Source: an uncultured Octadecabacter sp.
Lineage (GTDB): Bacteria; Pseudomonadota; Alphaproteobacteria; Rhodobacterales; Rhodobacteraceae
Reading direction: 5' to 3'
Assembly: GCA_937891785.1 (NCBI GenBank)
Contig: CALAGN010000040.1
Location: 62,001-126,000, forward strand
DNA: 64,000 nt
Positions 1 to 64,000 of this stretch are shown in pieces; the first letter of the stretch is position 1, and every line of letters begins with the position of its first letter. The notes beneath the pieces are model-generated. The model saw only the letters and a list, made by a program, of their open reading frames with translations. It was not told the DNA's origin and did no database searches. A program made the position numbers and the translations under genes.

Positions 1-1
1 C

Positions 2-292
2 CAGCTGGGTGACTTCATCGAGGATAAGAACGCGGTTCTGCCGCTGGATTCCGCGATTCAAGAAAACCTGAAAGAAACCACAACACGGGTTCTGGCATCA
101 CTGACGCCGCGCGAAGAACGTGTGCTGAGGATGCGGTTTGGCATCGGCATGAACACCGATCATACGCTGGAAGAAGTTGGTCAGCAGTTTAGCGTGACCC
201 GCGAACGGATTCGCCAAATCGAAGCCAAGGCGTTGCGGAAACTGAAACACCCCAGCCGGTCGCGCAAGCTGCGCAGCTTCCTGGATCAGTGA
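2..292 (+). CDS. rpoD: RNA polymerase sigma factor RpoD, C-terminal part (5' end outside window)
   Basis: Frame 2 reads [49 protein letters not shown]...[32 protein letters not shown], a sigma-70 region 4 signature. Confidence 0.95.
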
Positions 293-298
293 TAAATG

Positions 299-320
299 CG
301 GGCGCTTGGGCGCCCGTTTT
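299..320 (+). terminator. Rho-independent terminator after rpoD
   Basis: CGGGCGC-TTGG-GCGCCCG-TTTT directly after the rpoD stop codon. Confidence 0.85.
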
Positions 321-398
321 CACATCACGCCGACGACGCTCCGCGTTCGGGGCAGCCGGTCACACCGCGCAGCACTAAAGCGCGCGCGGCATAGCCTG

Positions 399-1976
399 CT
401 ACCCAAGCCCATCGGGGTAGAACCGGGCCAGCTCGGATTTGAGCGGCCCAAGGTGTTTGTCATAACGCCGCCAGCGCTGCACGGATGTTTGATAGACTGG
501 CTGGCGCACCTGCCACACCGACAAGGTCCGCGCGCGCTTTTCTGAATTCTGAAAATCAAGGCAGGCCGGATCCCAGTCCAATCCGAGAAAATCAATAACC
601 CGACGTGCAGTGCCTTCGGTATCGGCCACGGTATCTTCGTAAGCGACGTCCATGATCTTAATTGGCAGCACCGTCGCCCAGTGTTTCATAAGCTTGTCAT
701 AGGCGCAGTAATAGCGGCCAAGGTTGCCTAAATCGCGGGTGTAGCTGTGCCATGGTCCCAAGGGCTGCATGTAGCAAGACACGCAGTTGTCCATCGGATC
801 GCGGCGCGCATGCAACACACGACCCTTTGGGAACATCCGTGCAAAAAGTCCAAGTAATTCAAAGTTATGCAGCTTCTTGTCGACAATGCGTTTGGCATCA
901 GGGGCGGCACTGCGTATTTCGTGCAAGTATTTCTGGGCCAGAATTTCGGTGTCTTTTTGGGTCATGTTTTTGATCATGTGCACAAGTGCTGCACCGTTAT
1001 GTTCGGGCAGCTTGAGATCACGCATCATGTTGCTAAGGGCGGCACTTTCGCCGACGCCTGCAACTTCGGAATGTGAGGTCAGAACCTGTTCCAACAATGT
1101 GCTGCCGGATCGCGGCATTCCGACGATCAGGACAGGTGTTTCGTCATTTGATCCGCCGCCACCGAAATAGTCGGCCCGCGTGATATTGCTGCATTGGGCA
1201 TCAACAAACCCTTGATACCCTTGGGCGTTGTGCAGCACGGTTTCTTCGGCTTTGGCCCGCGCGAACAGATCAAACGCTTCGTCATAGGCAGCCATGTCAT
1301 CGCGTGCCTTTGCAAGCATCGCCAGTGCCTTGGTCCGGTCGCCCTTCTTTAGGTCTTGCAGGTTTGCCACGATCTTGTCGCGCAAGTGCTGATAGATCGG
1401 ATCGTCCTCGTGCATCTTGCCGGTCAGGCTGTAAATGCTGTGCAATTGCAGATTGTCCGGCTCATCGGCGAAAATCTCGCGGCACATGATTTGTGCATCG
1501 TCCATGCGACCGGCGGCGCGCAGCACCGTCGCCAGTTGCAAGCGTGATTGCAGATGATTGGGGCGAATTGCGAGTGCGGCTTGAACGGCGGCGATTGCAT
1601 CGTCGTGGCGATCCATCTGATAATAGATGGTTGAGGCAACATAAAGCACATCCGGTTTGCGCGGCGCAAAGGCCATGGCGCGCTTCAGGTGCTTCAGGGC
1701 CGTTTCAAAGCGTTTGATGTTGCAGGCCGCCTCGGCCGCCTCAAGATGCGCGCGCACGGATTTGGGTATGATCTTTAGCGCGCGTTCTGCTGCGGTCAGC
1801 GCTTGTGGAAAATCATGGGTGACACGGTTGTGCAATTGCGCCAGCGCAACCCAAACGGCTTCGTCCTTGGGGCGTCGCTTTGCCTCTGCCTCAAGCAGGT
1901 GCATCGCATCTTGCTTGCGTCCGGCACTGATCAGCGCATTCAATTGCGCCCCGACGGTGATGGGTTTGCCTGCCAT
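399..1976 (-). CDS. TPR-repeat sulfotransferase family protein
   Basis: N-terminal TPR-like repeats, then PVLIVGMPRSGSTLLEQVLTSH (PAPS-binding P-loop of sulfotransferases). Start set at MAGKPITV. Confidence 0.85.
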   Translation of the reverse strand: MAGKPITVGAQLNALISAGRKQDAMHLLEAEAKRRPKDEAVWVALAQLHNRVTHDFPQALTAAERALKIIPKSVRAHLEAAEAACNIKRFETALKHLKRAMAFAPRKPDVLYVASTIYYQMDRHDDAIAAVQAALAIRPNHLQSRLQLATVLRAAGRMDDAQIMCREIFADEPDNLQLHSIYSLTGKMHEDDPIYQHLRDKIVANLQDLKKGDRTKALAMLAKARDDMAAYDEAFDLFARAKAEETVLHNAQGYQGFVDAQCSNITRADYFGGGGSNDETPVLIVGMPRSGSTLLEQVLTSHSEVAGVGESAALSNMMRDLKLPEHNGAALVHMIKNMTQKDTEILAQKYLHEIRSAAPDAKRIVDKKLHNFELLGLFARMFPKGRVLHARRDPMDNCVSCYMQPLGPWHSYTRDLGNLGRYYCAYDKLMKHWATVLPIKIMDVAYEDTVADTEGTARRVIDFLGLDWDPACLDFQNSEKRARTLSVWQVRQPVYQTSVQRWRRYDKHLGPLKSELARFYPDGLG

Positions 1977-2124
1977 TGCGGCCTCCTGCGTTGGTTGGGT
2001 TCTGAAAACCATGTCTGGGCGCTGCAATCAAGGCGCAGCCGTGGTGTGGCGGCGGATTTGCCTTTTCCAGCACGGCCATGCGCACCATACTTGGGCCAAT
2101 GCCGCCCAGATATTAGGATAGAAC

Positions 2125-3720
2125 ATGCCGCTTTCAGATGCCCAAACCAGCGCAATTGCCCATGTTCAGGGGGCTGCTGTCGATCTGTCAAAAGACTGCG
2201 CCACGATCTTTTCTTATGGCGAAACCGCGTGGCGGGAATACCGCTCAGCGGCGTGGTATGTCGCGAAATTGCGCGCCGAAGGGTTCAGCGTCGAAGAAGG
2301 TAGCGGCGGGATGCCAACGGCGTTTTGTGCGCAGTGGTCCAACGGGGATGGCCCGGTGGTGGGGATGTATGCGGAATATGATGCGGTGCCCGCGAACTGT
2401 CAGGCGGCAGGGGTTGAACGCGCCCCGCGTGATGGTTTGGGATTTGCAGCAGGCGGGCATACCGATCCTCATAGCGCACTTGGGATGTCGGGCCTTGGCG
2501 GGTTGCTGGCGACCAAGGCGGCGATGGAAAAACACGGGATTAAAGGCGGGCTGCGGTTCACCGGCGAACCGGCTGAAAAAGTCCGTGGCTCCAAGCCTAT
2601 TCACGCCGCCAAGGGATACTATGACGGGTTGGCGGGGATGCTGTCGTTCCATCCGTTTTATATGCTACCGATGTGCAATACCGTGCGCTGGGACACGCAT
2701 TGTGGCGCGGCTTATTCGATGATCTATCGGTTTGTCTGCGAAACGCCAGAAAGCTGGGGCGCGCAGGACGGGCCTAATGCGCCCTTTGGGGGCGACTCAT
2801 GTGCGCCCCTTGGCGGCGACACCCCGATCCCGCAAAGTCATAGCGACGTGCGCGCGCCGGGCGCCAATGATGCGCTGGTGATGATGTATCAATCGGCGCG
2901 GTTTTTGCGGGACTCCATGCTGTCGCATCAAGGCGGCTGGTCGATTTCCGAGTCGATCCTGTCAACGGGGCAAGCGACGGCAGATAACCTGCCCGCGACT
3001 TTGGCCGACATTCAATACATGATGCGCGTTCCGACGATAGCCATGGCTGAACGGGTGAGCGCGCAACTGGATAGCTTGGCCGAGGCCGCGGCGGCCGCCA
3101 CAGGCTGTCGGGTTGAGCGCCACTGGGTCTGCAAATCACGCCACGGGCTGGCCAATCACGCGATGGCGGGGCTGGTGTGGGAGCAAATTCAAGCGGTTGG
3201 CGCGCCTGTTTGGGACGCGGCGGCCAAAGACGTGATGCGCAAAGTGCAGGAAAACTGCGGCGTTGCGGGAATGGACGACCCGATCCTGCTTGCTTGCGAA
3301 ACGTTGATTGATCCGCAAGAGGCCGAGGCGATATTGCGGCGCGATCTCGCGCCCAGCCAGCTGAATTCTACGTCCGACGATTACACCGATATGACATGGC
3401 ACGCGCCAACTGCGCGGTTCTATATCGCACGTCCTGCCTTGCGCGGCGGCCCATATCCGGCGTGGGCGATGAACGCGCTGGGTGGTATTCCCGCAACGAT
3501 TGATCCGATGGTGCAGGTGGCGGCCAAGGTGCTGGCATGTTCGGCGCTGCGCTTACTTGAAGACGGCGATGCGCGCGCGTCGACCATGGAGGAATTCACT
3601 CGTCGCAAGACGCAAGACGACACACCGCCGCTGTGTGATTATGACCCGCCCATCAATTTCAAATGGCCCGAATATGTGGAGACAGCGCGCGGGTTTGACT
3701 GGCATATTCCAAGAGGTTGA
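2125..3720 (+). CDS. M20-family amidohydrolase (AbgB-like, p-aminobenzoyl-glutamate hydrolase subunit B family)
   Basis: 531 aa; GMYAEYDAVP, GGHTDPHSALGMSG, FTGEPAEKVRGSK, SDDYTDMTWHAPT motifs of M20 dimetal amidohydrolases. Confidence 0.8.
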   Translation: MPLSDAQTSAIAHVQGAAVDLSKDCATIFSYGETAWREYRSAAWYVAKLRAEGFSVEEGSGGMPTAFCAQWSNGDGPVVGMYAEYDAVPANCQAAGVERAPRDGLGFAAGGHTDPHSALGMSGLGGLLATKAAMEKHGIKGGLRFTGEPAEKVRGSKPIHAAKGYYDGLAGMLSFHPFYMLPMCNTVRWDTHCGAAYSMIYRFVCETPESWGAQDGPNAPFGGDSCAPLGGDTPIPQSHSDVRAPGANDALVMMYQSARFLRDSMLSHQGGWSISESILSTGQATADNLPATLADIQYMMRVPTIAMAERVSAQLDSLAEAAAAATGCRVERHWVCKSRHGLANHAMAGLVWEQIQAVGAPVWDAAAKDVMRKVQENCGVAGMDDPILLACETLIDPQEAEAILRRDLAPSQLNSTSDDYTDMTWHAPTARFYIARPALRGGPYPAWAMNALGGIPATIDPMVQVAAKVLACSALRLLEDGDARASTMEEFTRRKTQDDTPPLCDYDPPINFKWPEYVETARGFDWHIPRG

Positions 3721-3726
3721 AGTTGT

Positions 3727-4239
3727 ATGCGTTGCTTTGTGACACTTGCGGTGATCGTTTGCGGGGCTGGCGCGCAGGCACGGTGTATGGGCGAAGACCA
3801 TGTGTTCATGTCCTGCACTGTTGACGGTGGCGCAAAGCTCTTGTCGGTTTGTATCGACGACGGGGTTACGACCTATGCTTAAGGCCTTTTGGGGCAGCTG
3901 CCTGACCTGTCAATTTCCACCCAGATGGCTGATCTGGACTATACGCCCTGGCCCGGCTACGGCGGCTCTATCTGGGAGGAGGTTCGGTTTTACAACAATC
4001 AATACAACTACTTGGTTTTTTCTGCCGTTGACCGGAGCGGCCCTGTGGATGCGAATGGTGACATTATAATCCAAGAGCGCGGCGGGGTGATCGTTTTCCA
4101 AGGGGATACATCACTTGCGGTCTTGAACCGCGACGCCGATAGCTTGGACTTTCCGTGGACAGATGCGCTGTCACAGGGCAAGGCCACAGCCGGTTTGCAT
4201 TGGAATATGCACGCCGGACGCTGGCAGCCTAATCAGTGA
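3727..4239 (+). pseudogene. Small secreted protein gene interrupted by an in-frame TAA
   Basis: Reading frame 1 runs MRCFVTLAVIVCGAGAQARCMGEDHVFMSCTVDGGAKLLSVCIDDGVTTYA-TAA(3880-3882)-GLLGQLPDLSISTQMADLDYTPWPG...WQPNQ*. Same frame on both sides of the stop. Confidence 0.65.
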
Positions 4240-4375
4240 AGTGAATCCCAAAGGTCACGCCTATGGCCCATCATATAGAGGCAGCAATTGCGTACTACCC
4301 AATACCTGCCAAAGCCCCTATAGTGGTCGCGATTAAATGGGGCAAAGACCCCAGAGGCAGAGACGAGGACAGGAT

Positions 4376-4843
4376 ATGCGTTGCCCCTTTTGCGGAAACG
4401 TCGACACTCAAGTAAAAGATTCACGCCCCGCTGAGGATCACGTTGCGATCCGGCGTCGGCGTTCTTGCCCCGCTTGCGGCGGGCGGTTTACCACTTATGA
4501 ACGTGTGCAATTGCGCGATCTTGTGGTGATCAAAACCAACGGACGGCGCGAAGACTTCGACCGTGACAAGCTGGAACGCTCGGTGCGGATTTCACTGCAA
4601 AAACGCCCCATCGAACCAGAACGCATGGATCAGATGATCAGCGGTATCGTCCGTCGTCTGGAAAGCATGGGCGAAACCGATATTCCGTCAGGGACAATCG
4701 GCGAGATCGTGATGGAAAGCCTCGCGCGGATTGACACGGTTGCTTATGTGCGTTTTGCCAGTGTTTACAAGAACTTCCAAGCGGCAGACGACTTTGACAA
4801 ATTTGTCAGCGAACTGCGCCCCGGCGCAAAACCAGAAGAGTGA
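4376..4843 (+). CDS. nrdR: Transcriptional repressor NrdR
   Basis: [45 protein letters not shown]: NrdR zinc ribbon + ATP cone. Start moved to MRCPFC. Confidence 0.95.
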
Positions 4844-5928
4844 CCGGCGCGGCTGACGCCCGTTTCATGGCGCTTGCCCTGACGTTGGGGCGGCGCGGCA
4901 TGGGGCGCGTCTGGCCTAATCCCGCCGTGGGCTGTGTGATCGTTTCGGAGAGCCGCGTCATTGGGCGCGGCTGGACGGCGGATGGCGGTCGCCCGCATGC
5001 CGAAACGCAGGCATTGGCGCAAGCGGGGAGCGCTGCACGCGGGGCCACGGCATACGTGACGCTCGAACCCTGTTCCCATCATGGCAAAACGCCGCCCTGT
5101 GCGGATGCGCTGATCGCGGCGGGTGTTGCGCGTGTGGTGATTGCCACAGGCGACCCTGATGCGCGCGTTTCGGGGCAGGGGATTGCCAATCTAAGGTCGG
5201 CAGGGATCGCCGTGACGACAGGTGTTTGCGAGGCTTCAGCACGGATTGATCATGCAGGGTTTTTGTTGCGTGTTACCGCGAGCCGCCCCTTTTTGACCCT
5301 TAAACTCGCATCAAGTTTTGACGGGCGCATTGCCACGGCTAAAGGCGAAAGCCAGTGGATCACGGGGCCACAGGCGCGCCGTGCGGTGCATGCCATGCGC
5401 GCGTTTCATGACGCCGTGATGATCGGCGCGGGTACGGCGCGGGCCGATGATCCGACACTGACAGTTCGCGACATGGGCGTGACCCGCCAGCCAGTGCGGG
5501 TGGTGGTATCGCGCAAGCTGGATCTACCAAATGATTGCGCGCTGGTGCGCAGCTTGGATGTAGCACCACTGTGGCTTTGCCATGGGCCTGATGCCAGTGA
5601 CGCGGAAGTGGACGCGTGGGAAAAACGCGGGGCGCGGTTGATCGAATGCAGCGCGCAGGTGCAGGCCGATGATGTGATGACGCAACTGGCCGCCGCGGGC
5701 CTGACCCGTGTGTTGTGCGAAGGCGGTGGCAGTTTGGCGGCGTCGCTATTGCAGGCCGACGTTGTGGACCGGCTTGTCGGGTTTAGCGCGGGGCTCGCGC
5801 TTGGGGCCGAAGGCACGCCCGCGATCGGGGCGATGGGGCTGGAAAAGCTGGCAGATACGCCGCGATTTTCACTGAGCAATCATACCCGCGTCGGCGATGA
5901 CCTTATGCATATCTGGCAGCGTCGCTAA
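4840..5928 (+). CDS. ribD: Bifunctional diaminohydroxyphosphoribosylaminopyrimidine deaminase / 5-amino-6-(5-phosphoribosylamino)uracil reductase
   Basis: [15 protein letters not shown]...[24 protein letters not shown] deaminase motif plus RibD reductase domain; GTGA overlap with nrdR. Confidence 0.95.
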
Positions 5929-7958
5929 CGCCATATCCACGCATAGCTGGCCAGTGCACCTTGGGCCTTGGCAAGCAGTCGATTGGCGCGGCTTGGGCGT
6001 GGCACGTCGCCACTGGACAGTCGGTCAACGACCACCTCGACGGGGCAGGGCAGCCCGGTCTTGGGATCAAAATAGCGTGGATAATCAATAAGAACTGCAT
6101 GTGCGAGGGCGGTAATGTCAGGCCGTGCGACGCGGCGGGCGATAGGTGCTGCGCGGTCGTCTGTCAGCCCCCATCCGGCGTAAAATGGCGTACCAAGACA
6201 GGTCACACGTTTGCCACGTAACAGCGCCTCAAAGCCCAAGGTGGAGGTGATCGTCCAGACCTCGTCAACCGCGTCAAGTGCTGCGATCGGGTCAGTGCGG
6301 CTCAGCACGGCATCAGCGATGTCACCCGCATCTGGAACGGCCCCGATCCGCAAGCCCGCTTCAACATCTGGGTGGGGTTTGTACAGGATCACGGCGGCGG
6401 GATTGGCGGTGCGGGCTGCCAACAGCAGGTCACGATTGCCGCGCACTTCGCCCGCGCCAAGCCGGATTGATGCGTCGTCTTCGACCTGTCCGGGAACCAG
6501 AATGCGCCGTCCGGCAGGCAGGTCTGCGGGCAGGTTTGCATTTGCGGAAAGGTTGTATTTGCTTAGTCGATCTTGCGTCAGGCGCGTGATCAGGCGGTCG
6601 GCGCGCGCGCGGGCGCTGTCTGGCAGATCGCTGCTGTCGTTGATCAGTTGTTCCAACCGGCTGGGGCCGGTCGGATCATAGTAAATCCCGATGTCGTCAC
6701 AAACCAAGCTGAGCGGTGCGACCAGATCAGCACCAAGCCCGCGCGAGCGCAAGAAACCGTCCTCGACCCGCACCGCGCCGTCATGATCTGCGGATTCGCT
6801 GGCCCAAACCATATGGCCACGCCCGTCTTTGACAGCGCGTACCACGGCGTTCACCCGATCATCGCTAAAGATAATTTTGCGCTGGCGGCCAAATGCCATC
6901 TGCAGTGGCGCGCGCTTCCAAAGGCGCATGCCGGACGCAACCCAGCCCATGTGATCTTCGCGCCATGCGCGGGACTGGGCGGCCAATGATAGGATCGCCG
7001 TTTCAAGCGAGCAAAGCTGGTCGCGATAGGGGTCATACCAAGTGGGATAGAGGATCATCGCGGCGGCAAAAAGCTGCGCGCGGGTCAGATTGCGCTGGCG
7101 TCGGTCAAGTGGTTTGCGATCGTCACTCAGGCCCCAGCCGATATAGAAGGGCTGGCCGAAAACCACCGGCTTATGGCCCATCTGGATCGCCTCGAACCCC
7201 ATTTGCGAGGACACGGTGTAGACCGCCACGGCCCCTTCGAACAATGCCCATGGCGAAATCGGGTCTTGCAGCAGCGACACGCGGTCGCCGGTATCGTCTG
7301 CTGTGAAATACCCGCTGCGATGCCCGCCTTGGGTTTCGGGGTGGGTTTTGATGACGATCCGCGCGGCTGGGTGTTCTTCTTGCGCGTAATAAAGCATCTC
7401 GCGGAAGGTATTCAGATCGGCGCCGCTTGCGGTGACGGATGCATCGCCACGGGTCTGATCGATCACCACCACATAGCCGGGATCGAGGGCAGGCGTGGCA
7501 GGATCAAAGGCGTTGTATTTGGATAGGTGCAGGCGTTTGAGGTCTGCCATGCAATCGCGCGCGCGGTTCAGCAGTGCTGTGTCATCAAGCGGGTTATCGC
7601 GCAGGATCAGTTCCAGATCGCTGGGGGTGGTGGGGTCGAAATGCACGCCGCTTTTGTCCAGATGCAGCCCGATTGGAGGTTCGCCATCACGGCCCGGCAA
7701 GACCGAGCGCAGAAAGGCATCCTCGATTCGTAGAATGGGGGCGGCGGTGCGGGTGGCGACAGCCTCGCCGCGCCCCGATGTGGGCGATTGCCCCCAAACG
7801 CCGATCATGTCGCCGTCGCGCGGTTTGCCAAGCCGGATGTCATAGCCTGCGAGTTTCAGGATGCGCCGCACGCGGATCTGGGTCAGGAAACCACCGCTAT
7901 AGACGTAAAGACGCCGCAGGGTTTCCCCCGCGGCGGCCTGTGTTTCATGATCGCTCAT
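5925..7958 (-). CDS. kpsC: Capsular polysaccharide biosynthesis protein, KpsC family (duplicated beta-Kdo transferase-type domains)
   Basis: 677 aa with two related halves (VEDGFLRSRGLGADLVAPLSLVCDDIGIYYDPTGPSRLE / IEDAFLRSVLPGRDGEPPIGLHLDKSGVHFDPTTPSDLE), typical of KpsC. Confidence 0.85.
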   Translation of the reverse strand: MSDHETQAAAGETLRRLYVYSGGFLTQIRVRRILKLAGYDIRLGKPRDGDMIGVWGQSPTSGRGEAVATRTAAPILRIEDAFLRSVLPGRDGEPPIGLHLDKSGVHFDPTTPSDLELILRDNPLDDTALLNRARDCMADLKRLHLSKYNAFDPATPALDPGYVVVIDQTRGDASVTASGADLNTFREMLYYAQEEHPAARIVIKTHPETQGGHRSGYFTADDTGDRVSLLQDPISPWALFEGAVAVYTVSSQMGFEAIQMGHKPVVFGQPFYIGWGLSDDRKPLDRRQRNLTRAQLFAAAMILYPTWYDPYRDQLCSLETAILSLAAQSRAWREDHMGWVASGMRLWKRAPLQMAFGRQRKIIFSDDRVNAVVRAVKDGRGHMVWASESADHDGAVRVEDGFLRSRGLGADLVAPLSLVCDDIGIYYDPTGPSRLEQLINDSSDLPDSARARADRLITRLTQDRLSKYNLSANANLPADLPAGRRILVPGQVEDDASIRLGAGEVRGNRDLLLAARTANPAAVILYKPHPDVEAGLRIGAVPDAGDIADAVLSRTDPIAALDAVDEVWTITSTLGFEALLRGKRVTCLGTPFYAGWGLTDDRAAPIARRVARPDITALAHAVLIDYPRYFDPKTGLPCPVEVVVDRLSSGDVPRPSRANRLLAKAQGALASYAWIWR

Positions 7959-7961
7959 GGT

Positions 7962-9098
7962 TTAGATGCCGGAAGCTAGGTCTGAGACCGCGGTAGCCGA
8001 GTTGAGAGAGCCAGTCGCGGCGGCGATTGCCTTGTTGAACTGCACGAACGGTGCCTCGGTGACGTACACGGTGTCGCCGTCACGGATCGCAAAATCACGC
8101 GCCATGAACATGCCGTTCGGGCGGGTCAGGTCCAGCACGTAAATCACGCGCTGTGTGCCGACCAGATCGTCGCGGCCAACAAGTTGACGGGCGATTTCTT
8201 CGGGTTCGTTGCGAAACACGAAAACGCCTGTCGGGTCGGCTACGGCGCTGGACAAGCCACCAACGGTTGCCAAGGCTTCGATTGCCGAAATCGTCTGGCT
8301 TCTGAAGGTTACGCGGTTCTGTGCACCCGTTGCGCCAAGGGCTGTAAAGGTGCGTGTGTCCTGTTCAACGATGATCCGGTCGCCGCCACGTAGGGCGATA
8401 TCGTGGCTAGGGTCATCGTAAAGGTCTTCGAACCAGATTGATCCCGTATGGTTGCCGCGCACAACGGTGACCTGGGCAATGCTGGGTTCGATCGAGACGC
8501 CGCCTGCACGGGCCAGCATGGCCGCTAAGGTTCGGGTCGGACGCTCGATTGCATAGACGCCTTGGCTGCCGACGGCGCCAACAATTGACACCGTTGATCC
8601 ATCACCGGCCACCCGGCGCACTTGCACCTGCGGGTCGGGGGTTTCGTCGTTCAGTTTTTCACTAATCAGACGGCGAATTGCTTCGGGGGTATTGCCCGCG
8701 GCGCGGATGCGACCGGCGTAGGGCACAAAGATAAAGCCTTCGCCGTCAACCTGCACTTCGTCAAGCACTGTGGCGTTTTGACCCTCGGGGACCAGCAAGC
8801 CGTCATCGACGTTTTCCCAGATTGTCAGGCCAAGCACGTCGCCCGGCTGGATCGTGTCTGATCCGACAAGGCCTGCGTCACTAAAGCCGGCGGAAAAGGC
8901 CAAGGCGGGGGTCACGCTTGCAATGCGATTAATCCGATCATTGACCGTTAGGATGAATGCGTCACCGTCCTCTAGCACCGAGCCAGAGAAGATTTCGTTT
9001 CTGTTTGGCCCGGAACGCGGCAAGCCACATGAGGACACAAGGCCCAACACTGCCACGATGGCCACGCCCTTGGACAGGCGCGTCGCTATGTTTTTCAC
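7962..9098 (-). CDS. Polysaccharide export lipoprotein (Wza/KpsD-like)
   Basis: Lipobox-like VLGLVSSCGLPRSGP, then PES and SLBB-like domains (IQPGDVLGLTIWENVDDGLLVPEGQ). Confidence 0.85.
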   Translation of the reverse strand: MKNIATRLSKGVAIVAVLGLVSSCGLPRSGPNRNEIFSGSVLEDGDAFILTVNDRINRIASVTPALAFSAGFSDAGLVGSDTIQPGDVLGLTIWENVDDGLLVPEGQNATVLDEVQVDGEGFIFVPYAGRIRAAGNTPEAIRRLISEKLNDETPDPQVQVRRVAGDGSTVSIVGAVGSQGVYAIERPTRTLAAMLARAGGVSIEPSIAQVTVVRGNHTGSIWFEDLYDDPSHDIALRGGDRIIVEQDTRTFTALGATGAQNRVTFRSQTISAIEALATVGGLSSAVADPTGVFVFRNEPEEIARQLVGRDDLVGTQRVIYVLDLTRPNGMFMARDFAIRDGDTVYVTEAPFVQFNKAIAAATGSLNSATAVSDLASGI

Positions 9099-9264
9099 TG
9101 CTCCGGTCTCCTCGACCTTGTTATTAACTGCCTCAGTTTTTCTTTTAATCTACTGGAATCGTGTTGCTATTGCTAGCCATAGGTCTTGTGTGTGCGGGCT
9201 TGGCAAACGCAACTGTTGCTATGCTGCCGCGCTCAGGCGGAGGTATCGCAACCCCTTGTGGGTG

Positions 9265-10551
9265 TCACGTGACGACGCGCAACTGCTGGCGCGGTGCCGC
9301 CGTTCCAGAGCGCAACGCATCATAGGGGTCTTCGGGTGCGAGCATCAAATCAACCACATGTCGCATCAGTTGACGCCGCCCACGCGACGAATAGAACCCC
9401 CCCGCGACCTGGCTCGTTTCCAGCAAGAAACGGCGGTAGTGCTTGTAGGCGCGATTGTCAGGGCGGCCGGGCTGGGCAAAGAAATCCGGCAATGGATCGG
9501 TCGAGACAAATTCGGGTTTCGCATAGACTGCCGCGCCAAACACCTTGAGCGGTATACCGCGCCACAGCACCTGTTGGGCGGCGGTGGAATTGACGGTGAC
9601 GGCGGTGCGGGCGTGGTCCAAAAGGCGGGCCAGCTTGCCGCCGCGCACGTAATGGACACGGGCTTTCACCCCATTTTCATGCGCCAACTGTCGGATTATC
9701 TTGCGCATGGGCGAGCGGCCGTTTTCCAAAGGATGCGCCTTGAAGACAAGGTGGTGATGTTGTGGCGCACCCTTGGCAAAGCCATCAATCACCAGCTCAA
9801 GGAATTCTTCCATCCGCGTAAACGGGCTGTGCATCTGGAAACTTGCATCATGTTCCAGTTGCAACAGCGCAAGGTGATAGGGAAAGCCGCCGTATTTGAT
9901 GCGGGCGGTCGCCAAGATCCGGTCCATTGCGTGCAGCGGCATCAAGACTAGGCGCTTGGTATAAAGCATGGTTTCGCGACCAACAGGTAATTCGCGGTGG
10001 CGTTTGAAATTGCGATAGTCACCATTTCGAAACATTACAAACCAATGATAAAGCGCGCCGTAGAAAATGTGCTGGCGCATGTCACCCCAATGCGCCGGGG
10101 CCTCGGGGACGTCCAGATCGGACAATTCCAGCGCGTGTTTCATCTGCGGGATCGTCATATCCATCAGGCGGGAATTGCCGTTGGTGCCACCACGTTCGTA
10201 GGTCACCCAATAAGGGCGCATGTAGCCTTCTTCAAACACATGCACAGTTAGGCCTGCAGCCTTGGCGGCCCCTACGGCCTCTGCATGGATCGGGCGGGTG
10301 TCACCATAAAGAACGATGTCAGTGATCTGTTTGTCTGCGATCAGCGCTTTGAATGTATCGGGCCAATCTTCGGCTGCGCCGCGATAGGGGATGTAGGTCG
10401 ACGGGGTAAACCAGAATGCGCGATCCCCTGCGTTAAATCCCACGCGCCACGTTTGCGCCCCCGCCGCGCGCAACATATGCGACAGCCGGTGGAAGAAGGG
10501 CCCGTGTGGCCCCTGAAGAAAGAGAAAGCGTCTGGTCGAAGTTTCCATCAT
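9265..10551 (-). CDS. kpsS: Capsule polysaccharide biosynthesis/export protein, KpsS family
   Basis: MMETSTRRFLFLQGPHGPFFHRLSHMLRAAGAQTWRVGFNAGDRAFW...FEEGYMRPYWVTYERGGTNGNS; typical KpsS. Start moved from 10641 to near 10551. Confidence 0.85.
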   Translation of the reverse strand: MMETSTRRFLFLQGPHGPFFHRLSHMLRAAGAQTWRVGFNAGDRAFWFTPSTYIPYRGAAEDWPDTFKALIADKQITDIVLYGDTRPIHAEAVGAAKAAGLTVHVFEEGYMRPYWVTYERGGTNGNSRLMDMTIPQMKHALELSDLDVPEAPAHWGDMRQHIFYGALYHWFVMFRNGDYRNFKRHRELPVGRETMLYTKRLVLMPLHAMDRILATARIKYGGFPYHLALLQLEHDASFQMHSPFTRMEEFLELVIDGFAKGAPQHHHLVFKAHPLENGRSPMRKIIRQLAHENGVKARVHYVRGGKLARLLDHARTAVTVNSTAAQQVLWRGIPLKVFGAAVYAKPEFVSTDPLPDFFAQPGRPDNRAYKHYRRFLLETSQVAGGFYSSRGRRQLMRHVVDLMLAPEDPYDALRSGTAAPRQQLRVVT

Positions 10552-10712
10552 GGTCCCGTACAGTATCCTTTGGGGTGCTGGACACTTGGTAAAGCCGATA
10601 TCTGGCAACAATATGGCGGTTTTCCGTAGGGTTGTCGCCAATTAGTTAGGGGCTATTCCTTGCTCGGGCGCGCGCAAGACGTTACGTCTGAACGCAAAGC
10701 GAAGGGGAACAG

Positions 10713-11315
10713 ATGTTTACCGGCATTATCACCGACATGGGACAGGTTCTTGAGGTTGAACAACGCGGCGATTTGCGCGCGCGGATTGGCACACGCTATG
10801 ACATCGCGGGAATTGATCTAGGCGCGTCGATTGCTTGTGACGGGGTTTGCCTGACGGTGATCGCGTCGGGCGCCGGCCCGCAAGGCTGGTTCGACGTTGA
10901 AATCTCGGCGGAAACGGTCAGTAAAACCAACATTGGTCGCAATGGCTGGCCTGTTGGTAAACGGATCAATCTGGAACGCGCGTTGAAGGTTGGCGATGAA
11001 CTGGGCGGGCATATCGTGTCAGGACATGTGGATGGCGTGGCCGAGGTGATTGGCGTGGCTGAAGAAGGCGACAGCACGCGCGTGACATTGCGCGCGCCCG
11101 ATGATTTGGCGCGCTTTATTGCGCCAAAAGGATCGGTGGCGCTGAATGGCACATCGCTGACCGTGAACGAGGTGAATGGTGCAGAATTTGGTGTCAATTT
11201 CATTCCTCATACCAAAAAGGTCACCACATGGGGCGGGGTGGTCCTTGGGGATCACGTGAACCTCGAAATTGATACGATGGCGCGCTATGTCGCGCGGCTG
11301 CGCGAGTGGGACTAG
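10713..11315 (+). CDS. ribE: Riboflavin synthase alpha subunit
   Basis: MFTGIITDMGQVLEVEQRGDLRARIGT...GASIACDGVCLTV...GHIVSGHVDGVAEV lumazine-binding repeats. Confidence 0.95.
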   Translation: MFTGIITDMGQVLEVEQRGDLRARIGTRYDIAGIDLGASIACDGVCLTVIASGAGPQGWFDVEISAETVSKTNIGRNGWPVGKRINLERALKVGDELGGHIVSGHVDGVAEVIGVAEEGDSTRVTLRAPDDLARFIAPKGSVALNGTSLTVNEVNGAEFGVNFIPHTKKVTTWGGVVLGDHVNLEIDTMARYVARLREWD

Positions 11316-11373
11316 CGGCGCGGGCAGGGTGAAAACCTTGCAGTAGGGCGTCGCCTAAGGTGGGTCGCGACCC

Positions 11374-11902
11374 TCAGATATCTTTGACGAAGTAGTGCAG
11401 ATGAGGACGAAACATTGGTTGATCGATGTAAGTTATCGTTTCGATCGGCCCGTCGACTTCTACAAACCCCATCTTCGGGTATAGTCCGCGCATCTCGACG
11501 TTGGGCGTGAGGGTATCGGCAATCAACCTTTTCAGCCCCATGCTTCGGGCAGCGGTTTCGCGGGGCCTCGATTAATGCGCGGCCCGCGCCTGTGCCCCGC
11601 GCTGCTTGGGTGACAAAGACCCTTTTCAACTAGCCCGTGTCTTGATCAAGGCGCTTGAGAATCCCGCAGCCTATGATGTGTCCGGCATTGTTGCGGGCCA
11701 CAACAAGGCACCCATTCGGGGGCAAATAATCGTCAGAGTTTGCCCAGAATTCAGCGAGCGCGCTTTTGGGTGCCTCGGGATCGATCTCGAGACCCATGCC
11801 CTGAATCCTTTCGACGACTAGGTCATAGTATCGAGCCACTAAGCCGCTAAACGCGTCTTTGGACGGCAGGTCACGACACATTTCAATCTCGAAATTCTGC
11901 AT
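11374..11902 (-). pseudogene. GNAT-family N-acetyltransferase pseudogene
   Basis: MQNFEIEMCRDLPSKDAF...GCGILKRLDQDTG-TAG(11630-11632)-LKRVFVTQAARGTGAGRALIEA, then a +1 in the GGGG run (about 11562-11565) moves to a frame reading ARSMGLKRLIADTLTPNVEMRGLYPKMGFVEVDGPIETITYIDQPMFRPHLHYFVKDI*. Confidence 0.85.
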
Positions 11903-12123
11903 TTGGTTTCCGCCTTTCAAAACGGCGGTTCCAGACGAGGCAAAGCGGCCTGCGATGCGCGCAAGTCTGGCAGGGCCTATGGTGTTCACCAAGTTTTTTG
12001 CGTCGATCCGAAAACGGCGACCTAGCGCGCGCGACGGTCCTTATGGCGGGCCTTGGCCTAGACGCCCCCTTTTCACTTGGCGCGCAAACGGCTATCCCGC
12101 ACGCAACTGCCAAGGATAGCGCT

Positions 12124-13251
12124 ATGAACCAGACATTCGAGACCCCCGGACCCGTCGAAGAAAACTGGCGTGATGCTATTTCCAGCATCGAGGAAATTAT
12201 CAACGACGCGCGTAATGGCCGGATGTTCATTCTGGTCGATCACGAGGACCGTGAAAACGAGGGCGATCTGGTGATCCCCGCGCAGATGGCCACGCCAGAC
12301 GCGATCAATTTCATGGCGAAACACGGGCGCGGGCTTATCTGTCTGTCGATGCCCGGCGAACGGATCGATGCGCTGGGCCTGCCCCTGATGTCGACTTATA
12401 ATAGCAGCCGCCACGAAACTGCCTTTACCGTCAGCATTGAGGCCCGTGAGGGTGTCAGCACCGGCATTTCCGCCCACGACCGTGCCTTGACTGTGGCCGT
12501 CGCGATTGATGGCACCAAAGGCGCGACCGATATTGCTACGCCCGGCCATGTGTTCCCGCTGCGCGCGCGTGATGGTGGTGTGCTTGTGCGTGCCGGTCAT
12601 ACCGAAGCTGCGGTCGATGTGTCCCGTCTTGCAGGTCTCAACCCAAGCGGCGTGATCTGCGAAATCATGAACGAAGACGGCACCATGTCGCGCCTGCCGG
12701 AACTTGTCGCCTTTGCGCAGTTGCATAGTTTGAAGATTGGGACGATCAGCGATCTGATCGCTTATCGCCGCCGTTACGATAACCTAGTTAAGGTCCGTGA
12801 CGAGCAGACTATCCAAAGCGAATTTGGTGGCGAATGGACGCTGCGGATTTACACGGATGAAACCCAAGGGGCCGAACATCTGGCGCTGATTAAGGGTGAC
12901 ATCTCCGGCGATGATCCGGTGCTTGTGCGGATGCATGCACTTGATCCGCTGTTGGACGTTGTTGGCACTGGCGGGCAGGGCCGTGCGGGTGAATTTGGCG
13001 ATGCGATGAACTTGATTGCCGCCGAAGGGCGCGGTGTCCTCGTGCTATTGCGTGACCTGCATATGAAGGTTGCGGCAGCAGATGATGTGTCGCCCCAAAC
13101 CCTGCGCCAATACGGGTTGGGCGCGCAGATATTGTCTTCGCTCGGGTTGTCGCAGATTACGCTGCTGACCAATTCGCCCAAGCCCAAGGTTGTCGGTCTT
13201 GAGGCCTACGGTCTTGAAATCGCGGGCACCCGCAAAGTGTCGGAGGGCTGA
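12124..13251 (+). CDS. ribB: 3,4-dihydroxy-2-butanone 4-phosphate synthase fused to a degenerate GTP cyclohydrolase II-like domain (RibBX-type)
   Basis: RibB motifs [20 protein letters not shown] and [25 protein letters not shown]. The C-terminal domain is RibA-like ([27 protein letters not shown]) without the Cys ligands. Confidence 0.92.
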
Positions 13252-13253
13252 TC

Positions 13254-13793
13254 GTGGCCGGAACATCAAATTACATCATGGCACGCGCTGAATTTGACAA
13301 GCCTGTAAAGGTGCTGATCGTCGCCTCGCCCTATTACAAAGACCTGAGCGATAACCAGATCGCCGGTGCCGTGGCCGAACTGGACGCGGCGGGCGCAACA
13401 CATGAAATTGTGCATGTGCCCGGCGCGCTTGAGATCCCGACCGCCATTGGTATCGCCGAACGGCTCAGCAATTTTGACGGCTATGTTGCCCTTGGCTGCG
13501 TGATCCGCGGTGAGACGACCCATTATGATACGGTCTGCAACGACAGCAGCCGTGCGTTGCAACTGCTTGGCCTGGAAGGGCTTTGCATCGGTAATGGCAT
13601 CCTGACGGTTGAAAATTACGAACAGGCCGCCGCGCGCGCCGACCCATCAGATCAAAACAAAGGTGGTGGCGCCGCTGCTGCGGCCTTGCACCTGATCGCG
13701 CTCGCCCGTAAATGGAGCAACTCAAACAAGGGTGTCGGCTTTACCAGCGATATCCTTTTGGCAGGCGACACAGGCGGCAAGACCACAGCATGA
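13254..13793 (+). CDS. ribH: 6,7-dimethyl-8-ribityllumazine synthase
   Basis: VPGALEIPTAIGIAE...GCVIRGETTHYDTVCNDSSRAL...GNGILTVENYEQA lumazine synthase signature. Confidence 0.95.
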   Translation: MAGTSNYIMARAEFDKPVKVLIVASPYYKDLSDNQIAGAVAELDAAGATHEIVHVPGALEIPTAIGIAERLSNFDGYVALGCVIRGETTHYDTVCNDSSRALQLLGLEGLCIGNGILTVENYEQAAARADPSDQNKGGGAAAAALHLIALARKWSNSNKGVGFTSDILLAGDTGGKTTA

Positions 13794-14260
13794 GCAATCT
13801 TTCGGGCAATCAAAAACGTAAAATGCGCTCGGCCAGCCGGCTTTATGCGGTGCAAGCGCTGTTTCAGATGGAACAATCGGGCCAGACCGTCGACGCAGTT
13901 ATGCGCGAATTTGAAGACCACCGGTTCGGCGCAGTCTATGAAGGCGACGAAATGGCCGAGGGTGATGTCGAAACCTTCCGCCGTGTCATGGAAGACGCGG
14001 TGAACAATCAGGCCAAGATCGACAAGATGACTGACCGTGCTCTGGTGGCAAAGTGGCCCATCGCGCGGATTGACCCGACGCTGCGGGCGCTGTTTCGCGC
14101 TGCCGGCTCGGAAATTATCGGCAAGTCCACACCGCCCAAGGTTGCGATTGTCGAATACGTTGATGTGGCGCGCGCGTTCTTCCCCGAGACCAAAGAACCC
14201 AGCTTTGTGAACGCAGTTCTGGATCACATGGCCCGCGAAGCGAAACCCGAAGCGTTTTAG
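13790..14260 (+). CDS. nusB: Transcription antitermination factor NusB
   Basis: MSNLSGNQKRKMRSASRLYAVQALFQMEQSG...LRALFRAAGSEIIG...VIVEYVDVARAFF-type NusB; ATGA overlap with ribH. Confidence 0.93.
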   Translation: MSNLSGNQKRKMRSASRLYAVQALFQMEQSGQTVDAVMREFEDHRFGAVYEGDEMAEGDVETFRRVMEDAVNNQAKIDKMTDRALVAKWPIARIDPTLRALFRAAGSEIIGKSTPPKVAIVEYVDVARAFFPETKEPSFVNAVLDHMAREAKPEAF

Positions 14261-14360
14261 GCCAGAACTGGCCGATCATCCGCGGCATCTGCGTCATCCA
14301 GACACCCCCACTAGATAAGCGACCCGCGCAGGATTACCTTTGCAACAAAGGAGAACTGCC

Positions 14361-14702
14361 ATGTCTCAGAACAACGGTTCGGGCAACGGTCCAAATCTAA
14401 TTCAGATGTATATCAAACATTGCATCATCGGCTTTATCGCCTCCGCGATTTTTGTGGGAATGCTGTTTGCCTTTGATGTGGGCGGGTTGTGGCGGCTGGT
14501 GTCCGGCTCGCCGATCGGGATTGTCGCGGCCCTGATGCTTTGGGTGTTCAATGGGGTCGTCTTTGCGGGCGTGCAATTCGGCATCGCCATCATGAACATG
14601 GGCGAGGATGACGACGATGATAACGACAAGGGCCATCGCGACCGTATCGGATTGCATATTCCCAACCACGCGCCGATCCCTGTGCGGGTTGATCGCCACT
14701 AA
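14361..14702 (+). CDS. Hypothetical membrane protein
   Basis: MSQNNGSGNGPNLIQMYIKHCIIGFIASAIFVGMLFAFDVGG...; RBS-like AGGAG upstream, two TM segments, acidic DDDDDND stretch. Confidence 0.65.
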   Translation: MSQNNGSGNGPNLIQMYIKHCIIGFIASAIFVGMLFAFDVGGLWRLVSGSPIGIVAALMLWVFNGVVFAGVQFGIAIMNMGEDDDDDNDKGHRDRIGLHIPNHAPIPVRVDRH

Positions 14703-14730
14703 AAGCAAATAAATTTGCAGGAGTTATGTC

Positions 14731-15273
14731 ATGAGCGATCACAATAATCGCCTGTTGGACGCTATTGAACGTCACGCCAAACGGTTTCGCACCCTTGGCA
14801 TTATCCTCATGGTGTTGGGGGTTTTGGCGATCCTGTTTCCGCTGATCGCAAGTATCGCAATCAAGGTCATGATCGGTTGGTTGCTGTTGCTTACGGGCGC
14901 GGCAGTGTTCTTTTACGCCTTTCAGACGCGGGATTGGTCGTCCGCCATATTTAGCGGAATTATCGGTGTGCTGCACCTTGCCGCTGGTGTCTATCTGGCG
15001 TTTTTCCCGCTTACCGGGTTGATTGGGCTGACTGCATTGCTTGCGGTGGTATTCTTGATCCAGGGTGGGATTGAAGCGGCGATTGGCCTTCAGACACGCC
15101 CGCGCAATGGCTGGGGCTGGTTGGTGGCCAGTGGCATCGCCGCCGGATTGGTTGGCATGATGTTGCTCATCGGCTTGCCCGGCACGGCCACTTGGGCCAT
15201 CGGCCTGTTGGTCGGAATTAACTTCCTAAGCTCGGGGATATCGTTCTGGATGCTATCGCGCGTGGCGCGCTAG
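14731..15273 (+). CDS. HdeD-family (DUF308) membrane protein
   Basis: Six-TM-like protein, LGIILMVLGVLAILFPLIASIAIKVMIGWLLLLTGA typical of HdeD. Confidence 0.8.
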   Translation: MSDHNNRLLDAIERHAKRFRTLGIILMVLGVLAILFPLIASIAIKVMIGWLLLLTGAAVFFYAFQTRDWSSAIFSGIIGVLHLAAGVYLAFFPLTGLIGLTALLAVVFLIQGGIEAAIGLQTRPRNGWGWLVASGIAAGLVGMMLLIGLPGTATWAIGLLVGINFLSSGISFWMLSRVAR

Positions 15274-15499
15274 CAGCGGGGCAGTTGGTGGCGGGAACCG
15301 CGGCATCCGTCAGGGTATGTATTCCCGAGGACCTGTATGTACAGGTGGTAGCCAGGTAACGAAGCCAGGGCCACGACAGCGCCAGCCACCTCGGATTTGC
15401 GTAAGGCCACTGGAATTATCCCAGACGACGTGAAGCGCAGAAACCCGCCACTCTCTTAGGTAGGGTGCTTGGGGCGTTGCGGCAAGGGGCGATACGCCT

Positions 15500-15927
15500 C
15501 CGCCAGTTTTTAGGCGTCTGCCTGCAGGCTGCGCGCATCGGGTCGAAATGATCGTCCCAGCCACGATCCAGTGCGAGGGTTAGCACAAACGCGTCTTCGC
15601 TTGCTGGCAAGCCACTGTGTTCCAGCGAAAGCCGCGCATCGCCTGCAACCGCGTCTAGTGTCCATTTCACAGTGCTTGTCGCATCTCCCATCGGTGTGAT
15701 GATGAATGTGTATTCCAGCAGGTCATGTGGCTGCGCGGGGTTCCGTCGCCCCACATCAGCTTGTCGCCGCTCTGGGTGGCGAACATCGCGTATGTTTCGC
15801 GTTGCACCAGCGGGGCTTTGGGCTTGTGAAACCACAGCCCGAGCTTGTCGGGGTCGGTCAGATAGGCCCATACCTGTTCCGTGCTGGCGCGCAGAAAGAT
15901 AGTTTTGTTGAGGGTGTTGTAGATCAT
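15500..15927 (-). pseudogene. SRPBCC/AHSA1-domain protein, frameshifted
   Basis: MIYNTLNKTIFLRASTEQVWAYLTDPDKLGLWFHKPKAPLVQRETYAMFATQSGDKLMWGD breaks near 15740-15750 and continues in another frame as AQPHDLLEYTFIITPMGDATSTVKWTLDAVAGDARLSLEHSG...LDRGWDDHFDPMRAA. Confidence 0.7.
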
Positions 15928-16244
15928 TGCATGACCTTTATGACGCCAGATTTCAGGGCTGTAAGTCGGTCATCCCAGAAGGCATCGAAAAAGCCGAGCC
16001 AATCAAGAACGGGTGCCAAGCCCTGTGGGTTAGGGGCGTTCATGCGTTCGCGCCCGCGTTTGGTGGTGGTGATCAGCCCGCCGTCAGGCAGCACGGTCAG
16101 GTGCTTTTTCACGGCGGCACGGGTCACATCAAAGTTTTCAGAAACCTGCGCGACGGTCATGTTGTGATCGCGCAGCATCAACAGGATAGTGCGGCGCGTC
16201 GAGTCAGACAGTGCGAGAAACGGGAGGTGTTCTTGGTGTGTCAT
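15924..16244 (-). CDS. ArsR-family winged-helix transcriptional regulator
   Basis: ALSDSTRRTILLMLRDHNMTVAQVSENFDVTRAAVKKHLTVLPDGGLITTTKRGRERM. Confidence 0.88.
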   Translation of the reverse strand: MTHQEHLPFLALSDSTRRTILLMLRDHNMTVAQVSENFDVTRAAVKKHLTVLPDGGLITTTKRGRERMNAPNPQGLAPVLDWLGFFDAFWDDRLTALKSGVIKVMQ

Positions 16245-16283
16245 GAGAATAATCGCGATACCTTATGGTTTCATGTCCTCAAG

Positions 16284-16299
16284 GATACCAAAAGGTATC
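16284..16299. promoter_or_regulatory. Candidate ArsR operator
   Basis: Perfect inverted repeat GATACC-AAAA-GGTATC about 40 bp upstream of the arsR-like start; another GATACC half-site at 16257-16262. Confidence 0.55.
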
Positions 16300-16329
16300 A
16301 TGACGAGCGTTGATCGGTTCTTGCGTTTT

Positions 16330-16344
16330 GTTCACCTATTGTTC
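16330..16344 (+). promoter_or_regulatory. LexA (SOS) box of alphaproteobacterial type
   Basis: GTTCACCTATTGTTC = GTTC-N7-GTTC, 11 nt before the mmcB ATG at 16356. Confidence 0.75.
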
Positions 16345-16355
16345 AAGTGTGGGCG

Positions 16356-16841
16356 ATGCAGAATGACGTCACCACCGATACGTTTTTGGACACGATGCAG
16401 CCCGGTCAGCGGCTAGCCCGCGGCGTGTGCCGCCACTTGCTTGGGCATGATTTCGTCAGTGTCGAAGAATTGGTGCCCACATCCGGGCTACGGGTTGATG
16501 TGATGGCGCTTGGTCCCAAGGGAGAGGTTTGGGTGATTGAATGCAAATCATCCCGCGCCGATTTCCAGTCAGACAACAAATGGCAGGGTTATCTGGAATG
16601 GTGTGACAGGTTCTTTTGGGCGGTCGATAGTGATTTTCCAACGGATTTGCTACCCGATGACACGGGGCTGATCATTGCCGATGCTTACGATGCTGAAATT
16701 TTGCGAATCGGGCCGGAAAACAAACTGGCCCCGGCGCGTCGCAAGGTGATGGTGCAAAAATTCGCGCGCACCACGGCGCTGCGTCTGCAATCGTTACGCG
16801 ATCCGCGCCCCAGTCGTGCGTTCAGCCTTTTGCAGCCCTAA
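16356..16841 (+). CDS. mmcB: MmcB-family DNA repair protein
   Basis: ARGVCRHLLGHDFVSVEELVPTSGLRVDVMALGPKGEVWVIECKSSRADFQSDNKWQGYLEWCDRFFWAV, characteristic of MmcB. Confidence 0.85.
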   Translation: MQNDVTTDTFLDTMQPGQRLARGVCRHLLGHDFVSVEELVPTSGLRVDVMALGPKGEVWVIECKSSRADFQSDNKWQGYLEWCDRFFWAVDSDFPTDLLPDDTGLIIADAYDAEILRIGPENKLAPARRKVMVQKFARTTALRLQSLRDPRPSRAFSLLQP

Positions 16842-17076
16842 GCGGGGCCACGTTCAGCAGCCTGTCACGCTCGCGCACCAGCAAGGCCGCACCACGGAAA
16901 TGACCCACATCTGACAATTCGTTCATCACATCGTCAAGCTGGGCATGCCCAGCATCGGCGTCGTCATGCAGCATCGCCAGACCGTCTTGGCCCAGTGTCG
17001 TCAGGCGATCTACGGGCGCATCATCTGCCAGGCTGGACAACGCGCGCCGTGTGATGCCGCGATTAAGGACTGTCAT
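16822..17076 (-). CDS. Hypothetical protein
   Basis: 84 aa intact ORF directly downstream of a decayed gene on the same strand; no family recognised. Confidence 0.45.
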   Translation of the reverse strand: MTVLNRGITRRALSSLADDAPVDRLTTLGQDGLAMLHDDADAGHAQLDDVMNELSDVGHFRGAALLVRERDRLLNVAPLRAAKG

Positions 17077-17791
17077 TGCCCACGCGCCTCATTCACCTTG
17101 CGCTGTCGGACCTCAACCGCGCCTTGGATTGCCGCGAGGGATTGGGTCAGGATATCGCGGTTCTCTTCCCATTCACCAAGCGGGTGACCGGGTATCAGCA
17201 CGGCGCACGTCCAGGGCTGCGTCATAAGCCTCTATTGCGCGGGTCAGGCGGTCATTGCAGGGTTCGCGGATCGCCAAAGCATGCAAGGAGTTGGCAAGGT
17301 TCATCTGCACCTTGGCGGCCTGTTCACCGTCACGGATCTGTTCCCGCAACAAGGCTTCGACCCGATCAAAGCGGGTAGCAGCGCAACTTCGGCCTTGGCG
17401 GGCAATAAATCCGCCATGCGTTTACCATCAAGACGCCCGCTGACAACTTCGCTCGGGCGCAGTTTGATATGGGGCAGAACCTGATCAAAGCTCGCCATCG
17501 TGCTTTCGCGCATCGCGTCATTGGCGTGCATTGGCGGATCAGACCTTCCGGATCTTTTTCGATCTGTTTGCGAAACAAGGCCAATATTTGCTCGGCGATT
17601 TTGCGTTTTTCATCCGACAGATGTGCGATCAGACGTCCGGCCCCAAGCGAGGTTCGCACCGTTCCCGGTGGCGGCACGACGCCGGTGCTGGCCGAAAAGG
17701 CGAAAATCGACGCACCCATAAGGATGGTCGAAAAATTACCCAAGGCTTCGCCGGTTTTGAAAAGTCTGAACATTCCGTCCCCCAAAGCCAA
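17073..17791 (-). pseudogene. Multiply frameshifted hypothetical protein gene
   Basis: Protein-like sequence moves through frames: MALGDGMFRLFKTGEALGN...RKQIEKDPEGLIRQ; then HANDAMRESTMASFDQVLPHIKLRPSEVVSGRLDGKRMADLLPAKAEVA; then RFDRVEALLREQIRDGEQAAKVQMNLANSLHALAIREPCNDRLTRAIEAYDAALDV; then HPLGEWEENRDILTQSLAAIQGAVEVRQRKVNEARGQ*. Confidence 0.7.
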
Positions 17792-17846
17792 AGGTGGCAG
17801 GGATACGGGGCAGCTGACAAGGGGTACGTGCGCTAAATGTCGGGCT

Positions 17847-18032
17847 TTATTTGACTAAGCGCGCGGCTTTGGACGCCGCCAAGATTTCCTCGGCGATTTC
17901 GGCTGCTTCGTCGGGATCAAAATCCATCGGAATTTCGATGCCGTTTCCTACGATGAAAATGCGCACCATGCCTTGATCGGTCGGACCGATCTGCATGTCG
18001 GCTTCGATGTCGCGTTCGGTGTCGATGCCCAT
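17847..18032 (-). CDS. Small conserved protein (DUF6324-like)
   Basis: MGIDTERDIEADMQIGPTDQGMVRIFIVGNGIEIPMDFDPDEAAEIAEEILAASKAARLVK; family assigned from memory of the pattern. Confidence 0.65.
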   Translation of the reverse strand: MGIDTERDIEADMQIGPTDQGMVRIFIVGNGIEIPMDFDPDEAAEIAEEILAASKAARLVK

Positions 18033-18173
18033 GCTGGCCTCCTATATGAACTGTGGATGGCTTAGCGCGGCGCGGGCTGGATTGGCAAGGGCCGCGCAAT
18101 CAAGCAGCGGCGTCGATTTCATGTGTCTGGTGACTTGCATTCATCTGGCATGGGCGCTAAATCGACCTCGTGT

Positions 18174-18250
18174 GCCGCCTTAGCTCAGTTGGTTAGAGCA
18201 CTGGTTTGTGGAACCAGGGGTCCCCCGTTCAAGCCGGGGAGGCGGTACCA
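18174..18250 (+). tRNA. tRNA-His (GTG)
   Basis: GCCGCCT TA GCTC AGTTGGTTA GAGC A CTGGT TTGTGGA ACCAG GGGTC CCCCG TTCAAGC CGGGG AGGCGGT A CCA; full cloverleaf, anticodon GTG, encoded CCA. Confidence 0.96.
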
Positions 18251-18306
18251 TTCCTCCACTTAGCTGGACAATGGTTGATCCGGCGCCTCATTCGCCGGAA
18301 CGGGCC

Positions 18307-19326
18307 ATGCCCCCATTGTTAGCGACCCTTTTTATTTCGGCCCTTGGCATTGGCACATTCAAGCTGGCGCATCTGCCGCTGCCGTGGCTTCTGGGCCCGA
18401 TGCTGGGGTGTTTGATCGCGGCACTTGCTGGTGTGAACTTGCGCGGCGCGCCGCGCGCCAGCACGGTGATGCGCACGGTTTTGGGTGTGGCAGTCGGCGC
18501 GACGATTACGCCTGCGCTGTTCGGCCAGCTTGGCGGGATGATTTACACGCTGGCCCTGATGCCGGTGCTGGTGATCTGTATCGGTGCGGTGGGGTATCCG
18601 TTTTTCCGCCGCGTTTTCGGGTTTGACCATGCCACCGCATTCTATTCAGCGATGCCCGGTGGCTTGCAGGATATGCTGCTGTTTGGCGAAGAAGCGGGCG
18701 GTGATGTGCGCGCGCTTTCCCTGATCCACGCGACCCGCGTGTTGATTGTGGTGACGCTACTGCCGTTTGTTTTTGCCTATTGGTTTGATGCGGATTTGAA
18801 CGCGCCGGTGGGCGCGCCGATCACGTCGATTCCAGTGCAAGAATTGTTGATCATGGCTGCAGCAGGGCTGGTTGGATGGCAAGGTGCCAAGGCCATCGGT
18901 ATGTTCGGCGCATCCATCCTTGGGCCACTGTTTTTGACGGCGGCGCTGTCGCTGGCAGGGGTGATCCACTTTCGCCCACCCGCCGAGGCGATACAGGCCG
19001 CGCAGTTCTTTATCGGCTTCACGGTTGGTGTGAAATACGCAGGCATCAGCTGGCGCGAACTGCGCGTGGATGTGGCTGCGGGCGTGGGTTACACGCTGAT
19101 CATTCTTGCCATTTCGTCGGCGTTCGCCGTCGTGGTGATCAATATGGGTTGGCTGCCCGTGACCGAGGCCATTCTGGCATTTTCACCCGGTGGTCAGGCG
19201 GAAATGGCGATTGTTGCGCTGGTGGCGGGGGCAGATGCAGCGGTGGTTGTGGCGCACCATTTGATCCGGATCGTCTTTGTGATCCTTGGCGCGCCGTTTC
19301 TAAGCGGTATGTTCAAGCGCGACTAG
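18307..19326 (+). CDS. AbrB-family membrane transporter/regulator (duplicated AbrB domain, 'ammonia monooxygenase'-type)
   Basis: LPLPWLLGPMLGCLIAALAG ... SAMPGGLQDMLLFGEEAGGDVRALSLIHATRVLIVV ... FSPGGQAEMAIVALVAGADAAVVVAHHLIRIVFVI. The ORF-track start at 18208 lies inside the tRNA; start moved downstream. Confidence 0.82.
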   Translation: MPPLLATLFISALGIGTFKLAHLPLPWLLGPMLGCLIAALAGVNLRGAPRASTVMRTVLGVAVGATITPALFGQLGGMIYTLALMPVLVICIGAVGYPFFRRVFGFDHATAFYSAMPGGLQDMLLFGEEAGGDVRALSLIHATRVLIVVTLLPFVFAYWFDADLNAPVGAPITSIPVQELLIMAAAGLVGWQGAKAIGMFGASILGPLFLTAALSLAGVIHFRPPAEAIQAAQFFIGFTVGVKYAGISWRELRVDVAAGVGYTLIILAISSAFAVVVINMGWLPVTEAILAFSPGGQAEMAIVALVAGADAAVVVAHHLIRIVFVILGAPFLSGMFKRD

Positions 19327-19625
19327 TTAACATCCAGTTCGGCCACGAGGGGACCCCAGCCCGCACCGTGCATGTCGCGATCATCGCGCGCCCCTTGGAT
19401 CGTTGGACGCGGCATGCTGAATTTGATCACGTTCAGATCAGGGATATCAAAGCGTTTGATCTGATCCGATGAAATCTGGAACAGCGTCGCGACGCGATCC
19501 GTGCTGAGGTTGTCCCTGAGCTGTTCAAACGCCTTGGGCGTACCGCAGAAAATATCGACGGTTAGCCAAAACGGACCCGCGTTTTTTGATCGCACTTTCT
19601 GGGCAATTTCGCCAACGCTAGACAT
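19323..19625 (-). CDS. DUF4387-domain protein
   Basis: MSSVGEIAQKVRSKNAGPFWLTVDIFCGTPKAFEQLRDNLSTDRVATLFQISSDQIKRFDIPDLNVIKFSMPRPTIQGARDDRDMHGAGWGPLVAELDV; partner of AtuA-like gene. Confidence 0.78.
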   Translation of the reverse strand: MSSVGEIAQKVRSKNAGPFWLTVDIFCGTPKAFEQLRDNLSTDRVATLFQISSDQIKRFDIPDLNVIKFSMPRPTIQGARDDRDMHGAGWGPLVAELDVN

Positions 19626-20958
19626 CGGTCACCTCCAGCCGGAAGGCATCCATTGGGTCGGCCAGTTCCATTACATGGTGCAGGACGAATTCATAGGCCG
19701 CGCCACGGTCGATTTCAGCCGGGGAGAACGGGAACGCGAAGGTGGGCATCGGTTCGTTATTACTCAGCGCGTGGTGCAACAGATAGGGGTTCATCAGTTT
19801 TGCAAGCGTCGCCGCCGTCTGCTGATCAGGCGCTGTCAGGATTGCCAGAACGCCCAGTTCGACTGTGTCGGCGGTGCGTGTTTCCAGCGCTCCAAGGGTC
19901 GCGTTGCGCCCTATAATGCGCAGTTCGGCAGACCAAGTGGCTGGGTCCAGCCCCATACGATCTGTCACCTTGGACTTGTGGTGGTTGAGGATGTCGTCGC
20001 ACCAAGCCTGCGCGTTCGCCACGTAATGTGCGTCACGCAGGATCGCGATGGCGATGGTCTGGTAGCCGGTGATCCGGGCCCCTTCGAGTTTAACTGTATA
20101 CTTGTCCGAAGGCACCCATGTGGATCCTTCCACGCGCACGGTCGTGTCGTTCTTGGCGGTATAGGTCGCGCCCGTCACGTCAAGATGGCCGCCCGGTTCA
20201 TAAAGGATGAACGGATCGGAGTTTTCATAAAGCATATGCGCGCTTACGGTGTGCGGAGTGGCGCGGGTGTCGTCGGCCAGCGGTGTGATCGTGAAACCAT
20301 CAGCATCAAAGTCGATCATGATGACGCCAGTGGCGGAATTGGTCGTGCAGATTGCGCCGCATTCGCCGATCTTGGCACCGTGCCAAGCGCCGCCTGCACT
20401 ATCGCCGTTCTGCAAGGGCAGGGCGGCAATGATGGCAGTGTCGGTGGTGCGCCCCGCGATGACGATGTCCGCACCCGTGTTCAGCGCGACCTGAATTTGT
20501 TCTACGCCTGCGAGGGCGACGATATGCTCGCAACTGGCGATCGTCGCGGCGTCCACGTCGGGAGCGGCTGACAGGGGAGTGATCTGTGTCCGGGCGATGA
20601 CTTGCGGGTCTTGCTCGCTATAGAGGCGCGCGATCTTGGCGCTTTGACCCAGTTCGGACAGGATTTCGATTGTGATGTCGTAGAGCCAATCAACCATGCT
20701 GTCCGTGCCGCAGGTACCCGCCGTACCGATGACCAGTGGACAGCCTGCCTTTGTGCGCGCTTGGATCAGCCCGCGCCATTCGACCTTGGTGCTTTCGCGG
20801 GCGTATTTCGACACGCCCCGCCCAAGGTAGGAGGGCCCACTATCCGTGGACCCCCCGTCAATTGCGATCAGGTCGGGTTTGGCCGCAACCGCGCGATCAA
20901 GCGCCGCCTTGTCATAGCCAAGGCCAAGCGCGCCCGAAGGGATCAGAACCCGCACCAT
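19618..20958 (-). CDS. AtuA-family (DUF1446) protein
   Basis: VLIPSGALGLGYDKAALDRAVAAKPDLIAIDGGSTDSGPSYLGRGVSKY...VIAGRTTDTAIIAALPLQNG; acyclic terpene utilisation AtuA family. Confidence 0.82.
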   Translation of the reverse strand: MVRVLIPSGALGLGYDKAALDRAVAAKPDLIAIDGGSTDSGPSYLGRGVSKYARESTKVEWRGLIQARTKAGCPLVIGTAGTCGTDSMVDWLYDITIEILSELGQSAKIARLYSEQDPQVIARTQITPLSAAPDVDAATIASCEHIVALAGVEQIQVALNTGADIVIAGRTTDTAIIAALPLQNGDSAGGAWHGAKIGECGAICTTNSATGVIMIDFDADGFTITPLADDTRATPHTVSAHMLYENSDPFILYEPGGHLDVTGATYTAKNDTTVRVEGSTWVPSDKYTVKLEGARITGYQTIAIAILRDAHYVANAQAWCDDILNHHKSKVTDRMGLDPATWSAELRIIGRNATLGALETRTADTVELGVLAILTAPDQQTAATLAKLMNPYLLHHALSNNEPMPTFAFPFSPAEIDRGAAYEFVLHHVMELADPMDAFRLEVTDV

Positions 20959-22499
20959 TAGTCAGACACAGCCTGTGGTTTGGTCAGGACCTTGCGCAGG
21001 AAGATTGGCGCAAAGAAACCCAACACGGCGGCGATCAGCAGGCACAGGGCAATCACCGACAGGTCGGTCGTATCGCTTGGGCGTGTGTAAATCAGCCCCC
21101 ACGCGCTGCCGTCAGACAGAACCATCGCATCACGGAGCTGTTTCTCCATCTGGTGGCCCAGCAGGATGCCAAGGATCACCGGAACCGTCGGGATATCCAG
21201 CTTGCGTAACAGATAGCCGAGCACACCGAATGCGACGACCAGCAACAGGTCAAAGTAGCTGCCTGTCAGCGAATAGATTCCCACAAAGCTGATCATCGTA
21301 ACACCCGGCAACAGAATCGCGGGTGGCACTTGTAAGACTCGCACAAAGATTTTCACCATCGGCACGTTCATGATCAGCAGCACGACGTTGGCGATCAAGA
21401 GCGATGCGATCAACCCCCAAACGACGTCGGGACGTTCTGTGAATAAGGTCGGACCGGGGGTGATGTTGAGCGTAACCAGCACCGCCAGCAAGACGGCCGT
21501 CGTCCCTGAACCGGGCACGCCCAGCGTCAGCATTGGCACCAACGCACCACCGGCGGCGGCGTTATTGCCCGCCTCTGGGGCGGCGACACCTTTGGGCACA
21601 CCTGTGCCAAAGCCGCCTTTTTCACCCGCGATGGATTTCTCCATCATATAGGTCATGAAGCTGCCAAGGCTGGCACCCGCACCGGGCAAAACGCCCGCGA
21701 AAAAGCCCACGAAACTTGACCGCAGCATGGTCCAACGTGTGTCCCAGATATCAGCCCAAGGCACGCGAACCTTGCCGACTTTCACACCCACGGCGGATGA
21801 TTTCCCGTGGCTTTCGATGAAAAAGAAAATCTCAGATACGGCGAACAGCCCGACAATGGCGACTAGAAAATCAATGCCGTCATAAAGGTGCAGGTTGCCC
21901 CCCGTCATGCGGGGCAGGCCAGAATTGGGATCAAGGCCGATCATCGCGATCATCAGGCCGATACAAGATGCCAGTGCCGCCTTGGCTTGGTTATTGGACG
22001 AAATGCCGCCCAAGGTGGCAAAGGCCAGCAGATAAAGCGCGAAGTATTCGCCGGGGCCAAATTCATAGGCGACGCGGCTAAGAAGCGGGGCCAAAAGCAT
22101 CAGTCCGATTGTGGCCAGCAAAGCGCCGACAAAGCTTGCGACGCCGGAAATGACCAGCGCGTCAGCGGCGCGCCCGTTCTTTGCCATCGGATACCCGTCA
22201 AGGGTCGTCATCAGGGCCGGTTCATCGCCCGGAATATTGAGCAGGATCGAGCTGATCCGCCCGCCATACATCGCGCCGTAATAGATTGATGTGAGCAGCA
22301 CGAGGGCGGCCACAGCATCAAGCTGCAGCGAGAAGGTAATAGGGATCATGATCGCAACACCGTTCGCAGGGCCAAGGCCCGGCAGCGCGCCGACTATTGT
22401 GCCGATAAAGCAGCCGAGAATTGCAAGGAACAGCGTGTAGGGCGAAAAAGCGATCGAAAAGCCAAGCGCGAGATTATCAAAAAGTTCCATCAGAACCAC
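20958..22499 (-). CDS. tctA: Tripartite tricarboxylate transporter permease TctA family
   Basis: IVGALPGLGPANGVAIMIPITF...YYGAMYGGRISSILLNIPGDEPALMTTLDGYPMAKNGRA. Confidence 0.92.
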   Translation of the reverse strand: MVLMELFDNLALGFSIAFSPYTLFLAILGCFIGTIVGALPGLGPANGVAIMIPITFSLQLDAVAALVLLTSIYYGAMYGGRISSILLNIPGDEPALMTTLDGYPMAKNGRAADALVISGVASFVGALLATIGLMLLAPLLSRVAYEFGPGEYFALYLLAFATLGGISSNNQAKAALASCIGLMIAMIGLDPNSGLPRMTGGNLHLYDGIDFLVAIVGLFAVSEIFFFIESHGKSSAVGVKVGKVRVPWADIWDTRWTMLRSSFVGFFAGVLPGAGASLGSFMTYMMEKSIAGEKGGFGTGVPKGVAAPEAGNNAAAGGALVPMLTLGVPGSGTTAVLLAVLVTLNITPGPTLFTERPDVVWGLIASLLIANVVLLIMNVPMVKIFVRVLQVPPAILLPGVTMISFVGIYSLTGSYFDLLLVVAFGVLGYLLRKLDIPTVPVILGILLGHQMEKQLRDAMVLSDGSAWGLIYTRPSDTTDLSVIALCLLIAAVLGFFAPIFLRKVLTKPQAVSD

Positions 22500-22933
22500 C
22501 CCCGTGGAAAGCCGACAAGGCCCAGATCAAGAATGAATTTGAACAGAACGAACAAGCCAGCCGAAAGGCCAAGACCCGTGAGGACTGCGGCAACTGGTTT
22601 GGGCGTAATCTGGTAGCTGAGTGCGCCCGCGACGATCGCCGTGGGGATCAAAAAACCCAATGGGCGCAACGCATAGGCGTATCCCACCAGCAGCACGATC
22701 GAGATCAGGATCGAACCGACTGTCCATAAAACAGGCCAGTCCGGCTCTTCGTCAGGGCGTAGGATCATCACGACGCAGCAGATGACTGCAACGGAAGCCA
22801 CGCCGATCGGAAAGGCCTTCGATCCGACGGGATCGGCAAGAAAACTGACCTGAATCTGGAGGGCGCTCGCGATATACACGAGCGCCACACAGATCATGGC
22901 CAGACCGAATATGCGGTCTGACAAGCGCGCCAT
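22490..22933 (-). CDS. tctB: Tripartite tricarboxylate transporter TctB family small subunit
   Basis: Four-TM small membrane protein between tctA and tctC genes; operonic overlap. Confidence 0.85.
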   Translation of the reverse strand: MARLSDRIFGLAMICVALVYIASALQIQVSFLADPVGSKAFPIGVASVAVICCVVMILRPDEEPDWPVLWTVGSILISIVLLVGYAYALRPLGFLIPTAIVAGALSYQITPKPVAAVLTGLGLSAGLFVLFKFILDLGLVGFPRGWF

Positions 22934-22934
22934 C

Positions 22935-23897
22935 TTACTGGATCACGCCGATTTCGCGGCTCAGCTCTTCGGTGCTGGCCACAACGCCGTCAATCCACGA
23001 CTGGAAATCGCCACCGACTTTGGTGAACGGGGCAAGACCGTTGTCCATCATTGCCTGCTGCCATGCATCGCTGGCTGCGACTGCTGCCAGACGGTCGGCC
23101 CAGACCTGGAATTCCTCGTCGGAAATATCCAAGGGCACGTAAAGACCACGCCAGTTCACGGCGACAACGTCATAGCCCTGCTCTATAGCAGTTGGGATAT
23201 CTTCGAAACCAGGCACGCGTTCTTCGGTCAGAACGGCCAGTACACGCACGTCACCGGACTGAACAAATCCAACGATTTCGGACATGTCACCAGTCATCGC
23301 TTGGGTAAAGCCACCAATTGTCTGGGTGATCGCATCTGCGCCACCGTCAACACCGATGTATTTCACCTGCGTGATATCTTCGAGGCCAGCAGCCTTGAGG
23401 ATTTGCAGCGGCTTGAGGTGGTCAAACCCGCCAACAGCCGAGCCGCCAGCAAAGGCAACCGAGCTTGGATCGGCCAGAACGGCATCAACCAGATCGTTCA
23501 GTGTTTGGAACGGGCTGTCTGCTGCGACGACAATAACGCCCGGATCGGCACCGATGGCGCCAACAAAGCGCACCTGATCGGCGGTCGCACCGCCATAGGC
23601 GTTTTGTGCCAAACGGGTTGTGGTTGCCGAAGATGCAGCAATGATCAGGTCAGCATCGCTTGAGCGTTCGGTGACAACGTGGCTAAATGCCAAACCGCCG
23701 CCAGCGCCAGCCATGTTGGTAACCTGAACGGGGCTATCGACTTCGCCGATGTCGAACAGAATCTTGCCGATCTGGCGGCAGGTGAAATCCCAGCCACCGC
23801 CGGGGTTTGCCGGTGCGATGCACTCGGCGGCCATGGCAGATGTGCCAAGGGTTATGGCGGCGCCAGTGACCAGCGCCTTAAAAGTTAACTTGTTCAT
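22935..23897 (-). CDS. tctC: Tripartite tricarboxylate transporter substrate-binding protein (TctC family)
   Basis: Signal peptide then ECIAPANPGGGWDFTCRQIGKILFDIGEV...VTNMAGAGGGLAFSHVV, Bug/TctC family. Confidence 0.9.
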   Translation of the reverse strand: MNKLTFKALVTGAAITLGTSAMAAECIAPANPGGGWDFTCRQIGKILFDIGEVDSPVQVTNMAGAGGGLAFSHVVTERSSDADLIIAASSATTTRLAQNAYGGATADQVRFVGAIGADPGVIVVAADSPFQTLNDLVDAVLADPSSVAFAGGSAVGGFDHLKPLQILKAAGLEDITQVKYIGVDGGADAITQTIGGFTQAMTGDMSEIVGFVQSGDVRVLAVLTEERVPGFEDIPTAIEQGYDVVAVNWRGLYVPLDISDEEFQVWADRLAAVAASDAWQQAMMDNGLAPFTKVGGDFQSWIDGVVASTEELSREIGVIQ

Positions 23898-24027
23898 TTA
23901 GGGTCTCCTCCCAGAGATTTCGTGCAGGGCTGGCGACAATTGCAACAGCCCCTTGCAGATGCGCAGGATTTCGCTTCAACCTGACATGAACCTGTCACGG
24001 ACGAAAATAAACAAAGAGGAGGGTGCG

Positions 24028-24693
24028 ATGCGATTTCTGCTGGTCGAAGATAACACCGACCTCGCACAGTCGGTGCAGACCCGCCTAAGCATGGACGGGC
24101 ATGGTGTTGACTGGGCCCCGACCCTGCAAAGCGCCGAAGACCATTTAGGCAGTGCAACCTATGATCTGATTTTGCTCGATATCATGCTGCCAGACGGTGA
24201 CGGGCGCGACTTTTTGGCGGCCCACAGGCGTGCAAAACGCGACACGCCAGTGATCGTGATGACGGCGCGATCTGCGGTGACGGATCGGGTTGCCTTACTA
24301 GACAGCGGTGCCGATGATTATGTCACAAAACCTTTTGATTTCGCCGAGTTAGAGGCGCGCGTGCGGGCAGTCTTGCGCCGCCGGTCAGGTGTCGCACAGA
24401 CCACGCGCAGCTACGCTGATCTGGTGTTTGATCCGCTCTCGGCCACCGTGGTGGTGAACGGCGATGCGCGGGAATTGCGCAACCGCGAACTGCGTCTGTT
24501 CGAGGTGCTTTTGTCCGCACCAGACCGGATTTTCTCCAAGGCGCAATTGTGTGATCGGCTGTTTTCCTACGCCGAGACCGTCACCGATAACGCTATCGAA
24601 GTTTACGTGGGCCGGTTGCGTCGCAAGCTGGATGGCAGCCGTGCGCGGATCGAAACGGTGCGCGGTGTCGGCTATCGGCTGACCCAAACATGA
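24028..24693 (+). CDS. tctD: OmpR-family response regulator (TctD-like)
   Basis: MRFLLVEDNTDLAQSVQTRLSMDGHGVDW...YDLILLDIMLPDGDGRDF...GADDYVTKPFDFAELEARVRAVLRR plus winged-helix domain; divergent from tctC. Confidence 0.88.
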   Translation: MRFLLVEDNTDLAQSVQTRLSMDGHGVDWAPTLQSAEDHLGSATYDLILLDIMLPDGDGRDFLAAHRRAKRDTPVIVMTARSAVTDRVALLDSGADDYVTKPFDFAELEARVRAVLRRRSGVAQTTRSYADLVFDPLSATVVVNGDARELRNRELRLFEVLLSAPDRIFSKAQLCDRLFSYAETVTDNAIEVYVGRLRRKLDGSRARIETVRGVGYRLTQT

Positions 24694-26075
24694 GCAGCGC
24701 ACGCGCCACGTCGCCATCGATTCGCCAGCGCCTTGTGTTGCAGCTTGTCGTCGTTGCGGCGCTTTTGTCGGGACTGCTGTATCTGTCGGTGCGCACGGTT
24801 GCGGACGCCGCCGTGGAAACCACGCAAGACAGTATTCTGGGCGCGGCCACGACAACCATTGCGGATGAACTGCGTGGTGGTGAAGACGGGATCGAGGTCG
24901 ATATTCCCTACACCGCGTTTTCGATGTTGGGGGCGATCGGGCAGGACCGGGTTTTTTATCGCATCATGGTCGGCAATCAGACAGTTACCGGATATGATGA
25001 TCTGCCCGCACCTGATGGGACAGCCTCGGGGCTTGAGCCACGCTATTACAGCCGCCCGTTTCGCGATGTTGACCTGCGGATTGCCGCTGTGTCACGCACC
25101 GTTCTGGTGCAGGGGCGCGCGGTTGAGGCGGTGATTATCGTCGGCCAGACCCGCCAGGGCCAAGCGGCGATTGTGGCCAATATGGCGAACCGTGCGGCGG
25201 CCCTTGGATTGGGGTTCTTTGTGGTGGCGACGCTGTTGTCCATCCTGACAGCGGGCACAGTGCTGCGCCCGATCAACCGTCTGGCGGAAGCCGTGGGGCG
25301 GCGCGGCCCTCAAGACCTGCGCCCGATCCATCGTGACGCGCCGCGCGAACTTGCACCGTTTGTTACGGCTTTGAACGGGTTTATCACCCGCCTTGGCGGC
25401 GCGTTGTCGCGCACCGAAACGTTTATTGCCGAAGCCGCACATCATATCCGCACGCCGCTTGCCACGGTGCGGGCCCAAGCCGAAATCGCCCTGCGCCAAA
25501 CCAACGATGATGCGACGCGCACCGCGTTGCGCAGTGTGGTGCGGGCTGTGGATGCTTCGGCGCGATCTGCGGGGCAATTGCTGGATCATGCAACCGTGGT
25601 TTATCGCACCGATCAGCGCACCGATGAACGCCTTGATCTGGGCGCGCTGACACGTGACATCGCACGCGCGTTCGAGCCCACAGCCGATCTGCGCGAGATC
25701 GTGATTGCGCTGGATGTGCCCGTTGATCCGGTTCAGGTCACGGGTGACCGCCTGCTTTTGGAAAGCGCGCTGCGCAATCTGGTTGATAACGCGATTAAAT
25801 ACGCGGACCCCGAAACGCAGGTTGATATCGCGCTAAAGCTTGGTGACGGCCGCGCAGAAATCTTGGTTTGTGACCGTGGGCGCGGGTTGTCGGGCGTACA
25901 GGCGCAGGCCCTCACGAAGCGGTTTCAGCGCGGTGAAAATGTCGGCGATGTGGTTGGCTCGGGTCTGGGTCTGACCATCGTCAACGAGGTCGCCCAAGCT
26001 GCGGGCGGCAGTTTTGATATTGTGAACCGCAAAGGAGGTGGCGCGTGCGCAACCCTGCAATTACCGCTGTCCTAA
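24690..26075 (+). CDS. tctE: Sensor histidine kinase (TctE-like)
   Basis: N-terminal TctE-type sensor, HAMP, EAAHHIRTPLATVRAQAEIAL H-box, NLVDNAIKYA, GSGLGLTIV; ATGA overlap with the regulator. Confidence 0.88.
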   Translation: MSSARATSPSIRQRLVLQLVVVAALLSGLLYLSVRTVADAAVETTQDSILGAATTTIADELRGGEDGIEVDIPYTAFSMLGAIGQDRVFYRIMVGNQTVTGYDDLPAPDGTASGLEPRYYSRPFRDVDLRIAAVSRTVLVQGRAVEAVIIVGQTRQGQAAIVANMANRAAALGLGFFVVATLLSILTAGTVLRPINRLAEAVGRRGPQDLRPIHRDAPRELAPFVTALNGFITRLGGALSRTETFIAEAAHHIRTPLATVRAQAEIALRQTNDDATRTALRSVVRAVDASARSAGQLLDHATVVYRTDQRTDERLDLGALTRDIARAFEPTADLREIVIALDVPVDPVQVTGDRLLLESALRNLVDNAIKYADPETQVDIALKLGDGRAEILVCDRGRGLSGVQAQALTKRFQRGENVGDVVGSGLGLTIVNEVAQAAGGSFDIVNRKGGGACATLQLPLS

Positions 26076-27097
26076 GTGGGCTGTTGATCTGCTGGGCCGC
26101 CATGGTCGCGGCCTTTGAGATTGAAGAAGATACCCTATTTGCAGGGACCGGCACGGGCGGTGAATTGCGCATTCTGTCCACCACAGACACCGGGATTTTC
26201 GCGCCACTGTTGCGGGCCTTTCAGGCGACCCGCCCTGACGTTTCGATCCGCTACACCGTGGCCAGCAGTCAAGAGGTGTATCGCGCCCTTTACGACGAAG
26301 GCGCGGGATACGATCTGGCGATTTCATCGGCGATGGATTTGCAGATGAAACTGGCCAATGACGGCTTTGCCCAGCCGTTTCGTGGTGCGGCGGGGTTTGA
26401 TTGGCCCGCTTGGGCGCATTGGCAGGATCGTCTGTTTGCCTTTGCACAGGAACCTGTCGTTCTGATCGTGTCGCGCGCTGGATTGGGTGATTTGCCCCTG
26501 CCGCGCACCCGACAAGATTTGATCAGCCTGATGCGCGATTACCCTGACGTCTTTACGGGGCGTATCGGCACCTATGATCCGACGCTATCGGGTGCGGGGT
26601 ATTTATTTGCCACCCAAGACGCGCGCCAATCCGATACGTTTTGGCGGTTGGCCGAAGTCATGGGCGGGATGCATCCGCGCCTTTACAGTGCGTCGGGCGC
26701 GATGATCGCGGACCTGCAGGCGGGGGAACTGGTCATGGCCTATAACGTGTTGGGCAGTTACGCCGAGGCGCGTCTGGACGCGGATGCCGGCGACGTCATC
26801 GTCGCGCTTGAGGATTTCACTCTGACCTTGTTGCGCACAGCTTTGATCCCGCAGCAGGCACCGTCGCCCGAGCTTGGTGCGGCATTTCTAGGGTTCATGT
26901 TATCACCCGCTGGCCAGCAAATTATCGAGACGCAAACCGGCCTGCCGGCAATTGACGAGTCAGCATTGGCGGCTGGTCCGCACCTGCGCCCGATTCGTCT
27001 GGGGCCGGGATTGCTGGTGTTTGTCGATCCGCTAAAACGCGAACGTTTCCTTGAGGAATGGCGGGCGGCGGTGCAGCAGCCTAGTGATCAACCGTGA
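26045..27097 (+). CDS. Extracellular solute-binding protein (Fe3+/PgtC-like type) coupled to TctDE
   Basis: Signal peptide, LRILSTTDTGIFAPLLRAFQATRPDVSIRYTVASSQEVYRALYDEGAGYDLAISSAMDLQMKLANDGFAQPF; GTG start overlaps the kinase 3' end by 31 nt. Confidence 0.82.
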   Translation: MRNPAITAVLSGLLICWAAMVAAFEIEEDTLFAGTGTGGELRILSTTDTGIFAPLLRAFQATRPDVSIRYTVASSQEVYRALYDEGAGYDLAISSAMDLQMKLANDGFAQPFRGAAGFDWPAWAHWQDRLFAFAQEPVVLIVSRAGLGDLPLPRTRQDLISLMRDYPDVFTGRIGTYDPTLSGAGYLFATQDARQSDTFWRLAEVMGGMHPRLYSASGAMIADLQAGELVMAYNVLGSYAEARLDADAGDVIVALEDFTLTLLRTALIPQQAPSPELGAAFLGFMLSPAGQQIIETQTGLPAIDESALAAGPHLRPIRLGPGLLVFVDPLKRERFLEEWRAAVQQPSDQP

Positions 27098-27323
27098 TGG
27101 TTTGGCGCAACGCGCCCGTGCCTTGATCGTAAATCAGGATGCGGTCGTCGTCTGTCACTACGGCAAACCAGTCGCTGCCTTGGGTAAATGCTGCGGCGTT
27201 TGCCCCTTCGGGTAATGTCACGCGGTCGGGCAATGCGACGGGATCACCACCGAAGCGGATGACAAACAATCCGATCAGGACTATGAAGCCCAAAATCATC
27301 ACGCCGGTCAGCACAAAGACCAT
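27081..27323 (-). CDS. Small membrane protein (DUF6476-like)
   Basis: PDETPELPASLKLLRGMVFVLTGVMILGFIVLIGLFVIRFGGDP...LPEGANAAAFTQGSDWFAVVTDDDRILIYDQGTGALRQTITVDH. The N-terminus is probably further upstream (about 27350), start codon unclear. Confidence 0.6.
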   Translation of the reverse strand: MVFVLTGVMILGFIVLIGLFVIRFGGDPVALPDRVTLPEGANAAAFTQGSDWFAVVTDDDRILIYDQGTGALRQTITVDH

Positions 27324-27381
27324 GCCGCGCAGTAATTTCAAGCTTGCCGGTAATTCCGGCGTTTCATCAGGAGCATGTTCT

Positions 27382-28428
27382 ATGGGTGCGTCCCCCGCCC
27401 GCCAAATTGTCAGTTTCGAAATCGCGGCTGATCCGCCTGCGCGCCTTGATAAGGCGCTTTCGCGAGATGTGCCAGAAGATGCGTCGCTGTCACGCTCGCG
27501 CCTTGCCAAACTGATCCCCGCGGGTGAGGTCACGGTGAACGGCACCGTTGTAACTGACCCGCGCGCCAAGGTGGCCGAAGGGGACATTGTAGCGGTAACA
27601 ATCGAAGTGGCCACCGAAAGCCATATTGGCGGGGAAGACATCCCGCTTGAGGTGGTGTTTGAAGACGACGACCTGGTCGTGATTAATAAACCTGCGGGCA
27701 TGGTCGTGCATCCGGCGCCCGGATCGCCCAGCGGCACGCTTGTGAACGCGTTGATCCATCATTGCGGCGAAAGCCTGTCGGGAGTGGGCGGCGAAAAGCG
27801 GCCCGGAATTGTGCACCGGATTGATAAAGAAACCAGCGGGCTGCTGGTTGTCGCCAAATCCGACAAGGCGCATCACGGGTTGGCCGCCCAGTTTGAAAGG
27901 CACACAGTCGTGCGCCATTATCAGGCCGTCTGTTACGGCGCCCCTGACGCAAATGATCCGCGTCTGCGCGGTGTGCGGGGCACAAACTTTGAAAGCGGCA
28001 ATATTCTGAAAATTTCGACGCAACTGGCGCGTCATAAACACGATCGTCAACGCCAAGCGGTGCTGTGGCACGGCGGGCGGCACGCGGTGACACGCTCGCG
28101 GATCCTTGAGACATTCGGCGTAACGCCTGTCGCGTCCTTGATCGAGTGCTGGCTGGAAACCGGCCGCACGCACCAGATTCGCGTGCATATGGCGCATGTG
28201 GGGCATTCGCTGATCGGCGATCCGACCTATGGCGGCAAACGAAAACTGTCCGCAAAAGCGGTGAATGTGGTTGCAGTGGACGCGGTGCGTAATTTTCCGC
28301 GCCAAGCGCTGCACGCCGCCAGTTTAGGGTTTGTGCATCCGGTTACGGGCGAAAAAGTGCATTTTAGCGCGCCCTTGCCCACGGATATGACCGAACTGCT
28401 GGAAATCCTGAGGCTGCCTGTCACCTAA
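27382..28428 (+). CDS. rluD: RluA-family 23S rRNA pseudouridine synthase (RluD-like)
   Basis: S4 domain, then HRIDKETSGLLVVAKSDKAHHGLAAQFE, TGRTHQIRVHMAHVGHSLIGDPTYGG. Confidence 0.9.
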   Translation: MGASPARQIVSFEIAADPPARLDKALSRDVPEDASLSRSRLAKLIPAGEVTVNGTVVTDPRAKVAEGDIVAVTIEVATESHIGGEDIPLEVVFEDDDLVVINKPAGMVVHPAPGSPSGTLVNALIHHCGESLSGVGGEKRPGIVHRIDKETSGLLVVAKSDKAHHGLAAQFERHTVVRHYQAVCYGAPDANDPRLRGVRGTNFESGNILKISTQLARHKHDRQRQAVLWHGGRHAVTRSRILETFGVTPVASLIECWLETGRTHQIRVHMAHVGHSLIGDPTYGGKRKLSAKAVNVVAVDAVRNFPRQALHAASLGFVHPVTGEKVHFSAPLPTDMTELLEILRLPVT

Positions 28429-29051
28429 CGATAGAACATGTTCCAATACGTTGCCATGTAGTCAGGAAAATGCCGCATGATCTTGGACTTCAGGGGGGAT
28501 CCGACCCTTGAGCCATTGCGACGGTGTGCATGGGCCGAGTTGATGTCGCTCGCGACAGGGCGGGCTGAAAACGGTGGCGCGTCTAGCGAGAAACCGCGCA
28601 GCCGCCGCGCGCAAAAAGACCGCAATTCAGTATCGACAGGGCCACGAATCGACCTCCCAAAGCGGGTATTGGGAAGATGGATGATGTCCCAGTCTGGAGC
28701 GGAAATTTCGATTTGGTCTATCAATGTCGACACAATTGTCCTTGCGTCCAGTGGGATCGTTGCATCGTCTTCCAATACGAGCGCAAATTGCGCACCTGAC
28801 GCGAGAAACGCATCAATCGCGGCGATGTGGCTAAGATAACAGCCGACTTCGCCACCAATCAGGGCGCGGTCATGCCGTGTCATCGCCGCACCTTCATCGT
28901 AAATGTCGAAATCGGTTGCTTGACGATGCTGCCCGTCAACAGCAGCAATAATCTGTGCTTTCCAATTGGCCGCTTGCATGGCGTTCTGCGCATAGGCGCG
29001 TCGTTCGCTCGATCACTCCAGATTGATAAGATAGGCTGCAAAGTCTGCCAT
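28425..29051 (-). pseudogene. Glycosyltransferase family 25 (LPS biosynthesis type) with an early nonsense codon
   Basis: MADFAAYLINLE-TGA(29013-29015)-SSERRAYAQNAMQAANWKAQIIAAVDG...RALIGGEVGCYLSHIAAIDAFLASGAQFALVLEDDATI; GT25 motifs both sides of the stop. The C-terminal third looks atypical. Confidence 0.75.
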
Positions 29052-29237
29052 GGGAATAGAATGGGCCTTTTCCCAATATTACAGCACTAATCGAGTATGG
29101 AAGTTGATGGAATTACACTGTCACGGTGCCACATGGGATTGAAACACACCATCGCATGTGCGTGAACGCGCAGAAACATCTCTCGCAAAACGACGGACGC
29201 GGGTTCATATCTTGTTAAACAAATTGATGCAGATGGT

Positions 29238-29266
29238 CTTGAATTAGTCCGTTAGCGCCACCAAAT
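29238..29266 (+). promoter_or_regulatory. Candidate heat-shock (sigma-32 type) promoter upstream of rpoH
   Basis: CTTGAA-N14-CCACCAAAT, resembling CTTGAA-N14-CCCCATNT, 34 nt before the rpoH ATG. Confidence 0.35.
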
Positions 29267-29300
29267 AGATGTTAAGCCAGTAAACATTGGGAGGGACAAG

Positions 29301-30206
29301 ATGAGTAATGTAAGTGAATATGCAAGGCTGCCGGCCCCGTCGCCAGAGCAAGGCCTGAACCGTTATATGCAGGATATCCGCAAGTTTCCGATGCTTGAGC
29401 CCGAGCAGGAATATATGCTCGCCAAGCGTTGGGTGGACCACGAAGACACTGATGCTGCGCATCAGATGGTCACGTCACACCTGCGATTGGCTGCCAAAAT
29501 TGCCATGGGTTACCGTGGCTATGGCTTGCCCCAAGCCGAGGTGATTTCCGAAGCAAACGTTGGTCTGATGCAGGCTGTGAAGCGCTTTGACCCCGAAAAA
29601 GGCTTCCGTCTGGCGACTTATGCCATGTGGTGGATCCGCGCGAGCATTCAGGAATATGTGCTGCGCTCGTGGTCGATGGTCAAACTTGGCACCACGTCAG
29701 CGCAAAAGAAGTTGTTCTTCAACCTGCGCAAGGCCAAAAACCGTATCGGAGCGCTGGAAGAAGGCGATTTGCGCCCTGAAAACGTTGAACGGATCGCACA
29801 TGATCTGGGTGTGACCGAGGCCGAAGTTGTATCAATGAACCGCCGTTTGTCGGGCGGTGATGCATCGCTGAATGCGACCGTCGGGTCGGACGGTGAAGGC
29901 ACGATGCAATGGCAGGACTGGCTTGAGGATGAAAGTGCCGATCAAGCTGGCGACTATGAAAAACGCGACGAGTTGGAAACGCGCCGCGAGTTGTTGACCG
30001 AAGCCATGGATGTGCTGAACGATCGTGAAAAGGATATCCTTGTGCAGCGTCGTTTGCAGGACAAGCCGATCACACTGGAGGACCTCTCTGGTCAGTATTC
30101 GGTCAGCCGCGAACGGATCCGCCAGATTGAAGTGCGCGCGTTCGAAAAGCTGCAAGAGCGGATGCGCAGCCTTGCCAATGAAAAAGGCATGCTGGAAAAC
30201 GCTTGA
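29301..30206 (+). CDS. rpoH: RNA polymerase sigma-32 factor RpoH
   Basis: NRYMQDIRKFPMLEPEQEYMLAKRW...QKKLFFNLRKAKNRI (RpoH box) ... [17 protein letters not shown]. Confidence 0.95.
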   Translation: MSNVSEYARLPAPSPEQGLNRYMQDIRKFPMLEPEQEYMLAKRWVDHEDTDAAHQMVTSHLRLAAKIAMGYRGYGLPQAEVISEANVGLMQAVKRFDPEKGFRLATYAMWWIRASIQEYVLRSWSMVKLGTTSAQKKLFFNLRKAKNRIGALEEGDLRPENVERIAHDLGVTEAEVVSMNRRLSGGDASLNATVGSDGEGTMQWQDWLEDESADQAGDYEKRDELETRRELLTEAMDVLNDREKDILVQRRLQDKPITLEDLSGQYSVSRERIRQIEVRAFEKLQERMRSLANEKGMLENA

Positions 30207-30213
30207 TTTGATT

Positions 30214-30246
30214 GCCTCCGCCGGTTTCTCTGGCGGGGGTTTTTCT
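30214..30246 (+). terminator. Terminator after rpoH
   Basis: CCTCCGCC-ggtttctct-GGCGGGGG-TTTTT. Confidence 0.7.
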
Positions 30247-30266
30247 TTGGCGCAAAGGGGTGCGAT

Positions 30267-30536
30267 ATGGCCGGTGGCTGGGCAAAAGACGGCGCAGTAA
30301 GCGAGCAGATCGAAGCATCGATCGGCGACGAGTTGGCCCGCATGAAAGCGCGCCGCCAACCAACGGGCGAAAGCCTGACCAATTGCGCCGAATGCGAAGA
30401 ACCGATCCCCGAAAAACGCCGCACGGCCTTGCCCGGCGTAAAGCTGTGCATTGATTGCCAACTCGAACGCGACGGTGCGCACAAAGCGCGTGGCGGGATC
30501 AACCGACGTGGCAGCAAAGACAGCCAGTTGAAATAA
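30267..30536 (+). CDS. DksA/TraR C4-type zinc finger protein
   Basis: NCAECEEPIPEKRRTALPGVKLCIDCQLERD. Confidence 0.88.
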   Translation: MAGGWAKDGAVSEQIEASIGDELARMKARRQPTGESLTNCAECEEPIPEKRRTALPGVKLCIDCQLERDGAHKARGGINRRGSKDSQLK

Positions 30537-30608
30537 CGCGACCTTGCAATGGCGCCCGCGCCCTGCCAAATTTCATTTCTGGACCGGACGCAGGAAAGGC
30601 CGCATCAC

Positions 30609-31595
30609 ATGAACAAAGTCATCCGCTGGGGTATTCTGGGCGCGTCGAAATTTGCCCGTGAACAGATGGGGCCAGCGATCCATTCGGCCCGTGGCGCCCA
30701 GCTTGTGGCGTTGGCCAGTGGATCACCTGACAAGGCGCAGGCGTTTGTCGACATCGTGCCCGGCTTGCGTGTCTACGCTGATTATGACGCGCTGCTGGCC
30801 GATCCAGACATTGATGCAGTCTATATCCCGCTTCCCAACCACTTGCATGTGCAGTGGTCCAAACGCGCGTTGAACGCGGGCAAACATGTGCTGTGCGAAA
30901 AGCCGATTGCGATGGCTGCGGACGAGATTGATGATCTGATCGCACTGCGTGACAAAACCGGCCTGCACATCGCCGAAGCCTTTATGATTGTGCATCATCG
31001 GCAATGGCAGCGCGCCCGTGAATTGGTGCAAACCGGCGCGATTGGCACCCTGATGCATGTCGAGGGGACGTTCGCCTATAACAACGCGGGCGACATGGCA
31101 AACGTACGACAAAAACCGGAATTTGGCGGCGGCGGCATCCCCGATATTGGCGTCTATACCTACGGCGCGACGCGCTGGGTGACAGGGCAAGAGCCCGTGG
31201 CGATCACCCATGCTGATCTGACCTTTGAAAACGGCGTAGACGTGGTGGCGCGGGTGTCGGCGCGGTTCGATGGGTTCAGTGCCCATTGGGTCAATTCGAT
31301 GCGGATGCACCCCTTGCAGGACATGGCGTTTATCGGCGATCAGGGCATCGTAAAGCTGACAGCGCCGTTTAATCCGCAACGCTTTGGCGAAGCGCGGGTG
31401 GAATTGCATCAAAATGGAATGGCTGTGCGGGTTGAACGCTTTCCGGCTGACAACCATTATATCAATCAAGTGGAGGCTTTTGGTGAGACGGTGCGCAGTG
31501 GCGCGCAATACGCATGGCCGCTGGAACAGGCGCGCGGCACGCAGGCGATGATCGACGCGGTGTTCGCCAAAGCGCGCGAGGGAGAAAACGCATGA
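30609..31595 (+). CDS. Gfo/Idh/MocA family oxidoreductase
   Basis: VIRWGILGASKFAREQMGPAI...DAVYIPLPNHLHVQWSKRALNAGKHVLCEKPIA. Confidence 0.93.
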   Translation: MNKVIRWGILGASKFAREQMGPAIHSARGAQLVALASGSPDKAQAFVDIVPGLRVYADYDALLADPDIDAVYIPLPNHLHVQWSKRALNAGKHVLCEKPIAMAADEIDDLIALRDKTGLHIAEAFMIVHHRQWQRARELVQTGAIGTLMHVEGTFAYNNAGDMANVRQKPEFGGGGIPDIGVYTYGATRWVTGQEPVAITHADLTFENGVDVVARVSARFDGFSAHWVNSMRMHPLQDMAFIGDQGIVKLTAPFNPQRFGEARVELHQNGMAVRVERFPADNHYINQVEAFGETVRSGAQYAWPLEQARGTQAMIDAVFAKAREGENA

Positions 31596-31858
31596 ACAAC
31601 GAAAATGAACCCGATTATGAAAGCCTATGGATGCGTTTGGTCTGGATGATCCTGATCGCCGTGATGTTGTCTATGTCACATACCGTGCTAGGCGTGATCA
31701 CCGTGCTACAATTCATCATCATGGTGTTCAACAAACGCGAACCCAATGAAACGCTGGCAGAATTTGGCACGACCTTGGGCGTGTGGATGGCCAAAGCGGT
31801 GCGTTATCAAACCGCGGCGAGTGAGGTGAAACCTTGGCCGTGGACGGAATTGGATTAA
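31592..31858 (+). CDS. DUF4389-family membrane protein
   Basis: MNNENEPDYESLWMRLVWMILIAVMLSMSHTVLGVITVLQFIIMVFNKREPNETLAEFGTTLGVWMAKAVRYQTAASEVKPWPWTELD. Confidence 0.75.
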   Translation: MNNENEPDYESLWMRLVWMILIAVMLSMSHTVLGVITVLQFIIMVFNKREPNETLAEFGTTLGVWMAKAVRYQTAASEVKPWPWTELD

Positions 31859-31869
31859 TTGGTTTCCGC

Positions 31870-31919
31870 GTGCGGTGTAGCAATTTTGCGCCGCAATTAA
31901 GCGGGCCGCACCCTGCTAC
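31870..31919. ncRNA. Candidate structured element (H-type pseudoknot) between convergent genes
   Basis: GTGCGG(31870-31875)/CCGCAC(31906-31911) crossed by GTAGCA(31877-31882)/TGCTAC(31914-31919), both exact 6-bp complements; shares GCGGTGTAGC[A/G]ATTTT with the metZ leader. Confidence 0.4.
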
Positions 31920-32025
31920 TATGCGCTCGCCTGGCCAGCATCAAGTATAGTGGGATTGACCCCATGGGGAGGGCGCTAAAGCACCCACCCCGAGGCCTAG
32001 GCGCGGACAATTTGCACGCGCTGGA

Positions 32026-33837
32026 TCACTCCTCCAGCGCTTCCAATTCGTCAATGAACCCTTCGATCATGCTCAGCCCTTTGTCCCAGAATGCAGGGTC
32101 GCTGGCATCCAAGCCGAAGGGGGCCAGCAATTCCTTGTGGTGCTTTGATCCGCCCGCTTTGAGCATGTCGAAGTATTTGTCTTTGAAGCTTTCACCAGAT
32201 TCTTCGTAGACCGCATAGAGCGCGTTCACGAGGCCGTCGCCGAAAGCATAGGCGTAGACGTAGAACGGTGAGTGGACGAAGTGCGGGATGTAGGCCCAGA
32301 AGCGTTCATAGCCTTCGGCGTATTCGAACACGGGGCCAAGGCTTTCGGCCTGCACGGACATCCAGAGCGCGTTGATATCGTCGGGGGTCAGTTCGCCCTG
32401 CGCGCGCGCGGCATGGAGTTTGCATTCAAAGTCGTAGAACGCGATTTGGCGCACGACGGTGTTGATCATGTCTTCGACCTTGCCCGCCAGAAGGACTTTG
32501 CGTTCGTCTTTGTCGGCAGCGTTTTCCAGCAATTCGCGGAAAGTGAGCATTTCACCGAACACCGAGGCAGTTTCGGCCAATGTGAGCGGTGTTGAGGACA
32601 GCAATTCGCCCTGACCTGCAGCCAGAACCTGATGCACACCGTGGCCCAGCTCATGCGCCAGCGTCATCACGTCACGCGGTTTGCCCATGTAGTTAAGCAT
32701 CACGTAGGGGTGCACGGTGGTCACGGTGGGGTGCGCAAATGCGCCCGGTGCCTTGCCCGGTTTCACGCCTGCGTCGATCCAGCCTTTGTCAAAGAACGGC
32801 CGCGCCAATTCGGCCATGCGCGGATCAAACGCGCCGTAGGCTGACATGACCGTGGCGCGGGCTTCGTCCCAATCCACAAGTCGTTCGCTTTCCATCGGAA
32901 GGGGCGCGTTACGGTCCCAGACCTGCATCGTGTCAAGACCTAACCACTTGGCTTTCAAGGCATAATATCGGTGCGACAGGCGTGGATAGGCGGCGACAAC
33001 GGCGTTGCGCAATGCCTCGACGACTTCGGGTTCGACGTGGTTGGCAAGGTGGCGGCCGGTTTGCGGTGTTGGCATGCCGCGCCAGCGATCCTCGATCTCT
33101 TTTTCCTTGGCCAGCGTGTTGTGCACGCGCGCGAAGGTCGGCAGGTGTTCGCCAAAAACGCGGGCAATTTCGCGCATCGCGGCTTCGCGTTTGCTGCGGT
33201 CTTGTTCGGTCAGCAGGTTCAACGCGCCTTCGATGTTCAGCTCTTCGCCGTCCAGATCGAACGTTAGCGCTGCTATGGTTTCATCAAACAGGCGGTTCCA
33301 TGCGGCGGCGCCCACGGTAGATTGATCGTGCAGGAATTTCTCAAGTTCGTCGGAAAGCTGATAGGGGCGCATCGCGCGCATCCGATCAAAGACCGGCTTG
33401 TAGCGCGCAAGATCAGCGTTTTCAGAGAGGCGTGCATCGACGTGCGCGTCTTCGAGGCGGTTAAATTCAAGGCCGTAAAACACCATCGGCGTTGTATAAG
33501 CGGTGATCTTATCTTGCATGTCAGACATGAATTTTGCGCGCTCGGCGTCGGTGGTGGCCTGATAATAGCGCAGACCCGCGAACGACATGAGCCGCCCCGC
33601 GATCACGTCGATTTTTTCGTACCGCAGCACGGCTTCAAGAAGGTCGTCGGCATCAAGGTCAGCCAGTTTCCCTTCGAAATCGCGGGCGAAATCGAGGCAG
33701 GCCTGTTCGATCCAGTCCATGTCGCGTTTCAACTCGGGGGCGTCCGTGGCGGCGTAAAGGTCGCTCAGATCCCACTCGGGCAGGTCGCCAAAGGCGTTGG
33801 CGCCGGATGCAGTCGCGTCATAGGTCGGAGTTTTCAT
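32026..33837 (-). CDS. pepF: M3 family oligoendopeptidase F
   Basis: MTLAHELGHGVHQVLAAGQGELLSSTPLTLAETASVFGEM zinc motif HELGH...; 600+ aa. Confidence 0.93.
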   Translation of the reverse strand: MKTPTYDATASGANAFGDLPEWDLSDLYAATDAPELKRDMDWIEQACLDFARDFEGKLADLDADDLLEAVLRYEKIDVIAGRLMSFAGLRYYQATTDAERAKFMSDMQDKITAYTTPMVFYGLEFNRLEDAHVDARLSENADLARYKPVFDRMRAMRPYQLSDELEKFLHDQSTVGAAAWNRLFDETIAALTFDLDGEELNIEGALNLLTEQDRSKREAAMREIARVFGEHLPTFARVHNTLAKEKEIEDRWRGMPTPQTGRHLANHVEPEVVEALRNAVVAAYPRLSHRYYALKAKWLGLDTMQVWDRNAPLPMESERLVDWDEARATVMSAYGAFDPRMAELARPFFDKGWIDAGVKPGKAPGAFAHPTVTTVHPYVMLNYMGKPRDVMTLAHELGHGVHQVLAAGQGELLSSTPLTLAETASVFGEMLTFRELLENAADKDERKVLLAGKVEDMINTVVRQIAFYDFECKLHAARAQGELTPDDINALWMSVQAESLGPVFEYAEGYERFWAYIPHFVHSPFYVYAYAFGDGLVNALYAVYEESGESFKDKYFDMLKAGGSKHHKELLAPFGLDASDPAFWDKGLSMIEGFIDELEALEE

Positions 33838-33897
33838 GTGCTGCCTCATTTGCATGGTTTACACATACATAGGTGAGCCGCGCACGGGTTGAAACCA

Positions 33898-33938
33898 CCG
33901 GAGCCTCCGGCGGGGATATTTTGGGCAAGATGAGGGGC
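33898..33938 (+). repeat. Rhodobacterales-type intergenic repeat, copy 1
   Basis: CCGGAGCCTCCGGCGGGGATATTTTGGGCAAGATGAGGGGC. Confidence 0.55.
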
Positions 33939-33943
33939 TAAGA

Positions 33944-34891
33944 TTAGCTGACGGGCGCCGTTTGCGCGTCAAAATGTGCGCAGGTTTTGTCGAACACAAT
34001 TTGCCGTGTGGCAGTTTTTTCCATCATCACTTCGTGGCGTGCATTAGGGATCACTACCAATTCGCCGTGGGCCCATTTGCGCATGCGTTGGTGAATGCGG
34101 GTCGGGTCGACGATGGATTCCTCGCTGCCAAGGAAGGTTATGCAGGGCAGTTTCGGTGCGGCGCGCTGTGACAATCCGCGCATTTCACGCAAAGATTCGT
34201 TGAGCCAGTGCAAGGATGCCCCGCCAAGCGAGAATTCGGGGTGGGCGATAAGTTGTGCCTTCATGTAGGCAAACATGTTGGGATCGGATGTCAGGGTGTT
34301 TTCGCTGAAGTCTACCCGTTCGATATAGCTTTCCGAGACTTGCCCTGGCGCGAAGGCGTTGCTGAAGCCAAGGGGGCGGCTGACGGTGGAGAGGCCCCAT
34401 GCCAGCGGGCGCAGTGCTGTTGCCATCTGGATGCCCCACATCGGCGCAGAAAAGCACGCACTGGCAACGGGCAGGTCTTCGTAAAGCGAGCGTAGACCGA
34501 TGCAGCCACCCATGGAGTGGCCGATCAGGTGGAACGGTTCGGGCAGGCCCAATTGGCGGGCGTGGGCGACGGCGGCTTGCACATCAAGCTGGTAGTCTTC
34601 AAAGCGGCCCACATGCCCCACGGCAGGATTGTCGTGCACGCGGTCGGCAATGCCTTGGCCGCGCCAGTCAATCGTCAGTGTTGCATAACCGCGCTGCGCA
34701 AGATCACGCGCTGCGCGGCCATATTTTTCGATGTATTCGGTGCGTCCGGGGAAAAGCAGGACCGTCCCTTTGGCTGATTTCAGGGACCAGTGGCCCACAC
34801 GAATGCGGTGTCCGTCAGCGCAGCGTAGCCAATGAGCTACGCCGCCGTCTGGGCCATCCGCGATATCTGCAAAGAAGGGTGCCTGCTCCAT
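33944..34891 (-). CDS. Alpha/beta hydrolase (lysophospholipase/monoacylglycerol lipase type)
   Basis: GTVLLFPGRTEYIEKYGRAARDLAQRGYATLTIDWRGQGIADR...HLIGHSMGGCIGLRSL. Confidence 0.88.
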   Translation of the reverse strand: MEQAPFFADIADGPDGGVAHWLRCADGHRIRVGHWSLKSAKGTVLLFPGRTEYIEKYGRAARDLAQRGYATLTIDWRGQGIADRVHDNPAVGHVGRFEDYQLDVQAAVAHARQLGLPEPFHLIGHSMGGCIGLRSLYEDLPVASACFSAPMWGIQMATALRPLAWGLSTVSRPLGFSNAFAPGQVSESYIERVDFSENTLTSDPNMFAYMKAQLIAHPEFSLGGASLHWLNESLREMRGLSQRAAPKLPCITFLGSEESIVDPTRIHQRMRKWAHGELVVIPNARHEVMMEKTATRQIVFDKTCAHFDAQTAPVS

Positions 34892-34896
34892 GGTGG

Positions 34897-35187
34897 TTAC
34901 GCCAAAACGCCGGCGAGTTTCATTGCCAGCCCCATGTCGCCATCAACCGACAAGTTACCCGTCATGAAGGCGGCGGTGGCGTTCTGTTCACCCTCGAGAA
35001 TCGCTTGGAATGTTTCGGCGCTGGCCGAAAGCGTCACGTCGGCATCATCGTCGCCTGCGCGGGCACCGTCACCGTCAATGATGATGCTGCCTTCGTCGTT
35101 GATCGTAAATTTTGCGGTTCCATCAAAGCCAGCGCCGCCCATCTTTTCATTCAAGGCCGCTACGGCTTGGGTCACAACATCGCTCAT
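34897..35187 (-). CDS. SCP2 sterol-binding domain protein
   Basis: MSDVVTQAVAALNEKMGGAGFDGTAKFTINDEGSIIIDGDGA...ADVTLSASAETFQAILEGEQNATAAFMTGNLSVDGDMGLAMKL. Confidence 0.88.
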   Translation of the reverse strand: MSDVVTQAVAALNEKMGGAGFDGTAKFTINDEGSIIIDGDGARAGDDDADVTLSASAETFQAILEGEQNATAAFMTGNLSVDGDMGLAMKLAGVLA

Positions 35188-35259
35188 TTTTCTGTCATCC
35201 TTTGTCGGTTTGCCCGTCGCCCCTCTGGTAACGGGCGCTGGGTGCGTTACATTCGCACT

Positions 35260-35820
35260 ATGGGCATGATAACGCATAGCTTCAAACGTATCGTTACGGC
35301 ATTCGCTTTGGTAGTCTGGGTTTCCTTACCTGCGGTTGCTGATGACGCGCGTCTGGACGAGCTGTTTGATCAATTAAAACAAGCCGATGAGTCCACATTC
35401 CAATGGATTGAAGATCGCATCTACGAAGAGTGGGGCAAAAGCGGATCACCGGCAATGGATTTGCTGCTCAAGCGGGGGCAAGATGCAATTGCCGCAGGCG
35501 AACCTGACGCGGCTCTTGAGCATTTTACAGCCCTTATCGATCACGCACCCGATTTTGCCACGGCTTACAATGCGCGCGCCTTGGCCTTTCATGCGCTGGG
35601 CATGTACGGACCCTCGATTGACGATTTGCGTCAGGCCATTGTGCTGAACCCGCGCCATTTCGGTGCCTTGCGCGGCTTTGGCATTATGCTCGAAGAGATT
35701 GGCCGCGAAGATGACGCGCTTGAGGTATACCGCCTTGTGCAGGCGCTGCATCCGATGGCAACAGAAGTGGCCGAAGCGATTGCACGGCTTGAGTCGAAAT
35801 ACGAAGGGCAGGCGCTGTAA
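35260..35820 (+). CDS. Secreted TPR-repeat protein
   Basis: Signal peptide MGMITHSFKRIVTAFALVVWVSLPAVADD then TPRs; upstream ORF extension (34399) is antisense to other genes. Confidence 0.82.
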   Translation: MGMITHSFKRIVTAFALVVWVSLPAVADDARLDELFDQLKQADESTFQWIEDRIYEEWGKSGSPAMDLLLKRGQDAIAAGEPDAALEHFTALIDHAPDFATAYNARALAFHALGMYGPSIDDLRQAIVLNPRHFGALRGFGIMLEEIGREDDALEVYRLVQALHPMATEVAEAIARLESKYEGQAL

Positions 35821-35841
35821 AGCGCTTGTTCAGGGGCAAGT

Positions 35842-38634
35842 ATGAGCAATCAAGCCCGGATCGTGGCCGTCCTTGGCCCGACCAATACCGGCAAAACCCA
35901 TTATGCAATCGAACGGATGTTGGCCTATCGCACAGGTGTGATCGGCCTGCCGCTGCGGTTGTTAGCGCGCGAGGTCTATGACCGTATCGTCGCGTTGCGT
36001 GGTCCATCGGTCGTCGCACTGGTCACGGGCGAGGAGCGTATCGTGCCACCGCGCGCCGCCTATTGGGTTTGCACAGTCGAGGCGATGCCCGAGGGGTTGG
36101 GCTGTGATTTTCTAGCGATCGACGAAATCCAGCTCTGTGCTGATTTGGAACGTGGGCATGTGTTTACCGACCGACTGTTGCACGCACGCGGCTTGCACGA
36201 AACGCTGTTCTTGGGCGCAGACACAATGCGCCACGCGATCGCGGCGATGGTCCCCGAGGCCGAATTTATCCACCGCGAGCGATTGTCGACGCTTACCTAC
36301 GCAGGTTCCAAAAAGATAAGCCGGATGCCGGGCCGCGCGGCAATTGTCGGGTTTTCGGTTGATAACGTCTATGCGATCGCCGAACTGCTGCGCCGCCAAA
36401 AGGGTGGGGCCGCCGTTGTGATGGGCGCGCTTAGCCCGCGCACGCGCAATGCGCAGGTTGAAATGTACCAAAACGGCGATGTCGATTATCTGGTGGCCAC
36501 GGACGCCATCGGCATGGGACTGAACCTTGATATCAACCATGTGGCCTTTTCATCTCTGAGCAAATTTGACGGACGGCGGATGCGCCCGCTAGCGCCCGAA
36601 GAACTGGCGCAGATTGCAGGGCGCGCGGGGCGGCATATGTCGCACGGGTCGTTTGGCGTTACAGGCGAGGCGATGGAGCCTGACCAACATGTGATTGACG
36701 CGATCACCAACCACCAGTTTCGCCCTGTGCAAAAACTGCAATGGCGCAACACGCGGCTGCAATTCGGGTCTGTAGACCGGCTGATCCAGACGTTGGAGAT
36801 GCGCACGGATGATGATTTTCTCGCGCGGGTGCGTGAAAGCGATGATCTTGCGGCACTCAAGGCTCTGGGCAATGATGCGGAGGTGCGCGCGCGCGCCGGT
36901 GACGGACCGTCGGTGAAACTGCTGTGGGATGTCTGCCGGGTGCCCGATTTTCGCGGCATCAGTCGCGGCGAACATGCGGGCCTTCTGACCCAGATTTACA
37001 ACTTCCTGCACCAGTCGGGCCGCGTGCCTGATGACTGGTTGGCGCGGCAGGTGAAAGGCATTGATCGCAGTGACGGCGACATTGATACGCTGTCCAAACG
37101 GTTGGCATATATCCGCACATGGACCTACGTGGCGCAACGCAAAGGCTGGGTCGCGGACGAATCCCATTGGCGAGAGGCGACGCGCGCTGTAGAAGACCGC
37201 CTGTCGGATGCCCTGCACGGGGCGCTGACCCAACGATTTGTGGACCGGCGGACATCTGTCTTGCTTCGCCGGCTCAAGCAGAAGGAGAGCCTTGTGGCCG
37301 AGGTGAATGATAAAGGTGAAGTGAGCGTCGAGGGCGAATACGTCGGGCGGCTTGAAGGTTTCCGGTTCCGTCAGGATAAATCTGGCAGCCCCGACGAGGC
37401 GAAAACCCTGCGCCAAGCTTCTGAACAGGCGCTTGCACCGCATTTCCATCTGCGCGCGGACCGTTTTTATAACGCGCCCGACACCGAAATTGATTTTACC
37501 GAACAAGGTGGATTGATGTGGGGCACCGAAGCCGTTGGTAAACTGGTTGCCGGTGCTGATCCGCTGAAACCGAGTGTGAAAGCCTTTGTCGATGACGAAG
37601 CGGGCGCAGATGTCGCGACCAAAGTGCAGCGCCGTTTGCAGCACTTTATCGACCGCAAAGTTGCTACTGCATTCGAGCCAATGTTGAACCTGCAACGGGA
37701 CGAAACCCTGTCTGGTCTGGCGCGCGGGTTCGCGTTCCGGATGATCGAAGGCTTTGGTATTTTGCCCCGTGGTGACGTGACCGACGAGGTCAAAGCACTG
37801 GATCAGGATGCGCGTGGTGCGCTGCGCAAACATGGCATCCGCTTTGGTCAGTTCACGATCTTTATGCCGCTGCTGTTGAAACCAGCGCCGACCCGTCTGC
37901 GCCTTGTTTTGTGGAGCCTTGTCACCGATCTGCAAGAATTTCCGGAAAGCCCCCCACCCGGTCTTGTGACTGTACCGGCGGTCAAAGATGCGGTGGCCGG
38001 ATACTATGCCATGGCGGGATACCGCGCTGCGGGCGAACGGGCGATCCGCATTGATATGCTGGAACGGCTGGCCGATATGTTGCGCGCTGAAAACAGCCGT
38101 GCGGGCTTTGAGGCCAAACCCGATATGCTGTCGATCACCGGCATGACGCTTGAGCAGTTTACCGACCTGATGCAGGGCTTGGGATATGCCGCCGACAAGG
38201 GCGAACGTGCCAAGGTGAAAGTTGCGCAGGAGCCCAAAGAGACGCCTGCCGAGACGCCGCAGGAACCACCTGTTGAGGCACCGGCCGAAGCACCGATTGT
38301 GCCTGACGAGACCCCGGATGAAACCCAAGCCGAAGTGCCGGATGCGACGCCCGTTGAGGTGCCGCAGACCGATGCCGTCGCCGAAGTAGCCCCCGAAACC
38401 GAAGCGTTTTATACCTTCACATGGGGTGCCCGCGCGCCGCGTAATCAGGGTCGCCGCCCGCAAGGCGACGGCAAACCGCGCGCCAAAGGTAAGCCCGATG
38501 GCCAAGCACGTGGCAAAGGCAAACCGCAAAATCGCGGCCCGCAAGCGGTGTCAGCGCGCCCACCCAAGCCGGAAAAGAAGATCGACCCAGATAACCCCTT
38601 CGCCGCCGCCCTGTCGGGCTTCAAAGCCGATTGA
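35842..38634 (+). CDS. SUV3-like superfamily II RNA helicase
   Basis: VAVLGPTNTGKTHYAIERMLAY (Walker A), IDEIQLCADLERGHVFTDRLLHARG (DEIQ box), QIAGRAGRHMSHGSFGVTG; acidic/Pro linker and basic G/K/R C-terminal tail. Confidence 0.88.
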   Translation: MSNQARIVAVLGPTNTGKTHYAIERMLAYRTGVIGLPLRLLAREVYDRIVALRGPSVVALVTGEERIVPPRAAYWVCTVEAMPEGLGCDFLAIDEIQLCADLERGHVFTDRLLHARGLHETLFLGADTMRHAIAAMVPEAEFIHRERLSTLTYAGSKKISRMPGRAAIVGFSVDNVYAIAELLRRQKGGAAVVMGALSPRTRNAQVEMYQNGDVDYLVATDAIGMGLNLDINHVAFSSLSKFDGRRMRPLAPEELAQIAGRAGRHMSHGSFGVTGEAMEPDQHVIDAITNHQFRPVQKLQWRNTRLQFGSVDRLIQTLEMRTDDDFLARVRESDDLAALKALGNDAEVRARAGDGPSVKLLWDVCRVPDFRGISRGEHAGLLTQIYNFLHQSGRVPDDWLARQVKGIDRSDGDIDTLSKRLAYIRTWTYVAQRKGWVADESHWREATRAVEDRLSDALHGALTQRFVDRRTSVLLRRLKQKESLVAEVNDKGEVSVEGEYVGRLEGFRFRQDKSGSPDEAKTLRQASEQALAPHFHLRADRFYNAPDTEIDFTEQGGLMWGTEAVGKLVAGADPLKPSVKAFVDDEAGADVATKVQRRLQHFIDRKVATAFEPMLNLQRDETLSGLARGFAFRMIEGFGILPRGDVTDEVKALDQDARGALRKHGIRFGQFTIFMPLLLKPAPTRLRLVLWSLVTDLQEFPESPPPGLVTVPAVKDAVAGYYAMAGYRAAGERAIRIDMLERLADMLRAENSRAGFEAKPDMLSITGMTLEQFTDLMQGLGYAADKGERAKVKVAQEPKETPAETPQEPPVEAPAEAPIVPDETPDETQAEVPDATPVEVPQTDAVAEVAPETEAFYTFTWGARAPRNQGRRPQGDGKPRAKGKPDGQARGKGKPQNRGPQAVSARPPKPEKKIDPDNPFAAALSGFKAD

Positions 38635-39041
38635 GCGATCAACGCCCGACAGTCCGGATCGACAAATGGCTGTGGCACGCGCGATTCTTTAAGACGCGCG
38701 GACTGGCTACAAAAACCGTTGCCGCTGGCAAGGTGCGCGTCGATGGCACGCATGTGAGTAGACCTTCGCGGATGGTTGGGGCGGGTGACGTGCTGACCTT
38801 TGCTAAAGAGCACGAGGTCAAGGTGGTGAAAATCGTAGCGATCGGAGCGCGGCGCGGGCCGGCATCAGAGGCGCAAGCGCTATACGAAGATCTGTCGCCC
38901 GTTCCGGTGGTCGATTTGGTGAAAAAGCAGAACGCCCGGTCCCCGAACCCACGATTTGAAGGCAAGGGACGCCCAAACCGCAAAGAGCGCGCAACCCTTG
39001 CCGCCCAGAAGCGCGACATTGGGTCATCCAGTCTTGAATGA
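38631..39041 (+). CDS. S4-domain RNA-binding protein (Hsp15-like)
   Basis: VRIDKWLWHARFFKTRGLATKTVAAGKVRVDGTHVSRPSRMVGAGDVLTF. Confidence 0.88.
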   Translation: MSDQRPTVRIDKWLWHARFFKTRGLATKTVAAGKVRVDGTHVSRPSRMVGAGDVLTFAKEHEVKVVKIVAIGARRGPASEAQALYEDLSPVPVVDLVKKQNARSPNPRFEGKGRPNRKERATLAAQKRDIGSSSLE

Positions 39042-39090
39042 GGGCGGCGTCTGGATTAGCTAGGCGGCACGCACAAAAGATGGACGCCCA

Positions 39091-39426
39091 ATGACCTATA
39101 TCGTCAACGACAATTGCATCGCCTGCAAATACACAGACTGCGTCGAAGTCTGCCCCGTGGATTGCTTCTACGAGGGTGAGAATATGCTGGTGATCCATCC
39201 TGACGAATGTATCGATTGCGGCGTGTGCGAGCCCGAATGCCCTGCCGACGCGATCCGCCCCGACACTGAGCCTGACATGGAAAAATGGGTCGAATTTAAC
39301 GGCAAGTATTCAGAAATGTGGCCGGTCATAATCACCAAGAAAGACCCGCTTCCGGGTGCTGACAGCATGGATGGCAAGCCTGATAAGATCAAGCTGTTCT
39401 CGGAAGCGCCAGGCGAAGGCGAATAG
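39091..39426 (+). CDS. fdxA: 7Fe ferredoxin FdxA
   Basis: [55 protein letters not shown]. Confidence 0.95.
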
Positions 39427-39664
39427 TGATTCGCCGAGTAACAGTTAAGGCGCAGTGAAGACAAATATGTAGAGTAAGCCCCAAGGATTTCTGCATGAAT
39501 TGTAGCAGATGCACTGCGGCACTTTTGTTGGGGGCGTTTTTGTGATATGATTCCCTTAATGCCGCACGTTTATTGATCATATCCAAGACCGACTTGCCTG
39601 CTTGTGACGATGTCACTCGCGGGTTTTTTGTCGGCTTTGAAACGATCGCCCTAGAAGGATGCCC

Positions 39665-40174
39665 ATGAGCAAGTCGAAGAAATATGAATTCCGGCCCAAT
39701 GATTTCGTCGTTTATCCGGCGCATGGGGTTGGCAAGGTTGTGTCAATTGAGAAAGACGAAGTCGCCGGTTTTGAACTGGAATTGTTCGTCATCGCGTTTG
39801 AAAAAGACAAGATGACCCTGCGCGTTCCCACAAACAAAGCGACCGAAGTCGGCATGCGCGGGCTGTCTTCGCCCGATATCGTGGCTGACGCGATGAAGAC
39901 TCTTAAGGGGAAGGCCAAAGTCAAAAAGGCCATGTGGTCGCGCCGTGCGCAGGAATATGAGCAAAAGATCAATTCCGGTGACCTGATCGCGATTGCAGAA
40001 GTTGTGCGCGATTTGCACCGTGCGGATGATCAGCGCGAGCAGAGCTATTCCGAGCGTCAGCTTTATGAAGCGGCATTGGAACGTCTGACCCGCGAGATTG
40101 CCGCTGTTGGCAATGGCGACGAGGGCGATGCTGCTAAAGAGATCGGCGATGTTCTGATCAGCCGCGCAGCCTAA
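39665..40174 (+). CDS. carD: CarD/CdnL family transcriptional regulator
   Basis: FRPNDFVVYPAHGVGKVVSIEKDEVAGFELELFVIAFEKDKMTLRVPTNKATEVGMRGLSS. Confidence 0.93.
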   Translation: MSKSKKYEFRPNDFVVYPAHGVGKVVSIEKDEVAGFELELFVIAFEKDKMTLRVPTNKATEVGMRGLSSPDIVADAMKTLKGKAKVKKAMWSRRAQEYEQKINSGDLIAIAEVVRDLHRADDQREQSYSERQLYEAALERLTREIAAVGNGDEGDAAKEIGDVLISRAA

Positions 40175-40194
40175 GCTATCGAGATGGAAAATGA

Positions 40195-40221
40195 AAAAGC
40201 CGCGCCAAGTGCGCGGCTTTT
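40195..40221 (+). terminator. Rho-independent terminator after carD
   Basis: AAAAGCCGCGC-CAAGT-GCGCGGCTTTT. Confidence 0.88.
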
Positions 40222-40286
40222 GCTGTTATTATGGCATGTTTTGCAGGGCGAGCCCGCCTGAACGGGGTCTGTGCAGGTTGATGGGG

Positions 40287-40323
40287 CGGAGCCTCCGGCG
40301 GGAGGATTTGGAAACAGAAGAAG
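40287..40323 (+). repeat. Rhodobacterales-type intergenic repeat, copy 2
   Basis: CGGAGCCTCCGGCGGGAGGATTTGGAAACAGAAGAAG. Confidence 0.55.
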
Positions 40324-41586
40324 TTAGAGCGCGCGCCAGCCGATGTCGGTGCGGTTGAACCCTTCGGGCCAGTCGATTTGGTCGATCATCGCATAAGCGC
40401 GGGCGTGGGCCTGTTGCAGTGTGTTACCGCGTGCGGTGATGTTCAAAACACGCCCGCCTGTGGCGGTGATCTGGCCGTCTTTTTCGGCTGTGCCAGCGTG
40501 GAACGCCATATGGTGCGAATCTTCGGGGAGAGAATCCAGCCCGTTGATCACGCTGCCTTTTTCGTAAGATCCGGGGTAGCCGTTCGCGGCCATGACCACG
40601 CTTAACGCGTGATCATCGGCCCAGTTGACTTGCATGTCTGACAGCCGGTTTTGGGCGCAGGCGAGCATCAGATCAAGGGCCTGCGCGCCGAGCCGCATCA
40701 TCAACACCTGACATTCGGGATCGCCAAATCGGCAGTTATATTCCACAAGACGTGGCTGGCCGTCTTTGATCATGAGGCCCGCATAAAGGATGCCATGGTA
40801 GGGCGTGCCGCGGCGCGTCATTTCCGCAAGCGTCGGATTGACGATTTCGGCCATGGCTTTGGCGGCAATTGCGTCAGTCAGGACCGGCGCGGGAGAATAG
40901 GCGCCCATGCCGCCGGTGTTTGGCCCTTGGTCGCCATCATAGGCGCGTTTGTGGTCTTGGGCGGTTCCGATTGGCAGGGCGGTTTGCCCGTCGCACAGGA
41001 TAAAGAACGAGGCCTCTTCGCCCTCCATGAACTCCTCGATTACGACTTCTGCGCCGGCTTGCCCAAATTCGCCGCCGAACATGTCGTCGATGGCGGTCAG
41101 TGCTGTGGCGCTGTCCATTGCCACGACCACGCCTTTGCCTGCGGCCAGCCCGTCAGCCTTGATGACGATGGGTGCGCCGTGCTCTTGCACATAGGCGCGC
41201 GCGGGGCCGGCTTGCGCAAATCGCGCATAGCTGGCCGTGGGGGCATTGGCGGCGTCGCAGATAGATTTTGTAAAGTATTTGGACGATTCAAGCTGTGCTG
41301 CGGCTGCCGAGGGCCCGAAAACTGTAAGGCCGGCATCGCGCAGGCGGTCGGCGACACCGGCGGCAAGCGGGGCTTCTGGTCCGATAATGACAAAATCAAC
41401 GGCGTTCTCGGCGGCAAACGTCGCGACGGCGTCCCCGTCAAGAATGTCGATATCGGCGCAGTCGGCGATCTGGGCGATCCCTGCATTTCCTGGCGCGACG
41501 ATCAGGCGGTCGCATTTCGGGTTCTGTTTCACGGCCCATGCAAGGCTGTGTTCTCGCCCGCCGCCGCCCAAAATCAGGATGTTCAT
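40324..41586 (-). CDS. purD: Phosphoribosylamine-glycine ligase
   Basis: MNILILGGGGREHSLAWAVKQNPKCDRLIVAPGNAGI...NCRFGDPECQVLM. Confidence 0.95.
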   Translation of the reverse strand: MNILILGGGGREHSLAWAVKQNPKCDRLIVAPGNAGIAQIADCADIDILDGDAVATFAAENAVDFVIIGPEAPLAAGVADRLRDAGLTVFGPSAAAAQLESSKYFTKSICDAANAPTASYARFAQAGPARAYVQEHGAPIVIKADGLAAGKGVVVAMDSATALTAIDDMFGGEFGQAGAEVVIEEFMEGEEASFFILCDGQTALPIGTAQDHKRAYDGDQGPNTGGMGAYSPAPVLTDAIAAKAMAEIVNPTLAEMTRRGTPYHGILYAGLMIKDGQPRLVEYNCRFGDPECQVLMMRLGAQALDLMLACAQNRLSDMQVNWADDHALSVVMAANGYPGSYEKGSVINGLDSLPEDSHHMAFHAGTAEKDGQITATGGRVLNITARGNTLQQAHARAYAMIDQIDWPEGFNRTDIGWRAL

Positions 41587-41654
41587 GGATGCCCCCGCTT
41601 TTACTTGCTTGATGGGCGTTCTAAGGTTGCGCGCAAAGCAGCACAAGGTGACAG

Positions 41655-43202
41655 ATGGACTTGATCGACGATCCTGAACAGGCAGGCAACGCGCCTGAAT
41701 TCACCGTGTCCGAGATTTCGGGTGCGGTGAAGCGCAGCATCGAGGGCGAGTTTGGCTTTGTGCGTGTCAAAGGCGAAGTTGGGCGTGTGTCGCGACCGCG
41801 GTCGGGGCATGTGTATCTAGACCTGAAGGATGACCGCGCGGTGCTTTCTGGCATCATCTGGAAGGGGCGCGCGGAGGGGTTGTTGACACAGCCCGAGGAA
41901 GGGATGGAAGTTGTCGCCACCGGCAAGCTGACCACATTCCCCGGCCAATCAAAATACCAGATGATCATCGAAGACATCGCGCCTGCGGGTGTTGGTGCGT
42001 TGATGGCGATGCTGGACAAACGCAAGAAGGCGCTTGAAGCGGAGGGGTTGTTTGCGGCTGAGCGCAAGAGCGCCTTGCCTTATCTGCCCGATGTGATTGG
42101 CGTGATTACATCGCCGAGCGGCGCGGTCATTCGCGATATTCTGCACCGCTTGCGGGATCGTTTTCCGCGCAAGGTCTTGGTCTGGCCAGTGGCCGTGCAG
42201 GGCCAGCAATGTGCGCCCGATGTTGCCCGTGCAATCGCGGGTTTCAATGCAATGACCGTTGGCGGGAGCCTGCCAAGGCCTGATTTGTTGATTGTTGCGC
42301 GCGGTGGCGGGTCAATCGAGGACTTGTGGGGCTTTAACGAGGAAATCGTAGTCCGTGCTGTTGCCGCGTCCGGTATTCCGCTGATTTCCGCTGTGGGGCA
42401 TGAAACAGACACGACCCTAATTGATTATGTCAGTGACAAGCGCGCGCCGACCCCTACGGCGGCGGCGGAACTGGCCGTGCCTGTGCGGATGGAATTGCTT
42501 GCTTGGGTCGGTGATCAAGAGGCGCGCCTTACCCGTGCGCTGACGGGTGGGATTGCGGCACGGGGTCAGCGGTTGCGCGACCTGAACCGTGCCTTGCCCA
42601 AACCGGATATGTTGGTGGAACAAGCGCGTCAACGTCTTGATTATTGGGATGAAAAACTGGACGTGGCCCTGCGGGGTGTGGTGCAAAAGCGTGGGCTGCG
42701 ATTGACGCAAGTCACAGGGTCTCTGCGGCCGGCGCTTTTGGCGGCGCGGTTGGATCGTGCGCGTGAACAGGCGGGCGCGCAGGGTGCGCGGTTGGCACCA
42801 GCGTTGGGGCGCGTGGTGCGGGAAAGACTGCGGGAATTTACGCGCCTTGCCCCGAGATTGCGCGCCGATGGTGTAACGCAGATGATGACGCAACGGGCCG
42901 AAGCGCTGGACAATTGGACAGGGCGGTTGGCCCGCGCAGGTACCGCCCAAGAACACGGTCGCCGCACGCGGCTTGATGCTCTGGATCGGTTGCGTGAAAC
43001 GCTGGGCTATCGCGAAACCCTTAAGCGGGGCTATGCGGTTGTACGCGGTGATGGTGATGTGGTGACGGGCGTTAAGGCGGCCACGCAGGCAAGCACAATC
43101 GAGATCGAATTTGCCGACGGACGCTATGATTTATCGGGCAAGACACCGAAACCAATCAAGGCGAAAAAGGACGCGCCTCCCGATCAGGGCAACCTGTTTT
43201 AG
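41655..43202 (+). CDS. xseA: Exodeoxyribonuclease VII large subunit
   Basis: TVSEISGAVKRSIEGEFGFVRVKGEVGRVSRPRSGHVYLDLKDDRAVLSGIIWKG...IARGGGSIEDLWGFNEE. Confidence 0.95.
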   Translation: MDLIDDPEQAGNAPEFTVSEISGAVKRSIEGEFGFVRVKGEVGRVSRPRSGHVYLDLKDDRAVLSGIIWKGRAEGLLTQPEEGMEVVATGKLTTFPGQSKYQMIIEDIAPAGVGALMAMLDKRKKALEAEGLFAAERKSALPYLPDVIGVITSPSGAVIRDILHRLRDRFPRKVLVWPVAVQGQQCAPDVARAIAGFNAMTVGGSLPRPDLLIVARGGGSIEDLWGFNEEIVVRAVAASGIPLISAVGHETDTTLIDYVSDKRAPTPTAAAELAVPVRMELLAWVGDQEARLTRALTGGIAARGQRLRDLNRALPKPDMLVEQARQRLDYWDEKLDVALRGVVQKRGLRLTQVTGSLRPALLAARLDRAREQAGAQGARLAPALGRVVRERLREFTRLAPRLRADGVTQMMTQRAEALDNWTGRLARAGTAQEHGRRTRLDALDRLRETLGYRETLKRGYAVVRGDGDVVTGVKAATQASTIEIEFADGRYDLSGKTPKPIKAKKDAPPDQGNLF

Positions 43203-43585
43203 ACGCCAAGGTTGTCGCAGATCAGGGCAAGATCGCCGTTCTCGACCTGATAAAGTGCGGTGTTGGTAGGGTCAGTCGCAAACACCGCGCGCAGCCCTTG
43301 GGGGTCGTCATAGAACCGCCAGTATTGTGGGTCGGGGTCGAAATCATAGATGAAGCAGATGTTTGCACCGTCTTGATACCAGCGTCCATTCTGACATTTC
43401 CCGTCCAGAAACGACCAGATAACGCGGCGGTTTTCGCCATAGTATTCAATGCCGTAAGGCTCGCCGTTTTGGGCATAGGTCAGGGTATTTCCGGTAACGA
43501 GGGCCGCGAATTCCTCGGCCGTCATTGGCGTTTGTGCTAAGGCGGACGCGGCAAGCAGCAGCAACAGGGCCGCAATCCGCATCAT
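43199..43585 (-). CDS. Small secreted hypothetical protein
   Basis: MMRIAALLLLLAASALAQTPMTAEEFAALVTGNTLTYAQNGEPYGIEYYGENRRVIWSFLDGKCQNGRWYQDGANICFIYD. Confidence 0.75.
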   Translation of the reverse strand: MMRIAALLLLLAASALAQTPMTAEEFAALVTGNTLTYAQNGEPYGIEYYGENRRVIWSFLDGKCQNGRWYQDGANICFIYDFDPDPQYWRFYDDPQGLRAVFATDPTNTALYQVENGDLALICDNLGV

Positions 43586-44616
43586 GGCTTTGCCGCCCAA
43601 ATCTCGGCGCGCGGATCCATGATCCGCCGCCACAAGCGCGGGTAAAGTGCCACGAAAGCCATTACCGGCAAGGATCGCGGTAACATCGGCGCGTCGATCT
43701 GCAGTGTCAGCGCCGGAAAGGGCCGGGCGGGATGGGCGTGGTGATCAGAATGGCGCGGGGCGTTCAGCATAAGCGCGGATGAAAACCAATGCGGCGTATT
43801 CCACGAATGGCGCGCTGCCACGGGGAGGGGTTTGCCGTTTTCGCCGACCTCCCGCGTTAAGCCGTAGTGCTGCACATAATCGGACAAGAGTAGTTGCGAT
43901 TGCGCGAAACCTGCCAGCGCGAGCAGGGCAGGGATGCCCCATGGGCCGCCAATCATCGCCGCTAGGGCCAATATCAACGCAGCGCCGCCAAGATAGGTTA
44001 CATAGGGGTGTTGCCAACGGGGCTTACCTGCGCGGGCCAGCCGCGCGGTTTCGGCCCGCGCGCCAAGGCGAAACGATCCGCGCCAAGCCCGCGGGATGAA
44101 CACGTAAAGGCTTTCACCACGTCGCGCACTGCTGGGATCGGCGCGGGTCGCAACATGGACATGATGCACCAACGGATGCGCCGACGTGTGATGCCCGAAC
44201 AGCACCGAAATATAGACCCACATGCCAAGGTGATGCAGGAAACGTGACGAATGGTGTATCAGTTCATGCGCGTTGGAATTGCTGACTTGGCCAAAAAACA
44301 GCCCGGCGGCTGCAAAACCTGCCAGTTTTTCCAGCGGCGACAACCATGTGCCGGTAAGAGCGGCAATCATCAGCGCCAGCAGAGCGAAATGCGCCAGCGC
44401 CAGCACGACCGAAAGGGTGTCTGCCTCGGGGAATTCGCGATCTTCGCCGCCCGGCGCGGTCGCAACGCTGACGAATTCGTCCATTGTTGCCGCGATCGCC
44501 GTAAGAAAGGCAAATGCCGCCACCGCCCACCAGCCGCCCCAAAGTGCGGCGGCACCGATCAGCGCAGGTGCTGTCAGCGTGACCAGAGCAAAAAGGATCA
44601 TCTGGCGCGTCATTGC
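43582..44616 (-). CDS. Alkane 1-monooxygenase-like (AlkB family) di-iron membrane hydroxylase
   Basis: NAHELIHHSSRFLHHLG, HHTSAHPLVHHVHVATRADP, YVQHYGLTRE, NAPRHSDHHAHP histidine boxes. Confidence 0.88.
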   Translation of the reverse strand, partial: AMTRQMILFALVTLTAPALIGAAALWGGWWAVAAFAFLTAIAATMDEFVSVATAPGGEDREFPEADTLSVVLALAHFALLALMIAALTGTWLSPLEKLAGFAAAGLFFGQVSNSNAHELIHHSSRFLHHLGMWVYISVLFGHHTSAHPLVHHVHVATRADPSSARRGESLYVFIPRAWRGSFRLGARAETARLARAGKPRWQHPYVTYLGGAALILALAAMIGGPWGIPALLALAGFAQSQLLLSDYVQHYGLTREVGENGKPLPVAARHSWNTPHWFSSALMLNAPRHSDHHAHPARPFPALTLQIDAPMLPRSLPVMAFVALYPRLWRRIMDPRAEIWAAKP

Positions 44617-44658
44617 GGCCCTCTCATTTGGCGTTGGGCCATGGTATAGCACGTAGAA

Positions 44659-45348
44659 ATGGCGGGCCTAGGGTCAGCTGCCGTAAAAGCAGGGAAACCG
44701 GACATGGTAGGGATCGTATTTGGCGCAGCGGGGCTATTGTCGCTGGTGTTTTTGCTGCGATTTTGTGTGCATGGCCCAAGCTGGTCTAAGTCGGTGTTCA
44801 AGACGGCGGCGGTTGCTTTGCTTGCCGTGGCGGCCTGGAGTGCAGGTGGGCCGATCTGGCTGGTTGCGGCACTTGCGCTTGGGGCGGCGGGTGATTTCTG
44901 TCTGTCGCGCCACAGCGAGAACTGGTTTCTAGGTGGGGTCGCGGCATTTGCGCTTGCCCATCTTGCATATGTTGTTCTGTTACAAGATGTTATCGGGCAT
45001 GATGTTGCGTTGATTTTTACAGGGTGGCGGGCCTTGGTGGCACTGATCCTGATCTGTTTTGCGGCCACGATGGCGTGGTTACTATGGCCAAGCACGGGGG
45101 AGTCGCGCTGGCCTGTGATGATCTATCTTTGTATCATCACGGCGATGGGGTTTGCCGCTTTGGCGCTACCCGTAGTTGGGTTGGCAATGCTGGCGGCGTT
45201 GCTTTTCATCGTGTCTGACGCGGTTCTGGCCGCTGAATTGTTCCTGATCCTACAAGACCACGCGGCCCCGAAACGCACGCCCTATGCTGTTTGGTTGACG
45301 TATTGGAGCGCGCAGGCGCTGTTTTGCTGGGTATTTGCGCTGGCCTAG
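44659..45348 (+). CDS. Lysoplasmalogenase (YhhN/TMEM86 family)
   Basis: ALGAAGDFCLSRHSENWFLGGVAAFALAHLAYVVLL, polytopic. Confidence 0.8.
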   Translation: MAGLGSAAVKAGKPDMVGIVFGAAGLLSLVFLLRFCVHGPSWSKSVFKTAAVALLAVAAWSAGGPIWLVAALALGAAGDFCLSRHSENWFLGGVAAFALAHLAYVVLLQDVIGHDVALIFTGWRALVALILICFAATMAWLLWPSTGESRWPVMIYLCIITAMGFAALALPVVGLAMLAALLFIVSDAVLAAELFLILQDHAAPKRTPYAVWLTYWSAQALFCWVFALA

Positions 45349-45418
45349 GCTTCCAAATCCGCCACGGGGGGATTAGGTGGAATGGGCAATGTCAGTCCAA
45401 AAGGTCGCAAGGGGTCGC

Positions 45419-46696
45419 ATGTCCTTTTTCAAAAAGCTCAAGAGCAAGCTGTTCAAGTCGTCCTCCAAGATCGATGAGGGCCTGGATGCCATCGTCGGCG
45501 ATGGGGGTGAAGAAGAAGTTATCGCCGATGTGGTCGCGCCGGTTGCGGTTGAGCCTGAAGCAGCGCCCGAGCTGGAACCCACGCCCGATCCTGAAGCAGT
45601 ACCCAAAGTAGTTGAAGAAATGCCTGACGCGGTGGCCGATCCTGAACCGGCGTCACCCGAACCCGAACCAGTGCCCGAGCCTGAACCGGTGCCGGAGGCG
45701 CGGCCTGAGCCAGTTGTGGAACCCGAACCCGAACCCGCGCTGCAAGCTAGTGTGGTCGCGGTCCCGGTAGCGGATATTTTGCAAGAGGGCACTGACGAAC
45801 CCGCCCAGAAGGCGGGACTCATCGGTCGGCTTTTGGGGCGTGGCGACAAGAAAACTGTCGTGCGGCGCGAGCTTGATGACGACATGCTTGAGCGCATTGA
45901 GGAACTGTTGATCAGCACGGATATGGGCGTGGACACGGCCCTGCGGGTGACGGCGAATATGGCCGAAGGACGCTTTGGCAAGAAGCTTTCTGTGCACGAA
46001 ATCAAAGAGTTACTTGCTGCTGAAATCACTCGCATCATGGAACCTGTGGCGCGCCCGATGCCGCTTTATCCCAAGAAACCACAAGTGGTTCTGGTGGTCG
46101 GTGTCAACGGGTCAGGCAAGACCACAACGATTGGCAAATTGGCCAGTCAGTTTCGTGCGGCTGGCAAATCTGTGGTGATCGCCGCAGGTGACACATTTCG
46201 CGCTGCCGCCGTCGAACAATTGCAAGTTTGGGGTGAACGCGCCGGTGTGCCCGTGCTGACGGCACCCGAAGGCTCTGATCCGGCCAGCCTTGCGTGGGAC
46301 GCGATGGAAAAATCGGCGGCAGACGGTGTGGACTTGTTGATGATCGACACGGCGGGGCGGTTGCAAAATCGTGCCGATCTGATGGAAGAGCTGTCCAAAA
46401 TTGTACGCGTCATTCGAAAAAAGGACCCCGACGCGCCGCACAATACGTTGTTGGTGCTGGATGCGACCACGGGGCAGAACGCGCTGAACCAAGTGAAGGT
46501 TTTTCAGGAATTGGCAGACGTCAGCGGCCTTGTGATGACCAAACTTGACGGCACGGCCAAGGGCGGCGTGCTGGTCGCGCTGGCCGACAAATTTGGCCTG
46601 CCAATCCATGCGATTGGTGTGGGGGAACAGATTGATGATCTCGCACCGTTTGATCCCCAGGAGTTTGCCGCAGCTTTGACGGGTCTGGACGCGTGA
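45419..46696 (+). CDS. ftsY: Signal recognition particle receptor FtsY
   Basis: Acidic EPEP-rich N-terminus, then VVLVVGVNGSGKTTTIGKLASQF...GDTFRAAAVEQLQVWGER...LDGTAKGGVLVALADKFGLPIHAIGVGEQIDDLAPF. Confidence 0.95.
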   Translation: MSFFKKLKSKLFKSSSKIDEGLDAIVGDGGEEEVIADVVAPVAVEPEAAPELEPTPDPEAVPKVVEEMPDAVADPEPASPEPEPVPEPEPVPEARPEPVVEPEPEPALQASVVAVPVADILQEGTDEPAQKAGLIGRLLGRGDKKTVVRRELDDDMLERIEELLISTDMGVDTALRVTANMAEGRFGKKLSVHEIKELLAAEITRIMEPVARPMPLYPKKPQVVLVVGVNGSGKTTTIGKLASQFRAAGKSVVIAAGDTFRAAAVEQLQVWGERAGVPVLTAPEGSDPASLAWDAMEKSAADGVDLLMIDTAGRLQNRADLMEELSKIVRVIRKKDPDAPHNTLLVLDATTGQNALNQVKVFQELADVSGLVMTKLDGTAKGGVLVALADKFGLPIHAIGVGEQIDDLAPFDPQEFAAALTGLDA

Positions 46697-47595
46697 AGAC
46701 GTTTGTCATCATCGCCGCACTCTTGGCCGCCACGCAGGCGGGCGCCTTTGAGCGGATGACGCAGGCTGATTGCGCGGCGTCATGGGAAGCGTTCAATCTG
46801 CTGATGAACGAAGGCGACCAGGGCGATCGCCGAGAAGATGCAAGCGTGCGGGTGACGCCGCAGGGCTGGTGCGCGGTGCGCGGCAGTGATCCGGCGTTTC
46901 GCCGCTCGCGCTTTGACGAGATGCAATGGCAGGCCGAAGATATGGCGCGCTTTGTCAACGATGGCATCCCGCCGCTGGCATTGGAATTTGCCATCACGGG
47001 GATTGATCCTGGCGCGATGGTGGGCAGTGATATCAACACATCGCGCCCGCCGCTCACGTTTTCAGCGACCCTGCGCCAAATGCCCCAAGCGGGGCAGCTG
47101 ATCGTCGAACGGGCCGAACTTGCGTCGGATGCAGGGGATGTGATCGCGGGATCAATGGTATTTGAGCGGTTGTTTTTGTCGTCGCTCTCGATGATGCAGG
47201 TCAGCATGGGGTCGGTCGTGTTCAAGGCAGGGTTGTTCGAGATGACGCTGACAGGCGAACATGAAAACCCGTTCGGGTTTGGCGGTGATCTGGCAATGCG
47301 CGGCAACCCTGATATGCAACGTCGCGCGGCGTTTGATCTGATTTCGCAACTGCCGCAAGGGTTTGTCGATAACGCGAGCCGCGCCGAGCTGACAGGCTTT
47401 GCCGGAGAGTTGCCCAACCCGCGTGGAACCTTTGCGATGTCTGTGAATTCCGAGACCGGCTTTGGATTGATGCAGGTTGGCGTATTCGCGGCGCTGGAAT
47501 GGGTCGATACAGTCGAAAACGGCGGGCTTGAGGTTTTGCTTGATGGCATGACGCTGGGGGCTGATTGGTCGCCGTCCACAGGGCAGGCGGACTAA
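46693..47595 (+). CDS. Secreted hypothetical protein
   Basis: 300 aa with signal peptide MKTFVIIAALLAATQAGAFE; GTGA overlap with ftsY. Confidence 0.75.
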   Translation: MKTFVIIAALLAATQAGAFERMTQADCAASWEAFNLLMNEGDQGDRREDASVRVTPQGWCAVRGSDPAFRRSRFDEMQWQAEDMARFVNDGIPPLALEFAITGIDPGAMVGSDINTSRPPLTFSATLRQMPQAGQLIVERAELASDAGDVIAGSMVFERLFLSSLSMMQVSMGSVVFKAGLFEMTLTGEHENPFGFGGDLAMRGNPDMQRRAAFDLISQLPQGFVDNASRAELTGFAGELPNPRGTFAMSVNSETGFGLMQVGVFAALEWVDTVENGGLEVLLDGMTLGADWSPSTGQAD

Positions 47596-47601
47596 CATAA
47601 C

Positions 47602-48504
47602 ATGGGTGATTGGCTGGTCAGTATCGCGGGCACGCCGCAGGGCGCGCAACTGGCCACGGCCCTGGCGCTGATGTCTGCGGTGGCACATGCGGCGTTTGGC
47701 GCGCTGCAAAAGGGCAAACATGACCCGTGGCTGATGCGCGGGTCAATTGATGGCTGGCTGGTGGTGATTTCCGCACCCGTCGCGCTGTTTCTGGTGCCTT
47801 GGCCGAATTTGCAGACATTTGCGATTTTGGGCGGCGCAATATTCATACACTTTGGCTATAAGATGAGCGTCGCACTGGCCTATGAACGGGCCGCCTACAC
47901 GGTGGTTTATCCGGTCATTCGCGGCACAGGGCCGCTGGTGACCGTGCTGGCCGCATCACTGTTATTTCAAGAGCATTTTACCCCCCTGCAATGGATTGGC
48001 GTGCTCTGCCTTTCGGCGGGTATGATGTTGTTGGCACTGCGCAATCTGGGCGAAGAAACGCTGGATCGACGCGGTTTGCAGATTGGGCTGATGTGGGCGT
48101 TGGTCGGTGGATTGCTGGTGGCGTTCTACACGGTTTACGATGCTTGGGGCATTCGCAGTTCGGCCAATCCGTTTACGTTTCTTGCGTGGTTTTTCTTTAT
48201 CACCGCACTGGATTTTCCACTGATCGCCTACGTGCGGATCCGCCGCTATGGCGTGCCCGGTGGCATGGGGTCACTGATCCGGCGCGGGGCTGCAGGCGCA
48301 TTCATCGCATGGCTGAGTTTCGGCGGCGTCATGCTCGCCACACGGTTGGACAAAGTCGGCGAAGCGGCAGTGTTGCGCGAAACTTCAACGGTGTTTGCGG
48401 CCTTGATCGGCTGGTTCATCTTGGGCGAAAAAGTAGGCCCACGGCGATTGGCACTGATGGGGATGATCGCTTTGGGGGCTGTTATTGTGGAAATGGGCGG
48501 TTAG
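47602..48504 (+). CDS. EamA/DMT-family transporter
   Basis: Ten-TM-like protein with duplicated EamA pattern. Confidence 0.85.
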   Translation: MGDWLVSIAGTPQGAQLATALALMSAVAHAAFGALQKGKHDPWLMRGSIDGWLVVISAPVALFLVPWPNLQTFAILGGAIFIHFGYKMSVALAYERAAYTVVYPVIRGTGPLVTVLAASLLFQEHFTPLQWIGVLCLSAGMMLLALRNLGEETLDRRGLQIGLMWALVGGLLVAFYTVYDAWGIRSSANPFTFLAWFFFITALDFPLIAYVRIRRYGVPGGMGSLIRRGAAGAFIAWLSFGGVMLATRLDKVGEAAVLRETSTVFAALIGWFILGEKVGPRRLALMGMIALGAVIVEMGG

Positions 48505-48513
48505 AGAGGCATT

Positions 48514-49119
48514 ATGGTAGAACAAAAAATCAATCCGATCTTGAAGCAGGTCTTGGAATTTGGGCCGACGATTATCTTTTTTATCGTCTACCTGCGCATC
48601 AAAGACGGGACGTATTCATTTCAAGGTGTTGACTACAGTGGATTTGTCGTCGCCGCACTGCTGTTGATCCCGCTGTTGCTGGGGGCCATGGGCGTGCTGT
48701 GGTATTTGACCAAAAAGATCAGCCGCATGCAGGTGTTTACCGCCTTTATGGTGATTTTTTTCGGCGGGCTGACGGCGTGGTTCAACGACGAGACGTTTTT
48801 CAAGATGAAAACCACGATCGTCTACGGCTTTTTTGCTGCGATCCTTGGGTTTGGCTTGCTCCGCGGACGCTCGTTTCTGGAATATGTCATGGGGGAATTC
48901 CTGCCCATGGAGATGGAAGGCTGGATGATATTCACCCGCCGGATCGTCTGGATGTTCCTTGGGATGGCTGTCGCAAACGAAGTGATTTGGCGCACCCAAA
49001 GCGAGGCCACATGGGTCACGCTCGAGACCTTTGCCTTTCCGGTTGCCCTGATCGTTTTCATGTGGTCGCAGATTTACGTGCTGCAGCATTTCCTGATCGA
49101 AGAAGAGCCCGAGCCATAA
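48514..49119 (+). CDS. yciB: Inner membrane-spanning protein YciB / septation protein A
   Basis: NPILKQVLEFGPTIIFFIVYLRI...NDETFFKMKTTIVYGFFAAILGFGLLRGRSFLEYVMGEFLPMEMEGW...FTRRIVWMFLGMAVANEVIWR. Confidence 0.92.
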   Translation: MVEQKINPILKQVLEFGPTIIFFIVYLRIKDGTYSFQGVDYSGFVVAALLLIPLLLGAMGVLWYLTKKISRMQVFTAFMVIFFGGLTAWFNDETFFKMKTTIVYGFFAAILGFGLLRGRSFLEYVMGEFLPMEMEGWMIFTRRIVWMFLGMAVANEVIWRTQSEATWVTLETFAFPVALIVFMWSQIYVLQHFLIEEEPEP

Positions 49120-49140
49120 GCGTTTGCCCACTTTGACAGA

Positions 49141-49178
49141 TGCGCCTCTGGCGGGAGTTTCAAGAACAGAAGAAATTT
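49141..49178 (+). repeat. Rhodobacterales-type intergenic repeat, copy 3 (diverged)
   Basis: TGCGCCTCTGGCGGGAGTTTCAAGAACAGAAGAAATTT. Confidence 0.45.
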
Positions 49179-49212
49179 GGTGTTCTTGACCCCAAGCTGC
49201 GCTGGGCGTAAT

Positions 49213-49275
49213 GACGCGGTGTAGCGATTTTTTTACCGGATTGCGGGCCACTTTAAACAAGCCGCTAAAAGGGTG
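49213..49275 (+). promoter_or_regulatory. SAM-II (SAM_alpha) riboswitch upstream of metZ
   Basis: GCGGTGTAGCGATTTTTTTACCGGATTGCGGGCCACTTTAAACAAGCCGCTAAAAGGG; the GATTT...CCGG.TTGC..GCCAC.TTAAACAA.(C)CGCTAAA core matches the SAM-II pattern and sits before a methionine gene. Confidence 0.72.
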
Positions 49276-49287
49276 AGGGATGAACAG

Positions 49288-49318
49288 CCCGATACCTGCG
49301 CCGGTGTCGGGTTTTTTT
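49288..49318 (+). terminator. Intrinsic terminator in the metZ leader
   Basis: CCCGATACC-TGCGCC-GGTGTCGGG-TTTTTTT between riboswitch and the metZ start. Confidence 0.85.
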
Positions 49319-49350
49319 GTGCCCGGGTATTATGTGTCAGAGGGGCATAC

Positions 49351-50529
49351 ATGGCAGACTGGGACAAGCGCACCAAGGCGGTGCATCACGGATCGCGGCG
49401 CAGTCAATATGGCGAGCTGAGCGAGGCGATTTTTCTTACCCAAGGATTTGTCTATGACAGCGCCGAGGATGCCGAGGCGCGGTTCCTGAATGCGGGTGAC
49501 GATGAATTTATCTACGCCCGCTATGGCAACCCCACCGTGCGCATGTTCGAGGACCGCTTGGCCGCATTGCTGGGCTACGAAGATTGCTTTGCCTGCAATT
49601 CCGGCATGTCGGCGGTCAGTGGCGCGTTGATGGCGCTGCTGAAGGCGGGCGATCACGTTGTGTCGTCGCGCGCTTTGTTCGGCTCGTGTCTTTATGTGCT
49701 TGAGGAAGTTTTGGCGCGATATGGCGTCGAGATCACGCTTGTGGATGGCACCGATAATGCGGCGTGGGACGCGGCTATTCGTGCCGATACGCGGATCGTG
49801 TTTTTTGAAAGCATCTCTAATCCGACGCTCGAAGTTGTTGATATGCGCCATGTGGTGCAGGCGGCCCATAAGGTGGGTGCGCTGGTTTTGGCAGATGATG
49901 CGATGGCCACGCCGGTTTATTCCTATGCCCGTGACTGCGGGGCTGATCTGGCGCTTATTTCCACGACTAAACATATCGACGGGCAGGGCCGGATGCTGGG
50001 CGGGGCGATTTGTGGATCGCGTGACTTGATCCGTGGTCCGATTGAAACCTACGTCAAGCACACCGGCGGGGCGATGAACCCGTTTACGGCCTGGACCCAC
50101 CTGAAAGCGCTTGAGACCGTGGATTTGCGGGTGCGGGCGCAGGCGGCAGCGGCGGAGCAGATTGTTGCGGCTTTGGCGGGGCATCCGAAACTGTCATCAC
50201 TGCGCTATCCGACCCATGAGGGTCATCCGCAGCAGGCGCTGGCGTTATCGCAGGCTGACAGCGGCGGCACAGTGCTCGCGCTGGAAATTGCCGGTGGGCG
50301 CGATGCTTGTTTCACCTTCCTCAACTCGCTTGAGGTGTTCACGATTTCCAACAATTTTGCCGATGCAAAATCGATCGTCACGCATCCGGCCACGACCACC
50401 CATCAACGCCTGCCACAAGAGCAAAAGGATATCTTGGGTATCTCGATGGGGTTGGTGCGTCTGTCTGTCGGGCTTGAGCATCCTGCGGATTTGATCGCTG
50501 ATCTGCTGGCAGCACTTGATAAGGTGTGA
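49351..50529 (+). CDS. metZ: O-succinylhomoserine sulfhydrylase
   Basis: KAVHHGSRRSQYGELSEAIFLTQGFVYDSAEDAEARF...YARYGNPTVRMFEDRLAALLG...STTKHIDGQGRMLGGAICG. Confidence 0.93.
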   Translation: MADWDKRTKAVHHGSRRSQYGELSEAIFLTQGFVYDSAEDAEARFLNAGDDEFIYARYGNPTVRMFEDRLAALLGYEDCFACNSGMSAVSGALMALLKAGDHVVSSRALFGSCLYVLEEVLARYGVEITLVDGTDNAAWDAAIRADTRIVFFESISNPTLEVVDMRHVVQAAHKVGALVLADDAMATPVYSYARDCGADLALISTTKHIDGQGRMLGGAICGSRDLIRGPIETYVKHTGGAMNPFTAWTHLKALETVDLRVRAQAAAAEQIVAALAGHPKLSSLRYPTHEGHPQQALALSQADSGGTVLALEIAGGRDACFTFLNSLEVFTISNNFADAKSIVTHPATTTHQRLPQEQKDILGISMGLVRLSVGLEHPADLIADLLAALDKV

Positions 50530-50587
50530 TTGGCGGCGCCTACGCCCTTGTGCTAAATTGTGGGTTCCGGCGTGAAAGGCCCCTCTC

Positions 50588-51793
50588 ATGACTGATCCAA
50601 AAGACGCGTTTCGACGTAATCTTAATAACTTCGTTGAAAAACTGTCGCGTGATCACCAGATCAGTGGTGTTGCGCCAAAGGGGGACGCCATGAACCTTCA
50701 CAAGCCCGATATTGACCGCACGCCAAGCCGCGACGAGGCCGAGGATGCTTTGGCGCTTCTGCGCCGCTGGGCCGTTGTTGCCACGGCCGAGGAGGTGGCG
50801 ACGCTTGATCCACTGGTGTCACGCCTGATTCCGGGGTCGGAATTGCCAAATTATCCGGCACTGGCCCGCGCCTATCCCGAGGATTTTGCGGTCGACGAAG
50901 CTTACCGCGCAATGTTGCCCGATTTGCAAAACGGCCCTGCCAGTCTGATCCGTGGGGCACAGCAACAAATCCAGCATGTGGGTATTTCAAATTTCCGTCT
51001 ACCGATCCGGTTTCATACCCGCGATGGTGGTGACCTGACGCTTGAAACCAGCGTGACAGGCACTGTCAGCCTTGAGGCCGAGAAGAAGGGCATTAACATG
51101 TCCCGCATCATGCGTACGTTTTACAAGCATGCGGATGAGACCTTTAGCTTTGATGTAATCGAACGCGCATTGAAGGCTTACAAGACTGATTTGGATAGTT
51201 TCGACGCCCGTATCCAGATGCGGTTTTCCTTTCCGATGCAGGTGCAAAGTCTGCGGTCGGGCCTGCAAGGGTTCCAATACTACGACATCGCGCTTGAATT
51301 GATTGAACAGCGTGGCGTGGCCAAGAAAATCGTGCATATGGACTATGTTTATTCCAGCACCTGCCCGTGTTCGCTTGAACTTTCCGAACATGCGCGCCAG
51401 TTCCGCGGACAGCTTGCGACGCCGCATTCGCAACGATCAGTCGCGCGGATTTCGGTCGAATTAGAGCGCGATGCCCCCTGTCTGTGGTTTGAGGACCTGA
51501 TTGATATCTGCCGCCTGGCCGTGCCGACCGAAACCCAAGTCATGGTCAAGCGCGAGGATGAGCAAGCATTTGCAGAATTAAACGCGGCTAACCCGATTTT
51601 CGTCGAAGACGCGGCGCGGCTATTTTGCCAAAAATTGCAGCAAGATCAGCGCATTCACGATTTCCGCGTGGTGGCCAGCCATCAAGAAAGTCTGCATAGC
51701 CATGACGCCGTCTCGGTGTTGACCGAAGGTGATACATTCGCCGCTGACAGTCTTGATCCCAAGCTTTTCGCGACGCTTTTCCACGTGGGCTAA
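50588..51793 (+). CDS. folE2: GTP cyclohydrolase FolE2 (type IB)
   Basis: DIDRTPSRDEA...HMDYVYSSTCPCSLELSEHARQ...ATPHSQRSVARISVE; alternative start at 50690 (MNLHKPDIDRTPS). Confidence 0.93.
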   Translation: MTDPKDAFRRNLNNFVEKLSRDHQISGVAPKGDAMNLHKPDIDRTPSRDEAEDALALLRRWAVVATAEEVATLDPLVSRLIPGSELPNYPALARAYPEDFAVDEAYRAMLPDLQNGPASLIRGAQQQIQHVGISNFRLPIRFHTRDGGDLTLETSVTGTVSLEAEKKGINMSRIMRTFYKHADETFSFDVIERALKAYKTDLDSFDARIQMRFSFPMQVQSLRSGLQGFQYYDIALELIEQRGVAKKIVHMDYVYSSTCPCSLELSEHARQFRGQLATPHSQRSVARISVELERDAPCLWFEDLIDICRLAVPTETQVMVKREDEQAFAELNAANPIFVEDAARLFCQKLQQDQRIHDFRVVASHQESLHSHDAVSVLTEGDTFAADSLDPKLFATLFHVG

Positions 51794-52596
51794 CGCACCA
51801 AGGCAGCCCCCAGTTGGGACAAAACAACCGCACCGTAGGCGGCATTTGCGTGCAAGACGTCGTCTTGCGGCTGCTTGAGATTGTCTTCTGACGAAAGCCG
51901 CATCGCATCGCGGGTAAAGCGGCTTGACGTGAATATATCATCGGTGCGGGTGTTTTCGGGCTGCGCCAGAAAGGTGATGCCCATGTCGGCCAAAAGCTGC
52001 GTCGCGATATCGTCGAAACGCGCGGACACCACGCTGGTATCCCCTTTGTCGACGATCCTTTGGTGCCCGACGGCCAGCGCATTGCCGCCATCAAGGGCCT
52101 TTTGACAGGCGCGCGGTTGACCAAGAACAAACACCGGCAGATCGGGCTGGGCGGCTTTGATCTTATGGGCAAACTGCACGCCAATGGATTTCGCCAGCGC
52201 GTCGCGCAGACATGTGTCAAACAGGCTGACCGACACCAGACGCTCGCGCATGGAGGGTAGATTTTGCATTTTCACGATCGACGGCAATTCAGGCCAGCGC
52301 GCGTTTTTATAAAGCACCGAGGCGTGATTGAACGTCACCTCGCACCCTGAAATCGCGACGGCGTCGAACTGGTTTAGATCGACCTGCTTGCAGCCATTCA
52401 AATTGTTGAAGTTACGCTTTGCGTCGTCTGAAACGGGGCGCAGAATGCCGTCGATGATCGCGACGCCGATCAAATGCTCGCGGTGTGCGCCGACCAACGT
52501 CAGCGCCATATCGGGCCATGCATCCGGCGTTCCACGCAGCGCATATTTAAGGGCTGCAATGTGCGAATTTCCAAATATAACAACGCGCTGGGTCAT
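51790..52596 (-). CDS. SGNH/GDSL-like hypothetical protein
   Basis: VVIFGNSHIAALKYALRG N-terminal GxSH-type motif; ATGA overlap with the upstream GSCFA gene. Confidence 0.6.
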   Translation of the reverse strand: MTQRVVIFGNSHIAALKYALRGTPDAWPDMALTLVGAHREHLIGVAIIDGILRPVSDDAKRNFNNLNGCKQVDLNQFDAVAISGCEVTFNHASVLYKNARWPELPSIVKMQNLPSMRERLVSVSLFDTCLRDALAKSIGVQFAHKIKAAQPDLPVFVLGQPRACQKALDGGNALAVGHQRIVDKGDTSVVSARFDDIATQLLADMGITFLAQPENTRTDDIFTSSRFTRDAMRLSSEDNLKQPQDDVLHANAAYGAVVLSQLGAALVR

Positions 52597-53651
52597 TTTG
52601 CAAACGCGTCCAACAGTAGCTCGTCGCAGATCAGGTCGGCGTCATCGTCGCTGATGTCGCCATCGGGCGGGCTTGTCGGTTGATCGGCGGGGGGCAGCGC
52701 GGACAATCCGTGCGCTGCAAGGAAATGTTGCATGACCCGTGCGACACCTTCGGGGCGCACCGTGCGTTGGCCGTCATCAAACCACGGGCCGCCCATGACG
52801 TGTGATGTAATGATTTCAAACGACGGAAAGTAATCCATATCGTTGAACTGTATCACGGCCTCGCCAGCGGCGGCACGCAGCACGGCCTTGGAATAGGCCG
52901 TGGCGGGGATCACATGATCACCTGATGCTGTGGCGGTGAGTGGAACAGGTGACACTGTCAAAAGCACCTGCATGTCGGGGTTAAAGCGTTGCAAAATAGC
53001 GCGTATTTCATGCAGATCGGCCAAGATTTCGGCATGTGTGAAATTGCGAAATGCGTGGCTTGCTGCGTCAAACGTGCCAGCGACCGTGCCCGGACACATC
53101 GCAAAGACGCGCCCGGTTTCCAGATCTTCCCAAGCCTCGGTCAGGCCGAGTGTGAAGATAAAAACATCTGCGACCCGCAACATCTGTGCTGTGCGTTCAA
53201 GATGATAGGCACGATGCAACAAGACCTCGTCGATACTAGCCAGCCCATCGGGTTCAACTGTCGGGCGGAGGGCATCGACAAATCCAGCGCCCTTGGGCCA
53301 CACAAACCGCGGATCGACAGTGCCCTGCGCGACATCCTGCAATAGCTGTGTCATCTGGCGGGCCGTGTAGATGTTGCCATAGCGCCCCGAAAACAGCCCA
53401 TAACCAAAGCGCCTGCAGATCGTTTCATCCATCGTCGTTGGCCGTGCTTCTGCGTCCAAGACAGCGATTCCCGCGCCGCGCAATGCCTGCCCGATGTGCT
53501 GGGCAAAGCAGCTTCCTGCAGTTGCGACCTTGGTGTCGGGCGTGATGGTGAATTTGGGCCGGTGAAGACCTGCAAAACCCGTCGCGTCACCATCCACCGC
53601 ACCCGTGCGCCAAAATGCCGTCGCGGGCAGGTCTTCGTAGGGATGTTTCAC
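52593..53651 (-). CDS. GSCFA-domain protein
   Basis: TPDTKVATAGSCFAQHIGQALRGAG contains the eponymous GSCFA motif; NRYMGG-type ends. GTG start at VKHPYEDLP. Confidence 0.88.
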   Translation of the reverse strand: MKHPYEDLPATAFWRTGAVDGDATGFAGLHRPKFTITPDTKVATAGSCFAQHIGQALRGAGIAVLDAEARPTTMDETICRRFGYGLFSGRYGNIYTARQMTQLLQDVAQGTVDPRFVWPKGAGFVDALRPTVEPDGLASIDEVLLHRAYHLERTAQMLRVADVFIFTLGLTEAWEDLETGRVFAMCPGTVAGTFDAASHAFRNFTHAEILADLHEIRAILQRFNPDMQVLLTVSPVPLTATASGDHVIPATAYSKAVLRAAAGEAVIQFNDMDYFPSFEIITSHVMGGPWFDDGQRTVRPEGVARVMQHFLAAHGLSALPPADQPTSPPDGDISDDDADLICDELLLDAFAK

Positions 53652-53796
53652 GGCTATCTCCTTGGACACGTAAGATGAACCAGCTTGGTTAACAAATCTA
53701 TCAACGATATCTTCTGGCGTCCATCCTTGGGCGCAACAGTGCGTGCAGATTGCACAGATGCTTGACAGTAATGCGCGCGCAGGCCAACCCTGCGCC

Positions 53797-55245
53797 ATGT
53801 TTGATCTACGCCCCGTGGGATATGTTATTGGCTTGCTGGTATCGGCCCTTGGGGTGACGATGCTTGCGCCGCTTATTGCTGATCTGGCGGCGGGAAACGG
53901 GCATTGGCATGTGTTTCTGGAAAGTGCTGTTATCACTGTGCTTTGCGGCGTCTTTATCGCGCTGTCTTGTGCCAACGGCGTGTCATCTGGGCTAAATATC
54001 CGCCAGACGTTTATGTTGACGACACTGGTGTGGTTTACCTTGCCGCTGTTCGGCTCGCTCCCGTTTATGATCGGCGCGACCGAAGCAAATTTCACCGATG
54101 CCTTTTTCGAGGCGATGTCGGGCCTGACGACCACTGGATCGACCGTGCTGGTGGGGCTTGATCAACTGCCTGACGGGCTCAAGCTGTGGCGCGGCATCCT
54201 GCAGTGGCTTGGCGGGATCGGTATCATTGTTGTGGCGATGGTATTTTTGCCCGAATTGCGAGTCGGTGGGATGCAGATTTTCAAGTCTGAAGCCTTTGAT
54301 ACAATGGGAAAAATCCTGCCCCGTGCGACCGAGATTTCCAGCCGCATCTCCGTGATCTATGTGGGCATTACGCTGTCATGTGCGCTGGCTTATGCCGCGA
54401 CGGGCATGAATGCCTTTGACGCGATGGTTCATGCGATGACCACAGTTTCCACAGGCGGCATGGCCAACTACGACAATTCGTTCGGGCATTTCGGCGCTGG
54501 CGCACATTATGTGGCTTCGGTTTTCATGGTGCTTTCGGCGTTGCCCTTCGTGCGCTACGTGCAACTGATTTCCGGCACGGCGCAGCCGCTGTTTCTTGAC
54601 AGCCAGATCAGAGCCTTTCTGATCACCGTATCCGTGATCGTCCTAATTATGAGCCTGTTTTTGTGGCGCACCTTTCACGGGTTCGAGGAAATCGCCTTTC
54701 GCGAGTCATTGTTCAACGTTACGTCGATCATTAGCGGCACGGGATATGCCAGCGCGGACTATATGCAATGGGGATCATTTGCCGTCGTGATGTTCTTTTT
54801 CATTGGGTTGATTGGTGGCTGCGCCGGATCAACCAGCTGTTCGATCAAGATATTCCGCTATCAACTGCTGTTTGCATCCATCAAGGCGCAGGTGCGCAAA
54901 ATCCACTCGCCTCATGGGATATTCACGCCGCGCTATGCCGGACGGCCCGTGAGCGAGGATGTGTTGAATTCGGTCATGGCGTTTTTTGTCGCATTTCTGG
55001 TGTCGATGGGCGTGGTTGCGGTGCTTTTGGGCCTGACGGGGCTTGATTTCATCACCTCCGTTTCGGGCGCGGCCACGGCCCTTGCCAATGTCGGCCCCGG
55101 ATTGGGCAATGAAATCGGGCCGGCAGGTAATTTTGCGGGGCTGAACGACGCGGCAAAGTGGATATTGTCCATTGCGATGCTGGTCGGGCGGCTTGAAATT
55201 ATGGTTGTATTTACAATGCTTACTTGGCAATTCTGGAGAGTTTGA
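53797..55245 (+). CDS. trkH: TrkH-family potassium uptake protein
   Basis: FEAMSGLTTTGSTVLVGLDQLPDGLKLWRGILQWLGGIGIIVV...MTTVSTGGMANYDNSFG...FIGLIGGCAGSTSCSIKIFR. Confidence 0.93.
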   Translation: MFDLRPVGYVIGLLVSALGVTMLAPLIADLAAGNGHWHVFLESAVITVLCGVFIALSCANGVSSGLNIRQTFMLTTLVWFTLPLFGSLPFMIGATEANFTDAFFEAMSGLTTTGSTVLVGLDQLPDGLKLWRGILQWLGGIGIIVVAMVFLPELRVGGMQIFKSEAFDTMGKILPRATEISSRISVIYVGITLSCALAYAATGMNAFDAMVHAMTTVSTGGMANYDNSFGHFGAGAHYVASVFMVLSALPFVRYVQLISGTAQPLFLDSQIRAFLITVSVIVLIMSLFLWRTFHGFEEIAFRESLFNVTSIISGTGYASADYMQWGSFAVVMFFFIGLIGGCAGSTSCSIKIFRYQLLFASIKAQVRKIHSPHGIFTPRYAGRPVSEDVLNSVMAFFVAFLVSMGVVAVLLGLTGLDFITSVSGAATALANVGPGLGNEIGPAGNFAGLNDAAKWILSIAMLVGRLEIMVVFTMLTWQFWRV

Positions 55246-56840
55246 TGCCTGAACGTCCCCCCACACGTCCTTTGGGTGCGCAAATCTCGCATATGCTGAA
55301 ATCTCGCGGTGTGGACGTCATTTTTGGTATTCCGGGTGTGCATAATCAGGAAATGTATCGTGGCATCCAAGAGGCTGGCATCACCCACGTTCTTGCGCGC
55401 CACGAACAAGGCGCGGGGTTCATGGCCGATGGCTATTCCCGCGCAACGGGGCGGCCCGGTGTAGCCTATGTGATCACGGGGCCGGGGTTGTGCAATACGA
55501 TGACGCCGCTGGGGCAGGCCTATTCCGATAGTGTGCCGGTTTTGGTGTTGTCGTCATGTCTGGGCGAAACGGCGGCCACACGCGGCCAGTTGCACCAGAT
55601 GAAAGACCAGGAAGGGGCCGCGCGCACCGTGTGTGACTGGTCTGAAACGGCGCGCACGGCAGATGCGGCCTATGCGTTGATTGATCGGGCCCTGTTGGAA
55701 TTCCAAAGCAAACGACCACGTCCGAAACATATCAGCGTGCCGATCCCGCTGCTTGAGGCGCGCGCGCAGGGCCATAATCCGGCACCATTACGAGATGCGC
55801 CCCTGCCATGCCCGTCGGCCCAGCAGGTTGATGCATTGGCCACGCAGGTGCGCTCGGCCAAACGTCCGCTGTTCATCTTTGGTGGTGGCGCGCGGGCGAT
55901 TGATTTCGCCGCGCCACTGCTGTCGCGCTGGCAGGCGGCAAGCATGACGACCTATGCTGGGCGCGGAATTGTGCCAGCGGATGCGCCGTTGCATTTCGGG
56001 GCTTGTCTTGCGCGTGGATCAAGTGCGGATGTCATCGCGCAGGCCGATCTGGTGATCGCCTTGGGCACCGAGCTGTCAGAGGTGGACCTGTGGCGCGACA
56101 AACTGGGCCATACCGGCACGTTGGTGCGCGTGGATATCGACGCCGAAGTTCTGGGTGACCGTCACCGGCCTGATGTGGCGATCTTTGGCGATTGCGCCGC
56201 ACTTTTGGCCGATCTGGGTGTGGCTGTGCCCGATGCGCTGGCAACTGATTGGGATGCCGGTGCAGTCGCGACACAATGCAAAAACTGGCGGGCTGAAATC
56301 ATGGTCGAACGCCCCGGCATTTTGCCCGTGGCCGATGCCCTGCGCGCCGCACTTCCAGACGATACGATGATCTATTCCGATATGACGCAGTTCGCCTACG
56401 CCGCCAAGGAAGTCTGGCCGATGAAGCGCGCAGGCCATTGGCACCACCCGTTCGGGTTTGGTACGCTGGGCTATGCGCTGCCTGCCGCGATTGGCGGGGC
56501 AGTGGCGCGCAAAGGGCTGCCCACTGTGGCGATTGCAGGGGACTACGGGTTCCAATTCACGGTGCAGGAACTGGGCGTGGCGGTGGAACTGGGCCTGCCC
56601 TTGCCGGTGATCGTCTGGGACAACGGCAAGCTGGGCGAGATCGAGGCCAGCATGGTTGGCGCACAGATCGCACCGAATGCAGTGATCCAGCGCAACCCGG
56701 ACTTCATTATGCTGGCCAAGGCTTATGGCGCTTATACAGCCGCGCCAAAATCACTGACCGACATGCAAGCGGCCGTGAAAAAAGCGCTGGCCGCGGATGG
56801 GCCAACGCTTATCCATGTCACTTCGGATATTGCCGGGTAG
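55245..56840 (+). CDS. Thiamine pyrophosphate-dependent enzyme, 5-guanidino-2-oxopentanoate decarboxylase-like
   Basis: VDVIFGIPGVHNQEMYRGIQEAGITHVLARHEQGAGFMADGYSRATGRPGVAYVITGPGLCNTMTPLGQAYSDSVPVLVLSS; TPP domain near AIAGDYGFQFTVQELGVA. TGATG overlap with trkH. Confidence 0.8.
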   Translation: MPERPPTRPLGAQISHMLKSRGVDVIFGIPGVHNQEMYRGIQEAGITHVLARHEQGAGFMADGYSRATGRPGVAYVITGPGLCNTMTPLGQAYSDSVPVLVLSSCLGETAATRGQLHQMKDQEGAARTVCDWSETARTADAAYALIDRALLEFQSKRPRPKHISVPIPLLEARAQGHNPAPLRDAPLPCPSAQQVDALATQVRSAKRPLFIFGGGARAIDFAAPLLSRWQAASMTTYAGRGIVPADAPLHFGACLARGSSADVIAQADLVIALGTELSEVDLWRDKLGHTGTLVRVDIDAEVLGDRHRPDVAIFGDCAALLADLGVAVPDALATDWDAGAVATQCKNWRAEIMVERPGILPVADALRAALPDDTMIYSDMTQFAYAAKEVWPMKRAGHWHHPFGFGTLGYALPAAIGGAVARKGLPTVAIAGDYGFQFTVQELGVAVELGLPLPVIVWDNGKLGEIEASMVGAQIAPNAVIQRNPDFIMLAKAYGAYTAAPKSLTDMQAAVKKALAADGPTLIHVTSDIAG

Positions 56841-56861
56841 GGCGAGTAAAACCCACCTTAC

Positions 56862-58658
56862 CTAGTCGTCCCAGCAGCTTACCAGCACAGTCACGTCAGC
56901 GGCCATCAGGGTGATGATCTCGGGCGTCATATCGGCCACGCTATCCGTGGTTTGCACACTGATCTGCGCGCTTTGCAGCGAGGCAACGATCTGGTCCGCA
57001 TCCACGGAAAAGCTGACCTCGGGGGGAAGCACCTGTCCGTTGACCGAGGTCTTTGGCAATAGCATCCCCAAGACTGCGCCGCCGTTATCAAACACTGGCC
57101 CACCCGCGTCGCCGGGTTGGGTATAGATCGCAAGGCGCTTCACGTATTCTTCGCCGTTCAAACCGCGAATATCGGCCAGTGTGCCGAAGGTCAGGGACGG
57201 CGCTGGCAAGACACCCTCGTAGGGAAAGCCCGCAACGGCCACGTCAGATGTCAGACGTGGGACGCCAGATTGAAGTGCAGCAACCTGCGCGGGCGCAAGG
57301 GCCGTATCTGGCCGCAAGACTGCGATGCCAAGTGCATCATCGCGGTGGACGACTGTCGCCGCGTGTTCGGCGTTGATGGTGATCGACGCACATTCATCAA
57401 CGGCTTCGATGGTGGTCAACACATCACCGCGCGCGTCGATGAAAAAGCCAGACCGCGCAAGGCGTGGCTTGCGAATTTGTAGTCCCGCGATCATGTCAAT
57501 CGCCTGATCTTCACCCGGCACTGAAATCGCAGGATCTAGAACACCCTCGACCGCGTTAAAGCTGGCTTTCATTTCGGTTAGAATGCGGGAGCGGCGTTCT
57601 TCGTCGCCCGCAGGCCAGATCAGCGAAAAGCCTTTAATCTGCCCATCTTGCAACTGTGCAAAGGTGTATGACGCAATATCATCGTCTGTGCCGTTTATTT
57701 CGAACGAACGGTCGCTGCGGCTGCGGTCGCCTTCCTTCGGGATAATCGCAAGGGTTTGCAAGATTTCATAAAGGCCAAACAGACGCGTTTGATCGCCTTC
57801 TTGGGAAATCAGCAAGACCTGTGCGTCAACGTCACCACTGGCATCAAATCGCGCAAAGGGTGGTTCGTATTCGCTAAACGAGACGACACCCGTGGGGATA
57901 ATAAGTTCGATCCCGCTGGCATCATCACGCACCAGTTGCAGGCCCATACCATCCAGCACGGCATTATAAGCACCCAGCAGTTCGCTCCGCTGCATCGTGG
58001 TCAACACGCCAGTTGCCTCGTGGTCATTGCTCTCTTGCCATGCAGACATGGCCGCGCGAGTGCCACCACCATACGATCCGTCAATGGCTGCGGCGTAGAA
58101 TCCAGCCCATTGCATGGCCACCTGCAACAGCTTCTTTTCGTCCCCATCAAGCGCGGCTTCGCTCGCGCGGGCCTCGCGCACTGTCTCGTCAGGGACGGGA
58201 ATAGGATCGGGCACGATCACAGGGTCGCTTGCGGCAACGACTTCTGGTGTGGGTTCGGCTATTTCTTGCCCTTGGGTGACTGTTTCAGTGTCGCCTGCGT
58301 TATCATTCGCAATCGGCTGCGCAGTTGTTGCTGCGCCCACGCCGATTGGCCAGAATTGCTGCTGGAACCGCCCGGCATCAGCGATAAAGCTGTCACTCGG
58401 AATTGTGCCGGCACTGCGAAGGTCGCGCAGCACTATTTCACCATCCTCGGGGGTGTATGGGCCAAGCGCGATGCCATACCAGCCCGAGCCAAGATAATAG
58501 CCATTCACGTTATCGACTGCGCCTGCATAGGCGCGCACTCGTTCTTGGGCGCCACTCAGTGTCGGCAAAGCCTCGATCTGCACCCAAACGATGTCTTGCG
58601 CATAAGCGCTACTTGAAATGAATGTCGTGAATAGCAGTGCTGAAAGTGCCGTTCTCAT
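56862..58658 (-). CDS. Secreted trypsin-fold protein with SPOR-like and peptidoglycan-binding-like regions; catalytic triad apparently degenerate
   Basis: Signal peptide; LLQVAMQWAGFYAAAIDGSYGGGTRAAMSAWQ (PGB_1-like); SGFFIDARGDVLTTIEAVDEC...QPGDAGGPVFDNGGAVLGML. Confidence 0.78.
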   Translation of the reverse strand: MRTALSALLFTTFISSSAYAQDIVWVQIEALPTLSGAQERVRAYAGAVDNVNGYYLGSGWYGIALGPYTPEDGEIVLRDLRSAGTIPSDSFIADAGRFQQQFWPIGVGAATTAQPIANDNAGDTETVTQGQEIAEPTPEVVAASDPVIVPDPIPVPDETVREARASEAALDGDEKKLLQVAMQWAGFYAAAIDGSYGGGTRAAMSAWQESNDHEATGVLTTMQRSELLGAYNAVLDGMGLQLVRDDASGIELIIPTGVVSFSEYEPPFARFDASGDVDAQVLLISQEGDQTRLFGLYEILQTLAIIPKEGDRSRSDRSFEINGTDDDIASYTFAQLQDGQIKGFSLIWPAGDEERRSRILTEMKASFNAVEGVLDPAISVPGEDQAIDMIAGLQIRKPRLARSGFFIDARGDVLTTIEAVDECASITINAEHAATVVHRDDALGIAVLRPDTALAPAQVAALQSGVPRLTSDVAVAGFPYEGVLPAPSLTFGTLADIRGLNGEEYVKRLAIYTQPGDAGGPVFDNGGAVLGMLLPKTSVNGQVLPPEVSFSVDADQIVASLQSAQISVQTTDSVADMTPEIITLMAADVTVLVSCWDD

Positions 58659-58845
58659 ATCAGTCCCAATACCATTGATAAATTACCCTGTGCTGAATTG
58701 CGAAGACACTAGCAGACCACGGGGCATGTGCATCAAGAATCTTAACGCTTTTGGTCGGGAAAGCGTGTCAGCTTGTGATCGCTGTCTGATTGACCCGCGC
58801 GGCCAGCGCGCCTATTGAACGCCCAAAGCGAACACGAGGGCGGAT

Positions 58846-59766
58846 ATGGTCGATAAACCACGCAGTTTCCAAGAGATCATTTTACGGCTGCAAACCTATT
58901 GGGCTGCCAAGGGCTGCGCGATCCTGCAACCCTATGACATGGAAGTAGGGGCAGGGACGTTTCACCCGGCCACAACTCTGCGGTCCTTGGGCTCCAAGCC
59001 CTGGGCCGCCGCCTATGTGCAGCCCTCGCGCCGCCCTACCGACGGGCGTTACGGTGAAAACCCGAACCGCTTGCAGCACTACTATCAGTTTCAAGTGTTG
59101 ATTAAACCCAGCCCGCCGGATTTGCAGGACCTGTATCTTGGGTCTTTGCAGGCAATCGGGATCGACGCCTTGATCCATGATATCCGGTTTGTCGAAGACG
59201 ACTGGGAAAGCCCGACGCTTGGCGCATCAGGGCTTGGCTGGGAAGTCTGGTGCGACGGCATGGAGGTCAGCCAGTTCACATATTTCCAACAGGTCTGCGG
59301 GCACGATTGCCATCCGGTATCGGGCGAGCTGACCTATGGTCTGGAACGCTTGGCGATGTATGTGTTGGGCGTGGATCACGTGATGGATATGCCATTCAAT
59401 GATCCCGACGCGCCGATTGCCTTGAAATACGGCGATGTCTTTTTGCAAACCGAACAGGAGTACGCGCGCTGGAATTTCGATGTGGCCGATACCGACACGC
59501 TATTGCGCCACTTTGAAGATGCCGAGGCCGAGTGTCAGCGCATCATCGACACACCCGCCCAAGATCCCAAGACCGGCATGCGGATCATCATGGCGCATCC
59601 CGCCTATGACCAATGCATCAAGGCATCACATTTGTTTAACCTTCTGGACGCACGCGGCGTGATCTCGGTGACAGAACGCCAAGCCTATATCGGGCGGGTG
59701 CGCACGCTCGCCAAGCTTTGCGCTGATGCATTCGTTCAAACCCAAGCAGGCGGAGCAGCAGCATGA
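58846..59766 (+). CDS. glyQ: Glycyl-tRNA synthetase alpha subunit
   Basis: [43 protein letters not shown]. Confidence 0.96.
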
Positions 59767-60296
59767 CCCAAGTCCGTATCGCAATTGTAGGAATTCTCAT
59801 GTCTGCTTTGATCGCTGGCGTCGCCCTCTATTACCTTCAGATCTATGCTTACTATGACGAAGTCACAGCCGAGCAAGTTGGAGAAGTGCAGCTTACGTCG
59901 GTAGTATCCGGCGAATCCGAACCAATACTGTTCGAAAACTTCAAAGCGATTGATAGTGATAGCAGCCCAATCCGGTTTCGCGCTTGCTTTGACACGCCGC
60001 TTTCGCAGGCCATGCTGAGCGAAACCTACACGGTGCTGAGCGAAGCCGAACCGCTGGTCGCACCGGCATGGTTTGATTGCTTTGACGCCCGCGAAATCGG
60101 TGAAGCACTGGAAGATGGTGATGCGATTGCCTTTATGGGCGTCGAAAACATCACCTACGGCATCGACCGGATCGTCGCGATCATGTCTGACGGCCGTGGC
60201 TTTTCGTGGCACCAGATTAACGCATGTGGCGAAACGGTTTTTGACGGTAATCCCGCGCCTGAATCCTGTCCACCTGCACCGGAAAGGGTCCAATAA
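59763..60296 (+). CDS. DUF6446-like membrane-anchored protein
   Basis: Conserved position between glyQ and gly[35 protein letters not shown]...; family from memory. Confidence 0.65.
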
Positions 60297-62395
60297 TGCC
60301 TGATCTTCTGATTGAGCTGTTTTCCGAGGAAATCCCTGCGCGTATGCAGGCAAAGGCCGCGGCTGATCTGCAAAAACTGGTCACGGACGGGCTGGTTGAG
60401 GCTGGTTTGACCTATGCAGGTGCCGCTGCGTTTCATACGCCGCGCCGTTTGGCGCTGTCAGTGTCCGGTTTGACGTCGGAAAGCCCTGACACCCGCGAAG
60501 AACGCAAAGGCCCCAAAGTCGGTGCGCCTGATCAGGCGATTGACGGGTTTCTGCGTGGCGCAGGTGTGTCGCGTGACGATCTGGAAGTGCGCGACGATAA
60601 AAAGGGGCAGGTGTATTTCGCCGTGATCGCCAAGAAGGGCCGCAAAGCAGACGTGATCATCGCCGAGGTTTTGGAAGCCGCGATCCGCAATTTCCCTTGG
60701 CCGAAATCTATGCGTTGGGGCACGGGCGCACTTCGCTGGGCGCGGCCACTACATTCGATTTTGTGCATTTTGGCTGGCGAGGCCGGGACCGAAGTAGTGC
60801 CGCTTGACGTGGATGGTATCATCGCTGGTAACACCACACGCGGGCATCGGTTCATGGGGCCGGATGCATTTGCCGTGTCCGGATTTGACGACTACGAAGC
60901 CAAGCTGAAACGCGCGTATGTGGTTCTGCGGGCTGACGAGCGCGCCGAGGCGATCTGGCACGAGGCGACCAATCAGGCCTTTGCCCAAGGGCTTGAAGTG
61001 GTCGAAGACAAGGGCCTGCTGGCCGAGGTCGCAGGGCTGGTTGAGTGGCCCGTGGTTCTGCTGGGTGAGATCGGCGCGGACTACTTGAACTTACCACCCG
61101 AAGTCCTTCAAACGTCTATGAAAGAGCATCAGAAGTTCTTTTCTGTCCGCAATCAAAAATCGGGCCGAATCGAGAAGTTTGTAACCATTGCCAACATCGA
61201 AACTGCCGATCAGGGTGCGACGATTTTGGCGGGTAACCAAAAAGTGCTGGCAGCGCGTTTGGCGGACGCCAAGTTTTTCTGGGAAAACGATCTGCGTGTC
61301 GCCAAGGATGGGATGAAGTCTTGGCTGCAATCCCTTGAAAAAGTGACGTTTCATAACAAATTGGGAAGTCAGGCCGCACGTATCGAACGTATCGCTGCGC
61401 TGGCCCGTGATATCGCGCCATCGGTCGGGGCTGACGCTGATTTGGCCGCGCAAGCCGCGCGCGTGGCCAAGGCTGACCTGTCATCCGAAATGGTCTACGA
61501 ATTTCCCGAACTTCAAGGGCTTATGGGGCGTTATTACAGTGAAATGGCAGGCCTGGATGCATCAGTTGCCGCCGCCTGTGAGGAACACTACTCGCCGCTT
61601 GGCCCCACCGACGACGTGCCAACCGCACCTGTGTCTGTCACCGTAGCACTGGCCGACAAGATCGATCTGCTGACAGGGTTCTGGGCGATCGATGAAAAGC
61701 CCACAGGGTCGAAAGACCCCTTTGCACTGCGCCGCGCAGCGTTGGGGGTTATTCGGCTGTTGTTGGAAAATGGAATTCGGTTGCCTTTCGTTACGGTCAT
61801 GGCTGAAGGGTTCGCGGCGCATGGGCGCGTGGCCGTGGATGAAGACGACGATTCTGTTACAGGCATGATTGCCGACCTCCTCGCCTTCTTTCACGACCGC
61901 CTCAAGGTGTTCCTCAAGGACAAGGGCATTCGCCATGATGTGATCGACGCTTGTCTTGCGATGCCTGCCAATGATGATCTGACATTGCTGGTGAACCGCG
62001 CGCGGGCGTTGCAGGCGTTCTTGAAAACCGACGACGGCGAGAACCTGTTGCAAGGCTTCAAGCGCGCAAACAACATTCTGACCCAAGCCGAGGATAAGGA
62101 CGGTGTTGAGTATTCATACGGAGCGAATGTGAAGTTTGCCGAAGACGATGCTGAAAAGGCGTTGTTCGCCGCATTGGACAAGGCCGACGAAACCATTGCC
62201 CCGGCGATGGCGGCCGAGGATTTTGCTACGGCCATGACGGCCATGGCTGTCTTGCGTGCGCCGATTGACGCGTTCTTTGATACGGTGCAGGTCAACGCTG
62301 AAAGTTCGATCGTGCGGCGCAACCGGTTGAACCTGCTAAGCCGGATTCGCACGATCTGTTTAGGCGTTGCTGATTTGACCGTGATTGATGGCTAG
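60296..62395 (+). CDS. glyS: Glycyl-tRNA synthetase beta subunit
   Basis: PDLLIELFSEEIPARMQAKAAADL...FHTPRRLALSVSGL...MGRYYSEMAGLD. Confidence 0.96.
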   Translation: MPDLLIELFSEEIPARMQAKAAADLQKLVTDGLVEAGLTYAGAAAFHTPRRLALSVSGLTSESPDTREERKGPKVGAPDQAIDGFLRGAGVSRDDLEVRDDKKGQVYFAVIAKKGRKADVIIAEVLEAAIRNFPWPKSMRWGTGALRWARPLHSILCILAGEAGTEVVPLDVDGIIAGNTTRGHRFMGPDAFAVSGFDDYEAKLKRAYVVLRADERAEAIWHEATNQAFAQGLEVVEDKGLLAEVAGLVEWPVVLLGEIGADYLNLPPEVLQTSMKEHQKFFSVRNQKSGRIEKFVTIANIETADQGATILAGNQKVLAARLADAKFFWENDLRVAKDGMKSWLQSLEKVTFHNKLGSQAARIERIAALARDIAPSVGADADLAAQAARVAKADLSSEMVYEFPELQGLMGRYYSEMAGLDASVAAACEEHYSPLGPTDDVPTAPVSVTVALADKIDLLTGFWAIDEKPTGSKDPFALRRAALGVIRLLLENGIRLPFVTVMAEGFAAHGRVAVDEDDDSVTGMIADLLAFFHDRLKVFLKDKGIRHDVIDACLAMPANDDLTLLVNRARALQAFLKTDDGENLLQGFKRANNILTQAEDKDGVEYSYGANVKFAEDDAEKALFAALDKADETIAPAMAAEDFATAMTAMAVLRAPIDAFFDTVQVNAESSIVRRNRLNLLSRIRTICLGVADLTVIDG

Positions 62396-62455
62396 GTTTC
62401 ACTTGTTATAGGGCGCTGCGGGCGTATGCTGCACCCACATAACAAAGGTGCCGCA

Positions 62456-64000
62456 GTGCAGAAAATCGTGACCCTCAAGGAAGTGACGCTGATCACACCG
62501 ACCGCGTCGATGGATGCTTCGGTTCATGGTGGGCGCGCGAAATGTCTGCAGCGGCTGGTGCGTCTGGATATGCCCGTGCCCACGACTGTCGCGATTTCGT
62601 TTCAGACTGTGCACGCGATTGCCACAGGGCGGATGCCCGATATCGAGGGAATCCTGTCGCATTTTGGCGATGCACCACTGGTGTCTGTGCGCCCCAGCAG
62701 CCAAGATCCAGATTGGGGCGGCCCGGGCGCGATCCTGAATATCGGGATGAACGATGCCCGCTACGAGGCCATGCGCGACACCTTGGGCGAGGGGGTGGCG
62801 GCTGCTGTCTATTTGCGGTTCATCCAATGCTATGCAGAACACGTGGCCCGTCTAGACCCCGAGGCGTTTCATCTGCCTGATACGCCCAATGCCGATACCC
62901 TGCGCGAGTTTCTGGCAACGTACGAATCCGAAACCGACGAGGAATTTCCGCAAGACCCGCAGGAACAACTGGCCGAAGTGCTGCGGTCGATGGCGCGTGC
63001 CTGGGAAGGGACGACCGCGCGCTTGCTGCGTCAGGCCAATGGTGCGCCGGCAAATGCTGGCCTCGGGCTTGTGGTGCAGGCAATGGCGCTGGGTGTTGGC
63101 GCGGGCGAATGCGGTGCTGGCGTGGTGCAATTTGTTGATGCCACGACAGGTGCGCCTGGCATCATCGGGCGTTATCAAAGTCAGGCGCAGGGGCGTGATG
63201 CCCTGTCGGATGTGAAATGCGCGGTCTATCTGACGAAGGATAAACGCGGCCCTTCGCTGGAGGAATTATGCCCTGACTCGTTCGCTGATCTGATCCGCTT
63301 CGGCGGGATGGTGCGCCAAAAGCTGCGCGAAGAAATGCAGATCGAATTTACTGTCCAAGGTGGCAAGCTACATATTCTTGACGGGGTGCGGGTGCAGCGA
63401 TCATCGCGCGCCACGGTGCGGGTCGCGGTTGATCTGGCCAATGATGGCGTGATCCCCAAAGACGAGGCACTGATGCGGGTGCCGCCCTCGGCATTGTCGG
63501 AATTGTTGCATCGGCAAGTTGACCCGAGGGCCAAGCGTGACCTGATTGTGCGCGGGATTGCCGCGAGCCCTGGTGCGGCCACGGGCCGGATCGTGTTTTC
63601 ATCAAACGAGGCACAGGCAAGTGCGGCACGCGGCGAGGCTTGCATTCTTGTACGTCGCGAAACGACCCCCGAAGATATTCGCGGCATGCATGCGGCCAAC
63701 GGCGTTCTGACGATGCGTGGCGGTGTGACCAGCCATGCCGCCGTTATTGGCCGCGGTCTGGGCCTGCCCTGCGTTGTCGGCGCGTCCGATCTTCAGATCA
63801 ACGCCAAGAAACACGCCATCATCGCGCCGGACGGGCGTCAGTTCGCCGAGGGCGACGTGATCACAGTCGACGGGACTCAGGGCCAAATTCTGGCCGGCGA
63901 ACCAGCAATGCTTGAGGCGGCGCTGGATGAGTCGTTTCGCACCCTCCTAAGCTGGGCCGAGGAATTTTGTGATATTGGCATCCGTGCCAATGCGGACACC
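62456..64000 (+). CDS. Pyruvate phosphate dikinase-like protein (3' end outside window)
   Basis: GTG start VQKIVTLKEVTLITPTASMDASVHGGRAKCLQRLVRLDMPVPTTVAISF; RGGVTSHAAVIGRGLGLPCVVGA PEP-utilising swivel domain with catalytic His; open at window end so absent from the ORF track. Confidence 0.82.
   Translation, partial: MQKIVTLKEVTLITPTASMDASVHGGRAKCLQRLVRLDMPVPTTVAISFQTVHAIATGRMPDIEGILSHFGDAPLVSVRPSSQDPDWGGPGAILNIGMNDARYEAMRDTLGEGVAAAVYLRFIQCYAEHVARLDPEAFHLPDTPNADTLREFLATYESETDEEFPQDPQEQLAEVLRSMARAWEGTTARLLRQANGAPANAGLGLVVQAMALGVGAGECGAGVVQFVDATTGAPGIIGRYQSQAQGRDALSDVKCAVYLTKDKRGPSLEELCPDSFADLIRFGGMVRQKLREEMQIEFTVQGGKLHILDGVRVQRSSRATVRVAVDLANDGVIPKDEALMRVPPSALSELLHRQVDPRAKRDLIVRGIAASPGAATGRIVFSSNEAQASAARGEACILVRRETTPEDIRGMHAANGVLTMRGGVTSHAAVIGRGLGLPCVVGASDLQINAKKHAIIAPDGRQFAEGDVITVDGTQGQILAGEPAMLEAALDESFRTLLSWAEEFCDIGIRANADT

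Follow-up and report, generated by a model that had tools for sequence, protein, structure and literature searches.

Between the gene for a DUF4389 protein and pepF lies a short sequence whose letters can pair exactly in two different ways. Is it a pseudoknot related to the SAM-II riboswitch, or a structure of another kind? It was analysed within a 64-kb stretch of DNA, referred to here as the window. DUF4389 ends at 31858 and pepF at 32026 on the opposite strand, so the region is convergent, as the sequence-only reading had described it. That reading placed two interleaved helices in the gap, GTGCGG (31870-75) with CCGCAC (31906-11) and GTAGCA with TGCTAC, both of which are located correctly and exactly complementary. 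Besides the pseudoknot topology it offered three explanations: a decayed or re-purposed riboswitch, a 3'-UTR small RNA, or a member of an intergenic repeat family. The last was right. With a probability of about 0.7, we regard the sequence as a decaying copy from a family of REP-like extragenic palindromes which in Rhodobacteraceae follow stop codons directly and for the most part have the sense orientation. It may also give rise to a 3'-UTR-derived small RNA. The features of the locus are given in Table 1.

Table 1. Features at the convergent ends of DUF4389 and pepF (window coordinates).
Feature	Position	Strand	Remarks
DUF4389 gene (Pfam PF14333)	31592-31858	+	3' end carries the element
TAA stop codon of DUF4389 gene	31856-31858	+	
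Upstream hairpin HP1	31845-31868	+	imperfect inverted repeat, 15 nt, 73% complementary, spans the stop codon
Element core, models R1/R2	31868-31916	+	57.7 / 49 bits; family model giving 57.7 bits built with this copy included
Outer stem, 5' strand GTGCGGT	31870-31876	+	
Inner stem region	31880-31902	+	2 + 4 bp with AATT/TTAA mismatch block; decayed
Outer stem, 3' strand GCCGCAC	31905-31911	+	
Second helix of the sequence-only reading, GTAGCA/TGCTAC	31877-82 with 31914-19 (31877-31919)	+	
Dispersed palindrome on the pepF side	31960-32004	-	CCTCGGGGTGGGTGC TTTA GCGCCCTCCCCATGGGG
Inverted repeat across the pepF stop codon	32006-32052	-	32006-32025/32033-32052, 20 nt, 80%

The pseudoknot and the resemblance to SAM-II

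Exact interleaved helices of 6 + 6 bp occur 18 times in the window, against an average of about 13 over 20 dinucleotide shuffles, so the arrangement is at chance level. Nor is it a property of the family to which the element belongs. The second helix was found in only 2 of 108 distinct copies, both from the window's own genus, where 1.2 would be expected; the conservation looked for in it is therefore missing. When the 108 distinct cores were folded singly, 107 gave one nested hairpin with 12 bp or more; only the window copy did not. In the sister species (G001) a helix of 6 bp is retained, shifted by one position, and the pseudoknot helix may be a rearrangement specific to the genus.

The link to SAM-II had been drawn from a motif common to the element and the metZ leader. 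GCGGTGTAGCRATTTT is indeed present both at 31872 and at 49216, but the coincidence amounts to no more than chance: independent pairs of 16-mers with at most one mismatch number 169 in the window, against 82-89 in three shuffles. A scan with Rfam gave SAM_alpha at 49211-49289 with 42.1 bits, which is the metZ leader, and the covariance model concerned, RF00521, matched there and not at the element. Among 25 SAM-II leaders compared from Rhodobacteraceae, GGTGTAGC occurs in one, that of the window itself. In the sister species the leader has ACGCGATGTGGCGATTTG at the equivalent place, which implies that the similarity arose by chance in the metZ leader of the window's lineage. SAM-II ancestry of the element was therefore rejected, as there is no match to RF00521 and the similarity is missing from the sister leader. 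Of the suggestion of a decayed riboswitch, the decay stands for the window copy and the SAM-II riboswitch does not. An H-type pseudoknot or re-purposed SAM-II riboswitch at 31870-31919, which would account for the two exact helices of the window copy and the shifted helix of its sister, is thus extremely improbable in view of the chance-level frequency, the 2 of 108 copies and the RF00521 result. Separately, the 42.1 bits of the metZ leader compare with 57 in the sister species and two of its P1 pairs are mismatched; the leader may have been weakened.

Searches for related copies

BLASTN recovered two further copies: one in the sister species, syntenic behind DUF4389 and 79% identical, and another in G158, where synteny is lacking. 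A strict pattern was then scanned against one genome per species in 84,980 species, giving 30 loci. Eight of them, labelled Rhodobacteraceae, Paracoccaceae, Loktanella, Rhodobacter or Aliiroseovarius, have one and the same 41-nt core with the inner stem; the matches listed from other groups are of scattered lengths or lack the inner stem, and all those with both features are from Rhodobacteraceae. The first covariance model (R1), built from ten copies and run with search filters that lose weak matches, found the element in at least 50 of 397 Rhodobacteraceae genomes at E<=0.01. A further model (R2) based on 70 copies was run on 40 genomes mostly picked as carriers and matched in 38. One or two copies per genome are typical, the highest numbers being 12 (G360), 10 (G036) and 9 (G339). 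Near-identical cores with different flanks occur within G360. The window's own genome, searched for further copies, contains a single one, and blastn against a plasmid collection gave no match. Tandem copies spaced by about 69-131 bp were seen at L147, L117, L216 and L224, behind rnr, ettA, lepA and another gene.

No family in Rfam 15 scored above its gathering score at the element. The best match of a strong member reached 23.9 bits (E 0.0027) against a gathering score of 70, and its weak matches correspond to a neighbouring terminator hairpin, leaving the core at 6836-6884 untouched. Literature searches on rplP combined with Rhodobacter small RNAs and on Rhodobacteraceae extragenic palindromes, covering mostly non-subscription papers, yielded no description, and the element is not described in two surveys of Rhodobacterales sRNAs. 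It is a member of an uncatalogued family of hairpin elements behind stop codons in Rhodobacteraceae, contained in no Rfam family.

Structure of the core

The core is nested. An outer stem of 7 bp, GTGCGGT/GCCGCAC, is followed by a small internal loop, an inner stem of 10 bp with a three-base loop, and the tail CCCGGT. Compensatory changes, called for as a check on the pseudoknot, support the nested stem instead. With ten copies in a plain MAFFT alignment, pairing holds in 94.7% of the cells, and the test of the same structure gave 20 compensatory cells compared with 7.3 after shuffling. With 70 copies all 17 pairs changed on both sides (169 cells vs 34), an alignment which is biased because it was fitted to the model. 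RNAalifold, supplied with no structure beforehand and with 56 copies plainly aligned by MAFFT, also arrived at the nested form: it recovered the inner stem together with some of the outer one, with compensatory changes in 10 of 11 pairs.

The inner stem is free in sequence and keeps its pairing; there is almost no variation at the A of the internal loop or at the G and C beside it. GTAG is found in the internal-loop region of 36 of the 108 copies and is not constant, and inspection of the alignment shows no constant CGTC end. At L109, L133 and L143 a downstream CTGGGTG is able to pair with the tail CACCCGG, so that some subtypes could form this helix instead of the outer stem.

The window copy departs from this pattern. 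Taken alone its sequence folds with ordinary stability relative to shuffles (z -0.3), and with the upstream hairpin included z is -1.0. What places it beyond chance is the score of 57.7 bits against the family model, in the building of which it was included, together with the syntenic copy in the sister species. In the sister species the upstream hairpin, HP1, is intact with 10 bp and the inner stem has 8 bp, where most family members have 10 bp; in the window copy HP1 has 8 pairs, with mismatches, and of the inner stem only 2 + 4 bp are left. On these grounds the copy behind DUF4389 is best read as decaying, and it probably has little activity now.

Gene contexts

A stop codon in the sense orientation lies 2-56 nt upstream of 77 of the 108 copies. 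An antisense stop lies near the 3' side of 20, of which 11 have both. These placements are approximate, since genes were called by codon-position composition, and copies at orthologous genes are not independent. The most frequent site is the gap between rplP, encoding ribosomal protein L16, and rpmC, with 42 copies; others lie behind lepA in seven genera, ettA in at least five and infA in three, and further ones behind valS, rnr, bchY, nrdJ, ABC transporter genes and others. The element is absent behind rplP in the window's own genus, where other hairpins are found, and from the rplP 3' end in several further genomes. An intrinsic terminator follows 28 of the 42 rplP copies and 1 of the 66 elsewhere.

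Extra copies in the reverse orientation are situated about 30 nt 5' of a gene for a 2OG-Fe(II) oxygenase (TIGR02466/PF13759). In many relatives this gene lies within the rplP-rpmC gap with the reversed element on its 5' side (L115, L126, L062, L092, L131). At L095, L145, L200 and L227 the copy faces the 3' end of an oppositely oriented gene for a vitamin B12-dependent ribonucleotide reductase, an identification made by NCBIfam at L145 only.

Translation genes dominate the recurrent contexts, and this, with the near-invariant internal loop and an inner stem conserved in pairing alone, is what would be expected of a conserved 3'-UTR RNA motif. A protein binding the internal loop of the core would then coordinate rplP, lepA, ettA and infA, the other copies being secondary. 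Many copies, however, lie behind unrelated genes such as bchY, nrdJ and the ABC transporters, some of them reversed, and several genomes have none behind rplP. On balance we doubt this explanation.

The upstream hairpin and inverted gene ends

HP1 precedes the core and varies in sequence between loci. Its stem crosses the stop codon in many copies and is an inverted copy of the last codons of the gene. It may be long: 17 bp at L223, where the double hairpin has z -10.8, and about 16 bp at L161. Stop-spanning inverted repeats with a score of at least 12 were found at 18 of 77 genes with the element compared with 7 of 427 control genes; five of those seven are duplicate element loci, leaving 2 of 422 (about 0.5%). 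The copied C-terminal codons, such as those for REDW of rplP and ALKMD of lepA, are conserved protein ends, from which we infer that the downstream arm of HP1 is the derived one. Quasi-palindrome correction or fold-back synthesis would explain the perfection of HP1; selection for a hairpin at the stop codon would also favour it.

The end of pepF has the same arrangement as that of the facing DUF4389 gene, but with a different palindrome core, other copies of which occur elsewhere in the window's own genome and in relatives (contigs 56 and 130 of G000, G001 and G025). A more elaborate scheme would have fold-back write the inverted last codons beside a dispersed core, the product being retained as a regulon of translation-gene 3' ends tuning termination or mRNA decay, with pepF as a second such system. 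We consider this unlikely.

Possible action and comparison with known systems

An intact copy has HP1 abutting or spanning the stop codon with the core hairpin adjacent, and presumably the transcribed mRNA would have this structure at its 3' end. If it acts as REPs do, its stable structure might slow 3'-to-5' decay or affect termination at the stop codon. Stalling of translation has been reported for REPs very near a stop codon. REPs have been described as located close to 3' ends and transcribed as RNA (PMC3733652), and the stability of E. coli mRNAs that carry them has been studied (PMC10100675). By analogy, an effect on mRNA 3'-end stability appears the most likely, although we put it forward tentatively; one at translation termination comes next and is rather doubtful. 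Against the REP-like reading count the few terminators outside rplP (1 of 66), a copy number far below that of classical REPs and the presence of GTAG in only 36 of 108 copies. The reversed copies 5' of the TIGR02466 gene are also unexplained by a pure sense 3'-UTR role.

A typical REP would be mobilised by a REP-associated tyrosine transposase (RAYT). A RAYT gene (NF047646) does adjoin the copies at L138, behind ettA, and at L161, behind lepA, and placement at stop codons is as for REPs (PMC3733652). Of the roughly 26 RAYT loci inspected, however, only 2 have the element; RAYT genes were found in 28 of 50 carrier genomes and not in the window's own, and the GTAG tag is not constant. Mobilisation by RAYT is accordingly quite improbable.

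Two observations give the family its wider interest. A structured element directly behind rplP, in the main ribosomal-protein cluster, recurs over many genera of the well-studied Rhodobacteraceae and has no Rfam family; and gene ends inverted across their stop codons raise the question of how such palindromes originate and whether they influence mRNA decay or translation termination.

The likeness to SAM-II (RF00521) is confined to a 16-nt stretch, differing at one position, in the metZ leader of this genome. The element has neither a match to that model nor the TTAAACAA/CGCTAAA core, there is no downstream gene for it to control, and it is nested where SAM-II is pseudoknotted. With REPs of the GTAG/CGTC superfamilies (Di Nocera et al. 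2013, PMC3733652) it has more in common: both are short extragenic palindromes placed near the 3' end of the gene upstream, transcription is plausible for both, and both sometimes occur in tandem or inverted pairs. Unlike REPs, the element lacks a constant unpaired GTAG tag, has a two-tier stem with an internal loop, occurs in 1-12 copies per genome in those searched permissively rather than at high copy number, and carries a locus-specific second hairpin, often across the stop codon. A stable hairpin behind a stop codon also recalls an intrinsic terminator, but no U-run directly follows the core, and at rplP a separate terminator comes after it in 28 of 42 copies.
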